This document shows positions 1-64,000 of a stretch of 64,000 bases of DNA, one piece after another. The stretch is from Burkholderiales bacterium (GTDB lineage: Bacteria; Pseudomonadota; Gammaproteobacteria; Burkholderiales; Ga0077523): positions 1 to 64,000 of the forward strand of contig JAIESW010000010.1 of the NCBI GenBank assembly GCA_019745565.1, given 5' to 3'. Positions within the stretch are counted from its first letter, which is position 1. Every line of letters starts with the position of its first letter. The notes below the pieces were generated by a model that made no database searches, was not told the DNA's origin, and saw only the letters and a program-made list of their open reading frames with translations. The position numbers and the translations under genes were made by a program.

Positions 1-1272
1 GTCATCGGCGGCGGTGGACGGGAACACGCGATAGCGTGGCGGCTGGCGCAGTCGCGCCGCGTGGCGCGCGTCTACGTGGCGCCGGGCAACGCCGGCACTG
101 CTTTGGAGGACGGACTCTTCAACGTCCCCATCACCGACATCGACGAACTGCTCGCGTTCGCGAAGAAGGAAAGTGTCGCTCTCACCGTCGTCGGCCCGGA
201 GGCACCGCTCGCCGCAGGCGTGGTCGACCGGTTCCGCGCGGCGGGACTGAAGATCTTCGGGCCGACCCAGCGCGCCGCGCAGCTCGAAGCTTCGAAGGAC
301 TACGCCAAGCGCTTCATGGTGGAGCACGGCATTCCGACGGCGCGCCACGAGACGTTCACCGATGCCGCGGCTGCGCACAAGTACATCGACGCCGAGGGCG
401 CACCCATCGTGATCAAGGCCGACGGGCTCGCCGCCGGCAAGGGTGTGGTCGTGGCCATGACCCTGGACGATGCCCACGCCGCCGTGGATTCGATGCTCAA
501 GGACGATCGCCTCGGGTCCGCCGGCGCACGCGTCGTGATCGAGGAGTTCCTCGAAGGCGAGGAGGCCAGCTTCATCGTCATGGTGGACGGCCACAACGTC
601 CTGCCGCTCGCCACGAGCCAGGATCACAAGCGGTTGCTGGACGGCGATCTCGGCCCCAACACCGGCGGCATGGGCGCCTACTCGCCGGCACCGGTGCTGA
701 CGCCGGCGCTGCATGCCCGCGCGATGCGCGAAGTGATCCAGCCGGTGGTGTCGGGGATGGCTGCCGCGGGCGAGCCCTACACCGGTTTCCTGTACGCCGG
801 CCTCATGATCACGCCGAAGGGCGAACTGCGTACCCTCGAGTTCAACTGCCGCATGGGCGACCCGGAGACCCAGCCCATCATGATGCGGCTGAAGAGCGAC
901 CTGCACACCCTCGTCGAGCATGCGGTCAACGGCACGCTCGACCGCGTCCAGGCCGAATGGGATCGTCGCGTCGCGCTCGGCGTCGTGATGGCCGCCCATG
1001 GCTATCCGGACGCTCCACGCAAAGGTGACCCGATCACGAACATCCCGCGCGACGAGGACGACGTGCACGTGTTCCATGCCGGCACGTCCGATCGCGACGG
1101 CGTCACCGTGACCAGCGGCGGGCGCGTACTATGTGTCACGGCGCTGGGCGACACCGTGCGGGTGGCGCAGCGCCGCGCCTACGAGATCGCGGAACAGATC
1201 CGGTTCGACGGCCGGCAGATGCGCCGCGACATCGGTTACCGGGCGATCGGGGCTAAGAGGAGTCTGCTATGA
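1..1272 (+). CDS. purD: Phosphoribosylamine-glycine ligase (GARS), 5' end cut by window edge
   Basis: Catalyses ATP-dependent ligation of glycine to 5-phosphoribosylamine, the second step of de novo purine synthesis, in the cytoplasm. The frame is open from base 1 and begins with [10 protein letters not shown], the N-terminal Rossmann motif of PurD that normally lies about four residues after the start, so only a few codons are missing. An ATP-grasp domain follows, with [11 protein letters not shown] and then [13 protein letters not shown] and [12 protein letters not shown], all family signatures. The stop overlaps the hemF start as ATGA, so the two genes are translationally coupled. A GTG at 61 is in frame but lies inside the conserved domain and is not the start. 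Identification is secure. Confidence 0.97.
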
Positions 1273-2216
1273 ACGCTCGCGTGCAGGACGAGGTCGACGC
1301 GGCCGCGGTCACGGCGTACTTCGTCGGACTGCAGAGGCGCATCGTCGCCGGCCTCGAGGCCGAAGACGGCAAGCCGTTCCGGCTCGACACCTGGACGCGC
1401 CCCGAGGGGGGCGGCGGCACATCCTGCGTGCTCGAGGAAGGCAACCTGTTCGAACGCGCCGGGGTCAACTACTCGCACGTGCTGGGTGACACCCTGCCGC
1501 CGTCCGCATCCGCCAGCCGGCCTGAACTCGCGGGCCGCGGCTTCGAGGCCACCGGCGTGTCGCTGGTGCTGCACCCGCGCAACCCGTACGTGCCGACAGT
1601 GCATATGAACGTGCGCTTCTTCATCGCGCGCCCGCCGGCCGGCAGCAACGCGGCACCGGTGTTCTGGTTCGGCGGCGGCATGGACTTGACCCCCTACTAC
1701 GGCTTCGAGGACGATGCCCGGCACTTCCACGGGATCTGTCGCGACGCGCTCGCCCCGTTCGGGCCGGACCGGTACCCGCAGTTCAAGCGCTGGTGCGATC
1801 GCTACTTCTTTCTCAAGCACCGCAGCGAACCGCGCGGCATCGGCGGCATCTTCTTCGACGATCTCGCCGACCCCGACTTCGCCGGCGCTTTCGCGCTGGT
1901 CCGGAGCGTCGGCGACCATTTCCTCGATGCGTACCTCCCGATCGCCCGCCGTCGCGGCGACACGCCTTACGGCGAACGCGAGCGCGACTTCCAGGCCTAT
2001 CGGCGCGGCCGCTACGTGGAGTTCAACCTGGTGTTCGATCGGGGCACGCTGTTCGGCCTGCAATCGGGTGGCCGCACCGAATCGATCCTGATGTCGCTGC
2101 CCCCCGCCGTGAAGTGGCGCTACAACTGGAAGCCGGAGCCCGGCAGCCCCGAGAGCGTGCTGTACGACGAATTCCTCACCGGACGCGACTGGATCCCCCT
2201 GCCGCCGGCGGCGTAA
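1269..2216 (+). CDS. hemF: Oxygen-dependent coproporphyrinogen III oxidase
   Basis: Oxidatively decarboxylates coproporphyrinogen III to protoporphyrinogen IX in haem synthesis, using O2, so it points to an aerobic lifestyle. The 315-residue length is typical. Recognisable blocks are the RPEGGGGTS stretch near residue 42, [45 protein letters not shown], and the C-terminal [12 protein letters not shown] followed by the usual [11 protein letters not shown] tail. The ATG overlaps the purD stop by four bases (ATGA). Pairing hemF with purD is an operon-neighbour effect rather than a pathway link. I see no oddity in the sequence. Confidence 0.97.
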
Positions 2217-2235
2217 CCGCACGACCTTCGCGCCG

Positions 2236-2667
2236 ATGGCGAATCTCGAAGAGCTCCTCGCGTTGATCCATCGCCAGCAGGCGCGGATCGGTTATCTCGA
2301 GCGCGTGCTGGCCGCGAACAACATCCACGTTCCCGACGGCGTGGAGGTGGGCGAAACCACGCTGAGCGACACGTCGTCGTATTTCCCGGCGCTCGATCTG
2401 TCCGAACCGGAGAAGCCACCGCCCAAGCGACTGGAGACCAAGGCCTCGGTGGAAGATCTGCCGCGCATTTTGGAAACCCTGCTGAAGCTTTGGGGCCACA
2501 GCACCTTCGACGAGTACCTCGATCGCCTGGTCATCGACGAACGCGGCAACCGCCAGGGCTTCAGCCCGGACGTGATGGAAGAGTTGCTGTTCCTCGGTCG
2601 CATCTCGCGCGGCAAGCTGCGCCTGATCGGCGTGCCGCCGCCGATCCAGCATCCGAAGGTGAAGTAG
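2236..2667 (+). CDS. Small conserved-looking protein of unknown function
   Basis: A 143-residue soluble protein that I do not recognise. It starts 19 bases after hemF on the same strand and is probably co-transcribed with purD-hemF. The first 27 residues (LEELLALIHRQQARIGYLE) look like an amphipathic, possibly coiled-coil helix. A Pro/Glu-rich linker near residues 55-70 follows, then a charged C-terminal half with a WGHSTFDEYLDRLVIDERG stretch and a final GVPPPIQHP. There is no signal peptide, membrane segment or catalytic motif. Codon use matches its neighbours, so it is probably a real gene. Its function cannot be stated from sequence. Confidence 0.7.
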   Translation: MANLEELLALIHRQQARIGYLERVLAANNIHVPDGVEVGETTLSDTSSYFPALDLSEPEKPPPKRLETKASVEDLPRILETLLKLWGHSTFDEYLDRLVIDERGNRQGFSPDVMEELLFLGRISRGKLRLIGVPPPIQHPKVK

Positions 2668-2680
2668 CGCGGAGAGGACT

Positions 2681-2737
2681 TCCGCCGGGTCGCTCCAAGG
2701 AAGTCGCGGCCCTCTTGGGGGCAGCGGCCGCAGGGAA
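2681..2737. repeat. Degenerate copy of a dispersed GC-rich intergenic repeat
   Basis: This non-coding stretch between two convergent genes resembles the better-preserved copies at 3471-3536, 32185-32331 and 61587-61640. Shared blocks are GCCGGGTCGCTCCAAG and then CTTGGGGGCAGCGG. The C-run/G-run core can form a terminator-like hairpin, which suits its position between convergent genes. This copy is the most diverged, so confidence is moderate. Confidence 0.5.
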
Positions 2738-2745
2738 CGAGCCCA

Positions 2746-3456
2746 CTATTCGCCGAGGTAGGCTTGCCGCACCTGCTCGCTCTCGAGCAGCACCGAGGCA
2801 GCATCGGTCAGAGTGACCGCGCCCGATTCCATCACATACCCGCGCGAAGCCGCCTGCAACGCGAGGCGCGCGTTCTGCTCCACCAGCAGGATGGTGACGC
2901 CCTGGGCCGAGATGGAAGCGATCACCTCGAAGATCTTCTGCACCATCAGGGGGGCCAGTCCCATGCTGGGCTCGTCGAGCAGCAACAGCTTGGGCCGGCT
3001 CATCATGGCACGGCCGATCGCGACCATCTGCTGCTCGCCACCCGACAGGGTACCGGCGGTCTGCGTGCGACGCTCCTTGAGGCGTGGGAACAGCGTGAAG
3101 ATCCGATCGAGGTCGGAACGGACTTCGTGGCGATCGTCGCGGATGTACGCACCCATCGCCAGGTTCTCCTCGACCGTGAGCCGCGCGAACACGCCGCGGC
3201 CCTCCGGCACGAGAGCGATGCCGCGATGAACCAGCCGATGCGACGGTTCGTGCGTGATCGAAGCGCCTTCGTAATGCACGCTGCCGCCGCTCGGCCGCAG
3301 CATGCCGGCCAACGCCTTCAACGTCGTGGTCTTGCCGGCGCCGTTGGCACCGATCAACGCCACCAGCTCGCCCGCCTCCACGTCGAGATCGATGCCGCGT
3401 ACGGCGACGATGCCGCCATAGGCCACTTTGAGGTTCTTCACTTCTAGGAGGCTCAT
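2746..3456 (-). CDS. livF: Branched-chain amino acid ABC transporter ATP-binding protein (LivF type)
   Basis: One of the two ATPases of a HAAT-family importer. It hydrolyses ATP on the cytoplasmic face of LivHM. Visible motifs are Walker A GANGAGKTT, Q-loop, signature LSGGEQQM, Walker B LLLLDEPSMGLAP (the LivF-style version) and the H-loop region LLVEQNA. The start is placed at 3456 (MSLLEVKNLKVAYGG); ten extra in-frame codons upstream to 3486 would run into a repeat and are less likely. It is the last gene of livK-H-M-G-F. An 88-base gap containing a repeat separates it from livG. Confidence 0.94.
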   Translation of the reverse strand: MSLLEVKNLKVAYGGIVAVRGIDLDVEAGELVALIGANGAGKTTTLKALAGMLRPSGGSVHYEGASITHEPSHRLVHRGIALVPEGRGVFARLTVEENLAMGAYIRDDRHEVRSDLDRIFTLFPRLKERRTQTAGTLSGGEQQMVAIGRAMMSRPKLLLLDEPSMGLAPLMVQKIFEVIASISAQGVTILLVEQNARLALQAASRGYVMESGAVTLTDAASVLLESEQVRQAYLGE

Positions 3457-3470
3457 GGACTTGTCAGTGT

Positions 3471-3536
3471 CGCCGGGCCGTCCCAAGATACTGGCGCGCC
3501 CCCTCGGGGGGCAGCGACCAGCGGGAGCGTGGGGGC
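3471..3536. repeat. Dispersed GC-rich intergenic repeat, copy in the liv operon
   Basis: This 66-base stretch sits between livG and livF. It contains GCCGGGCCGTCCCAAG, then a C-run and G-run (CCCCCTCGGGGGGCAGCG). The same order of blocks occurs at 32185-32331 (twice), more weakly at 2681-2737, and in inverted orientation at 61587-61640. The core can fold into a short hairpin. Confidence 0.65.
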
Positions 3537-3544
3537 AGTTTCAT

Positions 3545-4324
<780 letters not shown>

Positions 4325-4325
4325 G

Positions 4326-5393
4326 CTAGTGCTGCTCGCCGGCCGCGAACTCGCGGCGACGCGTCTTGGAAGGGAACAGTCCCGCCGGCCGGAACAGCAT
4401 CATGAGCACCAGCGCCAGACCGAACAGCAGCATGCGGATCACTTCCGGTTCGATGACGAGGCGCCCGAACGCCGCCTTCTGCAGGGGCTCGACGGTGTAG
4501 CGCAGGATTTCCGGCACGAACGACAGCAGCACCGCGCCCGCGATCACGCCCCAGATGTTGCCCATGCCGCCCAGCACCACCATGGCGAGCACCATGATGG
4601 ATTCCACCAGAACGAAGCTCTCGGGGCTGATGAAACCCTGCATGGCGGAGAACATGCCGCCGGCGATACCGCCGAAACTCGCACCCATGGCGAAGGCGAG
4701 CAGCTTCACGTTGCGCGTGTTGATGCCCATGGCCTGTGCCGCGGTCTCGTCCTCGCGGATCGCGACCCAGGCGCGACCGATACGCGAATCCTGCAGGCGC
4801 ACGTTGACCACGATCACGACCAGCAGCACGAGCAGCAGGAGGTAGTAGTACTTGATGGGTCCCGAGAACGTGAGGCCGAGGAAGGTTTCGGTCTTGCTGA
4901 AACTGAAGCCGTCCACCTTGAACGGATCGATCAGCGTGATGCCCTGGGGACCGTTGGTGATGTTGACCGGCTGCGACAGGTTGTTGAGGAACACCCGCAC
5001 GATCTCGCCGAAACCCAGCGTGACGATGGCGAGGTAGTCGCCGCGCAGCTTGAGCGTCGGAGCACCGAGCAGCACGCCGAACAGACACGCCAGCCCAGCA
5101 CCGATGGGCAGGATGATCCAGAAGGGCAGATGCAGCCCGAAGTGCGGCGAAGCGAGCAGCGCGTAGCAATAGGCGCCGACCCCGTAGAAGGCGATGTAGC
5201 CGAGATCGAGCAGCCCGGCGAAACCCACCACGATGTTGAGTCCGAGCGACAGCAGGCAGAACAGGATCGCGAGATTGGTGATGCGCACCCACGCCGTGCC
5301 CACGGACGCGAGCATGAAGGGCAGCACCGCGAGCGCCAGTGCGATCAGCACGATGCCGATCTTCACCTTGACGTCCATCGGCTTGCCCGCCAT
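4326..5393 (-). CDS. livM: Branched-chain amino acid ABC transporter permease (LivM type)
   Basis: Inner-membrane permease of the first Liv-type importer, 355 residues. The start at 5393 (MAGKPMDVKVKIGIV) overlaps the livH stop by one base (TGATG). Multiple hydrophobic segments are visible from residue 10 onward. Family signatures include LLSLGLNIVVGFAGLLDLGYIAFYGVGAY, PTLKLRGDYLAIVTLGFGE and the EAA-like loop GRAWVAIREDETAAQAMGIN. The LTFSGPIKYYYLLL segment is the longer periplasmic connection found in this LivM subgroup. Upstream in-frame codons to 6146 are antisense-type shadow within livH and are not coding. Confidence 0.94.
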   Translation of the reverse strand: MAGKPMDVKVKIGIVLIALALAVLPFMLASVGTAWVRITNLAILFCLLSLGLNIVVGFAGLLDLGYIAFYGVGAYCYALLASPHFGLHLPFWIILPIGAGLACLFGVLLGAPTLKLRGDYLAIVTLGFGEIVRVFLNNLSQPVNITNGPQGITLIDPFKVDGFSFSKTETFLGLTFSGPIKYYYLLLLVLLVVIVVNVRLQDSRIGRAWVAIREDETAAQAMGINTRNVKLLAFAMGASFGGIAGGMFSAMQGFISPESFVLVESIMVLAMVVLGGMGNIWGVIAGAVLLSFVPEILRYTVEPLQKAAFGRLVIEPEVIRMLLFGLALVLMMLFRPAGLFPSKTRRREFAAGEQH

Positions 5394-6385
5394 CACGCAC
5401 GATCTCCGACGCGCTCGCCGAGCAATCCCGAGGGCCGGAACACCAGCACCGCGATCAGCACGAGGAACGCGAACACGTCCTGATAGTTGCTGCCCATCAG
5501 CACCACGTGTCCGTCCCGGGCACAGCGTTCCGCGAGTCCGCTCGAGATCCACGAGACGTGGCACAGATCGGTGAACTCGCCGATGTAGCCGGCACCGAGC
5601 GCCTCCACGAGCCCCAGCAGGATGCCGCCCAGCATGGCGCCCGCAAGGTTGCCGATACCGCCGAGCACAGCGGCTGAGAAGGCCTTGAGCCCGAGCAGCG
5701 CGCCCATGGTGTAGTGCGCGATGCCGTAGTAGGTGCCGACCATCACGCCCGCCACGGCCCCGAGACCCGCACCGATGACGAAGGTCGATGAGATCACGCG
5801 GTTGATGTTGACGCCCATCAGGCCGGCCACCTGCGGGTTCTCCGAAGTGGCGCGCATCGCGACGCCGAGGCGCGTGCGATACACGAGCGCGGTGAGCCCC
5901 AGCATCATCAGCGCCGACAGGCCGATGATGGCGATCTGGACCCCCGTGATGCTGGCGCCGGCGATCTCGAACACCGGGTTCGGGATGATCTGCGGAAACG
6001 ACAGCGGATTGCGGCTCCAGATCAGCATCGCCAGATGCTGCAGGATGATCGATATGCCGATGGCGGTGATGAGCGGTGCCAGTCGCGGCGCGCCGCGCAG
6101 CGGACGGTACGCGACGCGCTCCATGGTGAAGCCCACCACCATGCACACGGGTACGGCGCAGGCGATGCCGGCGAGCACGATGACGATCGGCGGCATTCCC
6201 GTGTTCGCGCCCGCGAGCGAGCCGATGACCGTCAGCGCCACCATCGCGCCGATCATCACGACCTCGCCATGCGCGAAGTTGATGAGTTGCACGATGCCGT
6301 AGACCATCGTGTAGCCGAGCGCCACGATGGCGTAGATGCTGCCCAGGGTCAGCCCGTTGACGATCTGCTGCAGGAAGACGTCCAT
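5393..6385 (-). CDS. livH: Branched-chain amino acid ABC transporter permease (LivH type) with C-terminal insertion
   Basis: Inner-membrane permease paired with LivM. It carries the N-terminal QQIVNGLTLGSIYAIVALGYTMVYGI signature in residues 6-31, the INFAHGEVVMIGA motif, and the cytoplasmic EAA-like loop GVAMRATSENPQVAGLMGVN. At 330 residues it is about 22 longer than I expect for betaproteobacterial LivH. The excess maps to residues about 272-297 (TDLCHVSWISSGLAERCARD and following), just before the conserved GSNYQDVFAF. The frame is intact on both sides, so this looks like an in-frame insertion in a periplasmic or loop segment rather than a sequencing frameshift. Confidence 0.93.
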   Translation of the reverse strand: MDVFLQQIVNGLTLGSIYAIVALGYTMVYGIVQLINFAHGEVVMIGAMVALTVIGSLAGANTGMPPIVIVLAGIACAVPVCMVVGFTMERVAYRPLRGAPRLAPLITAIGISIILQHLAMLIWSRNPLSFPQIIPNPVFEIAGASITGVQIAIIGLSALMMLGLTALVYRTRLGVAMRATSENPQVAGLMGVNINRVISSTFVIGAGLGAVAGVMVGTYYGIAHYTMGALLGLKAFSAAVLGGIGNLAGAMLGGILLGLVEALGAGYIGEFTDLCHVSWISSGLAERCARDGHVVLMGSNYQDVFAFLVLIAVLVFRPSGLLGERVGDRA

Positions 6386-6465
6386 GGACTGCGCGGGGGG
6401 CGGCTAGCGGCGCGAGCCACCCGGCGAGGGGATCGCTGAAGTCGGAGGCCGACGCATGCCATCAA

Positions 6466-6490
6466 CGAAAACAGCACCCGAGGGTGCCGT
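6466..6490 (-). terminator. Short hairpin with T-run between livK and livH
   Basis: Read on the minus strand, GGCACCC and GGGTGCT form a small stem (6474-6487) followed by GTTTTCG. It lies in the 185-base gap after livK. It could act as a partial terminator or 3' stabiliser that lets the binding protein be made in excess over the permeases, a common arrangement in such operons. The stem is short, so this is tentative. I see nothing else in the gap. Confidence 0.45.
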
Positions 6491-6570
6491 CTTCTGGAAG
6501 ACTCGCCGGTGCGATTTCAAGCTGCAGGCTCCGGCGGCGAGTCGCGGATCTCGGCGGGGCTGGAGGCCGA

Positions 6571-7800
6571 TCAGGCTCCCGCGCCCTTCGCGAACTCCTC
6601 GAAGGGAATGGTCTTGCCCGCCTTGATGATGGCCACCGGCACGATCTTGCCTTCCTTCATGGCGAAGATGGTGATCTCGGCATCCTTGCGGTCACCCTTC
6701 TCGTCGAACTCGATGTGCCCGCTCGCGCCGTCGAAGCTGCTCGCCTTCAGCGCCGGCAGATACTTGGCCGGATCGACCGAATCCACCTTCTGCATGGCGG
6801 CGATGATCAGGTTGGCCGCGTCGTAGGTGAACGGTGCGTAGATGATCGGGTCGGAACCGAACTTGGCCTTGAAGGCATCGATGAACGGCTTGCTGGCAGC
6901 TTGCGCGGGAATGCCGGCCTGCGAGCAGACCATGCCTTCGGAGGCGTCGCCCGCGAGTTCCTTCATCTTGTCGCTGCAGGCGCCATCGCCGAAGGCGAAC
7001 ACCGCCTTCAAGCCCAGTTCACGGCCCTGCTTCACCAGCGGACCGCCGCCGGAATCCATGCCGCCGTAGAAGATGGCATCGGGCTTCTTGCCCTTCAGCT
7101 TGGTGAGGATCGCCTTCCAGTCGGCGGTCTTGTCCGTGCCCTTTTCGCGCGCCAGCACCGTCACGCCCGCTGCCTTCAGGGTCTTCTCCACTTCGTTGGC
7201 GAGACCTTCGCCGTACGACGTGGCGTCGTCCACCACGGCCACGACCTTCGGCTTGAACTGCGAGACGAGATAGCTCGCGATGGCCGGACCCTGCTGATCG
7301 TCGCGGCCGACGGTCCGGAAGGTGACGGCGAAACCCTGCTCGGTGAGCTTGGGGTTGGTGGCCGAACCCGAGATCATCGGAATGCCTGCCGTGTTGTACA
7401 CGGCGGAGGCGGGAATCGTCACGCCCGAGTTGAGGTGGCCGACGACGCCGGCCACCTTCGCGTCCGCGAACTTCTGCGCGATGATCGGCCCCTTGGTCGG
7501 GTTGCCCTCGTCGTCCTCGGACATCATCTCGAAGTGGATCTTGGCGCCGCCGATCGTCATGCCCTTGGCATTAGCCTCGTCGATAGCGAGACGCACGCCG
7601 GCCTCGTTGTCCTTGCCCAGATGGGCGATGCCGCCGGTGAGCGGTGCTGCGTGGCCGATTTTGACCACCGTCGCCCCGCCGGCCGCGGCCGGCGCCGCGG
7701 ATTTCGCCGCTTCCTCCTGTTTGCCGCAGGCCGCGAGTGCCAGGACGGCAAAGATCAGTGCAACGGACCGGAGGCGGGCGGGGGCGCGGGAGAGTTGCAT
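6571..7800 (-). CDS. livK: Branched-chain amino acid ABC transporter substrate-binding lipoprotein (LivK type)
   Basis: Periplasmic binding protein of the first Liv importer. The start at 7800 gives a signal peptide ending in the lipobox LAAC, so the mature protein should be a lipid-anchored 386-residue protein. This start has a GAGGACA ribosome site; the 24 codons upstream to 7872 contain the promoter and are not translated. Type I periplasmic fold signatures are IGHAAPLTGGIAHLGKDNE, GVVGHLNSGVTIPAS, PMISGSATNP and VDDATSYGEGLA. The usual ligands are Leu/Ile/Val, but the family also binds other amino acids and amides, so the substrate is not proven. It is the first gene of livK-H-M-G-F. Confidence 0.94.
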   Translation of the reverse strand: MQLSRAPARLRSVALIFAVLALAACGKQEEAAKSAAPAAAGGATVVKIGHAAPLTGGIAHLGKDNEAGVRLAIDEANAKGMTIGGAKIHFEMMSEDDEGNPTKGPIIAQKFADAKVAGVVGHLNSGVTIPASAVYNTAGIPMISGSATNPKLTEQGFAVTFRTVGRDDQQGPAIASYLVSQFKPKVVAVVDDATSYGEGLANEVEKTLKAAGVTVLAREKGTDKTADWKAILTKLKGKKPDAIFYGGMDSGGGPLVKQGRELGLKAVFAFGDGACSDKMKELAGDASEGMVCSQAGIPAQAASKPFIDAFKAKFGSDPIIYAPFTYDAANLIIAAMQKVDSVDPAKYLPALKASSFDGASGHIEFDEKGDRKDAEITIFAMKEGKIVPVAIIKAGKTIPFEEFAKGAGA

Positions 7801-7842
7801 GGTTTGTCCTCGAGGGCGAGACGGCAGGGAAAGGATCGAGGG

Positions 7843-7872
7843 ATTATTCCCTTTCGCCCCCAGCGCCGTCAA
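7843..7872 (-). promoter_or_regulatory. Probable sigma-70 promoter of livK
   Basis: On the minus strand TTGACG (7867-7872) and AATAAT (7843-7848) are separated by 18 bases and lie about 45 bases upstream of the livK ATG. The -35 and -10 matches are good and the location is right for a promoter of the liv operon. Confidence 0.7.
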
Positions 7873-7907
7873 TTTGGCGAGCGGCCCGCGCGCCCTCGGT
7901 GCGGACG

Positions 7908-7936
7908 AAAAAAAACCGGCCGCGGGGGCCGGTTTC
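7908..7936 (-). terminator. Rho-independent terminator of the cytochrome c gene
   Basis: On the minus strand AAACCGGCC and GGCCGGTTT form a strong GC stem around CCCGC, followed by an unbroken run of eight T. It lies 26 bases after the stop of the small cytochrome c gene and before the livK promoter, separating the two transcription units. Confidence 0.9.
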
Positions 7937-7962
7937 CTTCACCGTGTCGCGACGGTCGGCGA

Positions 7963-8283
7963 TCACTTCAGGGACAGGATCCACTCCACGATGACCTTCA
8001 CGTCCTCGTCCTTCAGGTTCGGGTGCGGCGTCATCGGCACGGCACCCCAGGCGCCGGAACCGCCGGCCTTGATCTTCTTTACCAGTGCATCGACGTGACT
8101 CGCGTCGTACTTCTTGGCGACGTCCTTGTAGGACGGGCCGACGAGCTTGGTCGCCTCCGCATGACAGGCCATGCAGTCGCTACCCTTGATGAGGGCGGCA
8201 GCCTTGGCGGCATCGGCGGCGTGCACCGCACCGGTGGCGGCAAAACCAACGGCCAGCGCCGCGGTGGAAAGGATCAGTTTCAT
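7963..8283 (-). CDS. Small periplasmic class I cytochrome c (c551/c552-like)
   Basis: A 106-residue single-haem electron carrier. The first 22 residues are a Sec signal peptide ending in AHA. The haem site CMACH is at residues 37-41, and a VPMTPHPNL segment near residue 80 supplies a candidate axial Met. The C-terminal helix IVEWILSLK is typical of the c551 family, which shuttles electrons to terminal oxidases or peroxidases. It has its own GAGGAG ribosome site, promoter and terminator, so it is monocistronic. A di-haem peroxidase gene 2.2 kb away could be a partner, but that is inference. Confidence 0.92.
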   Translation of the reverse strand: MKLILSTAALAVGFAATGAVHAADAAKAAALIKGSDCMACHAEATKLVGPSYKDVAKKYDASHVDALVKKIKAGGSGAWGAVPMTPHPNLKDEDVKVIVEWILSLK

Positions 8284-8320
8284 GCGTTCTCCTCAGGGGT
8301 CGGTCGTAAACTGCCGGCGA

Positions 8321-8349
8321 ATTCTAGGGACTTTCCACCGCCTTGGAAA
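8321..8349 (-). promoter_or_regulatory. Probable promoter of the cytochrome c gene
   Basis: Minus-strand TTTCCA (8344-8349) and TAGAAT (8321-8326) are spaced by 17 bases, about 38 bases upstream of the ATG. The -10 is 5/6 and the -35 is 4/6 to consensus. Confidence 0.55.
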
Positions 8350-8369
8350 CGGCGGGCCGGAAAATCCCC

Positions 8370-10412
8370 TCAGGCCGCGCCGCCGATCTCCCGGAGCACC
8401 TCTGCAACCCGGTCCATCGGCGGCAGGCATACAACGCCCCGGCACACCCAGGCGTTGACCACCGGCCCGACGGGTTTGTCCATGACAGCGGGCAGTGGTT
8501 CCTTCGTCTCGGGCAGCGCGATCACCAGGGTCGACGGCGCATAGCTGGCCGCGAGGTCTCGCGACCAGGACGCGAGCGCGGTGGTCGGACCACGCAGCAT
8601 GACGACGGCAGGCGGTTCGAGAAACTCGCCGAGCGCCCGGCTGAAGGTCGCGAAACCGCTCGGCTGTCGCAGCGCCGCCGGGTGGAACAGCCGAAGAGTC
8701 CGCTCCGCTGCCGTCAGATAGCGTGGTTCGCCGATCAGATGGCCGAGGCGTTGCAGGTGCAGGGCCGCCATGCCGTTGCCGGACGGTGTGGCGTTGTCGT
8801 GGCCCGGCTTGGTGCGGAGGATCAGCTGCTCGTGATCGTGGCTGGTGAACCAGAATCCGCCCGCATCGCGATCTTCGAACTGCTCGAGCAGCACGTCGGC
8901 GACGGCGATCGCCCAGTCGAGGTCCTCGCGACGAAACTCGGCCTGCATGAACTCGAGCAGCGCACCCAGCAGGAACGCGTAGTCGTCCAGATAGGCATTG
9001 AGATGGCTGACCCCGTCCTTGTGGGTGGCGAGCAGGCGTCCGTCGCGCCAGAGCGAGGACCGCAAGAAGTCGAGTGCACTGCGCGCCGAAGCGAGCCAAT
9101 CGGACCGATCGAAGACGCGGGCGGCGCGCGCCATGGCTTCGATCATCAGCGCGTTCCAGCTCGCCAGGATCTTGTCGTCGCGGCCAGGATGCACCCTGAG
9201 TTCGCGAGCAGCGAAGAGCTTGGCGCGTGCGCTGTCGAGGAGCGCCGCGCAATCGGCTACCGGGCGGCCGACCGATGCTGCCACCTGGTCGAGATTGCGC
9301 GCGAGACGCAGATGCCAGTGACTGCGCTCGAAGTTGGGCGGGCCATCGAGTCCGTAGCGGACCGCAGCGGCACGATACTCGTCCTCGTTCAGGAGCGACG
9401 CCACCTCGTCCCGATCCCAGACGTGGAACTTGCCTTCCACACCTTCGGCGTCGGCGTCGAGGCTGGAGTAGTAACCGCCGGCGGGCGATTGCATCTCGCG
9501 CATGACCCACACCGCGGTTTCCTCGCACACGCGGCGATACGTCGGATCCCGCGTCAGCAGCCACGCATCCGCATAGAGCCGCAGCAACGGACCGTTGTCG
9601 TAGAGCATCTTCTCGAAGTGGGGAATCTGCCACTCGCCGTCGACGCTGTAGCGGGAGAAGCCACCGCCCAACTGGTCGTAGATGCCGCCTTCGGCCATCT
9701 TCGTCAGCGTATGCAGCACGACGTGCCGCGCATCGGCGTCGCCGCGCGACGCCGACTCCCGCAGCAGGAAGTCGAACTCGAAGGGATGCGGAAACTTCGG
9801 GGCGCCGCCCAATCCCCCGTGCTCAGGATCGAAAGCTCCCTTCAGTTCGCTGCGCACGCCCTCGAGCGAACCCCCATCGAGATCGACACCGACCTGCGGC
9901 GCGGGCGGCACCGTGGTCGCGAGAACCTTCAGCAGTTCGCCGTTCTGCTGGTCGATCTCGGTTCGTTGGGTGCGGTAGGCCTCCGCGACCCGTTCCAACA
10001 GCCCGGTGAAACCCGGCAGGTTGTACCGCGCCGCCTTCGGGAAGTACGTCCCGCCATAAAACGGCTTGCCGTCGGGCGTCAGGAACATGGTGAGCGGCCA
10101 GCCGCCGGCGCGCTGCGTGAGGAGATGGTGCGCCGTCTGGTAGATCTGATCGATGTCGGGCCGCTCTTCGCGATCCACCTTCACGTTCACGAACAGCGCG
10201 TTCATGACCCCGGCGACCTCGGGATCCTCGAACGACTCGTGCGCCATCACGTGGCACCAGTGACAGGCGGAGTAGCCGACCGAAAGCAGGATGGGCTTGT
10301 CCTGCTCACGAGCGCGTCGCAACGCCTCCTCGCCCCACGGATACCAGTCGACCGGATTGTCCGCGTGCTGCTGGAGATAGGGACTGGTCTCGCGGGCGAG
10401 ACGGTTGGGCAT
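8370..10412 (-). CDS. DUF255 thioredoxin-domain protein (YyaL/spermatogenesis-associated protein 20 family)
   Basis: A 680-residue protein with an N-terminal thioredoxin-like domain followed by a large alpha/alpha-barrel of the six-hairpin glycosidase type. The family N-terminus [20 protein letters not shown] opens the protein. The redox pair lies in SACHWCHVM (Cys50, Cys53), and [13 protein letters not shown] and [13 protein letters not shown] are also hallmark blocks. The later [15 protein letters not shown] and [13 protein letters not shown] belong to the barrel. The biochemical role of the family is not established; no signal peptide is seen. The start at 10412 (MPNRLARE) is the family start, and longer in-frame extensions overlap the divergent peroxidase gene. 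Confidence 0.93.
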
Positions 10413-10458
10413 GCTCGGGCTCCGGTGTACGGCGGCCTCAGGGTACCATGCAGCTTCG

Positions 10459-11535
10459 ATGAAACTTACCAGCCGTCGTTCGACGCATTTGCACCAGCGG
10501 TTGGGAGCGATCCTGGCCCTGGTCGCGGCTGCGGGCGCTGCCGGCGCCGATGAGTCTGCGCGATTGGGCTTGCCGGTCCGCGAGATCCCCGTGATCAGTG
10601 AACAATCCGCGGCGCGTATCGAACTCGGCCGCCGCCTGTTCTTCGAGCCGCAGCTCGCCGAGGACGGCGTGATGGCGTGCGCCACGTGCCACATCCCCGA
10701 ACATGCGTTCACGGTGAACGCCGGCACCGTGGCGTTCGGTCGTGGCGGCCAGGCGCTGCGCCGCAATTCGCCGACATTGTTGAACGCCGAGTTGGCATCG
10801 ACGTTCTTCCACGACGGACGCGCCGGCACGCTGGAGGAGCAGGTGTGGTTCCCGCTCCTCAGTCAGACCGAGATGTGGAATCCCTCCGCGGAGAGCGTCG
10901 TCGGTCGTCTGCGCTACCGGCGCGACTACGCGGAACTGTTCCGCCGGGCCTTCGGCGAAGAGGGTGTCACGCGCAAGAACATCGCTGCGGCCATCGCCGC
11001 GTATGAGCGCACTCTCGTGGCTGCGGGATCGCGCTTCGATCGCTGGTTCTACGGCAAGGAAGCAGATGCGCTGACCACCGAAGAGCAGGCCGGCTTCACC
11101 GTTTTCAACTGGAGCGGCTGTAACGCCTGCCACACGGTCGATGCGACTCACGCGACCTTCACCGACAACCGCTTCCGCAACACGGGGGTCGAATGGGCTC
11201 GCATCCGGGGCGAGTTGGGGCCGAAGAAGACGGAACCGGACCTGGGCCGGTTCGAGATTTCAGGGCAACCCGAAGATCGACACGCCTTCCGCACACCAAG
11301 CCTGCGTAACGTCGCGCTCACGGCACCGTACATGCACGACGGGTCGCTGCAGACGTTGCGAGAGGTCGTCGACTGGTACGACCGCGGCGGCAGCACCGAT
11401 CCCCGCAAGGACCCCATGGTGCGCCCGTTGCGGCTGTCGGAGACGCAAAAACGTCAGCTCGAAGCGTTCCTCAGAAGTCTGACGAGCGACAGCGCTGCCG
11501 TTCTGGCACGCACGGCACGTAGCGCTCCACAGTAG
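10459..11535 (+). CDS. Di-haem cytochrome c peroxidase / MauG-family protein
   Basis: A periplasmic di-haem protein of 358 residues. The start at 10459 (MKLTSRRS) gives a basic N-region and a hydrophobic stretch [15 protein letters not shown] that acts as a signal peptide. Two haem c sites are visible, CATCH at residues 74-78 and CNACH at 221-225. Family blocks [57 protein letters not shown] follow the bacterial CcpA/MauG order. Such enzymes reduce H2O2 with electrons from small cytochromes or modify protein residues; which applies here is unknown. The gene diverges from the DUF255 gene and lies upstream of the acyltransferase-hydrolase gene. Confidence 0.92.
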
Positions 11536-11578
11536 CGCACAGCGCCCAGCCGGCGACAACGGCACAACGCTTGCATCG

Positions 11579-13930
11579 ATGCATGGGAACCTCACACACC
11601 CTGAAGAGGTCACCACGAAAGGCGAGGCGCCGCTGCAATGCGTGACGCCGCCATCGATCATGGACACCGGCCTCGACTTCCCCCTCAACCCCACTGCCTA
11701 CCAGTGGACGGGGCGCTTCATGCGCTTCCTGCGGCGGGTGCTCAAGGTCAACATCCGGCTGCACCACGACGAGGGGCAGGTGGAAGCGGGCGACATCTTC
11801 GTCTTCAACCACTTCGCGCGTTTCGAAACCTTCATCCCGCAGTACCTGTTCTGGGAGCATTGCGGCGCGCAATGCCGCTCCATCGCCGACCATGATCTCT
11901 TCAAGGGCAACGATCGCTTCGCGTCCTATCTGCAGGGCGTCGGTGCGGTACCGAACGATCATCCGCATCTGCTGAGCCTGCTCGCGGCCGAGGTGCTGCG
12001 CGGCCGCAAGATCATCGTGTTCCCCGAAGGCGGCATGGTGAAGGACCGTCAGGTGCTGGACGGCAGCGGGCAGTACAGCGTGTATTCGCGCAGTGCGCAG
12101 CAGCGTCGCAAGCAGCACAGCGGAGCTGCGGTGATCGCGCTGGCCCTGGAAGTGTTCAAGCAGGCCGTGTTGAGTGCAGCCGACCGCAGGGACCACCGGC
12201 GGCTGGAAGCCTGGTGCGACCTGATCGGCCTGGACAGTCCCGCGCTGCTGATCGGGCGCGCGCGCCGGCCGACACTGATCGTGCCGGCCAACATCACGTT
12301 CTATCCCATGCGCGTCCGCGGCAACCCGCTGCAGGCGGGCGTGGAGTTCTTCAATCGCGGCATCAGCCCACGCATGCGCGAGGAGCTGCTGATCGAGGGC
12401 AACATCCTGCTGCGCGATACCGACATGGATATCCGCCTCGGCAAGCCGCTGCGGCCGGCCAACTTCTGGAGCGAGCGCGAGCGCGAACTCGTCGTGGCCA
12501 GCGCCGACCGCCTCGGCAATCTGCACGATGCCTTCACCACGCATTCGGAGCGCGCCGACAAGCGTCTGTTCGCCAACGCCACGCGCCTACAGGCGGAGCA
12601 GATCCGCGACGCCTACATGCACTCGATGTATCAGCTCGTGTCGATCCACCTGAGCCACCTGGCCGCGCTGATCATCTACGAGCTGCTCGAAGCCGGTCGC
12701 AGCGAAATTCCTGCCGCCGACTTCCATCGCATCCTCTATCTCGCGGTGAAGACGCTGCAGTCGGACAGCACCGTGCACATGCACCGCAGCCTGCGCAACC
12801 CGGAGAACTACGAGGACCTGCCGTTCGGTCGTTGCGCAGGATTGGAACAGTTCCTCACCATCACCACACAGCTCGCCCTGATCGAGCGCACCGACAGCTA
12901 CTACCGCTTCCTGCCGAAGCTCCTCAAGGACCACGGCTTCGATCAGGTGCGCCTGGAGAACCCGGTGGAGGTGTACGCCAACGAGGTGGCGCCGATCCAG
13001 CCGGCGCTGGCCGCGGTGCGCACCGCGATCGAGGACGTCGCAGCGCTGTCGGAGCAACGCCTGGCCGAACTACGGTTCGACGACGCGCGACGCGCCTATG
13101 CGTGGGACCGCAAGCGCTTTCGCAAACAGAAGCATGACGCGATCAACGCCCTGCAGACGCAGAGCGAGGATGCCGAACCGTTCCTGTTCCGCCCGGAGCA
13201 GCCGCGCCGCGTGGGCGTACTGCTGGTGCACGGGTTCCTGGCCTCTCCGGCGGAAGTCCGCGGGTTCGGAGAGGCGCTGAGCCAACAGGGTTACACGACC
13301 CTGGGGGTCCGGCTCAAGGGTCACGGCACTTCCCCCTGGGACTTGCGCTCGCGGAACTGGCACGACTGGCTCGCCTCCGTCCGGCGTGGCTACGAAACGC
13401 TGGCGCCGTTCGTGGACCGTGTCTGCCTCGTAGGCTTCTCCACGGGAGCGTCGCTGTCGCTGCAGCTCGCCACCGAACAGCCCGCCAAACTCGCCGGCAT
13501 CGCCGCGCTCTGCACGCCGCTGCGGTTCAAGAACCGCAACATGGTGTTCGTGCCGTTCGTGCATGGCACCAACCGCCTCGTCAGCGTCGTGCGGGAGGAG
13601 GGCGTGCTCGCGTTCCGGCCGAACCCGTCCGAGCACCCGCACATCAACTACGTGCACATGCCGATCCGCGCGCTGTACGAACTCGGGCGCCTCACCGACA
13701 ACGTGAAGAAGCGCCTGCGCGAGGTGCGGTGTCCGGTGCTCATCGTCCAGGGCGACACGGACCCCATCGTGGAACCCAACAGCGCGCTGCTGCTGCACCG
13801 CGCGCTCGGCACCGACGACAAGCGGATCGTGATGGTGCAGGCACGGCGGCACGGCATTCTCTACAACAACGTCGGGGAGACGTGGCAGGAGATCTTCGGT
13901 TTCCTGGCGCGCTTCGACCTTCCGGCGTAG
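11579..13930 (+). CDS. Two-domain protein: PlsC-like acyltransferase fused to alpha/beta hydrolase
   Basis: A 783-residue single frame. The N-terminal part (about residues 40-330) looks like a glycerophospholipid acyltransferase: NHFARFE (77-83) is a variant of the H-x4-D/E active site, and FPEGG (148-152) matches the acyl-acceptor motif. A middle helical region (about 340-530) I cannot assign. From residue 545 it is an alpha/beta hydrolase of the carboxylesterase/monoacylglycerol lipase type: oxyanion HGF at 551-553, nucleophile GFSTG with Ser621, probable Asp728 in GDTDP and His758 in RRHGILY. It may attach and remove acyl chains of one lipid class, but the substrate is unknown. No signal peptide or clear membrane segment is visible. 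The start is uncertain: neither 11579 nor the next Met at 11660 has a good ribosome site. Confidence 0.85.
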   Translation: MHGNLTHPEEVTTKGEAPLQCVTPPSIMDTGLDFPLNPTAYQWTGRFMRFLRRVLKVNIRLHHDEGQVEAGDIFVFNHFARFETFIPQYLFWEHCGAQCRSIADHDLFKGNDRFASYLQGVGAVPNDHPHLLSLLAAEVLRGRKIIVFPEGGMVKDRQVLDGSGQYSVYSRSAQQRRKQHSGAAVIALALEVFKQAVLSAADRRDHRRLEAWCDLIGLDSPALLIGRARRPTLIVPANITFYPMRVRGNPLQAGVEFFNRGISPRMREELLIEGNILLRDTDMDIRLGKPLRPANFWSERERELVVASADRLGNLHDAFTTHSERADKRLFANATRLQAEQIRDAYMHSMYQLVSIHLSHLAALIIYELLEAGRSEIPAADFHRILYLAVKTLQSDSTVHMHRSLRNPENYEDLPFGRCAGLEQFLTITTQLALIERTDSYYRFLPKLLKDHGFDQVRLENPVEVYANEVAPIQPALAAVRTAIEDVAALSEQRLAELRFDDARRAYAWDRKRFRKQKHDAINALQTQSEDAEPFLFRPEQPRRVGVLLVHGFLASPAEVRGFGEALSQQGYTTLGVRLKGHGTSPWDLRSRNWHDWLASVRRGYETLAPFVDRVCLVGFSTGASLSLQLATEQPAKLAGIAALCTPLRFKNRNMVFVPFVHGTNRLVSVVREEGVLAFRPNPSEHPHINYVHMPIRALYELGRLTDNVKKRLREVRCPVLIVQGDTDPIVEPNSALLLHRALGTDDKRIVMVQARRHGILYNNVGETWQEIFGFLARFDLPA

Positions 13931-13933
13931 CTT

Positions 13934-15397
13934 CTAAAGGCCGAGCTCACTCCACAGCTCGTCCACGCGGCGCTTCACCGCCGCATCCATCGCGATCGGC
14001 TTGCCCCATTCGCGCTGGGTCTCGCCGGGCCATTTGTTGGTGGCGTCGATGCCCATCTTCGATCCGAGGCCCGAGACCGGGCTTGCGAAATCGAGATAGT
14101 CGATCGGGGTGTTTTCCACGAGCAGGGTGTCGCGTACCGGATCAACACGCGTGGTCAGCGCCCAGATCACTTCCTTCCAGTCGCGCACGTTCACGTCGTC
14201 GTCGGTGACCACGATGATCTTGGTGTACATGAACTGGCGCAGGAAGGACCAGACGCCGAACATCACGCGCTTCGCGTGACCGGGATACTGCTTGCGCATC
14301 GACACCACCGCGAGCCGATAGGAGCAGCCTTCGGGCGGCAGGTAGAAATCGACGATCTCCGGGAACTGCTTCGTGAGCAGCGGCACGAAGACCTCGTTCA
14401 GAGCAACACCGAGGATGGCCGGTTCGTCCGGCGGCTTGCCGGTATAGGTGGAGTGATAGATCGGGTCGCGGCGCATGGTGATGCGCTCGACCGTGAACAC
14501 CGGGAACCGCTCCTGCTCGTTGTAGTAGCCGGTGTGATCGCCGAACGGCCCTTCGAGCGCCGTCTCGTCGGGATGGATCACGCCTTCCAGCACGATCTCG
14601 GCGCTCGCGGGCACCTGCAGCTCGCTGCCCATGCATTTCACGAGCTCGGTCTTGGCGCCGCGCAGCAGGCCGGCGAACTGGTATTCTGACAGGGTGTCCG
14701 GCACCGGCGTCACGGCACCGAGGATCGTGGCCGGGTCGGCGCCGAGCGCCACCGCGACCGGAAACGGTGTCCCGGGATACGCCAGCGTATGGTCGCGGAA
14801 GTCGAGCGCCCCCCCGCGATGAGCGAGCCAGCGCATGATCAGCTTGTTCCGGCCGATCACCTGCTGGCGATAGATGCCGAGGTTTTGGCGCGGCTTGCTC
14901 GGCCCGCGCGTCACGGTGAGGCCCCACGTGACGAGCGGTCCCGCGTCACCCGGCCAGCAGGTCTGCACCGGCAGGCGCGCGAGATCCACGTCCGCGCCTT
15001 CCCACACGATCTCCTGACACGGTGCGCTGGAGAGCACCTTGGGCGCCATGTGCAGCACCTGCTTCAGGACCGGCAGCTTGTCCCACATGTCCTTGAGGCC
15101 CTTGGGCGGCTCGGGCTCCTTGAGATACGCGAGCAGCTTGCCCACTTCGCGCAGCGCATCGACCGAGTCTTCGCCCATGCCCAGCGCGACGCGCTTGGGC
15201 GTGCCGAACAGGTTCGCGAGCACCGGCATGTCGAAGCCGGCGGGCTTCTCGAACAGCAGCGCGGGCCCCTGCGCCCGCAGCACGCGGTCGCAGATCTCCG
15301 TCATCTCCAGCCGCGGTGACACTGCAACGCCGATGCGCTTCAGTTCACCCTGCTGCTCCAGCTGCCGGATGAAGTCGCGCAGATCGTGATAGCGCAT
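13934..15397 (-). CDS. ubiD: 4-hydroxy-3-polyprenylbenzoate decarboxylase (UbiD)
   Basis: Prenyl-FMN-dependent decarboxylase of ubiquinone synthesis, 487 residues, the usual length. The start [22 protein letters not shown] is the canonical UbiD N-terminus. The cofactor and active-site region includes the [24 protein letters not shown] stretch and [11 protein letters not shown], and the C-terminus has the [20 protein letters not shown] block. The ATG overlaps the stop of the upstream SDR (TGATG). With ubiA in the same run, it supplies two steps of the quinone pathway. UbiD needs a flavin prenyltransferase (UbiX) that is not in this window. Confidence 0.95.
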
Positions 15398-16185
15398 CAG
15401 AGCACGGCGCTCAGCCCGCCATCCATGGGGAGGATCGCGCCGGTCACGTACGCAGCCCGGTTCGATGCGAGGAACAACGCGACCTGGGCAATATCGGCCG
15501 GATCGGCATAGCGGCCGAGCGGCACGCGCTTCTGTCCGTTCGCGAGCAGATCTTCGCGCGACGTGCCCGACCGCGAGGTCTCGAGCGCCAGCGCGGCATC
15601 GAGACGCTCGCCCAGGACCGCCCCCGGGTTGATCGCATTGATGCGCACGCCCTTCGGTCCGTAGACACTGGCGAGCCCCACCGTGGCGAGCATCAGCGCC
15701 GAATTCGCGGCGCCGCCCGGCAGATGGATGTGCGACGCCACCTTGCCGCCCATGCCGATCACGTTGACGACCGCGCCTCGACCCCGTTCCGCCATGCCCG
15801 GGAGCAATGCATCCATCGCGTGGATGTAGGTGAAGTACTTGGCGTCCATGGCGGCATGCCAGGCCGCTGCGTCCAGTTCGTCGGGGGCGTAGCGCTTGGC
15901 GGCTCCGGCGGAGTTCACCAGGACGTCGACCGGGCCCATGCGACGCTCGAGCTCCCGCGCGGCCCGCTGCGCTTCGTCTGTGCGCGTGAGATCCGCCTGC
16001 ACGATCACCGGCGGATAGTCGCCGGCCGAGTGCAACTGCGCGGCCGCGATCTTGAGATGCTCCTCGCTGCGCGACACGAGCGCCACCTGCGCGCCCTCCA
16101 CGAGAAACGCCGCTGCGCATGCGAACCCGATCCCGCGGCTGCCGCCCGTGACCACCACCACCTTGCCCGTCAACTCCAGATTCAT
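15397..16185 (-). CDS. Short-chain dehydrogenase-fold protein lacking the canonical catalytic tetrad
   Basis: A 262-residue SDR-fold protein. The NAD(P)-binding GGSRGIG (residues 14-20), the NSAG structural motif (91-94) and the C-terminal INAINPG and PMDGG blocks are intact. The catalytic positions are not: where SDRs have an active-site Ser the sequence reads NVIGMGG (141-147), and where YxxxK is expected it reads GGAANSALM (157-165). The Asn of the tetrad is also not evident in MDAKYF. It may bind nucleotide or substrate without standard hydride-transfer chemistry, or use other residues. It sits nine bases after ubiA and overlaps ubiD, which hints at a quinone- or lipid-linked role. Confidence 0.88.
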
Positions 16186-16194
16186 TCCGTTCCT

Positions 16195-17082
16195 TCAGAT
16201 CAGCGCATCGACCACGATTCCCGCGAAGATCGCGGCGCCGACCCAGTTGTTGTGCAGAAACGCACGAAAGCACCCGTCGCGCGTGCGACTCCGGATCATA
16301 CGGAATTGCCATGCGCACAGCACCGCTGCCACCGCGAGGCCCGCGAAGTAGGGCATGCTGAGGCCGAAGGCCACGCCCAACCACGCCATCAGCGCCAGGA
16401 ACCCGGCATGGAACAGCATGACCGCCGCCACGTCGAAGCGACCGAACAGCAGGGCGGCCGTGCGGATGCCGATCTTCGCGTCGTCATCCCGATCCACCAT
16501 CGCGTATTCGGTGTCGTAGGCGAGCGTCCACAGGATGTTGGCTACGAGCATCCCCCAGCCGAGCGCCGGCACGCGCCCCTGCAGGGCTGCGAACGCCATG
16601 GGAATGCCGAAGCCGAACGCGATGCCGAGGTACGCCTGCGGCAAGGCAAAGAAGCGCTTGGTGAACGGATAGCTCGCCGCCAGGAACAGGGCGACGAAGG
16701 ACAGTTCGATCACCAGACGATCGAGCGGCAGGATCAGAACGAACGCGATCAGCGACAACACTGCAGCCACCCCCAGCGCCTCGGCACCCGAGATCCGCCG
16801 TGCCGCCAGCGGACGGTTGCGGGTGCGCTTCACGTGCGGGTCGAAATCGCGATCGGCCCAGTCGTTGATCGCGCAGCCCGCGGAGCGCATCAGCACCGTG
16901 CCTGCCACGAAGATGCCCACCACCATCCAGTCGGGCTTCCCGTCGCCCGCGATCCACAACGCCCACAGCGTCGGCCACAGCAGCAGCAGGATGCCGATGG
17001 GCCGGTCGAGGCGCACCAGGCGTGCATACGAACCCAGGCGATCGAGGATCGGGTTGCGCGGCGCGTTCAGGTCGGATTGCAC
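16195..17082 (-). CDS. ubiA: 4-hydroxybenzoate polyprenyltransferase (UbiA)
   Basis: Integral-membrane prenyltransferase that attaches the polyprenyl tail to 4-hydroxybenzoate in ubiquinone synthesis. The two Asp-rich motifs are visible: [15 protein letters not shown] (first) and the [17 protein letters not shown] block (second), which bind the diphosphate through Mg2+. About eight hydrophobic segments fit the fold. The start is a GTG at 17082 with a GAAGG ribosome site, giving 295 residues, the normal length. In-frame codons further upstream lie inside recG. The gap to the recG stop is seven bases. Confidence 0.95.
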
Positions 17083-17089
17083 GGTGCCT

Positions 17090-19165
17090 TCATACTCGCA
17101 ACAGGGTTTCCCGGCTACCCAGCCAGCGCTCCACATGCCGGCGCGCATGCTCGGGCCAGCGCGCCAGCAGTTCGGTCGCCACATCGCGCGCGCGCTCGAG
17201 CAGCGCGGCATCGCGCGCCAGATCGGCGAAGCGCAACATCGGCACCCCGCTCTGCCGAGCGCCGAGCAGTTCGCCGGGGCCGCGCAGGCGCAGGTCTTCG
17301 CGGGCAATCTCGAAGCCGTCGACGTTCTCGTACACGATCTTGAGCCGCTCGCGCGCGGTCTCCGATAAGGGCTGCTGGTAGAGCAGGATGCACGCGGATT
17401 CGCCGCCGCCGCGGCCCACCCGCCCGCGCAGTTGATGCAGTTGCGACAGCCCCATGCGTTCCGCGTGCTCGATCACCATCAGGGTCGCATTGGGCACGTC
17501 GACGCCCACTTCGATGACTGTCGTGGCCACCAGGAGCCGGACTTCGCCTGCCTTGAAGGCAGCCATCACCTGCGCCTTCTCGTCGGCCTTGAGGCGGCCG
17601 TGCACCAGTCCCACGCGCAGTTCGGGGAACGTGGCCGACAGCAGCGCATGGGTATCGAGCGCCGTCTGCAGTTGCAGCTGTTCGCTTTCCTCGATCAGCG
17701 GGCAGACCCAGTACGCCTGGCTGCCGCTCATGCAAGCGTCGCGCACGCGCAGGAACACTTCGTCGCGCCGCGCCTCGGACACCAGCTTGGTCACTATCGG
17801 GGTGCGGCCCGGCGGCAGTTCGTCGATGGTGGAGACGTCGAGATCGGCGTAGAAGCTCATGGCCAGGGTCCGCGGTATCGGCGTGGCGCTCATCATGAGT
17901 TGATGCGGCAACTCGTCGCCTGCCGCGCCTTTCATGCGCAACGCGAGGCGCTGATGCACGCCGAAGCGATGCTGCTCGTCGACGATGGCCAGCGCGAGGC
18001 GGCGAAACACGACCTGATCCTGGAACAGCGCATGGGTCCCCACGGCGATCGCCGCCTGCCCGCTCTCGACCGCGGCAAGGCCGGCCCTGCGCGCCTTCGC
18101 GCCGAGACTGCCGGCCAGCCAGACGACCTCGATGCCCAGGGGCGTGAGCCACTGCGAGAACTTGGCGTAGTGCTGCTCGGCGAGAATTTCGGTCGGCGCC
18201 ATCACCGCTACCTGGAAACCGCCTTCGACCGCGGCCAGCGCGGCGATTGCGGCGACGATGGTCTTGCCGCTGCCCACGTCACCCTGCAGCAGGCGCTGCA
18301 TCGGATGGGGGCGTTCGAGATCGGCGCGGATCTCCGTGAGCACGCGCTGCTGTGCGCCCGTAAGCACGAACGGCAGCGCGGCGAGCAGTCGCTCCGCGAG
18401 TGCCCCGCCACCCGCGAGCACCGGCGCTCGCGCGGCATCCCGTTCGCGCCGGTGCAGGCGCATCGACAGCTGCTGCGCCAGCAGCTCGTCGAACTTGATG
18501 CGCAACCACGCAGGATGCGTCTTCTGCTCGAGCGCATCGAGAGCGACGTCCACCGGAGGATCGTGCAGCAGGCGGACGGAACTCTCGAAGGCCGGCAGAC
18601 GCAGGCGCTTCGCTACGGCCTCCGGCAGCGTGTCGTCGAGTTCGCACGTGGCCAGGGCACCGGCGACGGCGCGCGTCAGCGCGTACTGGGACAGACCGGC
18701 CGTCGTCGGATAGATCGGTGTCAGCTTCTCGGGCAGCGGCGTGCTCTGGTTCACGACCTTGATGCGCGGATGGACCATCTCCGCGCCGAAGAAGCCCTGG
18801 CGGATCTCGCCCACCAACCGCACACGGGTGTCGGGCGCCAGCTGCTTCTGCTGGCTCGGATAGAAGTGCAGCAGACGCACCGTGAGTTCGCCACCCTCGT
18901 CGCGGATGCGCGCCACCAGCTGCCGGCGCGGGCGGAACTTCACGTCGCAATCGATCACCACGCCTTCGACCTGCACCAGCGTCCCGTGCCGTGCTTCCGC
19001 GATGGCTTGCACCCGGGTCTCGTCCTCGTAGCGCAAAGGCAGATGCAGCACCAGATCGAACGGGCGTTGGATGCCGAGCTTCGAGAGGCGATCGGCCACC
19101 GCGCGCGGCACACCCGGCAGATGCTCGGGCGGCGCGCCGCGCGCTCCCGGGCGTTCGGGCGGCAC
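17090..19165 (-). CDS. recG: ATP-dependent DNA helicase RecG
   Basis: Branch-migration helicase that rescues stalled replication forks and processes recombination intermediates. The 691-residue protein has an N-terminal wedge OB-fold (about residues 50-150), then superfamily 2 helicase motifs: Walker [20 protein letters not shown] (DEQH box), [11 protein letters not shown], and motif VI in the [11 protein letters not shown] segment. The C-terminal [15 protein letters not shown] block is also diagnostic. The start is a GTG at 19165, nine bases after the ridA stop. I place it in a ridA-recG-ubiA-SDR-ubiD run by spacing. Confidence 0.96.
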
Positions 19166-19173
19166 GGTGTCGC

Positions 19174-19554
19174 CTAGCGCGCCGGCACCAGGATCGCGTC
19201 CACTTCCACGGCCGCGCCCTTCGGCAGCGCCGACACCTGCACGGTGGTGCGCGACGGGAACGGTTCGCGGAAGTATTGCGGCATGATCTCGTTCAGCTTG
19301 GCGAAGTTGGCAAGGTCGGTGAGATACACCGTCACCCGCACGGCGTCGTGCAGGCTCGCACCGGCCGCCGCGGCGACCGCCTGCAGGTTGCGGAACACGC
19401 GGTGGATCTGGTTCTCGATGCCGTCCACGAGCAGCATGGTGGCAGGATCGAGCGGCGTCTGGCCGGAGAGATAGATGGCACCGCCGGCCTTGATGGCCTG
19501 CGAATAGGTGCCGATGGCGGCGGGTGCGTCCTTGGAATGCACGGGTTCACGCAT
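19174..19554 (-). CDS. ridA: RidA family enamine/imine deaminase
   Basis: Hydrolyses reactive enamines and imines such as 2-aminoacrylate released by PLP enzymes. The 126-residue length and the blocks APAAIGTYSQAIKAGG, IYLSGQTPLDP, and PSRTTVQVSALPKGAAVEVDAI are typical; the Arg in SRTTVQV is the carboxylate-binding residue of the family. The start at 19554 has an AAGGA ribosome site; the 32 codons upstream to 19650 do not look coding. It is first in a leftward run with recG, a neighbourhood that recurs in proteobacteria. Confidence 0.94.
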   Translation of the reverse strand: MREPVHSKDAPAAIGTYSQAIKAGGAIYLSGQTPLDPATMLLVDGIENQIHRVFRNLQAVAAAAGASLHDAVRVTVYLTDLANFAKLNEIMPQYFREPFPSRTTVQVSALPKGAAVEVDAILVPAR

Positions 19555-19688
19555 GGAAGATCCTTCGGGCTGATATCCGTCGAGATGGTATGCGACCGGC
19601 GCCAAGCCCTCAAACGTGACGGGGCTGCTCGCTGCGGCGCACAATGACAAGTGCTAACATCCGCGCCGCGCGAAACGTGGGAGTGTTC

Positions 19689-21602
19689 ATGCAGGAACCC
19701 GCAAGCCCGACGCCTCCCGCGCCGGAAGCAGTGAAGAACCACAAGAGCGGCCTCTTCGCGTTGGCCCTGGGTGCGGTCGGCGTCGTCTTCGGCGACATCG
19801 GCACCAGCCCGCTGTACACGATGAAGGAAGCGTTCGGGCCCGGCCACGGGCTCGCGCTGTCGCACGACAACGTGCTGGGCATCCTGTCGCTGGTGTTCTG
19901 GTCGCTGATGCTGTTCGTCACCATCAAGTACGTGACGTTCATCATGCGCGCCGACAACCGCGGCGAAGGCGGGATCATGGCGCTGCTCGCGCTGGTGATC
20001 GGCACGACCGAGCGCGATTCGCGCGGCCGCTGGTGGCTGATGTCGCTAGGCATGTTCGGCGCCGCGCTGTTCTACGGCGACAGCATGATCACGCCCGCCA
20101 TCTCGGTCCTGTCGGCGGTGGAGGGCCTCACGGTCGCCACCACCGTTTTCGACCCGTACATCGTGCCGATCACGGTGGCCGTGATCATTGGCCTCTTCGT
20201 GGTGCAGTTCAAGGGCACGGGCATCGTCGGCGCATTGTTCGGGCCGATCACGGCGTGCTGGTTCGTGGTGCTGGGTATCCTCGGCATCGCGCAGATCGTC
20301 CACAACACGCACGTGCTGAACGCGTTGAATCCGGTATGGGCGGTGGAGTTCTTCATCAACAACCGGGTGCACGGCTTCCTTGCGCTCGGTGCGGTCGTGC
20401 TGGCGGTCACCGGCGCCGAAGCGCTCTATGCGGACATGGGACATTTCGGCAAGAACCCGATCCGCGTCGCGTGGCTCGGCCTGGTGTTCCCGGCGCTGAT
20501 CCTCAACTACTTCGGGCAGGGCGCCTTGCTGCTCTCCGACCCGGCGGCTGTGGAGCACCCTTTCTTCCACATGGTGCCTTCGTGGGCGCTCTATCCCATG
20601 GTGGGCCTCGCCACGCTGGCTACCGTGATCGCCTCGCAAGCCGTGATCTCGGGGGCCTATTCGCTGACACGCCAGGCGATCCAGCTCGGCTACTGTCCGC
20701 GGCTCGCGATCCGCCATACCTCCGAGAGGGAGATCGGGCAGGTCTACATGCCGTGGATCAACTGGGCGCTGCTGTTCGCCGTGCTGGTGCTGGTGCTCGG
20801 ATTCCGCTCGTCGAGCGCTCTTGCCTCCGCTTACGGCATCGCGGTGACCGGCACCATGGCGATCGACACCATCCTGCTGTTCTTCGTGATCACACGCATC
20901 TGGAAGTGGGGTTATGTGGCTGCATGGCTCATCTGCGGCGTGCTGCTCTTCGTGGACCTCGCCTACTTCGCCGCGAATTCGGTGAAGATCCTGCAGGGGG
21001 GCTGGTTCCCGTTGGTCATCGCGGCAGGCGTGTTCACCGTCATCTCCACCTGGCGTCGCGGTCGCGAGATCCTGTTCGAACGCCTGCGGCCCGGTGCGAT
21101 CCCGATCGAACCGTTCCTCGCGTCCATTGCGATTCATCCGCCGCAGCGGGTGCCCGGCACCGCCGTCTTCCTCACCGCGGGTCGCGAGGGCGTGCCCCAT
21201 GCGATGCTGCACAACCTGAGCCACAACAAGGTGCTGCATGAGAAAGTGATCCTGCTCACCGTGTTGACCGAGGACGTGCCGTATGTGCCGGACGAGAGCC
21301 GTGTCGAACTGGAGGAGCTCGGCGAGGGCTTCTATCGCATGAGCGTGCGCTACGGCTTCAAGGACGAACCGGACATCCCGGCTGCCCTGCAGCTGCCGAA
21401 CCCGTGCGGCCTCGAGTTCAGCCTGATGGAAACGTCGTTCTTCCTGTCGCGGCAGACCATCGTGCCGACCAAGGCGCCGGGCATGGCCATCTGGCGCGAG
21501 AAGCTGTTCGCCACCATGTCGCGCAACGCCGCGAGCGCCACCGAGTTCTTCCGCATCCCCACCAACCGCGTGGTCGAGCTGGGCACGCAGATCGAGATCT
21601 GA
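19689..21602 (+). CDS. kup: Potassium uptake protein of the Kup/HAK family
   Basis: Proton-coupled K+ importer of the inner membrane, 637 residues. The first transmembrane segment carries ALGAVGVVFGDIGTSPLYT, the family signature. About twelve membrane segments fill residues 20-450, with NRGEGGIMALLAL and FGDSMI-type YGDSMITPAISVLSA loops. A cytoplasmic C-terminal domain follows, ending in the SLMETSFFLSRQ and AWREKLF-type family tail. The start at 19689 has a GGGAG ribosome site; an in-frame ATG 15 codons upstream is less likely. A TPR gene overlaps its stop. Confidence 0.95.
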   Translation: MQEPASPTPPAPEAVKNHKSGLFALALGAVGVVFGDIGTSPLYTMKEAFGPGHGLALSHDNVLGILSLVFWSLMLFVTIKYVTFIMRADNRGEGGIMALLALVIGTTERDSRGRWWLMSLGMFGAALFYGDSMITPAISVLSAVEGLTVATTVFDPYIVPITVAVIIGLFVVQFKGTGIVGALFGPITACWFVVLGILGIAQIVHNTHVLNALNPVWAVEFFINNRVHGFLALGAVVLAVTGAEALYADMGHFGKNPIRVAWLGLVFPALILNYFGQGALLLSDPAAVEHPFFHMVPSWALYPMVGLATLATVIASQAVISGAYSLTRQAIQLGYCPRLAIRHTSEREIGQVYMPWINWALLFAVLVLVLGFRSSSALASAYGIAVTGTMAIDTILLFFVITRIWKWGYVAAWLICGVLLFVDLAYFAANSVKILQGGWFPLVIAAGVFTVISTWRRGREILFERLRPGAIPIEPFLASIAIHPPQRVPGTAVFLTAGREGVPHAMLHNLSHNKVLHEKVILLTVLTEDVPYVPDESRVELEELGEGFYRMSVRYGFKDEPDIPAALQLPNPCGLEFSLMETSFFLSRQTIVPTKAPGMAIWREKLFATMSRNAASATEFFRIPTNRVVELGTQIEI

Positions 21603-21922
21603 TGCTGGAGAATCTGGAGCGACTGCTGGAACGGGGCAAGGACGGCGCGCTGCTGCGCTTCAGCATCGCCGGCGAGTATCTGAAGCGCGGCGACACCGCG
21701 TCCGCCGTTGCGCATCTGCGCAAGTCGGTGACGCTCGACCCAAAGTATTCCGCCGGCTGGAAACTGCTCGGCAAGGCCTACGAGGCAGCGGGACAGCTGA
21801 GCGACGCGGAACAGGCCTGGCGCGAAGGCCTGAGCGTGTCCGAAGCCAATGGCGATCTGCAGGCCGCGAAGGAGATGAAGGTATTCCTGAAGCGACTGGA
21901 GAAGGCTCGATCGAAGGACTGA
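21602..21922 (+). CDS. Small tetratricopeptide-repeat protein
   Basis: A 106-residue helical protein with roughly two to three TPR units. The clearest (residues 41-74) has the spacing of W, G, Y, A, A and P typical of TPRs: SAGWKLLGKAYEAAGQLSDAE, bracketed by DTASAVAHLRKSVTLDP. It has no signal peptide, so it is probably a cytoplasmic adaptor. Its ATG overlaps the kup stop (TGATG), which implies coupled translation with the potassium transporter. What it binds is not visible. Confidence 0.88.
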   Translation: MLENLERLLERGKDGALLRFSIAGEYLKRGDTASAVAHLRKSVTLDPKYSAGWKLLGKAYEAAGQLSDAEQAWREGLSVSEANGDLQAAKEMKVFLKRLEKARSKD

Positions 21923-21925
21923 ACT

Positions 21926-22024
21926 CCTCCCCCCGCGAATGCGGGGGGAGGTTGGGAGGGGGACGCGCGCATGATCGTCACCCGGCCCCCACCCCGACCC
22001 TCCCCCGCCGAGGGCGGGGGAGGG
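21926..22024. repeat. Two back-to-back GC-rich palindromes between convergent genes
   Basis: Hairpin 1 (21926-21951) pairs CCTCCCCCCGC with GCGGGGGGAGG around a GAAT loop, a perfect 11-base stem. Hairpin 2 (21998-22024) pairs CCCTCCCCCGCC with GGCGGGGGAGG around a short loop. Similar C-run/G-run palindromes are widespread in GC-rich bacterial genomes at gene 3' ends. They lie between the TPR gene and a convergent gene and may end transcription from both sides, although neither has a T-run. Confidence 0.8.
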
Positions 22025-22033
22025 AGAGGATCA

Positions 22034-23137
22034 TCAATGCCGCGTCTTCGACTCCGGGAACATGTACACCTTCCCACCCTTCATGCGCGGCGGCGACGGC
22101 TGCGAGCCCCTGCTGACCGCGTCGAGCGCGCTGTCGAACACGATCGCCACCACCTTGCGTGATGCGTCGCGATAGCAGCGCAGCTTCAACTGGTCGATGT
22201 GCCAGTAGGGGTCGGCCTGGCGGTCGCAGCGCGCCAGCTCCATCAGGAAACCGCCGTTCGCCAGGACGATGCGGCGCGCCTGGTGTTCGGTACCGGCAAT
22301 GGCTGCCGAGAAATCCGGCGGATGCTGGCCCATGGACTCGTCGAGCAGACCCACCGCCACCGGTCGCGCCGGCTCGCCCAGCACGGTGCGCTCGAAGCCC
22401 ACGGTGGTGACGAAGGAATCCATGCCCTTGTAGGTCTCGATGTCGCAGGTGTAGGCCTCGTGGTGGAACACGAAGAAGCTGACCGCCGCCTGACCCCACT
22501 TGAGCGCCGTCTCGACCGCGAAGGACAGGTCCCACTTGCCGGCCTTGATGTCGGGAATCACGGTCCGGCTGCCGCCGCGCGACTGGCAAACCACCGCGAG
22601 CGAGCCCGAGCGCACCTCGAAGCCGGCGAACTCCTCGAAGTCGGAGTGCGACATGTATTCGTAGGTCTCTTCGAGACCGTCGGCCATCTCGCCCTTCTCG
22701 TAGACGACCTTGCCGTCGTAGCCGGCACCGTCCGGATAGAAGTACTCGAGGGCGAAGCGCAGCTTCGGATACTCCTCGGACAGCATGCGCGTGAGGCCCA
22801 GCAGCGGCGTCCGGCTGGTGTAGAACTCGTACGTGACGGAGGCGTCCGCTTCGTTCACCACCAGCACGGGATGGCTGGAATCCGCGTAGTCCCCCCAGCG
22901 CTCGCGCAGGAAGGCGCACAGGCGCCCCATCGTGCGGGAGGAATCGTCGAACAGATGCTCGGGCACGGCGTCGAAGTCGCCGAACTTGAGGAAGTGGTCG
23001 AGCTCGCTGCCCCAGCGCTCGGTCTCCTCCAGTTCCTTGCGGAAGGTCTTCACGTCCGCCGGATCGCCGGTGATCTGCAGCATCTGGCGACAGCCGTCCT
23101 CCTCGTCCTCGGGGTCGAGATAGTCGTCTTCAGACAT
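22034..23137 (-). CDS. Acidic cytoplasmic protein of unknown function
   Basis: A 367-residue protein I cannot name. It begins with a very acidic stretch (SEDDYLDPEDEEDG). Residues about 90-160 contain a DASVTYEFYTSRTPL and KLRFALEYFYPDGAGYDGKV arrangement that reminds me of the ferredoxin-like Api92/DUF1281 domain (aromatic strand, then a proline-containing turn, then a P-x-L-x-F strand). That is only a resemblance by eye. The C-terminal half has strand-rich segments and no catalytic motif. There is no signal peptide. The start at 23137 has no clear ribosome site, and a TTG at 23149 is an alternative. Confidence 0.72.
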   Translation of the reverse strand: MSEDDYLDPEDEEDGCRQMLQITGDPADVKTFRKELEETERWGSELDHFLKFGDFDAVPEHLFDDSSRTMGRLCAFLRERWGDYADSSHPVLVVNEADASVTYEFYTSRTPLLGLTRMLSEEYPKLRFALEYFYPDGAGYDGKVVYEKGEMADGLEETYEYMSHSDFEEFAGFEVRSGSLAVVCQSRGGSRTVIPDIKAGKWDLSFAVETALKWGQAAVSFFVFHHEAYTCDIETYKGMDSFVTTVGFERTVLGEPARPVAVGLLDESMGQHPPDFSAAIAGTEHQARRIVLANGGFLMELARCDRQADPYWHIDQLKLRCYRDASRKVVAIVFDSALDAVSRGSQPSPPRMKGGKVYMFPESKTRH

Positions 23138-23210
23138 GGGAGGAGGCAATCACGAATGTCGATCCAGGGCCGGCGCGATGGGACCGGGCGAGCACCGGCA
23201 TCTTCGATAC

Positions 23211-23286
<76 letters not shown>

Positions 23287-23315
23287 ACGGCCGTTACACG
23301 AACGGCGAGGGCGGG

Positions 23316-23344
23316 ATTCTAGCGCGAGTCCCCGGCAGGGTAAA
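23316..23344 (-). promoter_or_regulatory. Probable promoter of tRNA-Ala
   Basis: Minus-strand TTTACC (23339-23344) and TAGAAT (23316-23321) are spaced by exactly 17 bases and placed upstream of the mature tRNA with room for a short 5' leader. The region also contains a GC-rich stretch between the -10 and the gene. Confidence 0.7.
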
Positions 23345-23364
23345 TGCTAGGCGGCGCAGACCCC

Positions 23365-24156
23365 TCAGGGCCGGCGCGTCGACGGCCGCCGATAAGCCCA
23401 GATCAGCAGGCCGATGCCTGCCGCCACCATGGGCAGCGACAGCCACTGCCCCATGCTGAGGCCCCAGGTCAGCAGGCCGAGAAAACTGTCCGGTTCGCGC
23501 GTGAACTCCACCAGAAACCGCAGCAGCCCGTAACCGATCAGGAACACACCGGAAACCGCGCCCAGGGGCCGCTGCTTACGCGAGTAGATCCACAACACCG
23601 CGAACAGCACTATGCCCTCCAGCGCGAACTCGTAGAGTTGCGACGGATGGCGCGGCAGGTTGTCGGCATTCGGAAACACGACCGCCCACGGCAGGTCGGT
23701 GACTCGGCCCCACAGCTCGCCGTTGATGAAGTTGCCGATGCGACCCAGCCCGAGCCCCGCGGGACAGAGCGGCGCGATGAAGTCGGTGACGGCGAGCCAT
23801 GGCTTGCGGTGGCGCCACGCGAAAAAAGCCATCGCGATGATCACGCCGAGGAACCCGCCGTGGAACGACATCCCGCCCTCCCACACGTAGAACACGTGCA
23901 GTGGGTTGTCGACGTAGTCGGCGAACTTGTAGAACAGCACGTAGCCCAGGCGTCCACCGAGCACGACACCGATCACCGCGTAGAACAGCAGATCGTCGAT
24001 GTCCTTGTAGGTCCAGCCCGCAGACGGCTGGCTGCGCACGCGGCTGCGGCCCAGCAGGAGGCCGATCACGAAGCCCGCGAGATACATGAGCCCGTACCAG
24101 CGCACCGCCACGGGGCCGAGCTTGAACGCGATGGGATCGAACTGCGGATGGATCAT
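23365..24156 (-). CDS. lgt: Phosphatidylglycerol-prolipoprotein diacylglyceryl transferase
   Basis: Inner-membrane enzyme that transfers diacylglycerol from phosphatidylglycerol to the lipobox Cys of prolipoproteins. The 263-residue length is normal. Signatures are [12 protein letters not shown] near the N-terminus, [36 protein letters not shown] with the catalytic-region His, and [14 protein letters not shown], the Lgt signature that contains the essential Arg. About seven membrane segments are apparent. Lipoprotein clients in this window include LivK and the M48 protease. It follows the tRNA on the same strand. Confidence 0.97.
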
Positions 24157-24214
24157 GCGGGGGAGGTGATGCAGGAAGCGCGCCGGATTATACGGGGGAG
24201 CCCCGCAGGGTTCT

Positions 24215-24913
24215 TCAGGGAATTTCCGCAGCCGGCATGCGCACCAGGATGATGGAGGTCTTCCGCTCGAGCCATCGCGTGGACCGGTGGGTGTCGTAGA
24301 AGCGCGGATTCGGGACCATCGCCGCGAGACGGGCCGCCTGCGCCGGACCGAGCTGGGCCGCGCTCACACCGAAATAGTGGCGCGCCGCGGCTTCCGCACC
24401 GAACACGCCGTTGCCCCATTCGATGACGTTGAGATAGATCTCGAAGATGCGCTTCTTGCTCATCACGAGTTCCAGCATCACCGTGATCACCGCCTCCTGC
24501 AGCTTGCGCCACGGCGTGCGCTTGGACGACAGGAACAGGTTCTTCGCGAGCTGCTGACTGATGGTGGAACCGCCCGAGACGATGCGGCCCTTCTTGAGGT
24601 TCTTCTTGTACGCCTTCTCCAACGCCTCCCAGTCGAAACCTTCGTGGTCGACGAACTTGGCGTCCTCGGATGCGACGATCGCGCGCTTCAGGTGCACCGA
24701 GATCTTCTCGTAAGGCACCCACGTGTGCTTGAGTTCCGCGTCCGGATTCTTCGACTGCATGACCTCGAGCCGATCGTCCATGAAGCTCGAGGACGACGGA
24801 TTGAACTTCACCCACCACACGATGCAGGCGAACATCCAGAGCTGGTACAGCACGACGATGACGGCCAGGATCAGGCATGCGTGCCACACGCCCTTGCCCA
24901 CGGCCTTCAGCAC
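24215..24913 (-). CDS. mtgA: Monofunctional biosynthetic peptidoglycan transglycosylase
   Basis: Polymerises lipid II into glycan strands at the outer face of the inner membrane. The 232-residue protein has one N-terminal anchor (about residues 10-35) and a single GT51 domain. The catalytic Glu lies in [15 protein letters not shown], and the second conserved block is [37 protein letters not shown] and the [12 protein letters not shown] motif follow. There is no transpeptidase domain, which separates it from class A PBPs. It is next to aroE in the usual betaproteobacterial order. Confidence 0.96.
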
Positions 24914-24932
24914 GACGGCGCGCCGCCCCGCG

Positions 24933-25748
24933 TCACAACTGGCTGCGCAGCAGCGCGAGCACCGGCGCGGTTTCGGGCCGCACGCCGCGCCACAGCTCGA
25001 ACGCCTCGGCGGCCTGTTCCACCAGCATGCCGAGACCGTCGGCCACCCGCGCCGCGCCGGCAGCCAACGCCTGTTCCATGAACAGCGTCTGCCCGCGTCC
25101 GTACATCATCTCGTAGGCCAGCGAGCAATCCTCGTACACCGCCTCGGGCAGCGGCGGACATTCGCCGCCGATACTGGCCGCCGTGGCATTGAGGATCACG
25201 TCGAACCGCGAATCCAGCTCTTCGAACGTCGCCGCGCGGATCGGGCCGCGCGGCGCAAAGCGCGTGGCGAGCGCATGCGCCTTGGCCGCGGTCCGGTTGG
25301 CGACCACCAGCACTGCCGGACGACACTCCAGGAGCGGCACGATAGCCCCCTGGGCGGCACCGCCGGCACCCACCAGCAGGATGCGCCGGCCGGCCAGGTG
25401 CACGCGCTGATTGGATTGCAGATCGCGCACCAGGCCCGCACCGTCGGTGTTGTCGCCGAAGGCGTCGGTGCCCTCGAACTTGAGCTGGTTGACGGCACCG
25501 GCGGCTTGCGCCCGGTCGGACAGCTGCGTTGCGTACGCGCAGGCTTCGAGCTTGAACGGCAAGGTCACGCTGAGACCCTGACCGCCCTCGGCGCGAAAGG
25601 TGTCGACGGCCGCCCGAAATCCGTCCACCGGGGCGAGGATGCGTTCGTAGGAGATGTCCTGGCCGGTCTGCCGCGCGAACTCGGCATGGATCACCGGCGA
25701 CTTGCTGTGCGCGATCGGGTTGCCGATGACGGCGTAGCGGTCGGTCAT
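24933..25748 (-). CDS. aroE: Shikimate dehydrogenase (NADP+)
   Basis: Reduces 3-dehydroshikimate to shikimate with NADPH in aromatic amino acid synthesis. The 271-residue protein has the N-terminal substrate domain with GNPIAHSKSPVIH, the catalytic Lys in LSVTLPFKLEA, and the Asp in NTDGAGLVRDL. The Rossmann domain has GAGGAAQGAI and a NRTAAKAHALA NADP-preferring segment. The C-terminal GLGMLVEQAAEAFELW is typical. The start is an ATG 16 bases after the tonB stop. Confidence 0.96.
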   Translation of the reverse strand: MTDRYAVIGNPIAHSKSPVIHAEFARQTGQDISYERILAPVDGFRAAVDTFRAEGGQGLSVTLPFKLEACAYATQLSDRAQAAGAVNQLKFEGTDAFGDNTDGAGLVRDLQSNQRVHLAGRRILLVGAGGAAQGAIVPLLECRPAVLVVANRTAAKAHALATRFAPRGPIRAATFEELDSRFDVILNATAASIGGECPPLPEAVYEDCSLAYEMMYGRGQTLFMEQALAAGAARVADGLGMLVEQAAEAFELWRGVRPETAPVLALLRSQL

Positions 25749-25764
25749 GATGGAGTGCCGTCCG

Positions 25765-26700
25765 TCATTCGCTCACCAGCGCTTCGGCGCGGGTGAACGA
25801 CCAGCTGCGCGTCACCGAGAGGATGTCGAACTCCTTGCGGATCGCCGGCGGGAAAGGCGCGAACGGCGAGGCCAGCTCCACCACGCGCCGCGCGGCGCGA
25901 TCGAGCACGGGATGGCCGGAAGAACGCTCGATCTCCACCTTCTCCACCGATCCGTCGGCGCGGATCGAGACGGTGAGCAGCAGCGTTCCGAAGATGCCCT
26001 GGCGCTTCGCCTCCTCGGGGAAATTGCGGGTGCCGACGCGCTCGATCTTCTGGCGCCAATCGTCCACGTACTGCGCGTAGACCACGCCTTCGGTGCGCGC
26101 TCCGATGAACTTGCGCTTGGGCAGCTTCTGGTACTGATCCATCTGTCGCGCGATCTGCGCCTCGAGTTTCTGGATCTCGAGCTTGCGCTGGTCCACCTCC
26201 ACCGGATCGCGACCCTCGGCGCGATCCTGGGGGCGCTTCGGATTGTCCACCGGCAGTTCGGTCCGGTAGTCGGACCGGAGCTGGGCCAGCATGCGCTGTA
26301 CATCGGCCTCGAGCTGCTCGATGCGCCGCGCCGCCACCGACATCTCGCTGGTCGTGCTGGCCGCGATGGCCGGCAGGTTGGTCTTGGCGCGCCGATCCTC
26401 CTCGGTGTTGCCGCCGCCGTCGAGGTCGGCCTGGGCCAGGGCATCGGGCTTGCGCGACTTCTGGGTCGACTTGCTGTTGACCAGCACCACTTCCATGGGT
26501 GCCGTCAGGTTCTCCAGCCAACGGGCATCGGGCGGGACGAACTTGATGAGCAGCAGGGTCGCGTGCGCCACGAGCGAGAGCGCGATCGCCACCGGCAGGA
26601 TCTGGTTGCCGGCGTTGAGCGGTACCAGGTCGTCGAAGTTCAGCGGCGCCGGGGAGATGGCTTTCGCAGACACCGTGGGGCGGGAGGAAGACGCACGCAC
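25765..26700 (-). CDS. tonB: TonB-family energy transducer
   Basis: Links the inner-membrane proton motive force, through ExbB/ExbD, to outer-membrane TonB-dependent receptors. There is one N-terminal membrane anchor (about residues 35-55, ILPVAIALSLVAHATLLLI). A charged periplasmic region with a predicted coiled coil (about 120-180) replaces the usual Pro-rich stalk. The TonB C-terminal domain (about 215-300) carries YAQYVDDWRQKIERVG, PEEAKRQGIFGTLLLTVSI and FPPAIRKEFDIL. The start is a GTG at 26700; a second GTG at 26673 is possible. exbB/exbD are not in this window. A TonB-dependent-type barrel lies at the right edge, but pairing is speculative. Confidence 0.88.
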   Translation of the reverse strand: MRASSSRPTVSAKAISPAPLNFDDLVPLNAGNQILPVAIALSLVAHATLLLIKFVPPDARWLENLTAPMEVVLVNSKSTQKSRKPDALAQADLDGGGNTEEDRRAKTNLPAIAASTTSEMSVAARRIEQLEADVQRMLAQLRSDYRTELPVDNPKRPQDRAEGRDPVEVDQRKLEIQKLEAQIARQMDQYQKLPKRKFIGARTEGVVYAQYVDDWRQKIERVGTRNFPEEAKRQGIFGTLLLTVSIRADGSVEKVEIERSSGHPVLDRAARRVVELASPFAPFPPAIRKEFDILSVTRSWSFTRAEALVSE

Positions 26701-26725
26701 CGATTGTATGCGAGCGCGCCGGCGC

Positions 26726-28573
26726 TCAGGGAGAGTCCGTCACCTTGCCCACGAACCGGCAGTCGCACTCCAGGGTCAGCAGGTCGATGGCGGACAGTTC
26801 CACATCCACCGGCGACCCCACCGGCAAGTCGGGCAGGGAGGGGGTGCGCAGGTAGAGCGGAATGCGGTCGATGCGCACCAGACTCTCGCGCACGACGCTG
26901 GCACGCGTGTGCTGAGCCTGCTCCTGCAGGATCCAGCGCAGGCACCAGTAGCGCTCCATGCCGCGCTGGAACTCGGCGTAGGCGTCGTAGGCGAGTTCGA
27001 AGTCGCGCATGGCGATGACCAGTTCATCGCCGCCCTTGCGGTAGGGCGGGGCTTCGCCGCGCGTGAGGGCGATGATCTGACGCTGGTTCACCAGATCGAC
27101 GTAACGGCGCAGCGGTGAGCTGGACCACGCGTATTGCGCGACGCCCAGGCCCTCGTGCGGCGCCGGCACGGTGGACATCCGCACCTTGCCGCCACCCTGC
27201 ACCCGGTAGATCCCGGGCACGTCGGCGGCGGCGAGCTGCCGGCCCCATTCCGAGTTGGCGAGGATCATCATCTCCGCCACCAGCTTGTCCATGGGCGATC
27301 CGCGCTTGCGTTCGACGATGCGGATGCGGTCGTCATCCACGTAGAAGTTGTAGTCCTGCCGGTCGGGACCGTTGTCGGCCTTGCCGCGGGCTGCTTCGAG
27401 GGCCGTGGCGTAGCGCCAGAGCAAGGCCAGCTCGGCACCCCACGGAAAGTCCGTGGCACCGGCGGCCAGCGTGGTCGCGTTGAACTGGCCTTCCAGCGTG
27501 TCGTGTCGCAGGTTGGCTGCGATCGCGACGCGCTCGATGCGAGTGTCGAAACCCACGGGCTTCAGATCCGCATCGATCAGCGCGTAGAGCGACAGCACCG
27601 GACGCTCGGCGCCTTCCGACAGCGTGAACCGGTCGATGACCGTGTCGGGCAGCATGGTGATCTTGCGACCGGGCATGTAGACGGTGGACAACCGCCGCGC
27701 CGCCGCCTGATCGAGCGCACCGCCGACGTCGATGCCGAGCGCCGGCGCAGCGATGTGGATGCCGATCCTCCAGCCGCCGTCAGGCAGCGGCGTTACCGAC
27801 AATGCGTCGTCGATCTCGGTGGTGGTCGTGTCGTCGATGCTGAACGCGCGCACGTCCGCCAACGGCAGATCCTCGAACGTGTCGGCGAACTCGGCCGCTT
27901 CGAATCCCGTTCCGTGCGGAAAGTGCTCGCGCAGGAAGCGCTTCAAGTGATAGTCGTGGGTGGACGGGATCGCGCCGCAGCGCTCGAACAGGTGCGGCAC
28001 CGCCAACCCCGTGGCCGCGCAGGCAGCGTCGAGCGCCTTGAATTCGATGGAACCCTTGTCGGGTTCATACAGCAACTCATCAAGCTTGCCGCGGAATGCC
28101 TCGGGCAGCTCGAAGCGCGTGAGCGCCGCCACGTATTCGGCCTGTGCCGCCGCCTGCTGCCGCTTGCGTTCGACACTGGCGAGCGCCGCCTTGAGCGCAT
28201 CGGCCGGTGCGGCCCGGTAGCGGCCCTTGCCCTTCTTGTAGAAGTGCATGGGCGAGCCGTGCAGCCGCATCAGCAGGCCGGCCGATTCCGGCGGCGAGGG
28301 CTCGTGCCCGAAATAGTCCCTGGCGAGCGTGCCGAACTCGAACTCGTCCTGCGGCGCCACTTCCCACAGGAAATTGGCGTCGAGCTCGTCCGCGACCTTC
28401 TGCGCGCTATCGAGGAACGGCGCGAGGCCCGGCTGCTCGAAGCGCAGCACCACGGCGTTCGCCTTGATCTTGCTGCGCTTGCCGTGGGCGGCCTCGACCT
28501 GCAGCGAGGTATTGTTGTCGGCGAGCACGGCACCCACCTTGAAGGCGCCGTCCTCCTCGTAGAACACGTTCAC
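26726..28573 (-). CDS. RNase II family 3'-5' exoribonuclease (RNB domain)
   Basis: A 615-residue member of the RNB exonuclease family, which degrades single-stranded RNA processively from the 3' end. The central RNB domain has the Mg2+-binding Asp cluster in FSIDDTTTTEIDDALSV and the later RNA-channel block QYAWSSSPLRRYVDLVNQRQ. The N-terminal part lacks the classical double cold-shock domains of E. coli RNase II; it looks like the shorter betaproteobacterial version. A C-terminal OB-like segment is possible at residues 580-610. The start is a GTG at 28573. It precedes tonB by 25 bases. Confidence 0.92.
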   Translation of the reverse strand: MNVFYEEDGAFKVGAVLADNNTSLQVEAAHGKRSKIKANAVVLRFEQPGLAPFLDSAQKVADELDANFLWEVAPQDEFEFGTLARDYFGHEPSPPESAGLLMRLHGSPMHFYKKGKGRYRAAPADALKAALASVERKRQQAAAQAEYVAALTRFELPEAFRGKLDELLYEPDKGSIEFKALDAACAATGLAVPHLFERCGAIPSTHDYHLKRFLREHFPHGTGFEAAEFADTFEDLPLADVRAFSIDDTTTTEIDDALSVTPLPDGGWRIGIHIAAPALGIDVGGALDQAAARRLSTVYMPGRKITMLPDTVIDRFTLSEGAERPVLSLYALIDADLKPVGFDTRIERVAIAANLRHDTLEGQFNATTLAAGATDFPWGAELALLWRYATALEAARGKADNGPDRQDYNFYVDDDRIRIVERKRGSPMDKLVAEMMILANSEWGRQLAAADVPGIYRVQGGGKVRMSTVPAPHEGLGVAQYAWSSSPLRRYVDLVNQRQIIALTRGEAPPYRKGGDELVIAMRDFELAYDAYAEFQRGMERYWCLRWILQEQAQHTRASVVRESLVRIDRIPLYLRTPSLPDLPVGSPVDVELSAIDLLTLECDCRFVGKVTDSP

Positions 28574-28603
28574 GTCGGGAAACCCGGGACGAAGGGGGCG
28601 CGA

Positions 28604-29191
28604 TTATAGCCGTCGGGTTGGCCCCGGCTCGTCGCCGAAGGCGAGCACCGAGTCCAGGTACTGCTCGAACTCGGCGAAACCGTGGTCCGAGCCCTGCACC
28701 ACGAGCTGCCGGGCACCAGCGTATTTCGCCGCTGCGATCCGGTAGTCGAGCACCTCGTCGCCGGTGGTCACCATCAGGTAGTAGCGCTCGAGCCGGGTCG
28801 GTGTCGGGACGTGATAAGTCGACATCTGGGTCAAGTGGTCGCGTGTGAGCTCGTAGGCTGCCCCGGTGTAGAGGTTGCGCTGCGGGCCGAGATAGGCCTC
28901 GAGGCCCACGTGCGGGTCGATGGCGGGGTTCACCAGCACCGCCCGGCAGCCGTGATGCTCCGCGAGCCAGGTAGCGTAGAAACCACCGAGGGAACTGCCG
29001 ACCAGCGTGACCGATGATGGATCATGACCGTCGATCAACGCCTCGAGCTGGTGCATGGCTTCGCGCGGCCAATGGGACAGCGCGGGACAGGCGAACTCGT
29101 CTCCGCGGCCCAGGGCGGTGAGTCGCGCGTGCAGTTGCTGCGCCTTGATCGAGGCCGGGGCGCTGTTGAAGCCGTGGATATAGATGTACAT
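28604..29191 (-). CDS. YqiA-like alpha/beta hydrolase (UPF0227 esterase)
   Basis: A 195-residue serine esterase. It starts MYIYIHGFNSAP, with the oxyanion HGF, and the nucleophile elbow is VGSSLGGFYATWLAE (Ser in GSSLG). The acid residue is probably Asp in TTGDEVLDY, and the His lies in VVQGSDHGFAEFEQYL. This matches the YqiA family, whose E. coli member has thioesterase or esterase activity on acyl substrates. It lies 30 bases upstream of rnb on the same strand. Assignment to the YqiA family is by motif order and length. Confidence 0.9.
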   Translation of the reverse strand: MYIYIHGFNSAPASIKAQQLHARLTALGRGDEFACPALSHWPREAMHQLEALIDGHDPSSVTLVGSSLGGFYATWLAEHHGCRAVLVNPAIDPHVGLEAYLGPQRNLYTGAAYELTRDHLTQMSTYHVPTPTRLERYYLMVTTGDEVLDYRIAAAKYAGARQLVVQGSDHGFAEFEQYLDSVLAFGDEPGPTRRL

Positions 29192-29308
29192 GTCTGAGAA
29201 GGCACTGATGACTCTGAAGCGCTCAGCGCGGAGAGCTTCTGATCGGTGCATGGAAGCGGGTTTGCTTACCCTATCATCCCCGACGCTCACCATGATCGAG
29301 ACTTTCCC

Positions 29309-30649
29309 ATGCCGACTCGCCGCGACTTCCTCACCGGTGCCGCCGCCGCCGTGACCCTGCCCATGATGCCCAGCGCCCACGCCGAAACCAACGAACGTCC
29401 CGAGATCGCAGCGCTGGCCGCGGGCCACATCGGCCAGTACCAGGGCGGGGTCTACCTCCTGCCGGCCACCACCGAGACGGTGCAATGGGGCTGGTTCGAC
29501 AACAGCGAGGAACCGCGCGCCCGCATCCGCTCGGGCGACACGCTGGTCATGGAGACCATGATGGCTTCCATGAACCAGGTGCTGCCGGGCGTCCCGGTGG
29601 ACGAGATCACGCGCCTGCGCGTGGCCCACCCGGGTCGCGGCCCCCACACCATCACGGGGCCGGTTTTCGTCGAGGGTGCCATGCCCGGCGACGTGCTGAA
29701 GATTCGCATGAACCGGATCGTCCCGCGCGCCTATGGCGCCAACTGGAATCTGCCGGGCGAACTGAAGCTGGGTCAGTTCCCGGACGTCTTCCGCCAGCCC
29801 CAGGTGAAGTACTTCTTCTTCGACATGCACCGCGGGGTGACCGAGTTCCTGCCGGGCATCGAACTGCCGGTGCGACCGTTCCCCGGTATCGTCGGCGTGG
29901 CCCGCGCCGAAAGCGGCAAGTTCAGCACCGTTCCGCCCGGGCCGTTCGGCGGCAACATGGACGTGCGCGAGCTGGTGGAGGGCACGACGCTGTATCTGCC
30001 CGTGTTCGTGGATGGGGCGTTGCTGTGGTCGGGCGACTCGCACGCAGCCCAGGGCAACGGCGAGATCAACCTGACCGCGATCGAGACCGCCTTCAACGAA
30101 CTCAACATGACCATCGAGGTGGTCAGGGGCCACCCCATCGCCTGGCCGCGGATCGAGACGCCGACCCACTGGATCACCGTGGGCTACGACCGCGATCTCG
30201 ACAAGGCCCTCGACGTGCTCGAGGAAGAAACGCTCAAGTTCCTGTCCGAGGCCCGAGGCCTCAGCACAACCGCGGCGCGCAAGTTCATGGCGAGCCACGG
30301 CGACTGCCGCGTGTCGGAAGTGGTGAACCAGGTGAAAGGCGTGTACTGCATGCTGCCCAAGCGGCCGGGCAAGCCGCTACCCGATCGCCCCACGCAGGAG
30401 ACGCGGACCAGCTTCATCACCCATGTGACCGATCGCAGCCTGCAGACCGCGATGAACGACGCGGCGATGCAGATGATCGTGGCATTGCAGGAGCGCAAGC
30501 GGCTGAGCGCGCTCGACGCTTATTCGCTGGCGAGCCTGGCGATGGATGCGCGGATCGGTCGCGTGGAGCCGGGAGCACGGAGCATCCATTGCCTGCTGCC
30601 GAAGAAGCTGTGGGTGCCGGGGAAAGGCGAGACGAAAACCAAAGCGTGA
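29309..30649 (+). CDS. Acetamidase/formamidase-family protein with Tat signal
   Basis: A 446-residue member of the FmdA/AmdA amidase family, zinc-type hydrolases of short amides. The N-terminus MPTRRDFLTGAAAAVTL is a twin-arginine signal with cleavage near AHAETN, so the protein is probably exported folded to the periplasm. Family blocks seen are SGDTLVMETM, GPHTITGPVFVEGAMPGDVL, and DGALLWSGDSHAAQGNGEINLTAIE, the latter containing the GDxHAxQG metal-site motif. Cytoplasmic FmdA proteins lack a signal, so export is unusual. The last codons fall in a dispersed repeat shared with 40465-40483. The substrate is not determinable. Confidence 0.88.
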   Translation: MPTRRDFLTGAAAAVTLPMMPSAHAETNERPEIAALAAGHIGQYQGGVYLLPATTETVQWGWFDNSEEPRARIRSGDTLVMETMMASMNQVLPGVPVDEITRLRVAHPGRGPHTITGPVFVEGAMPGDVLKIRMNRIVPRAYGANWNLPGELKLGQFPDVFRQPQVKYFFFDMHRGVTEFLPGIELPVRPFPGIVGVARAESGKFSTVPPGPFGGNMDVRELVEGTTLYLPVFVDGALLWSGDSHAAQGNGEINLTAIETAFNELNMTIEVVRGHPIAWPRIETPTHWITVGYDRDLDKALDVLEEETLKFLSEARGLSTTAARKFMASHGDCRVSEVVNQVKGVYCMLPKRPGKPLPDRPTQETRTSFITHVTDRSLQTAMNDAAMQMIVALQERKRLSALDAYSLASLAMDARIGRVEPGARSIHCLLPKKLWVPGKGETKTKA

Positions 30650-30678
30650 AACACGAAGGCGTTTGTCTCTACATCGCC

Positions 30679-31260
30679 TCAAACCGCGAACGGCGCCACC
30701 CCGATCCACCACGCGTGCAGCCAGAACGCGAACAGCGCCCACGCCGCCGCGCCCACGGCCACGGCGATGGCCGTCGCGCCGCCCTGCCCCGGCGGATAGG
30801 TCTTGCCCTCCGCGCGGTCCCGCTGTCGCATGGACTTGAACGCCAGCACGGCCCAGACGAGGAAAGCGCCGAACAGCACGATGTCGGCCAGCGCCCCGTT
30901 GGCGAGCAGGTGCGCCAACGCCCACACCTTCACGCCCGCTACCATCGGGTGATGTACCTTCGCCTTGATGGCGTTGCGCGGTACATAGGCGGCCGCGAGC
31001 AGCACGAACGCCAGCAGCGTCAGCAGCGCGGCCACGTGGCGGGTCCAGATCGGTGGCACCCAGATCGGTATCGGTTGCGCCCGCGCCATGCCGTAGCCCC
31101 ACACGATCAGCACGAAGCCGACGGCGGACACGACCGAGTAGAGACCCTTCCACGCGACCTCGCCCAGCTTGGCGCGCTGCCGGGTGCGCCAGTCGTCCGC
31201 AAAGATGCGAACGGAATGCATGCCGAGGAACAGGACGAGACCTAGGATCAACGGGATCAT
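30679..31260 (-). CDS. NnrU family membrane protein
   Basis: A 193-residue integral membrane protein with about five to six hydrophobic segments. The N-terminus LGLVLFLGMHSVRIFADDWR and the later VHHPMVAGVKVWALAHLLANG block are the NnrU signatures (also shared with the distantly related isoprenylcysteine methyltransferase fold). NnrU is linked to denitrification and nitric oxide handling in alphaproteobacteria, but related proteins such as NnuR/15-cis-zeta-carotene isomerase show the fold has other roles. No nitrogen-oxide genes lie nearby, so the process is not fixed here. Confidence 0.88.
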   Translation of the reverse strand: MIPLILGLVLFLGMHSVRIFADDWRTRQRAKLGEVAWKGLYSVVSAVGFVLIVWGYGMARAQPIPIWVPPIWTRHVAALLTLLAFVLLAAAYVPRNAIKAKVHHPMVAGVKVWALAHLLANGALADIVLFGAFLVWAVLAFKSMRQRDRAEGKTYPPGQGGATAIAVAVGAAAWALFAFWLHAWWIGVAPFAV

Positions 31261-31332
31261 GGGGCACCTGTCTGGGTGAGAAGCCGCACTGCGAGCGTAC
31301 TACGGTGGTACGCGAACCGGAACGTGTTGCGA

Positions 31333-32178
31333 TCAGAGCGTGATCGTGCCGCGTCCGATGTCCAACACGCGACCGCTCACCCGGATGATCCGATCGGCAT
31401 CCACGCTGAGTCCGAGGCGGCAGGCGCGGCCGAGATGATCGCCTTGATGCACCGTGCGGCGCACCGGCAACGCACGCTGCGTCGCGATCAACCAGCCGCC
31501 GAGATTGGCACACGCCGAACCGGTGCCCGAATCCTCCATGATCACGCCCGGCTGCTTCTCGAAGAAGAAGCGGGTGGCGAACGACCCGTCGTGACGTTCG
31601 AACCAGACGTAGATCTTCACCATCCCGCTGTGATTGGCCCAGCGCTTGGCGAGCTCCGGCACGGGCACCGCGCGACGCACCGCGTCCTCCGACGCCAGCG
31701 GCACCAGCAACTGCTCCATGCCGGTGTTGATCCACAGCGGCGCTTCACCGATGTCGCCCGCATCGAGGCCCAGCATTCGAGCGAGGTCCTGCCGCGCTGC
31801 CTCGGGCGCTCGCCACTTGGGAGCATTCGCCTGCAGCGTGAACGAGTCGCCGGCTCGCTCGACCGGAATGACGCCGGCCTGCATGTCCAGCGCGAGCCGG
31901 TCACCGGTACGCTTCAGCTCGCGCACCACGGCGGCAGTCCCCAGCGTCGGATGCCCCGCGAACGGCAGCTCGCCGTTGGGCGTGAAAATGCGCACGCCGG
32001 CATCGGCTCGCGCGGAGGGCAGCACGAACGTGGTCTCCGACAGGTTGAACTGGAGCGCGAGCGCCAGCATGTCCGCGTCGGTCAGGCCGCGCCCGTCTTC
32101 GAACACGCACAACGGATTGCCCGACAGCGTGGAATCGTGCGCGAAGACGTTGACCAGCCGGTAGGTGTATTCAGCCAC
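31333..32178 (-). CDS. PhzF family isomerase/epimerase-like protein
   Basis: A 281-residue protein with the two-lobed diaminopimelate-epimerase fold. The catalytic Glu is in QFNLSETTFVLPS. GHPTLGTAAVV and the second-lobe GSACANLGGWL mark the PhzF family. True PhzF isomerises a phenazine precursor, but most family members outside phenazine clusters are of unknown function, and no phz genes are nearby. The start MAEYTYRLVNVFA is canonical. It is followed by a tandem repeat and lies upstream of mpl in divergent order from neither, both being on the minus strand. Confidence 0.9.
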   Translation of the reverse strand: MAEYTYRLVNVFAHDSTLSGNPLCVFEDGRGLTDADMLALALQFNLSETTFVLPSARADAGVRIFTPNGELPFAGHPTLGTAAVVRELKRTGDRLALDMQAGVIPVERAGDSFTLQANAPKWRAPEAARQDLARMLGLDAGDIGEAPLWINTGMEQLLVPLASEDAVRRAVPVPELAKRWANHSGMVKIYVWFERHDGSFATRFFFEKQPGVIMEDSGTGSACANLGGWLIATQRALPVRRTVHQGDHLGRACRLGLSVDADRIIRVSGRVLDIGRGTITL

Positions 32179-32184
32179 AGCTCG

Positions 32185-32331
32185 CGCCGGGCCGCCCCAA
32201 GCGAGCTGGCCCCCATGGGGGGAGGGGCCGAAGGCCCATCCGGGGGGGTGTCACCTTGCACGCGCCGGGCCGCCCCAAGCGAGCTGGCCCCCTTGGGGGG
32301 AAGGGCCGAAGGCCCATCGGGGGGGTCGTCA
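32185..32331. repeat. Tandem pair of the dispersed GC-rich intergenic repeat
   Basis: Two direct copies of about 68 bases sit side by side in the gap between mpl and the PhzF-like gene. Each contains CGCGCCGGGCCGCCCCAAG, then CGAGCTGGCCCCC, a G-run and GGGCCGAAGGCCCATC. They differ by a few bases. Other copies lie at 3471-3536, 61587-61640 (inverted) and, degraded, at 2681-2737. GCCGAAGGC and the C-run/G-run are both small palindromes. I take this to be a lineage-specific repeat family rather than a gene. Confidence 0.85.
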
Positions 32332-32333
32332 TC

Positions 32334-33677
32334 TCACCCCAGGCGTTCGAGCAGCTTACCGTGGATGCCGCCGAAACCGCCGTTGCTCATGATCAGCACG
32401 TGGTCCCCGGCCTTCGCTTCCGTAGCAATCGCCTCGACCAGTTGCCCGAGATTCTCGAAGGTCTGCGCCTTCGCGCCCAGCGGCTTCAAAACCTCGGCGG
32501 CATCCCATCCCAGGCCGCCGGCATAGCAGAACACCTTCTCGGCGTCGGCCAGGCTGCCGGGCAACTGCGCCTTCATGACACCCAGCTTCATCGTGTTGGA
32601 GCGGGGTTCGAGCACGGCGAGGATGCGGGCCTTGCCCACCTTGCGCCGCAGACCGGCGATGGTGGTCTCGACGGCGGTCGGATGGTGAGCGAAATCGTCG
32701 TAGACGGTGACGCCGCCGACCACGCCACGCACCTCCATGCGCCGCTTCACGCCCTTGAAGGCGCCGAGCGCTTCGATGGCGACCTCGACCGGCACACCCA
32801 CGTGGCGTGCGGCAGCGATCGTCGCGAGTGCGTTCATGCGGTTGTGGGCTCCGAGCTGATCCCAGCGCACACGACCGAGCCGGGTTCCGGCATGCAGCAC
32901 GTCGAACGCACCATCGGCGTCGGGAGCCGCCGCCTGCCAGCCGCCATCCACGCCGAAGCGTTCGACCGGGGTCCAGCAGCCGCGCGCCAGCACGCGGTCC
33001 ATGCTCTCCTCCATACCGTTCGCGACGATCAGGCCGTTGCCGGGAACGGTGCGCACGAGGTGGTGGAACTGGGTCTCGATGGCCGCGAGATCGGGAAAGA
33101 TGTCCGCGTGATCGAACTCGAGATTGTTGAGGATCGCGGTGCGCGGGCGGTAGTGGACGAACTTCGAGCGCTTGTCGAAGAATGCGGTGTCGTATTCGTC
33201 GGCCTCGATCACGAAGAACGGATCGTCGGTCGTGCGCGCCGACAGACCGAAATCGAGCGGTACCCCACCGATCAGAAAGCCGGGATTCAGCTTCGCGTAC
33301 TCGAGAACCCACGCGAGCATCGACGTCGTCGTGGTCTTGCCATGGGTGCCGGCCACGGCGAGCACCCATTTGCTGCGCAGGACGGTCTCGGCCAGCCATT
33401 GCGGCCCGGAGACGTAGGCCAACCCGCGGTCGAGGATCTCCTCCATCAGCGGATTGCCGCGCGAGACCACGTTGCCGATCACGAACAGGTCACAGCCGAT
33501 GTCGGCCTGCTCGGGACCGAAGCCTTCGGTGAGCTCGATGCCCTGGGCCTCGAGCTGGGTGCTCATCGGCGGATAGACGTTGGCATCGCAGCCCGTCACG
33601 CGGTGGCCGGCCTGTTTCGCGATCACCGCGATGCCGCCCATGAAGGTGCCGCAGATGCCGAGGATGTGGATGTGCAT
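32334..33677 (-). CDS. mpl: UDP-N-acetylmuramate:L-alanyl-gamma-D-glutamyl-meso-diaminopimelate ligase
   Basis: Peptidoglycan recycling ligase that joins a recovered tripeptide to UDP-MurNAc in the cytoplasm. The 447-residue protein opens with MHIHILGICGTFMGGIAVIAK, the Mpl-specific N-terminal Rossmann motif. ATP-binding GTHGKTTTTSM, the VIEADEYDTAFFDKRSKFVHY metal/substrate block, NNLEFDHADIFPD and DDFAHHPTAVETTI are also present. These distinguish Mpl from MurC. It complements mtgA and AroE-region envelope genes elsewhere in the window. Confidence 0.96.
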   Translation of the reverse strand: MHIHILGICGTFMGGIAVIAKQAGHRVTGCDANVYPPMSTQLEAQGIELTEGFGPEQADIGCDLFVIGNVVSRGNPLMEEILDRGLAYVSGPQWLAETVLRSKWVLAVAGTHGKTTTTSMLAWVLEYAKLNPGFLIGGVPLDFGLSARTTDDPFFVIEADEYDTAFFDKRSKFVHYRPRTAILNNLEFDHADIFPDLAAIETQFHHLVRTVPGNGLIVANGMEESMDRVLARGCWTPVERFGVDGGWQAAAPDADGAFDVLHAGTRLGRVRWDQLGAHNRMNALATIAAARHVGVPVEVAIEALGAFKGVKRRMEVRGVVGGVTVYDDFAHHPTAVETTIAGLRRKVGKARILAVLEPRSNTMKLGVMKAQLPGSLADAEKVFCYAGGLGWDAAEVLKPLGAKAQTFENLGQLVEAIATEAKAGDHVLIMSNGGFGGIHGKLLERLG

Positions 33678-33732
33678 CGATCAGGAAGCGCCGGAGGCGC
33701 CGTCAGTTCGGGTCGATCCGCATCATAGCGTC

Positions 33733-34433
<701 letters not shown>

Positions 34434-34437
<4 letters not shown>

Positions 34438-35180
34438 GCGGCGCGGCCCAGGTACACCTGCTTTACCCGCGCGTCGGTCGCGATCTCCTGCGGCGTGCCT
34501 TCGGTCAGGACCGTACCCGCCACCAGCACGGTGATGCGCCGCGCGAAACGGAAGACGAGATCCATGTCGTGTTCGATGAACAGCACGGTCAAGTCTCCGG
34601 GCAGACCCGCGATCGCTTCGAACAGCGCGACGCTCTCGCGCCGCGGCACGCCGGCCGCGGGCTCGTCGAGCAGCAGGATGCGGGGCCTGCACGCGAGCGC
34701 CAGCGCGATCTCCAGCAGGCGTTGCTCGCCGTAGGCGAGATCGCGCGTCCGTGTGGCCTCCGCTCCCTCCAGCTTCAACAGCCGCAGGATCGCGCGCGCC
34801 GACTCGATCTCGGTCCTCCGCGCTTCCAGTGCACGCCAGGCATCCAGCGCCGCGCCGGTACGCTGGCAGGCGGCGAGCAGCACCGATTCCAGCACCGTGA
34901 GCTCGGGGAACAGGTTGTTGATCTGGAACGTCCGCGCGAGGCCGCGCCGCACTCTGTGCTCGGGCCGCAGCGCGGTCACGCGCTCGTCCCCCAGATACAC
35001 CTCGCCGGCGCTCGGCCGTACGGTTCCGGTCAGCGCGTTGATGAGCGTGGTTTTGCCGGCACCGTTGGGTCCGATGAGGGCGTGTCGGGCGCCACGCGGC
35101 AGCGCCAGCGAGATGCCGTCCAGTGCCTGGAAGTCGCCGTAGCGCTTGCTTAAGGCTTCGGTGCGGAGGACGGCGTTCAC
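34434..35180 (-). CDS. Second Liv-type ABC transporter ATP-binding protein (LivG type)
   Basis: ATPase of the second importer, 248 residues. Walker A is GPNGAGKTTLINAL, ARTFQINNLFPELTV follows the Q-loop, the signature region is LAYGEQRLLEIALAL, and Walker B is ILLLDEPAAGVPRRE. The H-loop is LFIEHDMDL. The usual LivG signature Ser/Gly positions are slightly altered (AYGEQ), as in many LivG proteins. The start is a GTG at 35180 overlapping the permease stop as GTGA. Confidence 0.93.
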
Positions 35181-36142
35181 GATGCCGTCACCGTGACGGG
35201 TCGCCGGCGCCGCAGCGTAAGCAGGCGACGACCCGCGCCGAGTATGCCGTCGCGCCCCACGAGCACGATCGCGATCAGGCACACCCCAAGCCAGAACTGC
35301 CAGTACACCGGATCGAGCGACGACAGGACGTGATGCGCGATCATGAAGACGGCAGCCCCGATGAATCCGCCATAGAGCAGCCCGGCGCCCCCGACGATCA
35401 GCATGACCAGCAGTTCGGCGGAGCGACCGAACGACAGGACATCGAGCCCGACGAACTGCGTGGTCTGCGTGAGCAGCGCACCGGCCACCCCGGCGTAGGC
35501 GGCCGCAAACGTGTAGATCGCCGCGAGGTGCAGATCGACCCGGCAACCGATGGCGCGCATGCGCCCGGGATTGGCGCGAATGCCGCGCAGGCTCAGGCCG
35601 TACGGCGATCGGACCAGCCGTCGCGCCGCCAGGAACAGGACGAACACGACCACGAGGACGTAGCCGTAGGCCGTGCGGCCGTAGATGTCGAACCGCAGTG
35701 CGCCCAGCAGCGGCTGCATCTCCACGCCCTGCAACCCGTCCACACCGCCCGTGATCGTGCCGAGCCGGTTGGCGAGTTCGAACAGCAGCAATCCCAGACC
35801 CGTGGTGATCATCAGCCGGGTGAGGTCGGTGCCGCGCACCACCAGCGGACTGGTGACGAACCCCACGAGAGCGGCGACGAGACCGGCCACCATCAGGCCG
35901 GAGATGGGTTCGCCCCAGCCGTGCGCCGCGAGCAATCCGGCCGTGTAGGCGCCGACGCCGAAGTAGGCGGCGTGACCCAGCGACAGGATGCCCGCGTAGC
36001 CGAGCACGAGGTCGTAGGAGAGCGCGAACAGTCCCGCGATCAGCACCTGGCTCGCGAGCGGCAGCTTGCCCGGCCACAGCACGTAACCGGCAACGAGCAC
36101 GAGCCAGAATGCGACCTCCAGCCAACGGAACGTCGATCTCAC
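35177..36142 (-). CDS. Second Liv-type ABC transporter permease (LivM type)
   Basis: Inner-membrane permease of the second importer, 321 residues. It starts at a GTG at 36142 that overlaps the preceding permease stop as GTGA. Signature segments are LFALSYDLVLGYAGILSLGHAAYFGVGAY and the EAA-like loop GLSLRGIRANPGRMRAIGC, then GGAGLLYGGFIGAAVF near the C-terminus. About eight to ten hydrophobic segments are apparent. In-frame codons beyond 36142 lie within the neighbouring permease and are not coding. Confidence 0.92.
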   Translation of the reverse strand: MRSTFRWLEVAFWLVLVAGYVLWPGKLPLASQVLIAGLFALSYDLVLGYAGILSLGHAAYFGVGAYTAGLLAAHGWGEPISGLMVAGLVAALVGFVTSPLVVRGTDLTRLMITTGLGLLLFELANRLGTITGGVDGLQGVEMQPLLGALRFDIYGRTAYGYVLVVVFVLFLAARRLVRSPYGLSLRGIRANPGRMRAIGCRVDLHLAAIYTFAAAYAGVAGALLTQTTQFVGLDVLSFGRSAELLVMLIVGGAGLLYGGFIGAAVFMIAHHVLSSLDPVYWQFWLGVCLIAIVLVGRDGILGAGRRLLTLRRRRPVTVTAS

Positions 36143-36999
36143 GCGCGCGCCACCAGGCCCTGCGGCCGCGCAATCAGCAATAGCACCATGATCGCGTACA
36201 GGATGAACGCACCCACCTGCGGCAGGTAGTACTTGCCGGCGACGTCGGCGACACCCAGCAGCAATGCCGCCAGCAGCGGGCCCTTCAGGCTGCCAGTCCC
36301 GCCCACCGCCACCACGAGCAGGAAGTAGACGATGTACTTGAGCGGAAACGTCGGATCGAGACCGAGGACTTCGATGCCCAGTGCGCCTCCAAGCCCTGCA
36401 AGCCCGCAGCCGACGGCGAACGTGAGCTGGAATACCAGGGATACACGGATACCGAGCGCCTCGGCCACACGCGCGTCGTCCACCGATGCGCGCACCGCGG
36501 CGCCGAACCGTGTCCGTTCCAGCACGACCGTCAGCGCGAAGGCCAGCACAGCGCCCACCGCCAGCAGGAAGCAGCGATAGACGTTGAGATCCACCCCCAC
36601 CAGCGTCCATTGCCCGGACAGGATCGGAGGCAATCGGAGCGGTTGTTGCTGCGACCCGAACAGCCAGGTGGCGATCGCGATCGCCACGAAGACGAGGCCG
36701 ATGGTGAGCAGAACCTGATCGAGGTGGCTGCGGCGGTAGAAATGCCGATACAGCAGCCGCTCCAGTACCACACCCGCCACGGCCGACGCGAAGAACGCCA
36801 GCAGCAAGGCCCCGAGGAACGGGACACCCCAGCGCTGCATCAGCACCACGCATACGTAGCCGCCCAGCATGGCGAATGCGCCGTGGGCCAGATTGACGAA
36901 GTTCATCAGCCCGAGCGTCACCGACAGACCGACGCTCATCAGGAACAGCAGCATCCCGTAGGCGAGGCCGTCGAACAGAACTCCCAGCAGACTCGCCAT
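36139..36999 (-). CDS. Second Liv-type ABC transporter permease (LivH type)
   Basis: Inner-membrane permease of the second importer, 286 residues, the normal length without the insertion seen in the first LivH. It begins MASLLGVLFDGLAYGMLLFLMSVGLSVTLGLMNFVNLAHGAF, the LivH N-terminal signature, and has the FGAAVRASVDDARVAEALGI EAA-like loop. It is 31 bases after the substrate-binding protein and overlaps the LivM-type gene by GTGA. Confidence 0.93.
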   Translation of the reverse strand: MASLLGVLFDGLAYGMLLFLMSVGLSVTLGLMNFVNLAHGAFAMLGGYVCVVLMQRWGVPFLGALLLAFFASAVAGVVLERLLYRHFYRRSHLDQVLLTIGLVFVAIAIATWLFGSQQQPLRLPPILSGQWTLVGVDLNVYRCFLLAVGAVLAFALTVVLERTRFGAAVRASVDDARVAEALGIRVSLVFQLTFAVGCGLAGLGGALGIEVLGLDPTFPLKYIVYFLLVVAVGGTGSLKGPLLAALLLGVADVAGKYYLPQVGAFILYAIMVLLLIARPQGLVARA

Positions 37000-37030
37000 C
37001 AGGCCGTCGGGCGTGCGGTCGCGGGCACCA

Positions 37031-38203
37031 CTACTTGCCGGGATCCTTCACGTTGGGGATCTGCTCGAACTCCACGTTGTAGATGCGGCCACCGCGCTTC
37101 TGCACGCGGCGCACATACACGGTCTGCACCACGTCGCGGGTCTCCGGATCGATCATGATGGGACCGCGCGGGCTGTCGATCTTGAGACCTTTCAACGCCG
37201 CGAGCACACGATCCCCGTCGATGGGGCCGCTGCCGTTGCGGCGGATCGCCTCGTAGATGGCGGCCATGCCGTCCCAGGCACCGACAGCCATGAAGTTCGG
37301 CTTGAAATCCGGCCCCGCTACGTCCGCGAACGCCTTCAGGAAGGTGCGGTTCTGTGCGCTGTCGTGCGCCGCGGAATAGTGATGGGTGGTCACCACGCCG
37401 AGCGGCGTCTCGCCCATGGCTTCGAGTTGACCGTCCTCGGTGACGTCGCCGGTGGCGATCACCCGGATGCCGGCCTTGTCGAGCTCGCGCTCCGCGAAGC
37501 CCTTCATGAAGGCCACCGGCTGTTCGCCCACCGGCAGGAAGATGAACACCGCCTGGGGGCGCGCGTCCTTGATGCGCTGCAGATACGGCGCGAATTCGAC
37601 GTTGCGCAGCGGTGTGCGCACCTCGCCCACGATCTCGCCGCCGCCGGCGATGAACGTCTTCTTGAAGGCGGTCTCGGCGTCGATCCCCGGGCCGTAGTCG
37701 GCCACCAGCGTGTAGACCTTGCCGATGCCGTTCTTCGCGGCCCACGTACCGAGCGGGGCAGCAACCTGCGCCAGCGTGAAGGACACGCGCGCGATGTAGG
37801 GCGATTTCTGCGTGATCACCGACGTCGCGGCGTTCATCACGATCATCGGCTTCTTCGTTTCGGTGGCGAGCGGCGCCACCGCCAGCGCGTTCGGCGTCAG
37901 ACCGAAGCCCGCGAGGAAGTCCACCTTGTCGTTGACCAGCAGTTCCTGCGCGAGACGCTTCGCCACCTCGGGCGCCGGACCGGTGGAATCGCGGACGATC
38001 AACTCCACCTTGCGGCCGCCGACGGTCTCACCGAAAACCTTCTGGTACGCCTTCGCGCCGTTCACCATCTGCCGGCCGGTCTCGGCGAAGGGCCCGCTCA
38101 TCTCGGCGATCATGCCGACCCTGACCACGTCCTGCGCCGCAGCGCCGGCGGAAACGATCGCTGCGACAGCGAACGACAGCGCGCCCCACAGTCTTCCCGA
38201 CAT
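37031..38203 (-). CDS. Second Liv-type ABC transporter substrate-binding protein
   Basis: Periplasmic binding protein of the second importer, 390 residues. It has an ordinary Sec signal peptide ending in AGAAAQ rather than a lipobox. A strong AGGAGGAGAG ribosome site precedes the ATG at 38203, and an AATAAT-like -10 lies near 38258-38263. Type I periplasmic-binding features are VRVGMIAEMSGPFAETGRQ, FLAGFGLTPNALAVAPLA, and TLVADYGPGIDAE. Divergence from the first LivK suggests a different ligand, perhaps an aromatic or amide compound; the sequence does not fix it. It leads the operon with the four genes downstream. Confidence 0.92.
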   Translation of the reverse strand: MSGRLWGALSFAVAAIVSAGAAAQDVVRVGMIAEMSGPFAETGRQMVNGAKAYQKVFGETVGGRKVELIVRDSTGPAPEVAKRLAQELLVNDKVDFLAGFGLTPNALAVAPLATETKKPMIVMNAATSVITQKSPYIARVSFTLAQVAAPLGTWAAKNGIGKVYTLVADYGPGIDAETAFKKTFIAGGGEIVGEVRTPLRNVEFAPYLQRIKDARPQAVFIFLPVGEQPVAFMKGFAERELDKAGIRVIATGDVTEDGQLEAMGETPLGVVTTHHYSAAHDSAQNRTFLKAFADVAGPDFKPNFMAVGAWDGMAAIYEAIRRNGSGPIDGDRVLAALKGLKIDSPRGPIMIDPETRDVVQTVYVRRVQKRGGRIYNVEFEQIPNVKDPGK

Positions 38204-38327
38204 GAACGCTCTCCTCCTCGACGCCGGCGCTCGTGGTCGCCGGATTGGTGTCGAGCGATTATTGCACGCACACCGGTGGCGACCGTGAAGTTGCGAGAGA
38301 ATGCAGCGCCATCTTCGGGGGACCGTC

Positions 38328-39449
38328 ATGACGCAGCGCAAGATACCGCCGTTCCGGGCCGATCACGTCGGCAGCTTCCTGCGACCGCAAGCGCTGCTCG
38401 AAGCGCGCGAGCGCCTCCGCGCCGGAACGCTGACGCGACCGGAGTTGCGCGCAGCCGAAGATCGCGCGATCCGCGACATCGTGCGCTTCCAGGAGGATCT
38501 GGGTCTCACCGGCATCACCGACGGCGAGTTCCGGCGCACCTATTTCCACGTGGATTTCCTCGAGCAGTTGGAAGGCGTGGAGACTCGCGGCGGCATCGCC
38601 GTCAGCTTCCGCAACGCGCTGGGCACCGAGGTCAATTTCGCACCGCCGGTGATGCGCGTCACGCGGAAACTGCGGCACGTGAAGCCGATCCAGACGGAGG
38701 ACTTCCGGTTCCTGCGATCGGCCACGCAACGCACGCCGAAGGTGACCATTCCTTCCCCCACGATGCTGCACTTCCGGGGCGGCCGCGGCGCCATCAGCAA
38801 GGAGGCATATCCCGACCTCGAGGCGTTCTACGACGATGTGGCCGCGTGCTATCGCGACGAACTGAAACAACTCGGCGAGGCCGGCTGCACCTACGTGCAG
38901 CTCGACGACACCAACCTCGCGTATCTGTGCGACGCGAAGATGCGCGAGGGCGCGCGCCAACGCGGCGACGATCCGGACGAGCTGCCGCGCCGCTATGCAC
39001 GCCTCATCAATGCGGCCATCGCCGATCGGCCGGCCGGCATGACGGTGTGCGTGCACCTGTGCCGCGGCAACTTCCAGAGCGCGTGGGTGGCGGAAGGCGG
39101 CTACGAACCGGTGGCGGAAGTCCTGTTCAACGAACTCGCGGTGGACGGCTATTTCCTCGAGTACGACGACGCGCGCTCGGGAACCTTCGCGCCGCTGCGC
39201 TTCGTGCCCAAGGACAGGATCGTCGTGCTCGGACTCGTGTCCACCAAGGTGGGCACGCTGGAATCGAAGGACGAACTGAAACGCCGCATCGACGAAGCGG
39301 CGAAGCTGGTGCCCCTCGAGCAGTTGTGCCTGTCACCGCAGTGCGGCTTTTCGAGCACCGTGCACGGCAACGAGATCGCGCAGGAATCCCAGGCAACCAA
39401 GCTCAGGCTGGTGGTGGAAACGGCGCGCGAGGTATGGGGTTCGGCGTGA
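38328..39449 (+). CDS. MetE-like (cobalamin-independent) methyltransferase, single-domain
   Basis: A 373-residue member of the COG0620 family, the size of a MetE C-terminal barrel (like B. subtilis YxjG/YxjH). The zinc site is visible: VHLCRGNF supplies His and Cys, and LCLSPQCGFSSTVHGNE supplies a second Cys. ADHVGSFLRP at the N-terminus and GITDGEFRR are substrate-region blocks. Standard MetE uses methyltetrahydropteroyl-triglutamate to make methionine; standalone versions use other methyl donors or mobilise other thiols. The start at 38328 has a GGGGGA site. Diverges from the second liv operon. Confidence 0.9.
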   Translation: MTQRKIPPFRADHVGSFLRPQALLEARERLRAGTLTRPELRAAEDRAIRDIVRFQEDLGLTGITDGEFRRTYFHVDFLEQLEGVETRGGIAVSFRNALGTEVNFAPPVMRVTRKLRHVKPIQTEDFRFLRSATQRTPKVTIPSPTMLHFRGGRGAISKEAYPDLEAFYDDVAACYRDELKQLGEAGCTYVQLDDTNLAYLCDAKMREGARQRGDDPDELPRRYARLINAAIADRPAGMTVCVHLCRGNFQSAWVAEGGYEPVAEVLFNELAVDGYFLEYDDARSGTFAPLRFVPKDRIVVLGLVSTKVGTLESKDELKRRIDEAAKLVPLEQLCLSPQCGFSSTVHGNEIAQESQATKLRLVVETAREVWGSA

Positions 39450-39450
39450 A

Positions 39451-40341
39451 TCAGCCGGCGGCGAAGTGCGCCAGCGCCGCCGTGGCCACCGGCGCGCCCC
39501 ATTCCTGGAGGAAGTGACCGCCTTCGGCCACCCGCATGGGCGGTGGACAACCGCGGATGTCGGCGCGCAGCGCCTCCATCACCGTGGGCCCGAGCACCGG
39601 ATCGGTCATGCCGATCGCCATGAAGCTCTGTCCGCGCCACTGCGTGCGCCACCAGTCGCGTGCGCGCCGTGAGAGCGCCGCGCCGGGAGCATCGGGACGA
39701 TCCGGCACCAGTTGCGGAAAGCGTCGCGCACCGGCCTTGTAACTGCGATCCGGATAGGGCGCCGAGTACGCTGCGGCTTCGGCGGGCGTCAGGTGCGGGC
39801 ATGCCCGCGCCAGCAGCTTGCCGCAATCGAGGTCGGGATTGTTCGCGACCCATTGCCGCCAGGCCTTGAAGCCGTCGGTCAACGGCACATCACCGGTGCC
39901 CAGCGTCGTGTTCATCACCAGCAGCCCCGCGAAGCGATCCGGCATGTCCATGGGCAGGGTGAGTCCGAGGAGTCCGCCCCAGTCCTGGCACACGAGGGCG
40001 ATGCCCTTCAGGTCCAGCGCTTCGATGAACCGGACGAGCGACCGGCGGTGGGTGTCGAACGTGTACCACGCGTCGTCCACCGGTTTGTCGGAACGGCCGA
40101 ACCCGAACAGATCGGGGGCGACGACCCGGTGCCCGGCCCGTTCGAAGACCGGGATCATGCGGCGGTACAGGTAGCTCCACGTCGGTTCGCCGTGGAGACA
40201 GAGGAAGGTGTCCTTGGCGTCCGCGGGTCCAACGTCGACGTAGTGCATGCGGAGGCCGTCGAAGTCGCGGTAGCGAGGTTCGTAATCGAAGCCAGGGAGA
40301 TTGGCGAAACGGTCGTCGGGGGTGCGCAGGGCGGGGGTCAT
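39451..40341 (-). CDS. Haloalkane dehalogenase (HLD-I / DhlA-like)
   Basis: A 296-residue alpha/beta hydrolase that I judge to be a haloalkane dehalogenase, cleaving carbon-halogen bonds to alcohol and halide. The oxyanion and halide-binding block is HGEPTWSYLYR. The nucleophile Asp with the adjacent halide-binding Trp is in CQDWGGLLGL, the cap Trp is in DGFKAWRQWV, the acid is in GMTDPVLGP, and the His is in GGHFLQEWG. This order and wording strongly recalls Xanthobacter DhlA. It has no signal peptide. The start is at 40341; the 13 codons beyond overlap a repeat. Convergent with the MetE-like gene by one base. Confidence 0.88.
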   Translation of the reverse strand: MTPALRTPDDRFANLPGFDYEPRYRDFDGLRMHYVDVGPADAKDTFLCLHGEPTWSYLYRRMIPVFERAGHRVVAPDLFGFGRSDKPVDDAWYTFDTHRRSLVRFIEALDLKGIALVCQDWGGLLGLTLPMDMPDRFAGLLVMNTTLGTGDVPLTDGFKAWRQWVANNPDLDCGKLLARACPHLTPAEAAAYSAPYPDRSYKAGARRFPQLVPDRPDAPGAALSRRARDWWRTQWRGQSFMAIGMTDPVLGPTVMEALRADIRGCPPPMRVAEGGHFLQEWGAPVATAALAHFAAG

Positions 40342-40356
40342 GGGGTCGGTGGAAGC

Positions 40357-40483
40357 AAACGCTTTCAACACGAAGGACACGAAGGGACACGAAGCAAGGC
40401 AAGGACGTCTCGAGGAAGGACCCGCGGATTCGCTTTCCTTCGTGCTGCCGCGTGTCCTTCGAGTCCTTCGTGTTTCACGCTTT
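40357..40483. repeat. Imperfect long inverted repeat of CGAAGGACACG units
   Basis: The left arm (40357-40394) reads CAACACGAAGGACACGAAGG and the right arm (40433-40483) carries the complementary series ending CCTTCGTGTTTCACGCTTT. The same 19-mer in reverse complement occurs exactly at 30641-30659, where it encodes the end of the amidase gene. A repeat of this CACGAAGGA type recurs in many betaproteobacterial intergenic regions in my experience. It fills the gap between two minus-strand genes and encodes nothing visible. Confidence 0.8.
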
Positions 40484-40492
40484 TGCAGTCCC

Positions 40493-41653
40493 CTACAACA
40501 ACCGCGACAAGTCCCCTGTCGGAAACCCGAGCAGAGGCTCCTCGACCCGGCGCCCGAGAGCCAATACCTTGAACAGTTCGCCCATCTCCGCCGGACTCAG
40601 CAACCGCAGCGCCTGTGACGACTGCGGGAGGTAACGCCCCGCATCCTCCGGATTCTCGGCCGACAGCAGATCGGTGATACCGCAGTTGATGAGGAAGCGC
40701 GACTGCGTCGTGTAGCCCAGCACCTCCAACCCGCCCATCACGCCCGCTTCCGCCACGGCGGTGAAGTCCACGTGCGCGGTGATGTCCTGCAGGCCCGGCA
40801 GGAAGAACGGGTCGTCGTGCGCGTGGTGACGGTAGTGGCACATCAAGGTGCCGTGCGAGCGCTGCGGATGATGGAACTCGGTGCTGCCGAAGCCGTAGTC
40901 GACGATCAGCATCACGCCATGATGCAGGCGTTCCGCGAGCGAGGAAATCAGCGCGGTGCCGCGGATCCCGATTTCGGTCACGAACGGAGGATCGATCGGC
41001 AACGCGCGCGCCACTTCATCGAGCGGACCGGGGGCCAACGGACGATCGGCCCAGCCGAAGCCCTGCCCGCGCCGTTCCACGCCGCGTTCGAAGATGCCGT
41101 CGTCGCGCCAGTGCACCAGGTTCACGGGAACTGCATCGAGCACTTCGTTGGCGATCACAGCCCCGTCGAACGTCGGCGGCAACGCATCGAGCCACACGAC
41201 GCGGTCCAGCAGATGCGGCAGCTGCACCGCGACGAGATCGCGCTGGCGCTGGCGCAGCTCGCCGCTCACGTCGAGGATCGAATAGCGCGGCGGCAGGTTG
41301 TCCATGCGCTCCAGTTCACGCAGGAGATCCACCGCGAGTCGACCGGTGCCCGCACCCAGTTCGAGGACTTCGCCGCGGGTCGCGTTCAGGATCTGGCCGA
41401 CCTGCCGAGCGAGGGTGCGCCCGAACAGCGGCGAGATCTCCGGTGCGGTCACGAAATCGCCGGCGCCGCCGAACTTGGTGGAACCGCCGTTGTAGTAGCC
41501 CAGCCCGGGTTCATACAGGGCGAGCTCCATGTAACGATCGAAGCCGATCCAGCCGCCGGCAGCCCGGATCACGTCGGCGATGCGTTCGGCGAGCAGGGCA
41601 CTGTGAGCCGCGGCGTCGGGGCCGGGTACCAGATCGGGAGCGGCAGCCAACAT
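40493..41653 (-). CDS. MidA/NDUFAF7 family SAM-dependent methyltransferase (DUF185)
   Basis: A 386-residue methyltransferase of the family that methylates a complex I subunit Arg in mitochondria (NDUFAF7). Family blocks are GWIGFDRYMELALYEPGLGYY, GDFVTAPEISPLFGR, the SAM-binding LELGAGTGRLA, the IANEVLDAVPVNL motif and the MLIVDYGFGSTEFHHPQR block. The bacterial role is not firmly known. It diverges from the pteridine reductase gene with 63 bases between. The start at 41653 is the first Met and fits the family. Confidence 0.93.
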   Translation of the reverse strand: MLAAAPDLVPGPDAAAHSALLAERIADVIRAAGGWIGFDRYMELALYEPGLGYYNGGSTKFGGAGDFVTAPEISPLFGRTLARQVGQILNATRGEVLELGAGTGRLAVDLLRELERMDNLPPRYSILDVSGELRQRQRDLVAVQLPHLLDRVVWLDALPPTFDGAVIANEVLDAVPVNLVHWRDDGIFERGVERRGQGFGWADRPLAPGPLDEVARALPIDPPFVTEIGIRGTALISSLAERLHHGVMLIVDYGFGSTEFHHPQRSHGTLMCHYRHHAHDDPFFLPGLQDITAHVDFTAVAEAGVMGGLEVLGYTTQSRFLINCGITDLLSAENPEDAGRYLPQSSQALRLLSPAEMGELFKVLALGRRVEEPLLGFPTGDLSRLL

Positions 41654-41716
41654 CGGGGCTTGGGGTCGGTCGAGTAGAATCCGCAGTCCTCGATTTAACT
41701 ACGGCGTCGCGGTCCG

Positions 41717-42453
41717 ATGCAAAACAAGGTCGTGCTGATCACGGGCGGTGCCCGGCGCGTGGGTGCGGCCATCTGCCGCCGTCTGCACGCCGAAGGGGCC
41801 AACCTGATGGTCCACTATCGGAGTTCGGCCACCGAGGCCCGGGCGCTGCAGGCTGAGCTGAACGTGGTTCGCCCCGATTCGGTGGCCCTGGTGCAGGCCG
41901 ACCTGCTCAACCTGGCCAACCTGCCGGCGGTGGTACACGACACGGTGCAGCGCTTCGGCCGGCTCGACGTGCTCATCAACAACGCCTCCAGCTTCCATCC
42001 GACACCGGTGGGCGAGATCACCGAAGACCACTGGGACGACATCGTCGGCACCAACCTCAAGCTGCCGCTGTTCCTCTCCCAGGCGGCCGCGCCGCACCTG
42101 CGCAAGGCGGAAGGCTGCATCGTGAACATCGCCGACATCCACGCCGAGCGGCCCATGAAGAACTACCCCGTGTACTCGATGGCCAAGGGCGGGGTGGTCG
42201 CACTGACCCGGTCTCTGGCCCGTGAACTGGGGCCCGATGTCCGCGTGAACGGGGTCGCGCCCGGCCCGATCCTCTGGCCGGAGGACGAGGCGTGGTCGGA
42301 TGCCCTCGCGCGCCAGCGCATCGTCAACACCACGCTGCTCAAGCGGACCGGTGAACCGGACGATGTTGCGCGTACGGTGCGCTTTCTGGTGCAGGATGCG
42401 CCCTACATCACGGGACAGATCATCGCCGTGGACGGCGGACGGAGCATCCATCT

Positions 42454-42457
<4 letters not shown>
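41717..42457 (+). CDS. Pteridine reductase (PTR1/FolM-like SDR)
   Basis: A 246-residue short-chain dehydrogenase with a TGGARRVG nucleotide motif in which the Arg pair is characteristic of NADPH-dependent pteridine reductases. NNAS, a catalytic Tyr-Lys in VYSMAKGG, and a C-terminal [14 protein letters not shown] are present, so unlike the SDR near ubiD the catalytic tetrad looks complete. It would reduce dihydropterins or act as a backup dihydrofolate reductase; the exact pterin is not proven. Its stop overlaps the ttcA start (GTGA). Confidence 0.9.
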
Positions 42458-43340
<883 letters not shown>

Positions 43341-43344
<4 letters not shown>

Positions 43345-43772
43345 CCATCGCGAACTTCACGCCCTGGTCGGCGCTGGCCGGCGGCGCGATCCTCGGCGCA
43401 GCTGCCGCGCTGACCTGGTGGGGCCTGGGGCGCATCGCGGGTGTCTCCAACATCTTCGGGCGTCTGCTGACCCTCGAACGCGGTCATTGGGGCTGGCGGC
43501 TCGCGTTCGTCGCTGGGCTGTTCGTGGTGGGTGTGGTCGCGAAGCTGGCCTTCGACGAGCACCTCGCCTTCGAATTGAACGGGGGCGAATGGCAGATGCT
43601 TCTGGCCGGATTGCTGGTGGGTTACGGCACCCAGCTCGGCAACGGCTGCACCAGCGGTCACGGCGTGTGCGGCGTCGGACGGCTCTCGCCGCGGTCGATC
43701 GTCGCGACGGTCTGCTTCATGGCGACCGGCGCCATCGCCGTGTTCGCGCTGCGCCAGGGTGGCCTGCTGTGA
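43341..43772 (+). CDS. YeeE/YedE half-transporter, first half (DUF395)
   Basis: A 143-residue membrane protein with about four hydrophobic segments. The loop [20 protein letters not shown] is the conserved Cys motif of YeeE/YedE proteins, which import thiosulfate (TsuA) or related sulfur species. It is about half the length of one-piece YeeE proteins. Its GTG overlaps the ttcA stop and its own stop overlaps the next gene, so the two halves are made together and probably pair in the membrane. Confidence 0.9.
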
Positions 43773-44191
43773 ACAAGATCCTGTTTGCGTTCGCTTGCGG
43801 CGCGCTGTTCGCCGTCGGCCTGATCGTGGCGCAGATGACCAATCCGGCCAAGGTCACGGGGTTCCTGGACGTGACCGGTGCGTGGGATCCCAGCCTGGCG
43901 TTCGTGATGGGCGGGGCGCTCGTCGTGTTCGGCTTCGCCTACTGGCTGAGCCGGCGCAAGGCGGGCAAACCGCTGCTCGACGACCATTTCGAAGCGCCCC
44001 CAAGCAGCGGGATTACCTGGCAACTGGTTGCCGGCAGCCTGCTCTTCGGGTTCGGCTGGGGCCTCTCCGGCTTCTGCCCCGGACCGGCATTAGTGAGTGC
44101 CGGCTTCGGTGACATACGAGTCTGGATCTTCGTGGCGGCAATGGCGGGTGGCGCCATTGCCTTTAATCTGACTGGGCTGAAGAGGCGCTAG
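43769..44191 (+). CDS. YeeE/YedE half-transporter, second half (DUF395)
   Basis: A 140-residue membrane protein that forms the second half of a YeeE/YedE-type transporter. It has about four hydrophobic segments and the second conserved loop GFGWGLSGFCPGPALVS with a Cys. The GTG start overlaps the previous stop (GTGA). Together the two halves match the pseudo-symmetric architecture of the one-piece protein. Placement with ttcA favours a role in sulfur supply; the sulfur compound is not known. Confidence 0.9.
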   Translation: MNKILFAFACGALFAVGLIVAQMTNPAKVTGFLDVTGAWDPSLAFVMGGALVVFGFAYWLSRRKAGKPLLDDHFEAPPSSGITWQLVAGSLLFGFGWGLSGFCPGPALVSAGFGDIRVWIFVAAMAGGAIAFNLTGLKRR

Positions 44192-44227
44192 AGATCGCTT
44201 GGCGCGGCTAGATGCCGTCAGCGTTGC

Positions 44228-44256
44228 TTGTCAAATTCATTTTGATAGGGCAATCT
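44228..44256 (+). promoter_or_regulatory. AT-rich candidate promoter/operator ahead of the HTH segment
   Basis: In a very GC-rich region the sequence TCAAATTCATTTTGA (44231-44245) is a perfect dyad of TCAAA/TTTGA around five bases. A TTGTCA (44228-44233) precedes it, but no convincing -10 follows at the right distance. It could be an operator for the Cro-like protein encoded just downstream. This is a proposal from sequence only. Confidence 0.4.
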
Positions 44257-44282
44257 CGCGGCTCGCTTCGAACCCCATCGCC

Positions 44283-44549
44283 ATGAACTGCGCCGAACGC
44301 CTCGTCGAACATTTCGGTACCCAGGCCGAAGTGGCCCGCCGCCTCAAGCTGGACCGGGCCGTCGTCAGCAACTGGGTGAAATCCGGCTACGTGCCGGCGC
44401 GCTGGGCCATGGAGGTCGAAGCGGTCACGGAGGGCCGGATCGCGGCCCTCGAGGTATTGAACGAGGCCAACCATCGCCGCCCGATCCGGGTGAAGTCGCG
44501 CGGCGAGGACGAGAACCTCTTCGGATCCGTCATCCCAGGGAGCGACACC
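44283..44549 (+). CDS. Cro/YdaS-like helix-turn-helix segment, in frame with the aminotransferase
   Basis: An 89-codon stretch starting MNCAERLVEHFGTQAEVARR that encodes a helix-turn-helix of the Cro/YdaS toxin-regulator type: residues 12-34 (GTQAEVARRLKLDRAVVSNW) contain the recognition-helix pattern. It ends in a polar tail and continues with no stop into the aminotransferase at 44550. It either makes an HTH-aminotransferase fusion or a short-lived product. The ATG at 44283 has no good ribosome site. Because the frame has no stop for 502 codons, an independent small regulator cannot be made from this frame. Confidence 0.65.
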
Positions 44550-45788
44550 ATGAACCCGTACCTGCCGTCGAAGCGCATCCAGTCGTTCCATCCGCCCCAG
44601 CGCACCCTGATGGGTCCGGGCCCCACGGAAATCCATCCGCGCGTGCTGACCACCATGAGTCAGCCGGCCATCGGCTACCTCGACCCGATCTTCGTCGAGA
44701 TGATGGAGGAGCTGAAGGGGCTGCTGCGCTACGTCTACCAGACCAAGAATCCGCTGACCTTCCCGGTCTCCGGCCCTGGCTCGGTCGGCATGGAGTACTG
44801 CTTCGTCAACATGGTCGCGCCCGGCGACAAAGTGATCGTCTGCATCAACGGCGTGTTCGGCGGCCGCATGCTCGAGAACGTCGTGCGTTGCGGCGGGGTT
44901 CCGGTCACCATCGAACACGAATGGGGCACGCCTGTGGATCCCCAGCGGGTCGAAGACGCGCTCAAGGCGAACCCCGACACCAAGATCGTCGCGTTCGTGC
45001 ATGCCGAGACCTCGACGGGTTGCCTGTCGGATGCGAAGGCGATCATCGAAGTCGCCCACCGCCATGACGCGCTCACCATCGTGGACGCCGTCACATCCCT
45101 GGCGGGCGTCCCGGTGCTGGTGGACGAGTGGGGTGTCGACGCCATCTATTCGGGCAGCCAGAAGTGCCTCTCGTGCACGCCCGGGCTTTCGCCCGTGTCG
45201 TTCTCCGAGCGCGTGGTCGACCGAGTGAAGGCGCGCAAGGACAAGATTCACAGCTGGTTCATGGACATGAACTTGCTGCTCGGCTACTGGGGCGCGACCA
45301 CGCGTACCTATCACCATACGGCTCCGACCAATTCGCTGTTCGCGCTGCACGAAGCCTTGCTGCTGATCCGCGAGGAAGGCCTGGAGGATTGCTGGGCGCG
45401 CCACCGCCGCCATCACACGGCGCTCAAGGCCGGCCTCGAAGCGATGGGATTGAAGTACCTGGTGCAGGAGCAGTACCGCGTGCCGCAGATGAACGCCGCG
45501 CGCGTGCCCGAGGGCGTGAACGAAGCCGAAGTCCGCAAGCGCCTGCTCGCCGAATTCAGCCTCGAGATCGGCGCCGGCCTGGGTCCGCTCGCCGGCAAGA
45601 TCTGGCGCTTCGGCACCATGGGCTACTCGTGCCGTCCGGACAACGTGATGTTGTGCCTGTCGGCACTGGGCTCGGTGCTGCAGGACATGGGCCACGACGT
45701 CCACGTCGGCGAGGCGGAAGCCGCCGCCCACGGCGCCTACGCGCAGATGCACGCGCAGGCTGCCCAGCAGAAGAAGCGCGCAGCCTGA
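44550..45788 (+). CDS. Class V PLP aminotransferase (alanine-glyoxylate / serine-glyoxylate type)
   Basis: A 412-residue PLP enzyme of the class V family, most likely transferring an amino group to glyoxylate. The start at 44550 (MNPYLPSKRIQSFHPP) has an AGGGAG ribosome site. LMGPGPTEIHPRVL, SGPGSVGMEYCFVNMVAPGD and the PLP Lys in YSGSQKCLSCTPGLSPVSFS (Lys205 from this start) define the family. The C-terminal FGTMGYSCRPDNVMLCLSAL is typical. A Cro-like HTH lies immediately upstream in the same open frame. The amino donor (Ala, Ser or other) cannot be chosen. Confidence 0.93.
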   Translation: MNPYLPSKRIQSFHPPQRTLMGPGPTEIHPRVLTTMSQPAIGYLDPIFVEMMEELKGLLRYVYQTKNPLTFPVSGPGSVGMEYCFVNMVAPGDKVIVCINGVFGGRMLENVVRCGGVPVTIEHEWGTPVDPQRVEDALKANPDTKIVAFVHAETSTGCLSDAKAIIEVAHRHDALTIVDAVTSLAGVPVLVDEWGVDAIYSGSQKCLSCTPGLSPVSFSERVVDRVKARKDKIHSWFMDMNLLLGYWGATTRTYHHTAPTNSLFALHEALLLIREEGLEDCWARHRRHHTALKAGLEAMGLKYLVQEQYRVPQMNAARVPEGVNEAEVRKRLLAEFSLEIGAGLGPLAGKIWRFGTMGYSCRPDNVMLCLSALGSVLQDMGHDVHVGEAEAAAHGAYAQMHAQAAQQKKRAA

Positions 45789-45818
45789 CCAGTCGGGGTT
45801 CCCCCTTTATTCGCCCCC

Positions 45819-45849
45819 CCGAAGCGACCTATGCTAGCGGTCGCTTCGG
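45819..45849. other. Perfect 11-base inverted repeat around a TATGCT-containing loop
   Basis: CCGAAGCGACC (45819-45829) and GGTCGCTTCGG (45839-45849) form a perfect dyad with a nine-base loop that contains TATGCT. There is no T-run, so it is not a typical terminator. It lies in the 186-base gap between the aminotransferase and the next gene and may be an operator around a -10 box or an mRNA structure. The remaining gap holds nothing I recognise. Confidence 0.55.
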
Positions 45850-45974
45850 AAGAACCCGGGAACCAATCGGGCGATTTTCCTGCCCGAAGTGGCGCAGAAT
45901 CCGAAGCCGACTGCACTGTCATGCTCATCCGCCCGCCGCATCCCGGCGACAACGATTTCGAGGAAGATTCACCC

Positions 45975-46442
45975 ATGATCCGCACGTTCTCCCGCCTGCT
46001 CGGCGCGCTTGCGCTGGGAATTGCCGCGACCGGACCTGCCCTGGCCGCGGAAACCGTCAATGACCAGGACCTGAAGTGGTCCTTCGTCCCGGGATTCGCC
46101 CGGCCGATCGAGGTAGCCGTAGTCTCGGGCGACCCGAACCAGCCCGGCCCGTTCGTGATCCGCATGCGCATGCCCTCCGGCATGAAGATCGCCCCGCAGC
46201 GCTACCCCGACGATCGCGAACTCACCATCCTGAAGGGCATCTTCTGGAGCGCCGAGGGCGAGAGCTACAACTGGAAAGAGATGAACGAGTACAAGGCCGG
46301 CACCGTCATCCAGAAACCCACCGGCAAGGCCTACTACGGTTGGGCGCGTACCGCCGTCGTCCTCGAAGAGAAAGGCACGGGTCCGACCAAGATCGAGTAC
46401 GTGCACGAGGATGACGATCCGCGCAACCATCGGCGCGAGTGA
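45975..46442 (+). CDS. Secreted cupin-like protein (DUF4437/cupin fold)
   Basis: A 155-residue protein with a Sec signal peptide (residues 1-24, ending ALA). The mature part resembles a small cupin: FVIRMRMPSGMKIAPQRYPDDRELTILKG contains the strand and turn that carry cupin motif 1, and GKAYYGWARTAVVLEE the second. The usual His metal ligands are absent or replaced in motif 1, so metal binding is uncertain. The start at 45975 has a GAGGAAG site. It ends just before a bidirectional terminator. No function is assigned. Confidence 0.8.
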   Translation: MIRTFSRLLGALALGIAATGPALAAETVNDQDLKWSFVPGFARPIEVAVVSGDPNQPGPFVIRMRMPSGMKIAPQRYPDDRELTILKGIFWSAEGESYNWKEMNEYKAGTVIQKPTGKAYYGWARTAVVLEEKGTGPTKIEYVHEDDDPRNHRRE

Positions 46443-46465
46443 CAGTGCCTTGACGCCGCAAACGA

Positions 46466-46496
46466 AAACGCCCGCTGCACGCGGGCGTTTCTCTTT
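46466..46496. terminator. Bidirectional terminator
   Basis: AAACGCCCGC and GCGGGCGTTT form a perfect ten-base stem around TGCAC, followed by TTTCTCTTTT on the plus strand and by TTTTCGTTT on the minus strand. It separates the cupin-like gene from the convergent M48 gene. Confidence 0.85.
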
Positions 46497-46514
46497 TCGG
46501 ACCTTGGACGGGGG

Positions 46515-47393
46515 TCAGTTCAGCGCCGCAGTCCGGATCTTCGCGACCGCGCGCTGGAACCGATCGGCGTTCTGCGGGCGATTGCTGTAGGTGTCGAACG
46601 TCGTCCCCATCGCGGTGCCGAGCCGATCGAGGCGGTCGGACGGGTTGGGGTGGGTCTTGAACAGCAGCGCCATGTACTTGTCGTCCGGTTTGATCTTGGC
46701 GAGCGTCTGCAATGACGAGGCCAGCCCCCATGGGTCGTAACCCGCACGGGTAGCGAGCACGAGGCCGATGCGGTCGGCTTCGAACTCATCGTCCTTGTCG
46801 AGGCCGCGCGAATACAGTTCCTTGGTCGGACCGACCAGCGCGTTCACCAGCTCGCCGCCCTGCGACCCTGCAGCAGCGCCAGCGGCTCCGGCACCGAGCA
46901 GGTTCATGTAAGCGCCCTTGCGGATCGCGTTCAGGTGATGCTTGCGGACCACGTGGCCGATCTCGTGCCCGAGCACACCCGCCAGCTCGGCCTCGTTCTG
47001 CAGCAAGTTCATCATGCCCTTGGTCACGATGATGTAGCCGCCAGGTGCGGCAAAGGCGTTGACGTGGTCGCTGTCGTTGACGGCGAAATGCCAGGGCAAC
47101 TGCGGCCGCTCCGACTGGGCCGCGACCCACGCACCGACGAAGTTCACGTACCGTTGCAGCTCGGCATCGTCGACCATGGGCCTCGCACCGAGCAACGTTT
47201 CGGTGATGCCGTGGCCCATCTCGATCTCTTCGGGTTCCTTGATGGTACCGGTGGCCTGCTTGAGGTTCTTCATCAAGCCGTCGACGCCACCGATGTTGTC
47301 CATGAAGGCCTGACCCTGAGGGCCGGCACAGCCCGCGACGATGCCGATGGCACCGGCGAGAACCACCACGTGCAGGAGGAGGCGCGAGTTCAT
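46515..47393 (-). CDS. M48 family metalloprotease, periplasmic lipoprotein
   Basis: A 292-residue zinc metalloprotease. A signal peptide ends in the lipobox VAGC (Cys22), so it should be lipid-anchored facing the periplasm. The zinc motif is HEIGH at residues 143-147 and the third ligand lies in DEFEADRIG near residue 203. It resembles the LoiP/BepA-type proteases that trim or degrade outer-membrane proteins. Its ATG overlaps the stop of the SH3 gene (ATGA), which overlaps the cyclase gene in turn. The target is unknown. Confidence 0.92.
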   Translation of the reverse strand: MNSRLLLHVVVLAGAIGIVAGCAGPQGQAFMDNIGGVDGLMKNLKQATGTIKEPEEIEMGHGITETLLGARPMVDDAELQRYVNFVGAWVAAQSERPQLPWHFAVNDSDHVNAFAAPGGYIIVTKGMMNLLQNEAELAGVLGHEIGHVVRKHHLNAIRKGAYMNLLGAGAAGAAAGSQGGELVNALVGPTKELYSRGLDKDDEFEADRIGLVLATRAGYDPWGLASSLQTLAKIKPDDKYMALLFKTHPNPSDRLDRLGTAMGTTFDTYSNRPQNADRFQRAVAKIRTAALN

Positions 47394-47914
47394 TTCTTCA
47401 CCTTCACGAACTTGCCGTCGGCATCGACGTAGGACACGGTCTGGGCGTTGAGTCCGCCGGCGGCGGCGAACTGGGCGGCACCCGCGGGCGGGATGGTGAA
47501 GGTCTCCATCTTCTTCACCTCCTCCGGATTCGGTTTGGCGGCCTTCAGGTCCTCTTCGGAGAAGCCGCGCACGCCCGTGGTCACGGTCGGGCCACCACCC
47601 GGACGCTGCTTGCCGAAGCCGATCGCGGTCGCCACGGCGGTCGGCTTCTTCTGCGGATCGGGACTGCCCAGCCGCATGCTGAGCAGGCGGATCCAGCCTT
47701 CGAGCTTATTGTCGGCACGGATCTGGGTCCAGCCGCCCTGGCGGCTCACTACGGTGACCTGTGCCTTTTCCGGCAGCTTGCCGACGTTTTCCGCGTCGAG
47801 GAAAGGTTTGGCCTTCACCTCGGTCTCGCGCAGCGTGTAGCCGGTTTCCTGCGCGTGCGCGGCCGCGCAACTCAGCAGCAGACCGGCTGCCATCCACGTC
47901 CATGTTCGGGTCAT
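47390..47914 (-). CDS. Exported bacterial SH3-domain protein
   Basis: A 174-residue protein with a Sec signal peptide (1-22, ending AHA). Residues 25-80 form a bacterial SH3b domain: TLRETEVKAKPFLDAENVG, then KAQVTVVSRQGGWTQIRADN and GWI. The C-terminal half is Pro/Gly-rich with no motif I recognise. SH3b domains bind peptidoglycan or peptides, so a role at the cell wall is plausible. The gene lies between the CHASE2 cyclase and the M48 protease with four-base overlaps on both sides. Confidence 0.85.
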   Translation of the reverse strand: MTRTWTWMAAGLLLSCAAAHAQETGYTLRETEVKAKPFLDAENVGKLPEKAQVTVVSRQGGWTQIRADNKLEGWIRLLSMRLGSPDPQKKPTAVATAIGFGKQRPGGGPTVTTGVRGFSEEDLKAAKPNPEEVKKMETFTIPPAGAAQFAAAGGLNAQTVSYVDADGKFVKVKK

Positions 47915-49743
47915 GACGATTTCCTGGAGGGTTCGAAAAGCCGCACGCCCTGCGCGCGACCCTTCACGGGAAACGATCCGCGATCGGCGAAGCCAAAAGC
48001 ATTCCCGCAGCGGCGCATGGTCTCTTCGGACACCAGGATGCGGGCAACGCCCTTCGTCAGCCCCTCGATGCGGCTCGCCAGATTCACCGTATCGCCGATG
48101 GCAGTGTACTCGCGCCGTGCTTCCGAGCCGATGAGACCCACCACCGCCGGGCCGGAGTTGATGCCGATGCCGACGTCGAAGTCGGCATCCGCCTCGCCCA
48201 GCTCGCGCTTGAAGGCCTGCAGCGTGTCCGCCATCTCCAGCGCGGCCGCCACCGCGTGCTGCGCGTGCTCGGGATCGTCGATGGGTGCGCCCCAACAGGC
48301 CATGATCGCGTCGCCGATGAATTTGTCCAAGGTACCGCCGTGGCGGAATATGACGTCCACCTGTTTCGAGAAATAGCGGTTGAGCAGTCCCACGACCTCT
48401 TGCGGCGAGCGCGATTCCGACAGCGTCGTGAACCCGCGGATGTCGGAGAACAGAATGGTCACTTCGCGGCTCTCGCCGGCGCGCGACAGGCCGCCCTGGG
48501 CGATGATCTCCTTCACCACGTGCGGATTGACGAAGCGGCTGAATTCGCGAATCGCCGACTCTCGCGACCGTCGTTCGTCGCGGTAGTCGTGCAGCGCGCA
48601 CACCAGGAAGAAAGTCCACCCGAACAGCAGCGGCGTCATCACTGGCATGCGGACATGCTGCAGGAAGGCGAGGTAGCTCGCCCCGAGCAGCACGACGGTC
48701 GCACCGACCAGAGCGAAGCCGATCTGGACGGTGTTGAGCCGGCTCCAGAATGCGATGCCGAGCAGGACGATCAGCGCCAGACCAAGTACCGGCGTGAACC
48801 ACGGCGGAGGCGTTCGGAGCCAGGCGTGGTTCTTGAGGTTGTCGATCGCGGTCGCCAGGATCTCGACGCCAGGGTGCGTGTTGCTGACGGGCGTGACGCG
48901 GATATCCCCCAGCCCCACGGCCGTGGCACCGATCACGACGATCTTGTCGCGGAACTCGTTTGGCGGCCGTGTCTTCTTCTGACTGTTGAGGTCGACGTAC
49001 AGATCGACGAAGGACACCTGCTGGTGCGCCTGAATGCCGCCACGCCAGCCGAGTTCGATGTACTCGAGATCCGGCAGCGGCCAGCCCAGGTCGGCACCGA
49101 GTCGCGCGGGCAGCGAGGGAATGCGCCAGCCGTAGGCGGACTTGAAGACGATGTAGCGGCGCCCGACGCCGTCCCGATCCTGATCGAAGTTGATCAGTCC
49201 GAGCCGCCAGTGTTCGCTCGCAAGAGCGGCCGGCTGCACGATATCGATGGTCGCGTTCTTGTCGGAGCGCGGATTGCGGACGGCACCGATGGCCGACGCC
49301 AGGTCGGCGATGGGTACGCCGAACGGATCACCTGCCACGTCGCGTCGCGCGGTCGGAAAGTAGACGTTGTCCAGACCGCGCAGCACCTGATTGAAATGCT
49401 GGTCCGATTCCGGGCGATCGGTGTCCGGCTCGCCGAACATGATGTCGAAGACGATCGCCTTCGGCTTCTGCGCCGAGATCGCCGTGACCACTTCGCCGTA
49501 GACGGACCGCGGCCACGGCCAGCGCCCCGCGTACTCGGCCATCCCGGTGATGCTCTGCTCGTCGATCGCGACGATGACGATATCCGGGTCGCCCTTCAGG
49601 TCCTTGACCTGGACGCGCTGGAAGAAATCGGCGACGCGGTTGGAGAACGCCTCGGTGAAATGGAGCCAGTACGCCTCGACCAGGATGAGGCCGACGAAGA
49701 CCGCGAAGACGGCGGCGAAGAAGCGGGCGCGAGTCGATGGCAC
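47911..49743 (-). CDS. Membrane class III nucleotide cyclase with periplasmic CHASE2 domain
   Basis: A 610-residue membrane protein. One N-terminal segment (about 8-28) leads to a CHASE2 sensor domain (about 46-330) in the periplasm with DIVIVAIDEQSITGMAEY. Two to three membrane segments follow (about 335-420). The C-terminal catalytic domain (about 425-600) has the metal-binding Asp in FSDIRGF (Asp434) and in GDAIMACWGAP. Lys in LDKFIGD and a YTAIGDTVNLASRIEG block fit an adenylate cyclase. It should make cAMP or cGMP in response to an envelope signal. Its stop overlaps the SH3 gene, and metF lies 38 bases upstream. Confidence 0.92.
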   Translation of the reverse strand: MPSTRARFFAAVFAVFVGLILVEAYWLHFTEAFSNRVADFFQRVQVKDLKGDPDIVIVAIDEQSITGMAEYAGRWPWPRSVYGEVVTAISAQKPKAIVFDIMFGEPDTDRPESDQHFNQVLRGLDNVYFPTARRDVAGDPFGVPIADLASAIGAVRNPRSDKNATIDIVQPAALASEHWRLGLINFDQDRDGVGRRYIVFKSAYGWRIPSLPARLGADLGWPLPDLEYIELGWRGGIQAHQQVSFVDLYVDLNSQKKTRPPNEFRDKIVVIGATAVGLGDIRVTPVSNTHPGVEILATAIDNLKNHAWLRTPPPWFTPVLGLALIVLLGIAFWSRLNTVQIGFALVGATVVLLGASYLAFLQHVRMPVMTPLLFGWTFFLVCALHDYRDERRSRESAIREFSRFVNPHVVKEIIAQGGLSRAGESREVTILFSDIRGFTTLSESRSPQEVVGLLNRYFSKQVDVIFRHGGTLDKFIGDAIMACWGAPIDDPEHAQHAVAAALEMADTLQAFKRELGEADADFDVGIGINSGPAVVGLIGSEARREYTAIGDTVNLASRIEGLTKGVARILVSEETMRRCGNAFGFADRGSFPVKGRAQGVRLFEPSRKSS

Positions 49744-49781
49744 GCCGCGAGTCTACTGGGAAATATGCGAACCGGGTGCGC

Positions 49782-50612
49782 TCAGAGGCCGAGCCGCTGC
49801 CAGACGGTGGTGACCGCGCCCGCCTGATTCAGCGTGTAGAAATGCAGTCCCGGCGCGCCGTTGCGCAACAGGTCGTCGCACAGGCGCGTCACCACGTCGA
49901 GACCGAAGGCGCGGATCGACGCGGCATCGTCGCCGAAGCCTTCGAGCTTGCGGCGGATCCAGCGCGGAATCTCGGCGCCGCAGGCATCGGAGAACCGCGC
50001 GAGCTGCGTGAAGCGGCTGATCGGCATGATGCCCGGCACGATGGGAATCGAGATGCCGAGCGCTTCGCACTGGTCGCGGAAGTAATAGTAGGCATCCGCG
50101 TTGAAGAAATACTGCGTGATGGCCGCGTCCGCGCCGGCCTTCACCTTGCGCTCGAAGTTGCGCAGGTCGTCCTCGGCGGAACGTGCCTGCGGGTGGTACT
50201 CGGGATACGCGGCCACCTCGATGTGGAACGCATCGCCGAACCGCTCGCGGATGAACGTCACCAGATCGGAGGCGTAGCGGAATTCGCCGATCTCGACCAT
50301 GCCCGAGGGCAGGTCGCCACGAAGAGCCACGATACGGTCGATGCCCGATGTCCGATAGCGCTCGAGCATCTCTGCCGTGGATGCCTTGGTGGCCGCAACG
50401 CAGGACAGGTGCGGGGCCACCTTCTGGCCCTCCGCCTGGAGTTCGGAGACCACGCCGAAGGTGCGGTCGCGCGTCGAACCTCCCGCCCCGTAGGTGACGG
50501 AGAAGTACGCAGGATGCAGCTGCGCCAATTGACTGCGCGTGACCCGCAGTTTCTCCAGGCCCTCCGGCGTCTGGGGCGGAAACAACTCGAACGAAAACGA
50601 ACGCGCGACCAC
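49782..50612 (-). CDS. metF: 5,10-methylenetetrahydrofolate reductase
   Basis: FAD-dependent reductase that makes methyltetrahydrofolate for methionine synthesis. The 276-residue protein has FELFPPQTPEGLE near the N-terminus, PAYFSVTYGAGGSTRDRT, AHLSC-type HLSCVAATK and the GVPEYHP-like EVAAYPEYHPQARS block that binds FAD. It follows ahcY on the same strand after 125 bases. Grouping with ahcY and metK indicates organised activated-methyl-cycle genes. The GIMPISRFTQLARFSDACG segment is typical. Confidence 0.96.
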   Translation of the reverse strand: MVARSFSFELFPPQTPEGLEKLRVTRSQLAQLHPAYFSVTYGAGGSTRDRTFGVVSELQAEGQKVAPHLSCVAATKASTAEMLERYRTSGIDRIVALRGDLPSGMVEIGEFRYASDLVTFIRERFGDAFHIEVAAYPEYHPQARSAEDDLRNFERKVKAGADAAITQYFFNADAYYYFRDQCEALGISIPIVPGIMPISRFTQLARFSDACGAEIPRWIRRKLEGFGDDAASIRAFGLDVVTRLCDDLLRNGAPGLHFYTLNQAGAVTTVWQRLGL

Positions 50613-50716
50613 GGTCCCCTCCGGACTACTGCATCACTTCTCGACTCCGCTCCCGAACCCGCGCCGATTGAGCGTCAACCCGCCAGGGTTGTCGCTCGAA
50701 CCGGCGCCACTGACCG

Positions 50717-50733
50717 TCCATCCACCGGATGGA
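50717..50733. other. Perfect 7-base hairpin after ahcY
   Basis: TCCATCC and GGATGGA pair around ACC a few bases downstream of the ahcY stop. There is no T-run. It may mark an mRNA 3' end or processing site in the ahcY-metF interval, the rest of which (50613-50737) shows nothing I recognise. Confidence 0.45.
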
Positions 50734-50737
50734 TGGT

Positions 50738-52156
<1,419 letters not shown>

Positions 52157-52224
52157 GGCGTCTCTCCTGGTCGAAGGACCGGTCCGCGGGACGCCGAGGG
52201 GTGGGGGTTGTGCCGCCAGCCTCG

Positions 52225-52308
52225 TCACCCGTGAGCGCGGTCACGAGTCAACGAGCGCGGTTCCGAAACCTGAGCCTGGCGGGGGACCCCGTTGCAGCGC
52301 TCCTCAGG
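52225..52308 (-). promoter_or_regulatory. SAH riboswitch upstream of ahcY
   Basis: The minus strand reads CCTGAGGAGCGCTGCAACGG (52308-52289) and later GCCAGGCTCAGG (ending 52269) and GCGCTCACGG near 52230. P1 is CCTGAG with CTCAGG; GAGCGC near the 5' end can pair with the downstream GCGCTC (52233-52238) as the pseudoknot. These are the conserved blocks of the SAH riboswitch, an ON switch that activates ahcY when SAH accumulates. The predicted transcription start falls a few bases before its 5' end. Confidence 0.88.
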
Positions 52309-52317
52309 AAGGCGCGA

Positions 52318-52345
52318 ATTGTAACTCAGGCCGGACATCCAGCAA
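52318..52345 (-). promoter_or_regulatory. Sigma-70 promoter of the ahcY transcription unit
   Basis: Minus-strand TTGCTG (52340-52345) and TACAAT (52318-52323) are 16 bases apart. The expected transcription start is near 52311, immediately before the SAH riboswitch, which makes this placement convincing. Confidence 0.78.
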
Positions 52346-52351
52346 CTTTGA

Positions 52352-52380
52352 TTGCCGCGCCGCACAAAAACCCGTATCCT
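52352..52380 (+). promoter_or_regulatory. Candidate promoter of the DEAD-box helicase gene
   Basis: TTGCCG (52352-52357) and TATCCT (52375-52380) are separated by 17 bases and point rightward, divergent from the ahcY promoter. The transcript would have a leader of about 180 bases before the TTG start; the leader (52388-52568) has no feature I recognise. Confidence 0.5.
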
Positions 52381-52568
52381 CCGCGCCCTGCGTTCGGGAT
52401 CGACCACCTGCCGGTCCCCTTCCGACACCGGAAAGCGCACCTTTCATCGGCTCTGACTCAAGTCTCCGGCATTCGCGGAGGTCCCTGGTTGGCGGCGATG
52501 CCGTCGCACCAGGGTGCGACTCCCCAAGGCGTTCCATCACGGCAACGTCTACGAAGCTGGAGAACTAT

Positions 52569-53900
52569 TTGAGTCACGATCTTCCGATCGCGCCCGACGC
52601 GACCACTTTTGCCTCCCTCGGCCTGCACGACACGCTGCTCAAGGCCGTCGAAGGTACCGGCTACACGCAACCCACGTCCGTCCAGGCGGCAGCGATCCCC
52701 GCGGCCATGGCCGGCGGCGACCTGATGGTCTCGGCCGCCACGGGTAGCGGCAAGACCGCCGCCTTCCTGCTGCCCGCCCTGCAGCGCCTGGTCACGTCCG
52801 AGAAGCGCGCCGTCCCCGGCGGCGGTCCGCGCATCCTGGTGCTCACGCCCACGCGCGAGCTCTCGATGCAGGTCACCCAGGCCTGCGAGCTCTACGGCCG
52901 CACGCTCAAGTGGTTGCGTACCGCGTCCGTGGTGGGCGGCGTGCCCTACGGAGCGCAATTGCGCGCGATCCGCGGCGCGTTGGACGTGCTGGTCGCCACC
53001 CCTGGCCGCCTGCTGGACCTGCTGAAGAGCGGCCGTCTCGATCTGGCCCGCGTCGAAGTGCTGGTACTGGACGAAGCCGACCGCATGCTGGACATGGGCT
53101 TCATCGACGACATCCGCGCTATCGTCGCGGCCACCCCGGAGTCGCGCCAGACGCTGCTGTTCTCCGCGACGCTCGACGGTGACATCGCCAAACTGGCCGG
53201 CCAGTTGATGAGCGAACCCCAGCGCATCGAACTCGCCTCCCATCGCGATCGCCATGAAGGCATCACCCAGCGTCTGCACTGGGCCGACAACCGGAACCAC
53301 AAGGAGCGTCTGCTCGATCACCTGCTGCGCGATCCGAGCATCGACCAGGCGATCGTCTTCACGTCGACCCAACGCGATGCCGAACGCATCGCCGCGCAGA
53401 TCGAAGCGAGCGGTCATGCGGTCGCCGCCCTGCACGGCGGCATGCCCCAGTCCCAGCGCAGCCGCACGCTCACCGGCCTGCGCCATCGGCGTCTGCGCGT
53501 GCTGGTCGCCACCGATGTCGCTTCCCGCGGCATCGACGTGCCGACCATCAGCCACGTGATCAACTACGGCATGCCGATGAACTCCGAGGACTACGTACAC
53601 CGCATCGGCCGCACCGGCCGTGCCGGACGTACCGGCCTCGCCGTGACGCTGGCGGAGCACGCCGACCTGCACAAGATCCGCGGCATCGAGCGCTTCACCA
53701 CTCAGCGCATTCCGGTGTCCACCGTCGAAGGGTTGGAACCGCGGCTGGCCGAGCCGTCGACGCAGAACCGTTCCGGCAACCCCGGCCGTCGCGGCAACGG
53801 CGGCGGACGCTCGTTCAGCGGCCGACCGCATGCCGGCCGCGACCGGGATTCCCGGTCGGAAAGAACCACGGGCGCACCGCAGCGCGCCCGTCGTCCTTAA
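52569..53900 (+). CDS. DEAD-box RNA helicase (RhlE-like)
   Basis: An ATP-dependent RNA helicase of 443 residues. I place the start at a TTG (52569) because a GGAG lies seven bases upstream and no ATG or GTG fits. The motifs appear in order: Q-motif GYTQPTSVQ, Walker A AATGSGKT, PTREL, TPGR, the DEAD box LDEADRMLDMGF, SAT, and HRIGRTGRAG. The C-terminus is Gly/Arg/Ser-rich (about residues 395-443), as in RhlE proteins that bind RNA. It probably acts in ribosome assembly or cold response. It sits between ahcY and metK without obvious connection. Confidence 0.93.
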   Translation: MSHDLPIAPDATTFASLGLHDTLLKAVEGTGYTQPTSVQAAAIPAAMAGGDLMVSAATGSGKTAAFLLPALQRLVTSEKRAVPGGGPRILVLTPTRELSMQVTQACELYGRTLKWLRTASVVGGVPYGAQLRAIRGALDVLVATPGRLLDLLKSGRLDLARVEVLVLDEADRMLDMGFIDDIRAIVAATPESRQTLLFSATLDGDIAKLAGQLMSEPQRIELASHRDRHEGITQRLHWADNRNHKERLLDHLLRDPSIDQAIVFTSTQRDAERIAAQIEASGHAVAALHGGMPQSQRSRTLTGLRHRRLRVLVATDVASRGIDVPTISHVINYGMPMNSEDYVHRIGRTGRAGRTGLAVTLAEHADLHKIRGIERFTTQRIPVSTVEGLEPRLAEPSTQNRSGNPGRRGNGGGRSFSGRPHAGRDRDSRSERTTGAPQRARRP

Positions 53901-53912
53901 GCAGTCTTCCAC

Positions 53913-53937
53913 GAACCCCCGCCCAGTGCGGGGGTTC
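53913..53937. terminator. GC hairpin between convergent helicase and metK genes
   Basis: GAACCCCCGC and GCGGGGGTTC pair perfectly over ten bases around a five-base loop, 13 bases after the helicase stop. Neither side has a long T-run, so termination may be incomplete, but its position between convergent genes suits a shared terminator. Confidence 0.65.
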
Positions 53938-53947
53938 TCGCTTCAGC

Positions 53948-55105
<1,158 letters not shown>

Positions 55106-55190
55106 GCTTGCGCGGCCTTGGTGGATGTGTTGATAAAAAGGGCCCGGCAGGATAGCAGATTCCCTGTTTCCGCCGATATCGAACGAGGCG

Positions 55191-56060
55191 ATGCTGGAAG
55201 CCGTCTTGAGGCTGCTCGCGCGCCTGCCGCTTAGCTGGTTGCATCGCCTGGGTGCCGTCGCCGGCTGGCTCGCCTACCGGCTCGCCCCCCGGTATGCCGC
55301 CAGGCTGACCGACAACATCGCGGCGAGCGGCCTGGCGGACGACCCCCGGGTGTTCGAGCGCGTGTGCCGCGCGGCCGTGCGCGAGACCGGCAAAGGCCTG
55401 CTGGAGCTGCCCGCCATCTGGTTCCGTCCGGCGGACCAGGCGGCGCAGCTCGTGGTCGAAACCCACGGGTGGGAATCGGTCGAAGCCGCTCGTGCGGTCG
55501 GTCGCGGCATTCTGTTTCTCACGCCCCATCTGGGTTGCTTCGAGGTCTCGGCCCTGTATGCCGCGATGCGCTTTCCCATCACCGTGCTGTACCGTCCGCC
55601 GAAGCTCCGCTGGCTCGAGCCGCTCATGCGCATCGGGCGCACGCGCGGGTACGGTCGCCTCGCGCCCACGTCCATCGGTGGCGTCCGTCAGCTCCTGAAG
55701 GCGTTGCGCAACGGCGAGGCGGTCGGATTGCTGCCGGACCACGTCCCCGGTTTCGGCGAAGGCGTGTGGGCGGATTTCTTCGGCCGGCCGGCGTACACCA
55801 TGACGCTGGCAGGTAAGCTGCAGAAGGCCACGGGCTGCATCGTCTTTCTGGCTTTTGCCCGGCGCCTCCCCGATGGTGGCGGGTACGCGCTCGAACTGGA
55901 CGTCATCGAAGACGACCTGACCGGACCCGTGGGCGCCCGCCGGCTCAATGCCGCCATCGAGGACATCGTGCGACGCTGCCCCGAGCAGTATCTCTGGAGC
56001 TACAACCGCTACAAGGTGCCCGCCGGCGTCGAGCCCCCGGCGGCCGTTGCGGGTTTCTGA
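55191..56060 (+). CDS. Lipid A late acyltransferase (LpxL/HtrB family), first copy
   Basis: Transfers an acyl chain (typically laurate or myristate) to Kdo2-lipid A on the cytoplasmic side of the inner membrane. The 289-residue protein has a short N-terminal hydrophobic stretch, then the H-x4-E active site in [10 protein letters not shown] and later [14 protein letters not shown] and the C-terminal [12 protein letters not shown] block. The next gene encodes a homologue and overlaps it by one base (TGATG). Which chain each adds cannot be deduced. Confidence 0.93.
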
Positions 56061-56929
56061 TGCCGATGCGTCTGCTGATCGGATTCTTGTGGCTGCTGCA
56101 TTTCCTCCCGCTCCCGGTGCTGGCGCGCATCGGTTCGCTGGCCGGCGATGTCTTGCGTCTCATCGGCACCGAACGCCGCCGCGTCGCACGCACCAACCTG
56201 CGGCTGTGTTTTCCGGCGTGGGACGAGGCGCGCATCCAGGAAGTGCTGAAGGCGCACTTCCGCGCCGTGGCCCGCAGCATGCTCGAAGCCACCATCGTCT
56301 GGTGGGCATCGGAGGCGCGCATCCGGCGCCTGGTGCGCATCGAGGGCGAGGAGCACGTCCAGGCGCTCGTCGACCGGCGCGTGATCTTCCTGGTGCCGCA
56401 CTTCGTCGGTATCGAGCTGGAGGGGCTGCGCATGTCGATGGACTACCGCGGCATGGCGGTCTACAGCCACCAGAAGAATCGCGAGTTCGACGAGTTCCTG
56501 GTGCGGGTGCGCAGCCGCTTTCCGGGTACGCGGATGGTCGCGCGGCAGGAAGGAGTGAAAGCGATCCTGCGCGGGTTCAAGGACGGCCTCGGTCTGCAGC
56601 TCTCGCCCGATCTCGATCTCGGTGCGCGCGACGCGGTGTTCGTCCCCTTCTTCGGCGTGCCGGCGGCCACGGTGACAGCGCTGTCGCGACTCTCGCGTCT
56701 CACCGGCGCAGCCGTGATTCCGGTGGTCGTGCGACAACTGCCCGGCGGCCAGGGCTACGTACTGCGCATGTACCCGGCCTGGGAGGACTATCCCGGTGCG
56801 AGCCCCGAGCAGGACACCCGGCGCATGAACGCCTTCATCGAAGAGCGCGTGCTGGAGATGCCGGAGCAGTACTATTGGCTGCACAAGCGGTTCAAGACGC
56901 GGCCGGAAGGCGAGGAAGGTTTCTACTGA
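56060..56929 (+). CDS. Lipid A late acyltransferase (LpxL/HtrB family), second copy
   Basis: A 289-residue homologue of the preceding gene; the start overlaps its stop. The H-x4-E site is LVPHFVGIEL, the middle motif LQLSPDLDLGARDAVFVPFF replaces the usual GLLPDQ with an Asp-Leu-Asp element, and the C-terminus has PEQYYWLHKRFKTRP. Tandem late acyltransferases add two secondary chains, so the pair may do laurate and myristate in order. The DNA between this gene and 56940 is 10 bases. Confidence 0.92.
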   Translation: MPMRLLIGFLWLLHFLPLPVLARIGSLAGDVLRLIGTERRRVARTNLRLCFPAWDEARIQEVLKAHFRAVARSMLEATIVWWASEARIRRLVRIEGEEHVQALVDRRVIFLVPHFVGIELEGLRMSMDYRGMAVYSHQKNREFDEFLVRVRSRFPGTRMVARQEGVKAILRGFKDGLGLQLSPDLDLGARDAVFVPFFGVPAATVTALSRLSRLTGAAVIPVVVRQLPGGQGYVLRMYPAWEDYPGASPEQDTRRMNAFIEERVLEMPEQYYWLHKRFKTRPEGEEGFY

Positions 56930-56939
56930 TGGATGTGAA

Positions 56940-57386
56940 GTGAAGCGCGAGACCGGATTCGCGAACCCGCCGACCGCGGAAATCTGCGACGTCCTGGCGC
57001 GCGTCTCGACCCTCGCGGTCGTGGGCCTCTCGCCGCACGCGCATCGGCCGAGTCATCGCGTGACGGCCGCGATGCAGCGCGTGGGCTTCCGGATCATTCC
57101 GGTGCATCCGAACGTCGTGGCGGTGCTCGGCGCGAAGGCCTGTCCCGCGCTGGACGCCGTGACCGAACCCTTCGATCTGGTCAACGTCTTCCGCGCCGCC
57201 GACCACATCGACGGCATCGTGGACGACTGCATCCGGCTCGGCGTGCGGCGCCTGTGGATCCAGCAGGGCATCGTCAACGAAGCGGCCGCGGCCCGCGCCG
57301 TGGCGCACGGCATCTGGACGGTCATGGACCGCTGCATCTGGTCCGATTTCAACGGGACCTGCGGTCGGCGGCGGGAGGTCGCGTGA
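56940..57386 (+). CDS. CoA-binding domain protein (YccU-like)
   Basis: A 148-residue Rossmann-fold protein related to the CoA-binding domain of succinyl-CoA synthetase. [34 protein letters not shown] is the YccU/CoA-binding signature, and [35 protein letters not shown] is the second half. No catalytic residue is known for the family. The start is a GTG at 56940; its stop overlaps the acetyltransferase start as GTGA. Confidence 0.9.
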
Positions 57387-57916
57387 GCTCCGGCGAAATC
57401 CTCATCGAACCGCTGCGCGAAGCCGACATCCCGGCTGTGGTGACCCTCGCCCGCGACACGTGGCACAAGCACTATCCGTCCATCATCACCGTCGCGCAGA
57501 TAGAATACATGCTCGCCCAGCGCTACGGCGACGACGTGATCCGGGGCCAGCTCGCCGATCCCGACGTGTGGTGGGACAAGCTGCTGCTGGACGGACAGCT
57601 CGCCGCCTTCGCCCAGTACGAGCGCAGCGATCCGCCGGGCACCCTCAAGGTCGACAAGCTCTACGCCCGCCACGAACTGCGCGGTCGGGGTCTCGGCAGC
57701 AAGCTGTTGCGGCACATCGAACACGAGGCGCGGGCGATGGGCTGCGCGCGCCTCAAACTGCAGGTCAACAAGAACAACGTGTCCGCCATCGGCACCTACC
57801 GCAAGAACGGATTCGAGGTGGCCGAGTCGGCGGTCTTCGACATCGGCAACGGCTTCGTGATGGACGACTACGTGATGGTCAAGGAACTGCCGGCGCTGCC
57901 GGCCGGGACGGAATGA
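57383..57916 (+). CDS. GNAT family N-acetyltransferase
   Basis: A 177-residue acetyltransferase. [25 protein letters not shown] carries the acetyl-CoA pyrophosphate loop (RGRGLG). [21 protein letters not shown] is the C-terminal GNAT motif. The substrate is unknown. It starts at a GTG overlapping the CoA-binding gene and its stop overlaps dapF (ATGA). Its context is with diaminopimelate synthesis. Confidence 0.91.
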
Positions 57917-58788
57917 AACTCCGCTTCACCAAGATGCAGGGCGCAGGCAACGACTTCGTCGTGATCGATGCCACCCGCAACCCGATCGAGCTGACGCGCG
58001 ATGAGGTGCAACGACTGTGCGACCGGCGCTTCGGCGTCGGCTGCGACCAGGTGCTGATCGTGGAACGCGCCCGTCACCCGGGCACCGATTTCTACTATCG
58101 CATCTACAACGCCGATGGCGGTGAAGTACAGCAATGCGGCAACGGCGCGCGCTGCTTCGCCCGCTTCGTGCACGACCACGGTCTGACGGCCAAGCTCGAG
58201 ATCCGTGTCGAGACCGTCTCGGGCGTGATCGCTCCGCGGCTGGAAGCGGACGGCACCGTCACCGTCGACATGGGCGTACCCGAGTTCGAACCGGCGCGCA
58301 TTCCGTTCACGGCGCCGGCGCGCGCGCTCACCTACCCGCTCGATGTGAACGGCACTATCCGCGAGATCGGCGCTGTCTCCATGGGCAATCCCCATGCGGT
58401 GCAGGTGGTGCAGGACGTCGACACCGCGCCCGTGACGAGCGAAGGACCGCTCGTCGAACGCCACGCCCGCTTCCCGGAGCGCGTGAACGCCGGTTACATG
58501 CAGGTGCTGGACCGGCACACCGTCCGCCTGCGCGTCTTCGAGCGTGGCTCCGGCGAAACCCTGGCATGCGGCACGGGCGCCTGCGCGGCGGTGGTGTCGG
58601 GCATCCAGCGCGGACTGCTGGAGAGCCCCGTGCAGGTGCACACGCGCGGCGGCGACCTCGGCATTCGCTGGAACGGCGAGGGCAGTCCGGTCTTCATGAC
58701 CGGCGCCGCGGTCACCGTGTTCGAAGGCGAGATCGAATTGCAGCAAGGCGCGGTGGCGACCCCGTCGCCCGCCCCCATGACGGCCTGA
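57913..58788 (+). CDS. dapF: Diaminopimelate epimerase
   Basis: Interconverts LL- and meso-diaminopimelate for lysine and peptidoglycan synthesis. The 291-residue protein begins [19 protein letters not shown]. The two active-site Cys are in [13 protein letters not shown] and [22 protein letters not shown] is also typical. It overlaps the GNAT stop. dapF followed by DUF484 and xerC is a conserved order in gamma- and betaproteobacteria. Confidence 0.97.
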
Positions 58789-58816
58789 ATCCATCCTAGA
58801 CAACGAGAGCGAAGCG

Positions 58817-59470
58817 ATGCAACCCGAAGCAGAAGACGTGGCCCGTTACCTCAAGGCGAACCCGGAGTTCTTCGAGCAGTACGCCGAAATGCTGGCCGAG
58901 ATCTTCGTACCGCACCCCCACGGGGGTCGTGCGATCCCGATCTCGGAACGGCAGATCGTCACGCTGCGCGAGAAGAACCGCGCGCTGGAGGACAAGCTGC
59001 GCGAACTGGTGCAGTTCGGCCAGGAGAACGATTCGATCATCGACCGGCTGCATCGCATCACGCTCGCGATGATGATGGCCGGTGAACTCGACACGCTGCT
59101 CGCCTCGCTCTACTACAACCTGCGCGAGGACTTCTCCGTACCCCACGTCGCCATGCGGCTGTGGGCCGAAGGCGGCTGGGAACGCCCCGAGTTCGGTTCC
59201 ATCAGTCAGGAAGTGCGCGTGTTCACCGAGAGCCTCACCAATCCCTATTGCTCGCCGCATCCCATGTTCGAGACCACCTCGTGGTTCGGCGACGACGGCA
59301 GCGCATTGCGCTCGTTCGCCTACGTGCCGCTGCGGACCGAGCAGGCATTCGGTCTGCTCGCTCTCGGCTCGGAGGATGTGCAGCGCTTCTATCCCGAGAT
59401 GGGCACGCTGTATCTCAAGCGGCTCGGCGAACTGGTGAGCGTCGCGCTCGCCAAGTTCCTCAAGGCATGA
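58817..59470 (+). CDS. DUF484 family protein
   Basis: A 217-residue protein of the DUF484 family, GAF-like in fold. Helical N-terminus VARYLKANPEFFEQYAEMLAEIFVPHPHGGRAI, then SERQIVTLREKNRALEDKLRELVQFGQEND, a coiled-coil-like region, and a C-terminal GAF-like part from residue 80. Located between dapF and xerC as in many proteobacteria (E. coli YigA). Its molecular role is not known to me. Stop overlaps xerC (ATGA). Confidence 0.93.
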   Translation: MQPEAEDVARYLKANPEFFEQYAEMLAEIFVPHPHGGRAIPISERQIVTLREKNRALEDKLRELVQFGQENDSIIDRLHRITLAMMMAGELDTLLASLYYNLREDFSVPHVAMRLWAEGGWERPEFGSISQEVRVFTESLTNPYCSPHPMFETTSWFGDDGSALRSFAYVPLRTEQAFGLLALGSEDVQRFYPEMGTLYLKRLGELVSVALAKFLKA

Positions 59471-60393
59471 CGCGCCGCGGCTCGCCCCAGGAAACCCCGC
59501 CGGCACCGCCACCCGACGCGCGCTTCGACGGCTATCTGTCGCATCTCGCCCACGAGAAGCGGCTGGCCGCCCACACCGTGGAGAACTACGCCCGTGACGT
59601 GCGCGACCTGCTGCGCCTCACCGGCACCATGCCGCTCGAGGCACTCGGCGTGCACGACATTCGCCGCTGCGTCGCGCGGCTGCACGCCGGTGGTTTGGGC
59701 GGTCGCAGCATCGCGCGCAAGCTGTCCGCCTGGCGGAGCTTCTTCGGTTACCTCGCGCGCGACCATGGCTTCACCGCGAATCCGGTCACGGGGCTGAAGG
59801 CCCCGAAGTCGCCCAAACGACTGCCGTCCAGCCTCACGCCGGACGAGGCCGCGCAACTGCTCGACGGGGAGGGCGAGGGCGATCTCGCCCTGCGCGACAA
59901 GGCGCTGTTCGAACTGATCTACTCGTCCGGACTGCGGCTCGCCGAGGCGGTGAGTCTCGATCCGCCCGACGTCGATCTGCGCGAACGCACCGTCCGCGTC
60001 ACCGGCAAGGGCTCCAAGACGCGCGTGGTGCCGCTCGGCACCCAGGCCGCCAGCGCCATCGAAGCCTGGTTGCCGCTGCGCGCGAGCCTCGCGCGCCCCG
60101 GCGAGACCGCCCTGTTCGTGAATCGCGTCGGGCGTCGCATCGGTCCGCGCTCGGTGCAGACGGCGCTCAAGCAGCTCGCGACGGCCCGCGGCCTCACGCG
60201 CAACGTTCATCCGCACGTTCTGCGCCACTCGTTCGCGTCGCACGTGTTGCAATCGAGCGGCGACCTGCGCGCGGTGCAGGAGCTGCTGGGTCATGCCAGC
60301 ATCTCGACCACGCAGGTGTACACGCACCTGGACTACCAGCACCTCGCCAAGGTGTACGACAGCGCGCATCCGCGCGCGAAACGGAAGTCCTGA
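59467..60393 (+). CDS. xerC: Tyrosine recombinase XerC
   Basis: Resolves chromosome dimers with XerD at dif. The 308-residue protein has an N-terminal SAM-like core-binding domain (about 18-105) and a C-terminal catalytic domain. Catalytic Arg in SGLRLAE, Lys near GKGSKTR, HxxR in HPHVLRHSFASHVL and the Tyr in TTQVYTHLD are visible. The ATG overlaps the DUF484 stop. Position after dapF and DUF484 supports XerC over XerD. Confidence 0.95.
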   Translation: MTRRGSPQETPPAPPPDARFDGYLSHLAHEKRLAAHTVENYARDVRDLLRLTGTMPLEALGVHDIRRCVARLHAGGLGGRSIARKLSAWRSFFGYLARDHGFTANPVTGLKAPKSPKRLPSSLTPDEAAQLLDGEGEGDLALRDKALFELIYSSGLRLAEAVSLDPPDVDLRERTVRVTGKGSKTRVVPLGTQAASAIEAWLPLRASLARPGETALFVNRVGRRIGPRSVQTALKQLATARGLTRNVHPHVLRHSFASHVLQSSGDLRAVQELLGHASISTTQVYTHLDYQHLAKVYDSAHPRAKRKS

Positions 60394-60395
60394 AC

Positions 60396-61583
60396 GTGCG
60401 CCGACTCGTTTTGAAAGCCGGCCGCGAGAAATCGCTGCAGCGCCGGCACCCCTGGATCTACACCGGCGCGGTCGAGCGCATCGAAGGTGACCCGCAGTCG
60501 GGCGACACGGTCGAAGTGCGTTCGTCCCAGGGCGGCTTTCTCGCCTGGGCCGCCTACAGTCCGCAATCGCAGATCTGTGCGCGTGCATGGGACTGGCGTG
60601 AAGGCGCACGCATCGATGCCGACTTCCTCGCCACCCGTCTGCGCCGCGCATTCGCCCGTCGCGAGGCGCTGACTTCTTCCGGCGCCACCTCCGCACTGCG
60701 GTTGGTGCACGGCGAGTCGGACGGACTGCCCGGCATCGTTATCGACCGCTTCGCCGACTGGCTCGTGCTGCAACTCTCCAGCGCCGGCGCCTGGCGCTGG
60801 CGCGACGACATCGCCGCTCTAGCGGCCGACATCACCGGTATCGTGAACGTGTTCGAGCGCTCGGACGCCGACGTGCTTGCACTGGAGGGGATGGCGCCCC
60901 GTGTCGGCGAGGTGACGAGCAGCGCCGCGCCCCCGCATGTCGGCATCGAGGAAAGCGGTCTCAAGTTCGAGGTGGATCTGCGCCATGGTCACAAGACCGG
61001 CTTCTATCTCGATCAGCGGGACAACCGCGCGCTGTTGCGCAGCCACGCCCGGGGACGCGAAATCCTCGACTGCTTTTGCTATTCCGGTGGTTTCACCGTG
61101 AGCGCGCTGGCGGGAGGTGCCGCCAGGGTGACGGCCATCGACAGCTCGAAGGACGCGATCGAAGCCGCCCGCCGGCATCTGCGCGCCAACGATCTGGCGG
61201 AAGAGCGCGCCGAACTGCTCGAAGGCGACGTCTTCGCGCTGCTGCGCAAGTTCCGCGACCAGGCACGCAAGTTCGACGTGATCGTGCTCGATCCGCCCAA
61301 ATTCGCGCCCACCGCGGCCCACGCCGAGCGGGCTGCGCGCGCCTACAAAGACATCAATCTTTGGGCACTCAAGCTGCTGCGCCCGGGCGGAACATTGTTC
61401 ACCTTTTCCTGCTCCGGCGGCGTCTCGCGCGAACTGTTCCAGAAGATCGTGGCCGGTGCGGCGATCGATGCCGGCGTCGAGACGCGCGTGGTGCGCCATT
61501 TGAACGCCGGGGTGGACCACCCGGTCAGCCTCGCGTTTCCCGAAGGCGACTACCTCAAGGGGCTGCTTTGCCAAGTGGATTGA
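60396..61583 (+). CDS. RlmI-like class I SAM-dependent rRNA methyltransferase
   Basis: A 395-residue methyltransferase with an N-terminal PUA domain (about 1-80: LKAGREKSLQRRHPWIYTGA). A Rossmann methyltransferase domain follows with GHKTGFYLDQRDNR, LDCFCYSGGFTVSAL and the catalytic LDPPKFAP. It methylates a pyrimidine of 23S rRNA in E. coli RlmI. The start is a GTG two bases after the xerC stop. The exact rRNA position is not deducible from the sequence. Confidence 0.92.
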   Translation: MRRLVLKAGREKSLQRRHPWIYTGAVERIEGDPQSGDTVEVRSSQGGFLAWAAYSPQSQICARAWDWREGARIDADFLATRLRRAFARREALTSSGATSALRLVHGESDGLPGIVIDRFADWLVLQLSSAGAWRWRDDIAALAADITGIVNVFERSDADVLALEGMAPRVGEVTSSAAPPHVGIEESGLKFEVDLRHGHKTGFYLDQRDNRALLRSHARGREILDCFCYSGGFTVSALAGGAARVTAIDSSKDAIEAARRHLRANDLAEERAELLEGDVFALLRKFRDQARKFDVIVLDPPKFAPTAAHAERAARAYKDINLWALKLLRPGGTLFTFSCSGGVSRELFQKIVAGAAIDAGVETRVVRHLNAGVDHPVSLAFPEGDYLKGLLCQVD

Positions 61584-61586
61584 AGG

Positions 61587-61640
61587 TGACGTCCCCCCCG
61601 GGGGGCCAGCCCGCTTGGGACGGCGCGACGCGGGCTGAGG
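61587..61640. repeat. Dispersed GC-rich intergenic repeat, inverted copy
   Basis: Between the RlmI-like gene and the phosphatase gene the reverse strand reads GCGCCGTCCCAAGCGGGCTGG followed by a C-run/G-run core, the same order as the copies at 3471-3536 and 32185-32331. It fills most of the 64-base gap. Confidence 0.7.
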
Positions 61641-61647
61641 TCTCATC

Positions 61648-62280
61648 ATGACAACGACCCTGCTCGTGGTCCGCCACGGCGAGACCAAGTGGAACGTCGA
61701 AGGGCGCATGCAAGGCCACCTCGACAGCGATCTCGACACGAGCGGTGTCGAACAAGCCGATGCCGTCGGGCGCCGGCTGGCAGGCGAACGCATCGATGGC
61801 GTGATCTCGAGCGACCTCGGCCGCACCGTCGCCACGGCTCGCGGCATCACGGCGCACACCCGTCACGAGATCCGCACCGATGCCCGGTTGCGCGAGCGGC
61901 ACCTCGGCATCTTCCAGGGTCTGACCGGCACCGAGGCGGCGCTGCGCCATGCCCATGATTGGCGCCGCTTCAAGGAGCGCGATCCGGAGCACGACCTGCA
62001 CGGCGGGGAGACGCTGCGCCAGTTTTCCGCCCGCTGCGTCGAATGCGTGAACGACCTCGCTGCGAGGCAGCCCCGCGCGACGCTGCTCGTCGTGACCCAC
62101 GGTGGCGTGCTCGACGTGCTGTTCCGCCACACGACCGGTCTCCCGCTCGAGGCGCCGCGCACCTTCACCCTGCTGAACGCGAGCCTCAACACGTTCGAGA
62201 TCACCGACGGGATGTGGACACTCCTGCACTGGGGTGACATCGCCCACCTGGGCGTGCGCGACGCCATCGACGACGTCTGA
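61648..62280 (+). CDS. Histidine phosphatase family protein (GpmB-like)
   Basis: A 210-residue histidine phosphatase. The catalytic RHGETKWNVEGRMQGH is at residues 9-24, the Glu is in ERHLGIFQGL, and the second His lies in VTHGGVLDVLFRH. Family members include phosphoglycerate-mutase-like phosphatases and alpha-ribazole phosphatase; without cobalamin genes nearby, a general phosphatase is the safer call. It starts at an ATG eight bases after the repeat. Confidence 0.92.
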   Translation: MTTTLLVVRHGETKWNVEGRMQGHLDSDLDTSGVEQADAVGRRLAGERIDGVISSDLGRTVATARGITAHTRHEIRTDARLRERHLGIFQGLTGTEAALRHAHDWRRFKERDPEHDLHGGETLRQFSARCVECVNDLAARQPRATLLVVTHGGVLDVLFRHTTGLPLEAPRTFTLLNASLNTFEITDGMWTLLHWGDIAHLGVRDAIDDV

Positions 62281-62313
62281 GGTAGCCGTTCCCCACGCTC
62301 CCTGCGGTCGCGA

Positions 62314-62343
62314 TTGCCTTGCAACAAGGTTGCGGTTTATCCT
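62314..62343 (+). promoter_or_regulatory. Candidate MerR-type promoter of the exported protein/barrel pair
   Basis: TTGCCT (62314-62319) and TATCCT (62338-62343) are 18 bases apart. The spacer holds overlapping dyads CCTTGCAACAAGG and GCAACAAGGTTGC. A lengthened spacer with a dyad between -35 and -10 is the layout of MerR-family (metal-responsive) promoters. No MerR gene is in the window, so this is a proposal. Confidence 0.5.
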
Positions 62344-62397
62344 GATCGGCAGGTCGCTGGCGGTCCGCGGCGAAACTCTCGAAGAAACTGGTCTCCC

Positions 62398-62718
62398 GTG
62401 CGCTCCACCACCCTGCGCCTCATGCTGTCGCGCATCCTCCTCGCTGCCGCACTGCTGTTCGCGCAGCAGGTGGGCGTCGCGCACGCGGTGGCACACGGTG
62501 CCGGCAACGCGCCGACCCATCAGCACGGTAAGGGCGTGCCGATGCAGGGTTGCGACGAGTGCGTGGCCTTCGCCCAGGTCCAGGGCGGGCCCGGCTTCTT
62601 CCTGGTCCATGCGCCGCCGGCCGCGGACTTCGCCGCCCCGCAGTTCGCCATCCACGAGGATTGGCAACCGGCCCCGATCCGGGCTTTTTCGTCCCGCGCC
62701 CCACCGCATCACTCCTGA
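62398..62718 (+). CDS. Small exported His/Cys-containing protein (DUF2946-like)
   Basis: A 106-residue protein from a GTG at 62398 (a Met at 62422 is an alternative). A hydrophobic segment LSRILLAAALLFAQQVGVAHA acts as a signal peptide. The mature part has AHGAGNAPTHQHGKG, GCDECVAFAQ (two Cys) and many His, recalling small periplasmic DUF2946 proteins linked to copper or zinc. Position upstream of an outer-membrane barrel fits a metal-homeostasis pair. The metal and function are not proven. Confidence 0.7.
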   Translation: MRSTTLRLMLSRILLAAALLFAQQVGVAHAVAHGAGNAPTHQHGKGVPMQGCDECVAFAQVQGGPGFFLVHAPPAADFAAPQFAIHEDWQPAPIRAFSSRAPPHHS

Positions 62719-62787
62719 GAGCCGAACCGTTGCGCGAGCGGCCGCCGGCCGTCGCGCGCCCTTTCGTTTTCGCAGGAGATTCGAACG

Positions 62788-64000
62788 ATGCGCCAGACGT
62801 TCATGGCCGCCGCGATTGCCGCGGCATGGGCCACTACCGGTCCTGCCGCCGCCCAGACGGCGGAGCTGGACCAGATCCGCAAGGACATCCAGGAACTACG
62901 CAACAGCTACGAGAGCCGCATCAAGGCACTCGAAGACAAGTTGAAGGAAGCCGAGACGGCCGCCAGTACCGCTCAGGATGCGGCGAATCGAGCGGAGACT
63001 GCCGCGGCCGAGGCCAAGACCACAGCCGCACGCGCCGAACCGGTCGCAGAACCGGCCGCGACATTGCAGCCGGCATCGAAGAACGCCTTCAACCCGTCGA
63101 TCTCGCTGATCCTCAACGGCACGTGGGGCCGTTACGGTGAAGACCCCACGACCCGGATCACCGGGTTCGCGCCCTCCGGCGGCGAAGTCATGCCGCCCCG
63201 CGGTGCCTCGCTCGGCGAATCGGAACTGTTCCTCGCGGCCAACATCGATCCGTACTTCCGCGGTGCCCTGCTCGCTGCGCTGACGCCGGAGAACACGGTG
63301 GAGGTGGAAGAGGCGTACGTCGAGACGCTCGCGCTCGGCCACGGCTTCACCGTGAAGGGCGGCCGTTTCTTCTCGGGCGTGGGCTACTTCAACCAGGTGC
63401 ATCCGCATGCGTGGGACTTCGCGGACCCTGGCTTGGTGCAGACCGCATTTCTCGGCCGCAACTACGGTGACGACGGCGCGCAGTTGCGCTGGGTGGCACC
63501 GCTGCCGGTGTTGGTGCAGTTCGGCGTCGAACTCGGGCGCGGACGCGAGTTCCCCGGTGCCGGCGAGATGGAACGCAACCGCAACGGCGCCGAGTCGCAG
63601 GTCTATTTCGCCAACGTCGGCGGCGACATCGGCGTGTCGAGCGCCTATCAGGTGGGGGCTTCCCACCTGCGCCAGCGCACGGCGACCGACGGCGCCGTGT
63701 TCCTCGACTACGACGACATCACCGGCACGAGCAACGTCTTCCAGGGACGGCAGAGGATCAACGGCCTCAACTTCGTCTACAAGTGGTCGCCGGACGGCAA
63801 TCCGCAGTACCGCAACTTCAAGTTCGTCACCGAATGGTTCCAGCGCCGCTACGACGGCGACTTCACCTTCGACACCACCGGCATCGCCGCCACCGATGCG
63901 ATGAACGCGCAGCAATCGGGCTGGTACGCGCAGGCGGTCTATCAGTTCATGCCCTACTGGCGCTTGGGCGGTCGCTATGACCGGCTGAGCCACGGCAGCG
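62788..64000 (+). CDS. Outer-membrane beta-barrel protein (zinc-regulated TonB-dependent receptor type), 3' end cut
   Basis: An open frame to the window end, at least 404 residues. A Sec signal peptide (1-23, ending AAAQ) is followed by a coiled-coil (about 24-80) and an Ala-rich linker, then a beta-barrel beginning FNPSISLILNGTWGRY. Sequential Trp/Tyr-rich strands, RFFSGVGYFNQVHPHAWDF, and QFMPYWRLGGRYDRL match my memory of proteins annotated as zinc-regulated outer-membrane receptors. There is no plug domain in the visible part, so a porin-like channel is also possible. It has a GGAGAT site. Confidence 0.82.
   Translation, partial: MRQTFMAAAIAAAWATTGPAAAQTAELDQIRKDIQELRNSYESRIKALEDKLKEAETAASTAQDAANRAETAAAEAKTTAARAEPVAEPAATLQPASKNAFNPSISLILNGTWGRYGEDPTTRITGFAPSGGEVMPPRGASLGESELFLAANIDPYFRGALLAALTPENTVEVEEAYVETLALGHGFTVKGGRFFSGVGYFNQVHPHAWDFADPGLVQTAFLGRNYGDDGAQLRWVAPLPVLVQFGVELGRGREFPGAGEMERNRNGAESQVYFANVGGDIGVSSAYQVGASHLRQRTATDGAVFLDYDDITGTSNVFQGRQRINGLNFVYKWSPDGNPQYRNFKFVTEWFQRRYDGDFTFDTTGIAATDAMNAQQSGWYAQAVYQFMPYWRLGGRYDRLSHGS

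Follow-up and report, generated by a model that had tools for sequence, protein, structure and literature searches.

The plant and algal proteins PES1 and PES2 (ELT family) consist of an alpha/beta hydrolase fused to an acyltransferase and have a role in lipid recycling. They are chloroplast proteins in which the hydrolase comes first and an acyltransferase of the DAGAT superfamily (PF03982) last (PMC12526585). The cyanobacterial MFAT Slr2103 is sister to the ELT acyltransferase domain and makes neutral acyl esters; it is reported to be similar to the ELT acyltransferase domain only and has DGAT2-like motifs (PMC12048435, PMC10171310). In Aas, the lysophospholipid acyltransferase/acyl-ACP synthetase of E. 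coli, the acyltransferase stands first and an AMP-forming, fatty-acid-activating domain last (PMC11416262). Aas has neither a hydrolase nor a middle region and activates fatty acids onto ACP. PlsC (1-acyl-sn-glycerol-3-phosphate acyltransferase) usually occurs alone, with approx. 240–300 aa, and bacterial monoacylglycerol lipase and LipS are stand-alone proteins of approx. 250 aa.

The protein described here is encoded in a window of 64,000 nucleotides (the whole stretch of DNA that was analyzed) and is, by the tests made, none of Aas, PES or MFAT. It joins the same two kinds of domain as PES1 and PES2, but PF03982 gave no match in 29 members of the fusion family, which match PF01553 instead. 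The layout of Aas recurs in three of its relatives (L143, L154, L155), whereas the window protein itself has no ligase, as no match to an AMP-binding domain was obtained. Its C-terminal domain shares fold, catalytic triad and 24–28% identity with monoacylglycerol lipase and LipS. With PlsC, its N-terminal domain has the H-x4-D/E and FPEG blocks in common, and with PlsC of the K/NHQSxWET type also the residues following the motif, although the domain falls below the Pfam cut-off. Among open-licence papers, we found no description of this architecture, i.e., of these known enzyme types in this order, with this middle domain and in this genomic setting.

Domain architecture and active sites

The following features were assigned (window coordinates):

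11579–13930, + strand: open reading frame of the acyltransferase-hydrolase fusion, 783 codons, single full-length copy in the genome
11660–13930, + strand: probable real gene, start at Met28, 756 aa; the alignment of the relatives begins here
11783–12061, + strand: PlsC/LPLAT-type acyltransferase core, match to PF01553
11810–11827, + strand: H-x4-E motif (HFARFE); Glu in 67 and His in 66 of 67 sequences
12020–12034, + strand: FPEGG motif; FPEG invariant in 29 relatives
12515–13177, + strand: middle region, mostly helical in the model
13208–13864, + strand: alpha/beta hydrolase, monoacylglycerol-lipase-like (Hydrolase_4), by family match and by likeness in sequence and fold
13439–13441, + strand: catalytic Ser (GFSTG); Ser in 66 of 67 sequences
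13760–13762, + strand: catalytic Asp; Asp in 61 and Glu in 6 of 67 sequences
13850–13852, + strand: catalytic His; His in 67 of 67 sequences

An earlier note on this DNA had read the 783-codon frame as one protein joining a PlsC-like domain to a complete hydrolase, and this fusion is confirmed: the frame is open, 29 relatives keep the full-length order, and the motifs NHFARFE and FPEGG as well as Ser621, Asp728 and His758 are found at the positions named there. In the alignment to relatives, conservation begins at Met28, the equivalent of which is the start Met of several of them, suggesting that the real protein probably comprises 756 aa and starts at window position 11660. Residues are numbered from this Met in the following (adding 27 gives the numbering of the 783-codon frame), so that the triad reads Ser594, Asp701 and His731. 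An N-terminal PlsC/LPLAT-type acyltransferase is followed by approx. 220 helical residues and a C-terminal monoacylglycerol-lipase-like hydrolase. The AlphaFold2 model, calculated with 29 relatives, reached a mean pLDDT of 84.8 and a pTM of 0.84.

The match of PF01553 to the window protein (residues 42–134) is weak, with 17.4 bits against a cut-off of 23, but the cut-off is exceeded in the relatives L026 (44.3 bits), L028 (42.0 bits), L050 (29.0 bits) and L020 (23.5 bits). The H-x4-E and FPEG motifs belong to the best-conserved positions of the protein, and mean column identity is 67% in the acyltransferase region versus 56% in the middle region. A Foldseek search with the whole model against viral structures returned acyltransferases of Tupanvirus, ChoanoV1 (Mimiviridae) and Yasminevirus with e-values of 2e-6 to 5e-5. 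These matches support an LPLAT fold of the modeled N-terminal part without proving it, because the aligned stretches are not displayed. Lack of this fold, also named beforehand as speaking against the first domain, was addressed indirectly, through the family scores, the motifs and this whole-protein search. The PDB list from the fold search with the whole model was filled by hydrolases, a PDB sequence search using the N-terminal profile yielded chance matches only, and the N-terminal half predicted from the single sequence, i.e., without alignment, had a pLDDT of 34, too low to be of use.

The glutamate in H-x4-E had been regarded as a departure from the standard H-x4-D motif. This does not hold, as 15 Glu versus 13 Asp were counted among 28 clearly read PlsC motifs from the best PF01553 matches of the sampled genomes (two spurious script reads left out), a count that is no estimate of frequency and includes several Glu cases from one family. 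One of the Glu cases (KHQSAWET) is encoded in the window’s own genome. An unusual active site was consequently rejected, H-x4-E being common in ordinary PlsC.

Hydrolase_4 matches residues 517–735 (544–762 in the 783-codon frame) with an e-value of 2.8e-21 and 76 bits against a cut-off of 27, and is found in 29 of 29 members. The closest proteins are bacterial monoacylglycerol lipases by sequence and LipS and monoacylglycerol lipase by fold. The triad, claimed to be complete from the single sequence, is intact in the window protein and conserved among the relatives, the acid being Asp or Glu in 67 of 67 sequences. A stand-alone hydrolase of 309 aa (L051, open frame 315) is close kin of the hydrolase half (e-value of 7e-53), and a hydrolase of this type is a possible source of the fused domain.

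For the region between the domains, the note had given approx. 200 helical residues; residues 286–506, approx. 220 in number, are confidently modeled as mostly helical with a short two-strand element (pLDDT largely 85–95). No match of the residues between the domains to Pfam families or PDB sequences was found. Inspection by eye had suggested the C-terminal part of PlsB/GPAT, which was rejected after profile-profile comparison with seven PlsB-type proteins (probability 0.6%); PF19277, the GPAT C-terminal region, has no match in the window’s own genome.

Distribution and conservation of the fusion

Scanning bacterial and archaeal genomes revealed 29 loci with the full-length architecture at 30–93% identity, and in total 66 relatives with the same domain order were found. 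Whole-genome searches detected the fusion in 5 of 12 genomes of the window’s genus, 19 of 274 genomes of its class and 31 of 120 genomes of one order outside the class. At the level of the phylum, 6 of 398 genomes had matches at E ≤ 1e-40, one of them a stand-alone hydrolase (open frame 315). A profile of the N-terminal half gave five matches in the 398 genomes, all of them in frames of >740 codons; therefore, no acyltransferase half lacking the hydrolase turned up in this set. Plasmids searched with the first 503 residues gave no match. A frameshift or stop between the domains, named beforehand as an observation that would speak against the fusion, was seen in none of the relatives, nor did any fusion contain internal stops. 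As judged from the sequences, the fusion is conserved across many Proteobacteria and not due to chance, since the domain order is maintained, without internal stops, in 29 relatives with identities as low as 30%.

Across the 67 sequences, both the acyltransferase motif and the hydrolase triad are nearly invariant. Two relatives have one altered site each: in L159, located within a fad operon, the hydrolase Ser is replaced by Gly (GFGTG) and the acyltransferase motif is retained, whereas in L130 the acyltransferase His is replaced by Tyr and the hydrolase triad is retained. Thus, the two activities are not retained jointly in every relative.

Two sequences from records named for other phyla, L008 (Polarisedimenticolaceae, Acidobacteriota) and L016 (Nitrospinota), group in the tree with sequences of the Sedimenticola type and of other Pseudomonadota, a placement that points to wrong binning or recent transfer.

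Genomic linkage to beta-oxidation and fusion to an acyl-CoA ligase

Genes of beta-oxidation were found within approx. 6 kb of the fusion gene in 17 of 39 carrier loci versus 0 of 40 control regions. The carriers are 39 further loci with up to 6 kb on each side, and the controls are 40 stretches of approx. 14 kb, placed arbitrarily in some of the genomes that supplied the carriers; neighbor proteins from the first carrier loci (among them L025, L016 and L050) served as queries. These counts are not independent, as the carriers are mutually related, and the short length of some contigs makes neighbors harder to find. L139 is the same place as L050, and also has a fadA match not from itself. Linkage was seen in 11 of 20 loci from the order outside the class and in 6 of 19 loci from the window’s class.

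In genomes of the order outside the class, the genes usually run fusion-fadD-fadA-fadB-fadE on one strand with small gaps. The fusion gene and fadD overlap by 4 bp in L149 and L157, and the fusion gene and fadA overlap by 4 bp in L136 and are separated by 1 bp in L025, where fadA-fadB-fadE lie directly 3′ of the fusion gene. In L142, approx. 2 kb separate the fusion gene from fadD, and in L153 fadD alone is within reach. Elsewhere, a long-chain acyl-CoA ligase gene overlaps the fusion gene (L016) or an acyl-CoA dehydrogenase gene precedes it (L050). No beta-oxidation genes are present in the 64-kb window, nor were such neighbors found in the stretches read for the window’s group, Sedimenticola and many other carriers.

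In three relatives (L143, L154, L155), the frame continues without a stop to 1,286–1,349 codons as extracted (approx. 1,300 aa) and contains, after the hydrolase, a complete AMP-binding domain together with AMP-binding_C. In the tree, L143 is placed apart from the sister pair L154 and L155, which suggests that FadD probably joined the fusion twice, independently; this tree contains long branches, however, and support is weak for several of its deep branches.

In eight Sedimenticola loci (L012, L014, L015, L017, L018, L019, L011, L029), genes for an acetyl-CoA synthetase, a DNA polymerase III epsilon-like exonuclease and a DUF294/CBS/cNMP protein precede the fusion gene in conserved order. As these loci are closely related, they were counted as a single event.

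One neighbor of the window gene was considered to lie outside the system:

10405–11535, + strand: MauG/MbnH-like di-haem peroxidase, next to the fusion gene in close relatives only

Its frame scores 239 bits with the NCBIfam MbnH-family model, below the cut-off of 363. The earlier note had pointed to this gene, but it adjoins the fusion gene only in two relatives of approx. 92–93% identity, in which the whole block is syntenic, and does not adjoin it in a relative of 75% identity or at any other locus. With adjacency confined to the two closest, syntenic relatives, a functional link to the peroxidase was rejected.

Proposed function and alternative explanations

The computation yielded the identity of the domains, conserved active sites, a conserved fusion, and linkage or fusion to genes of fatty-acid activation and beta-oxidation; the substrates, the direction of flux and the service of both domains in one cycle are what we infer. 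Our preferred reading, to which we give slightly less than an even chance, is a lipid-turnover enzyme at the branch between burning and re-esterifying fatty acids. The enzyme would be soluble or membrane-peripheral, and its C-terminal hydrolase would remove an acyl chain from a glycerolipid, at best guess monoacylglycerol or lysophospholipid. FadD, whose gene adjoins that of the fusion or, in three genomes, is part of it, would activate the freed fatty acid. The resulting acyl-CoA could enter the FadE/FadB/FadA pathway of the same operon, or the N-terminal PlsC-type domain could return its acyl chain to an acceptor lipid. In the window’s own lineage, the activating and oxidizing enzymes would have to act in trans. 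The most far-reaching form of this proposal is on the doubtful side: an undescribed family, composed of acyltransferase, a new helical domain, lipase and with or without acyl-CoA ligase, would head a beta-oxidation operon and carry out deacylation, activation and reacylation, such that freed fatty acids either undergo oxidation or go back into lipids. Lipid remodeling, as suggested in the earlier note, is plausible and is strengthened by the linkage to FadD and beta-oxidation and by the triple fusion, and the same ester may be both made and broken.

An ester synthase resembling plant PES/ELT is an unlikely alternative; its acyltransferase would make a neutral ester (of the acylglycerol, wax or quinol type) from an acyl group provided by the hydrolase, either directly or through transacylation. 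PES1 and PES2 join the same two domain types in one chain (PMC12526585), and LipS, the closest fold match, also synthesizes long-chain esters in vitro (PMC3480424). Moreover, WS/DGAT had no match in ten carrier genomes in a search without positive control, so another enzyme would be needed. However, the order of the domains is reversed, the acyltransferase is of the PlsC and not the DAGAT type, and the genomic linkage is to a degradative pathway, beta-oxidation. This same linkage would also suit a purely catabolic lipase, whose hydrolase feeds beta-oxidation and whose PlsC-like domain is non-catalytic and binds lipid or regulates; the sub-threshold PlsC score of the window protein and L130, with its hydrolase triad and without the acyltransferase His, fit such a role. 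We nevertheless consider it distinctly improbable, as few residues of the protein are conserved as strongly as H-x4-E and FPEG, and L159 shows the reverse loss, keeping the acyltransferase motif when the hydrolase Ser is gone.

Since the adjoining genes make and consume acyl-CoA, the protein might instead handle acyl-CoA overflow, with the hydrolase acting as a thioesterase and the acyltransferase as a second sink for surplus acyl-CoA. The nearest characterized hydrolases, however, are acylglycerol lipases or esterases rather than acyl-CoA thioesterases, and there is little to be expected from this explanation. The idea of a functionally meaningless fusion, arisen by chance in this genome or through misassembly, can practically be dismissed given 66 other sequences of the same architecture without internal stops.

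If the preferred reading, a lipid-turnover enzyme, is true, one bacterial polypeptide or operon would couple the breakdown of lipids to the activation and re-esterification of fatty acids; in E. coli, this cycle is divided among separate phospholipases, Aas and the fad genes. The conserved helical middle domain would then gain a function, and the independent in-frame fusion of the ligase makes the functional link directly testable.

Finally, two further proteins are of note. In the window’s own genome (C94), a 763-codon open frame (L066) has a PlsC-type match and is a possible second acyltransferase fusion. The Yasminevirus protein A0A5K0U997 (BFVD, 1281 aa, annotated as acyltransferase) aligns to the whole fusion in Foldseek over 801 columns, and may combine acyltransferase and hydrolase, too.
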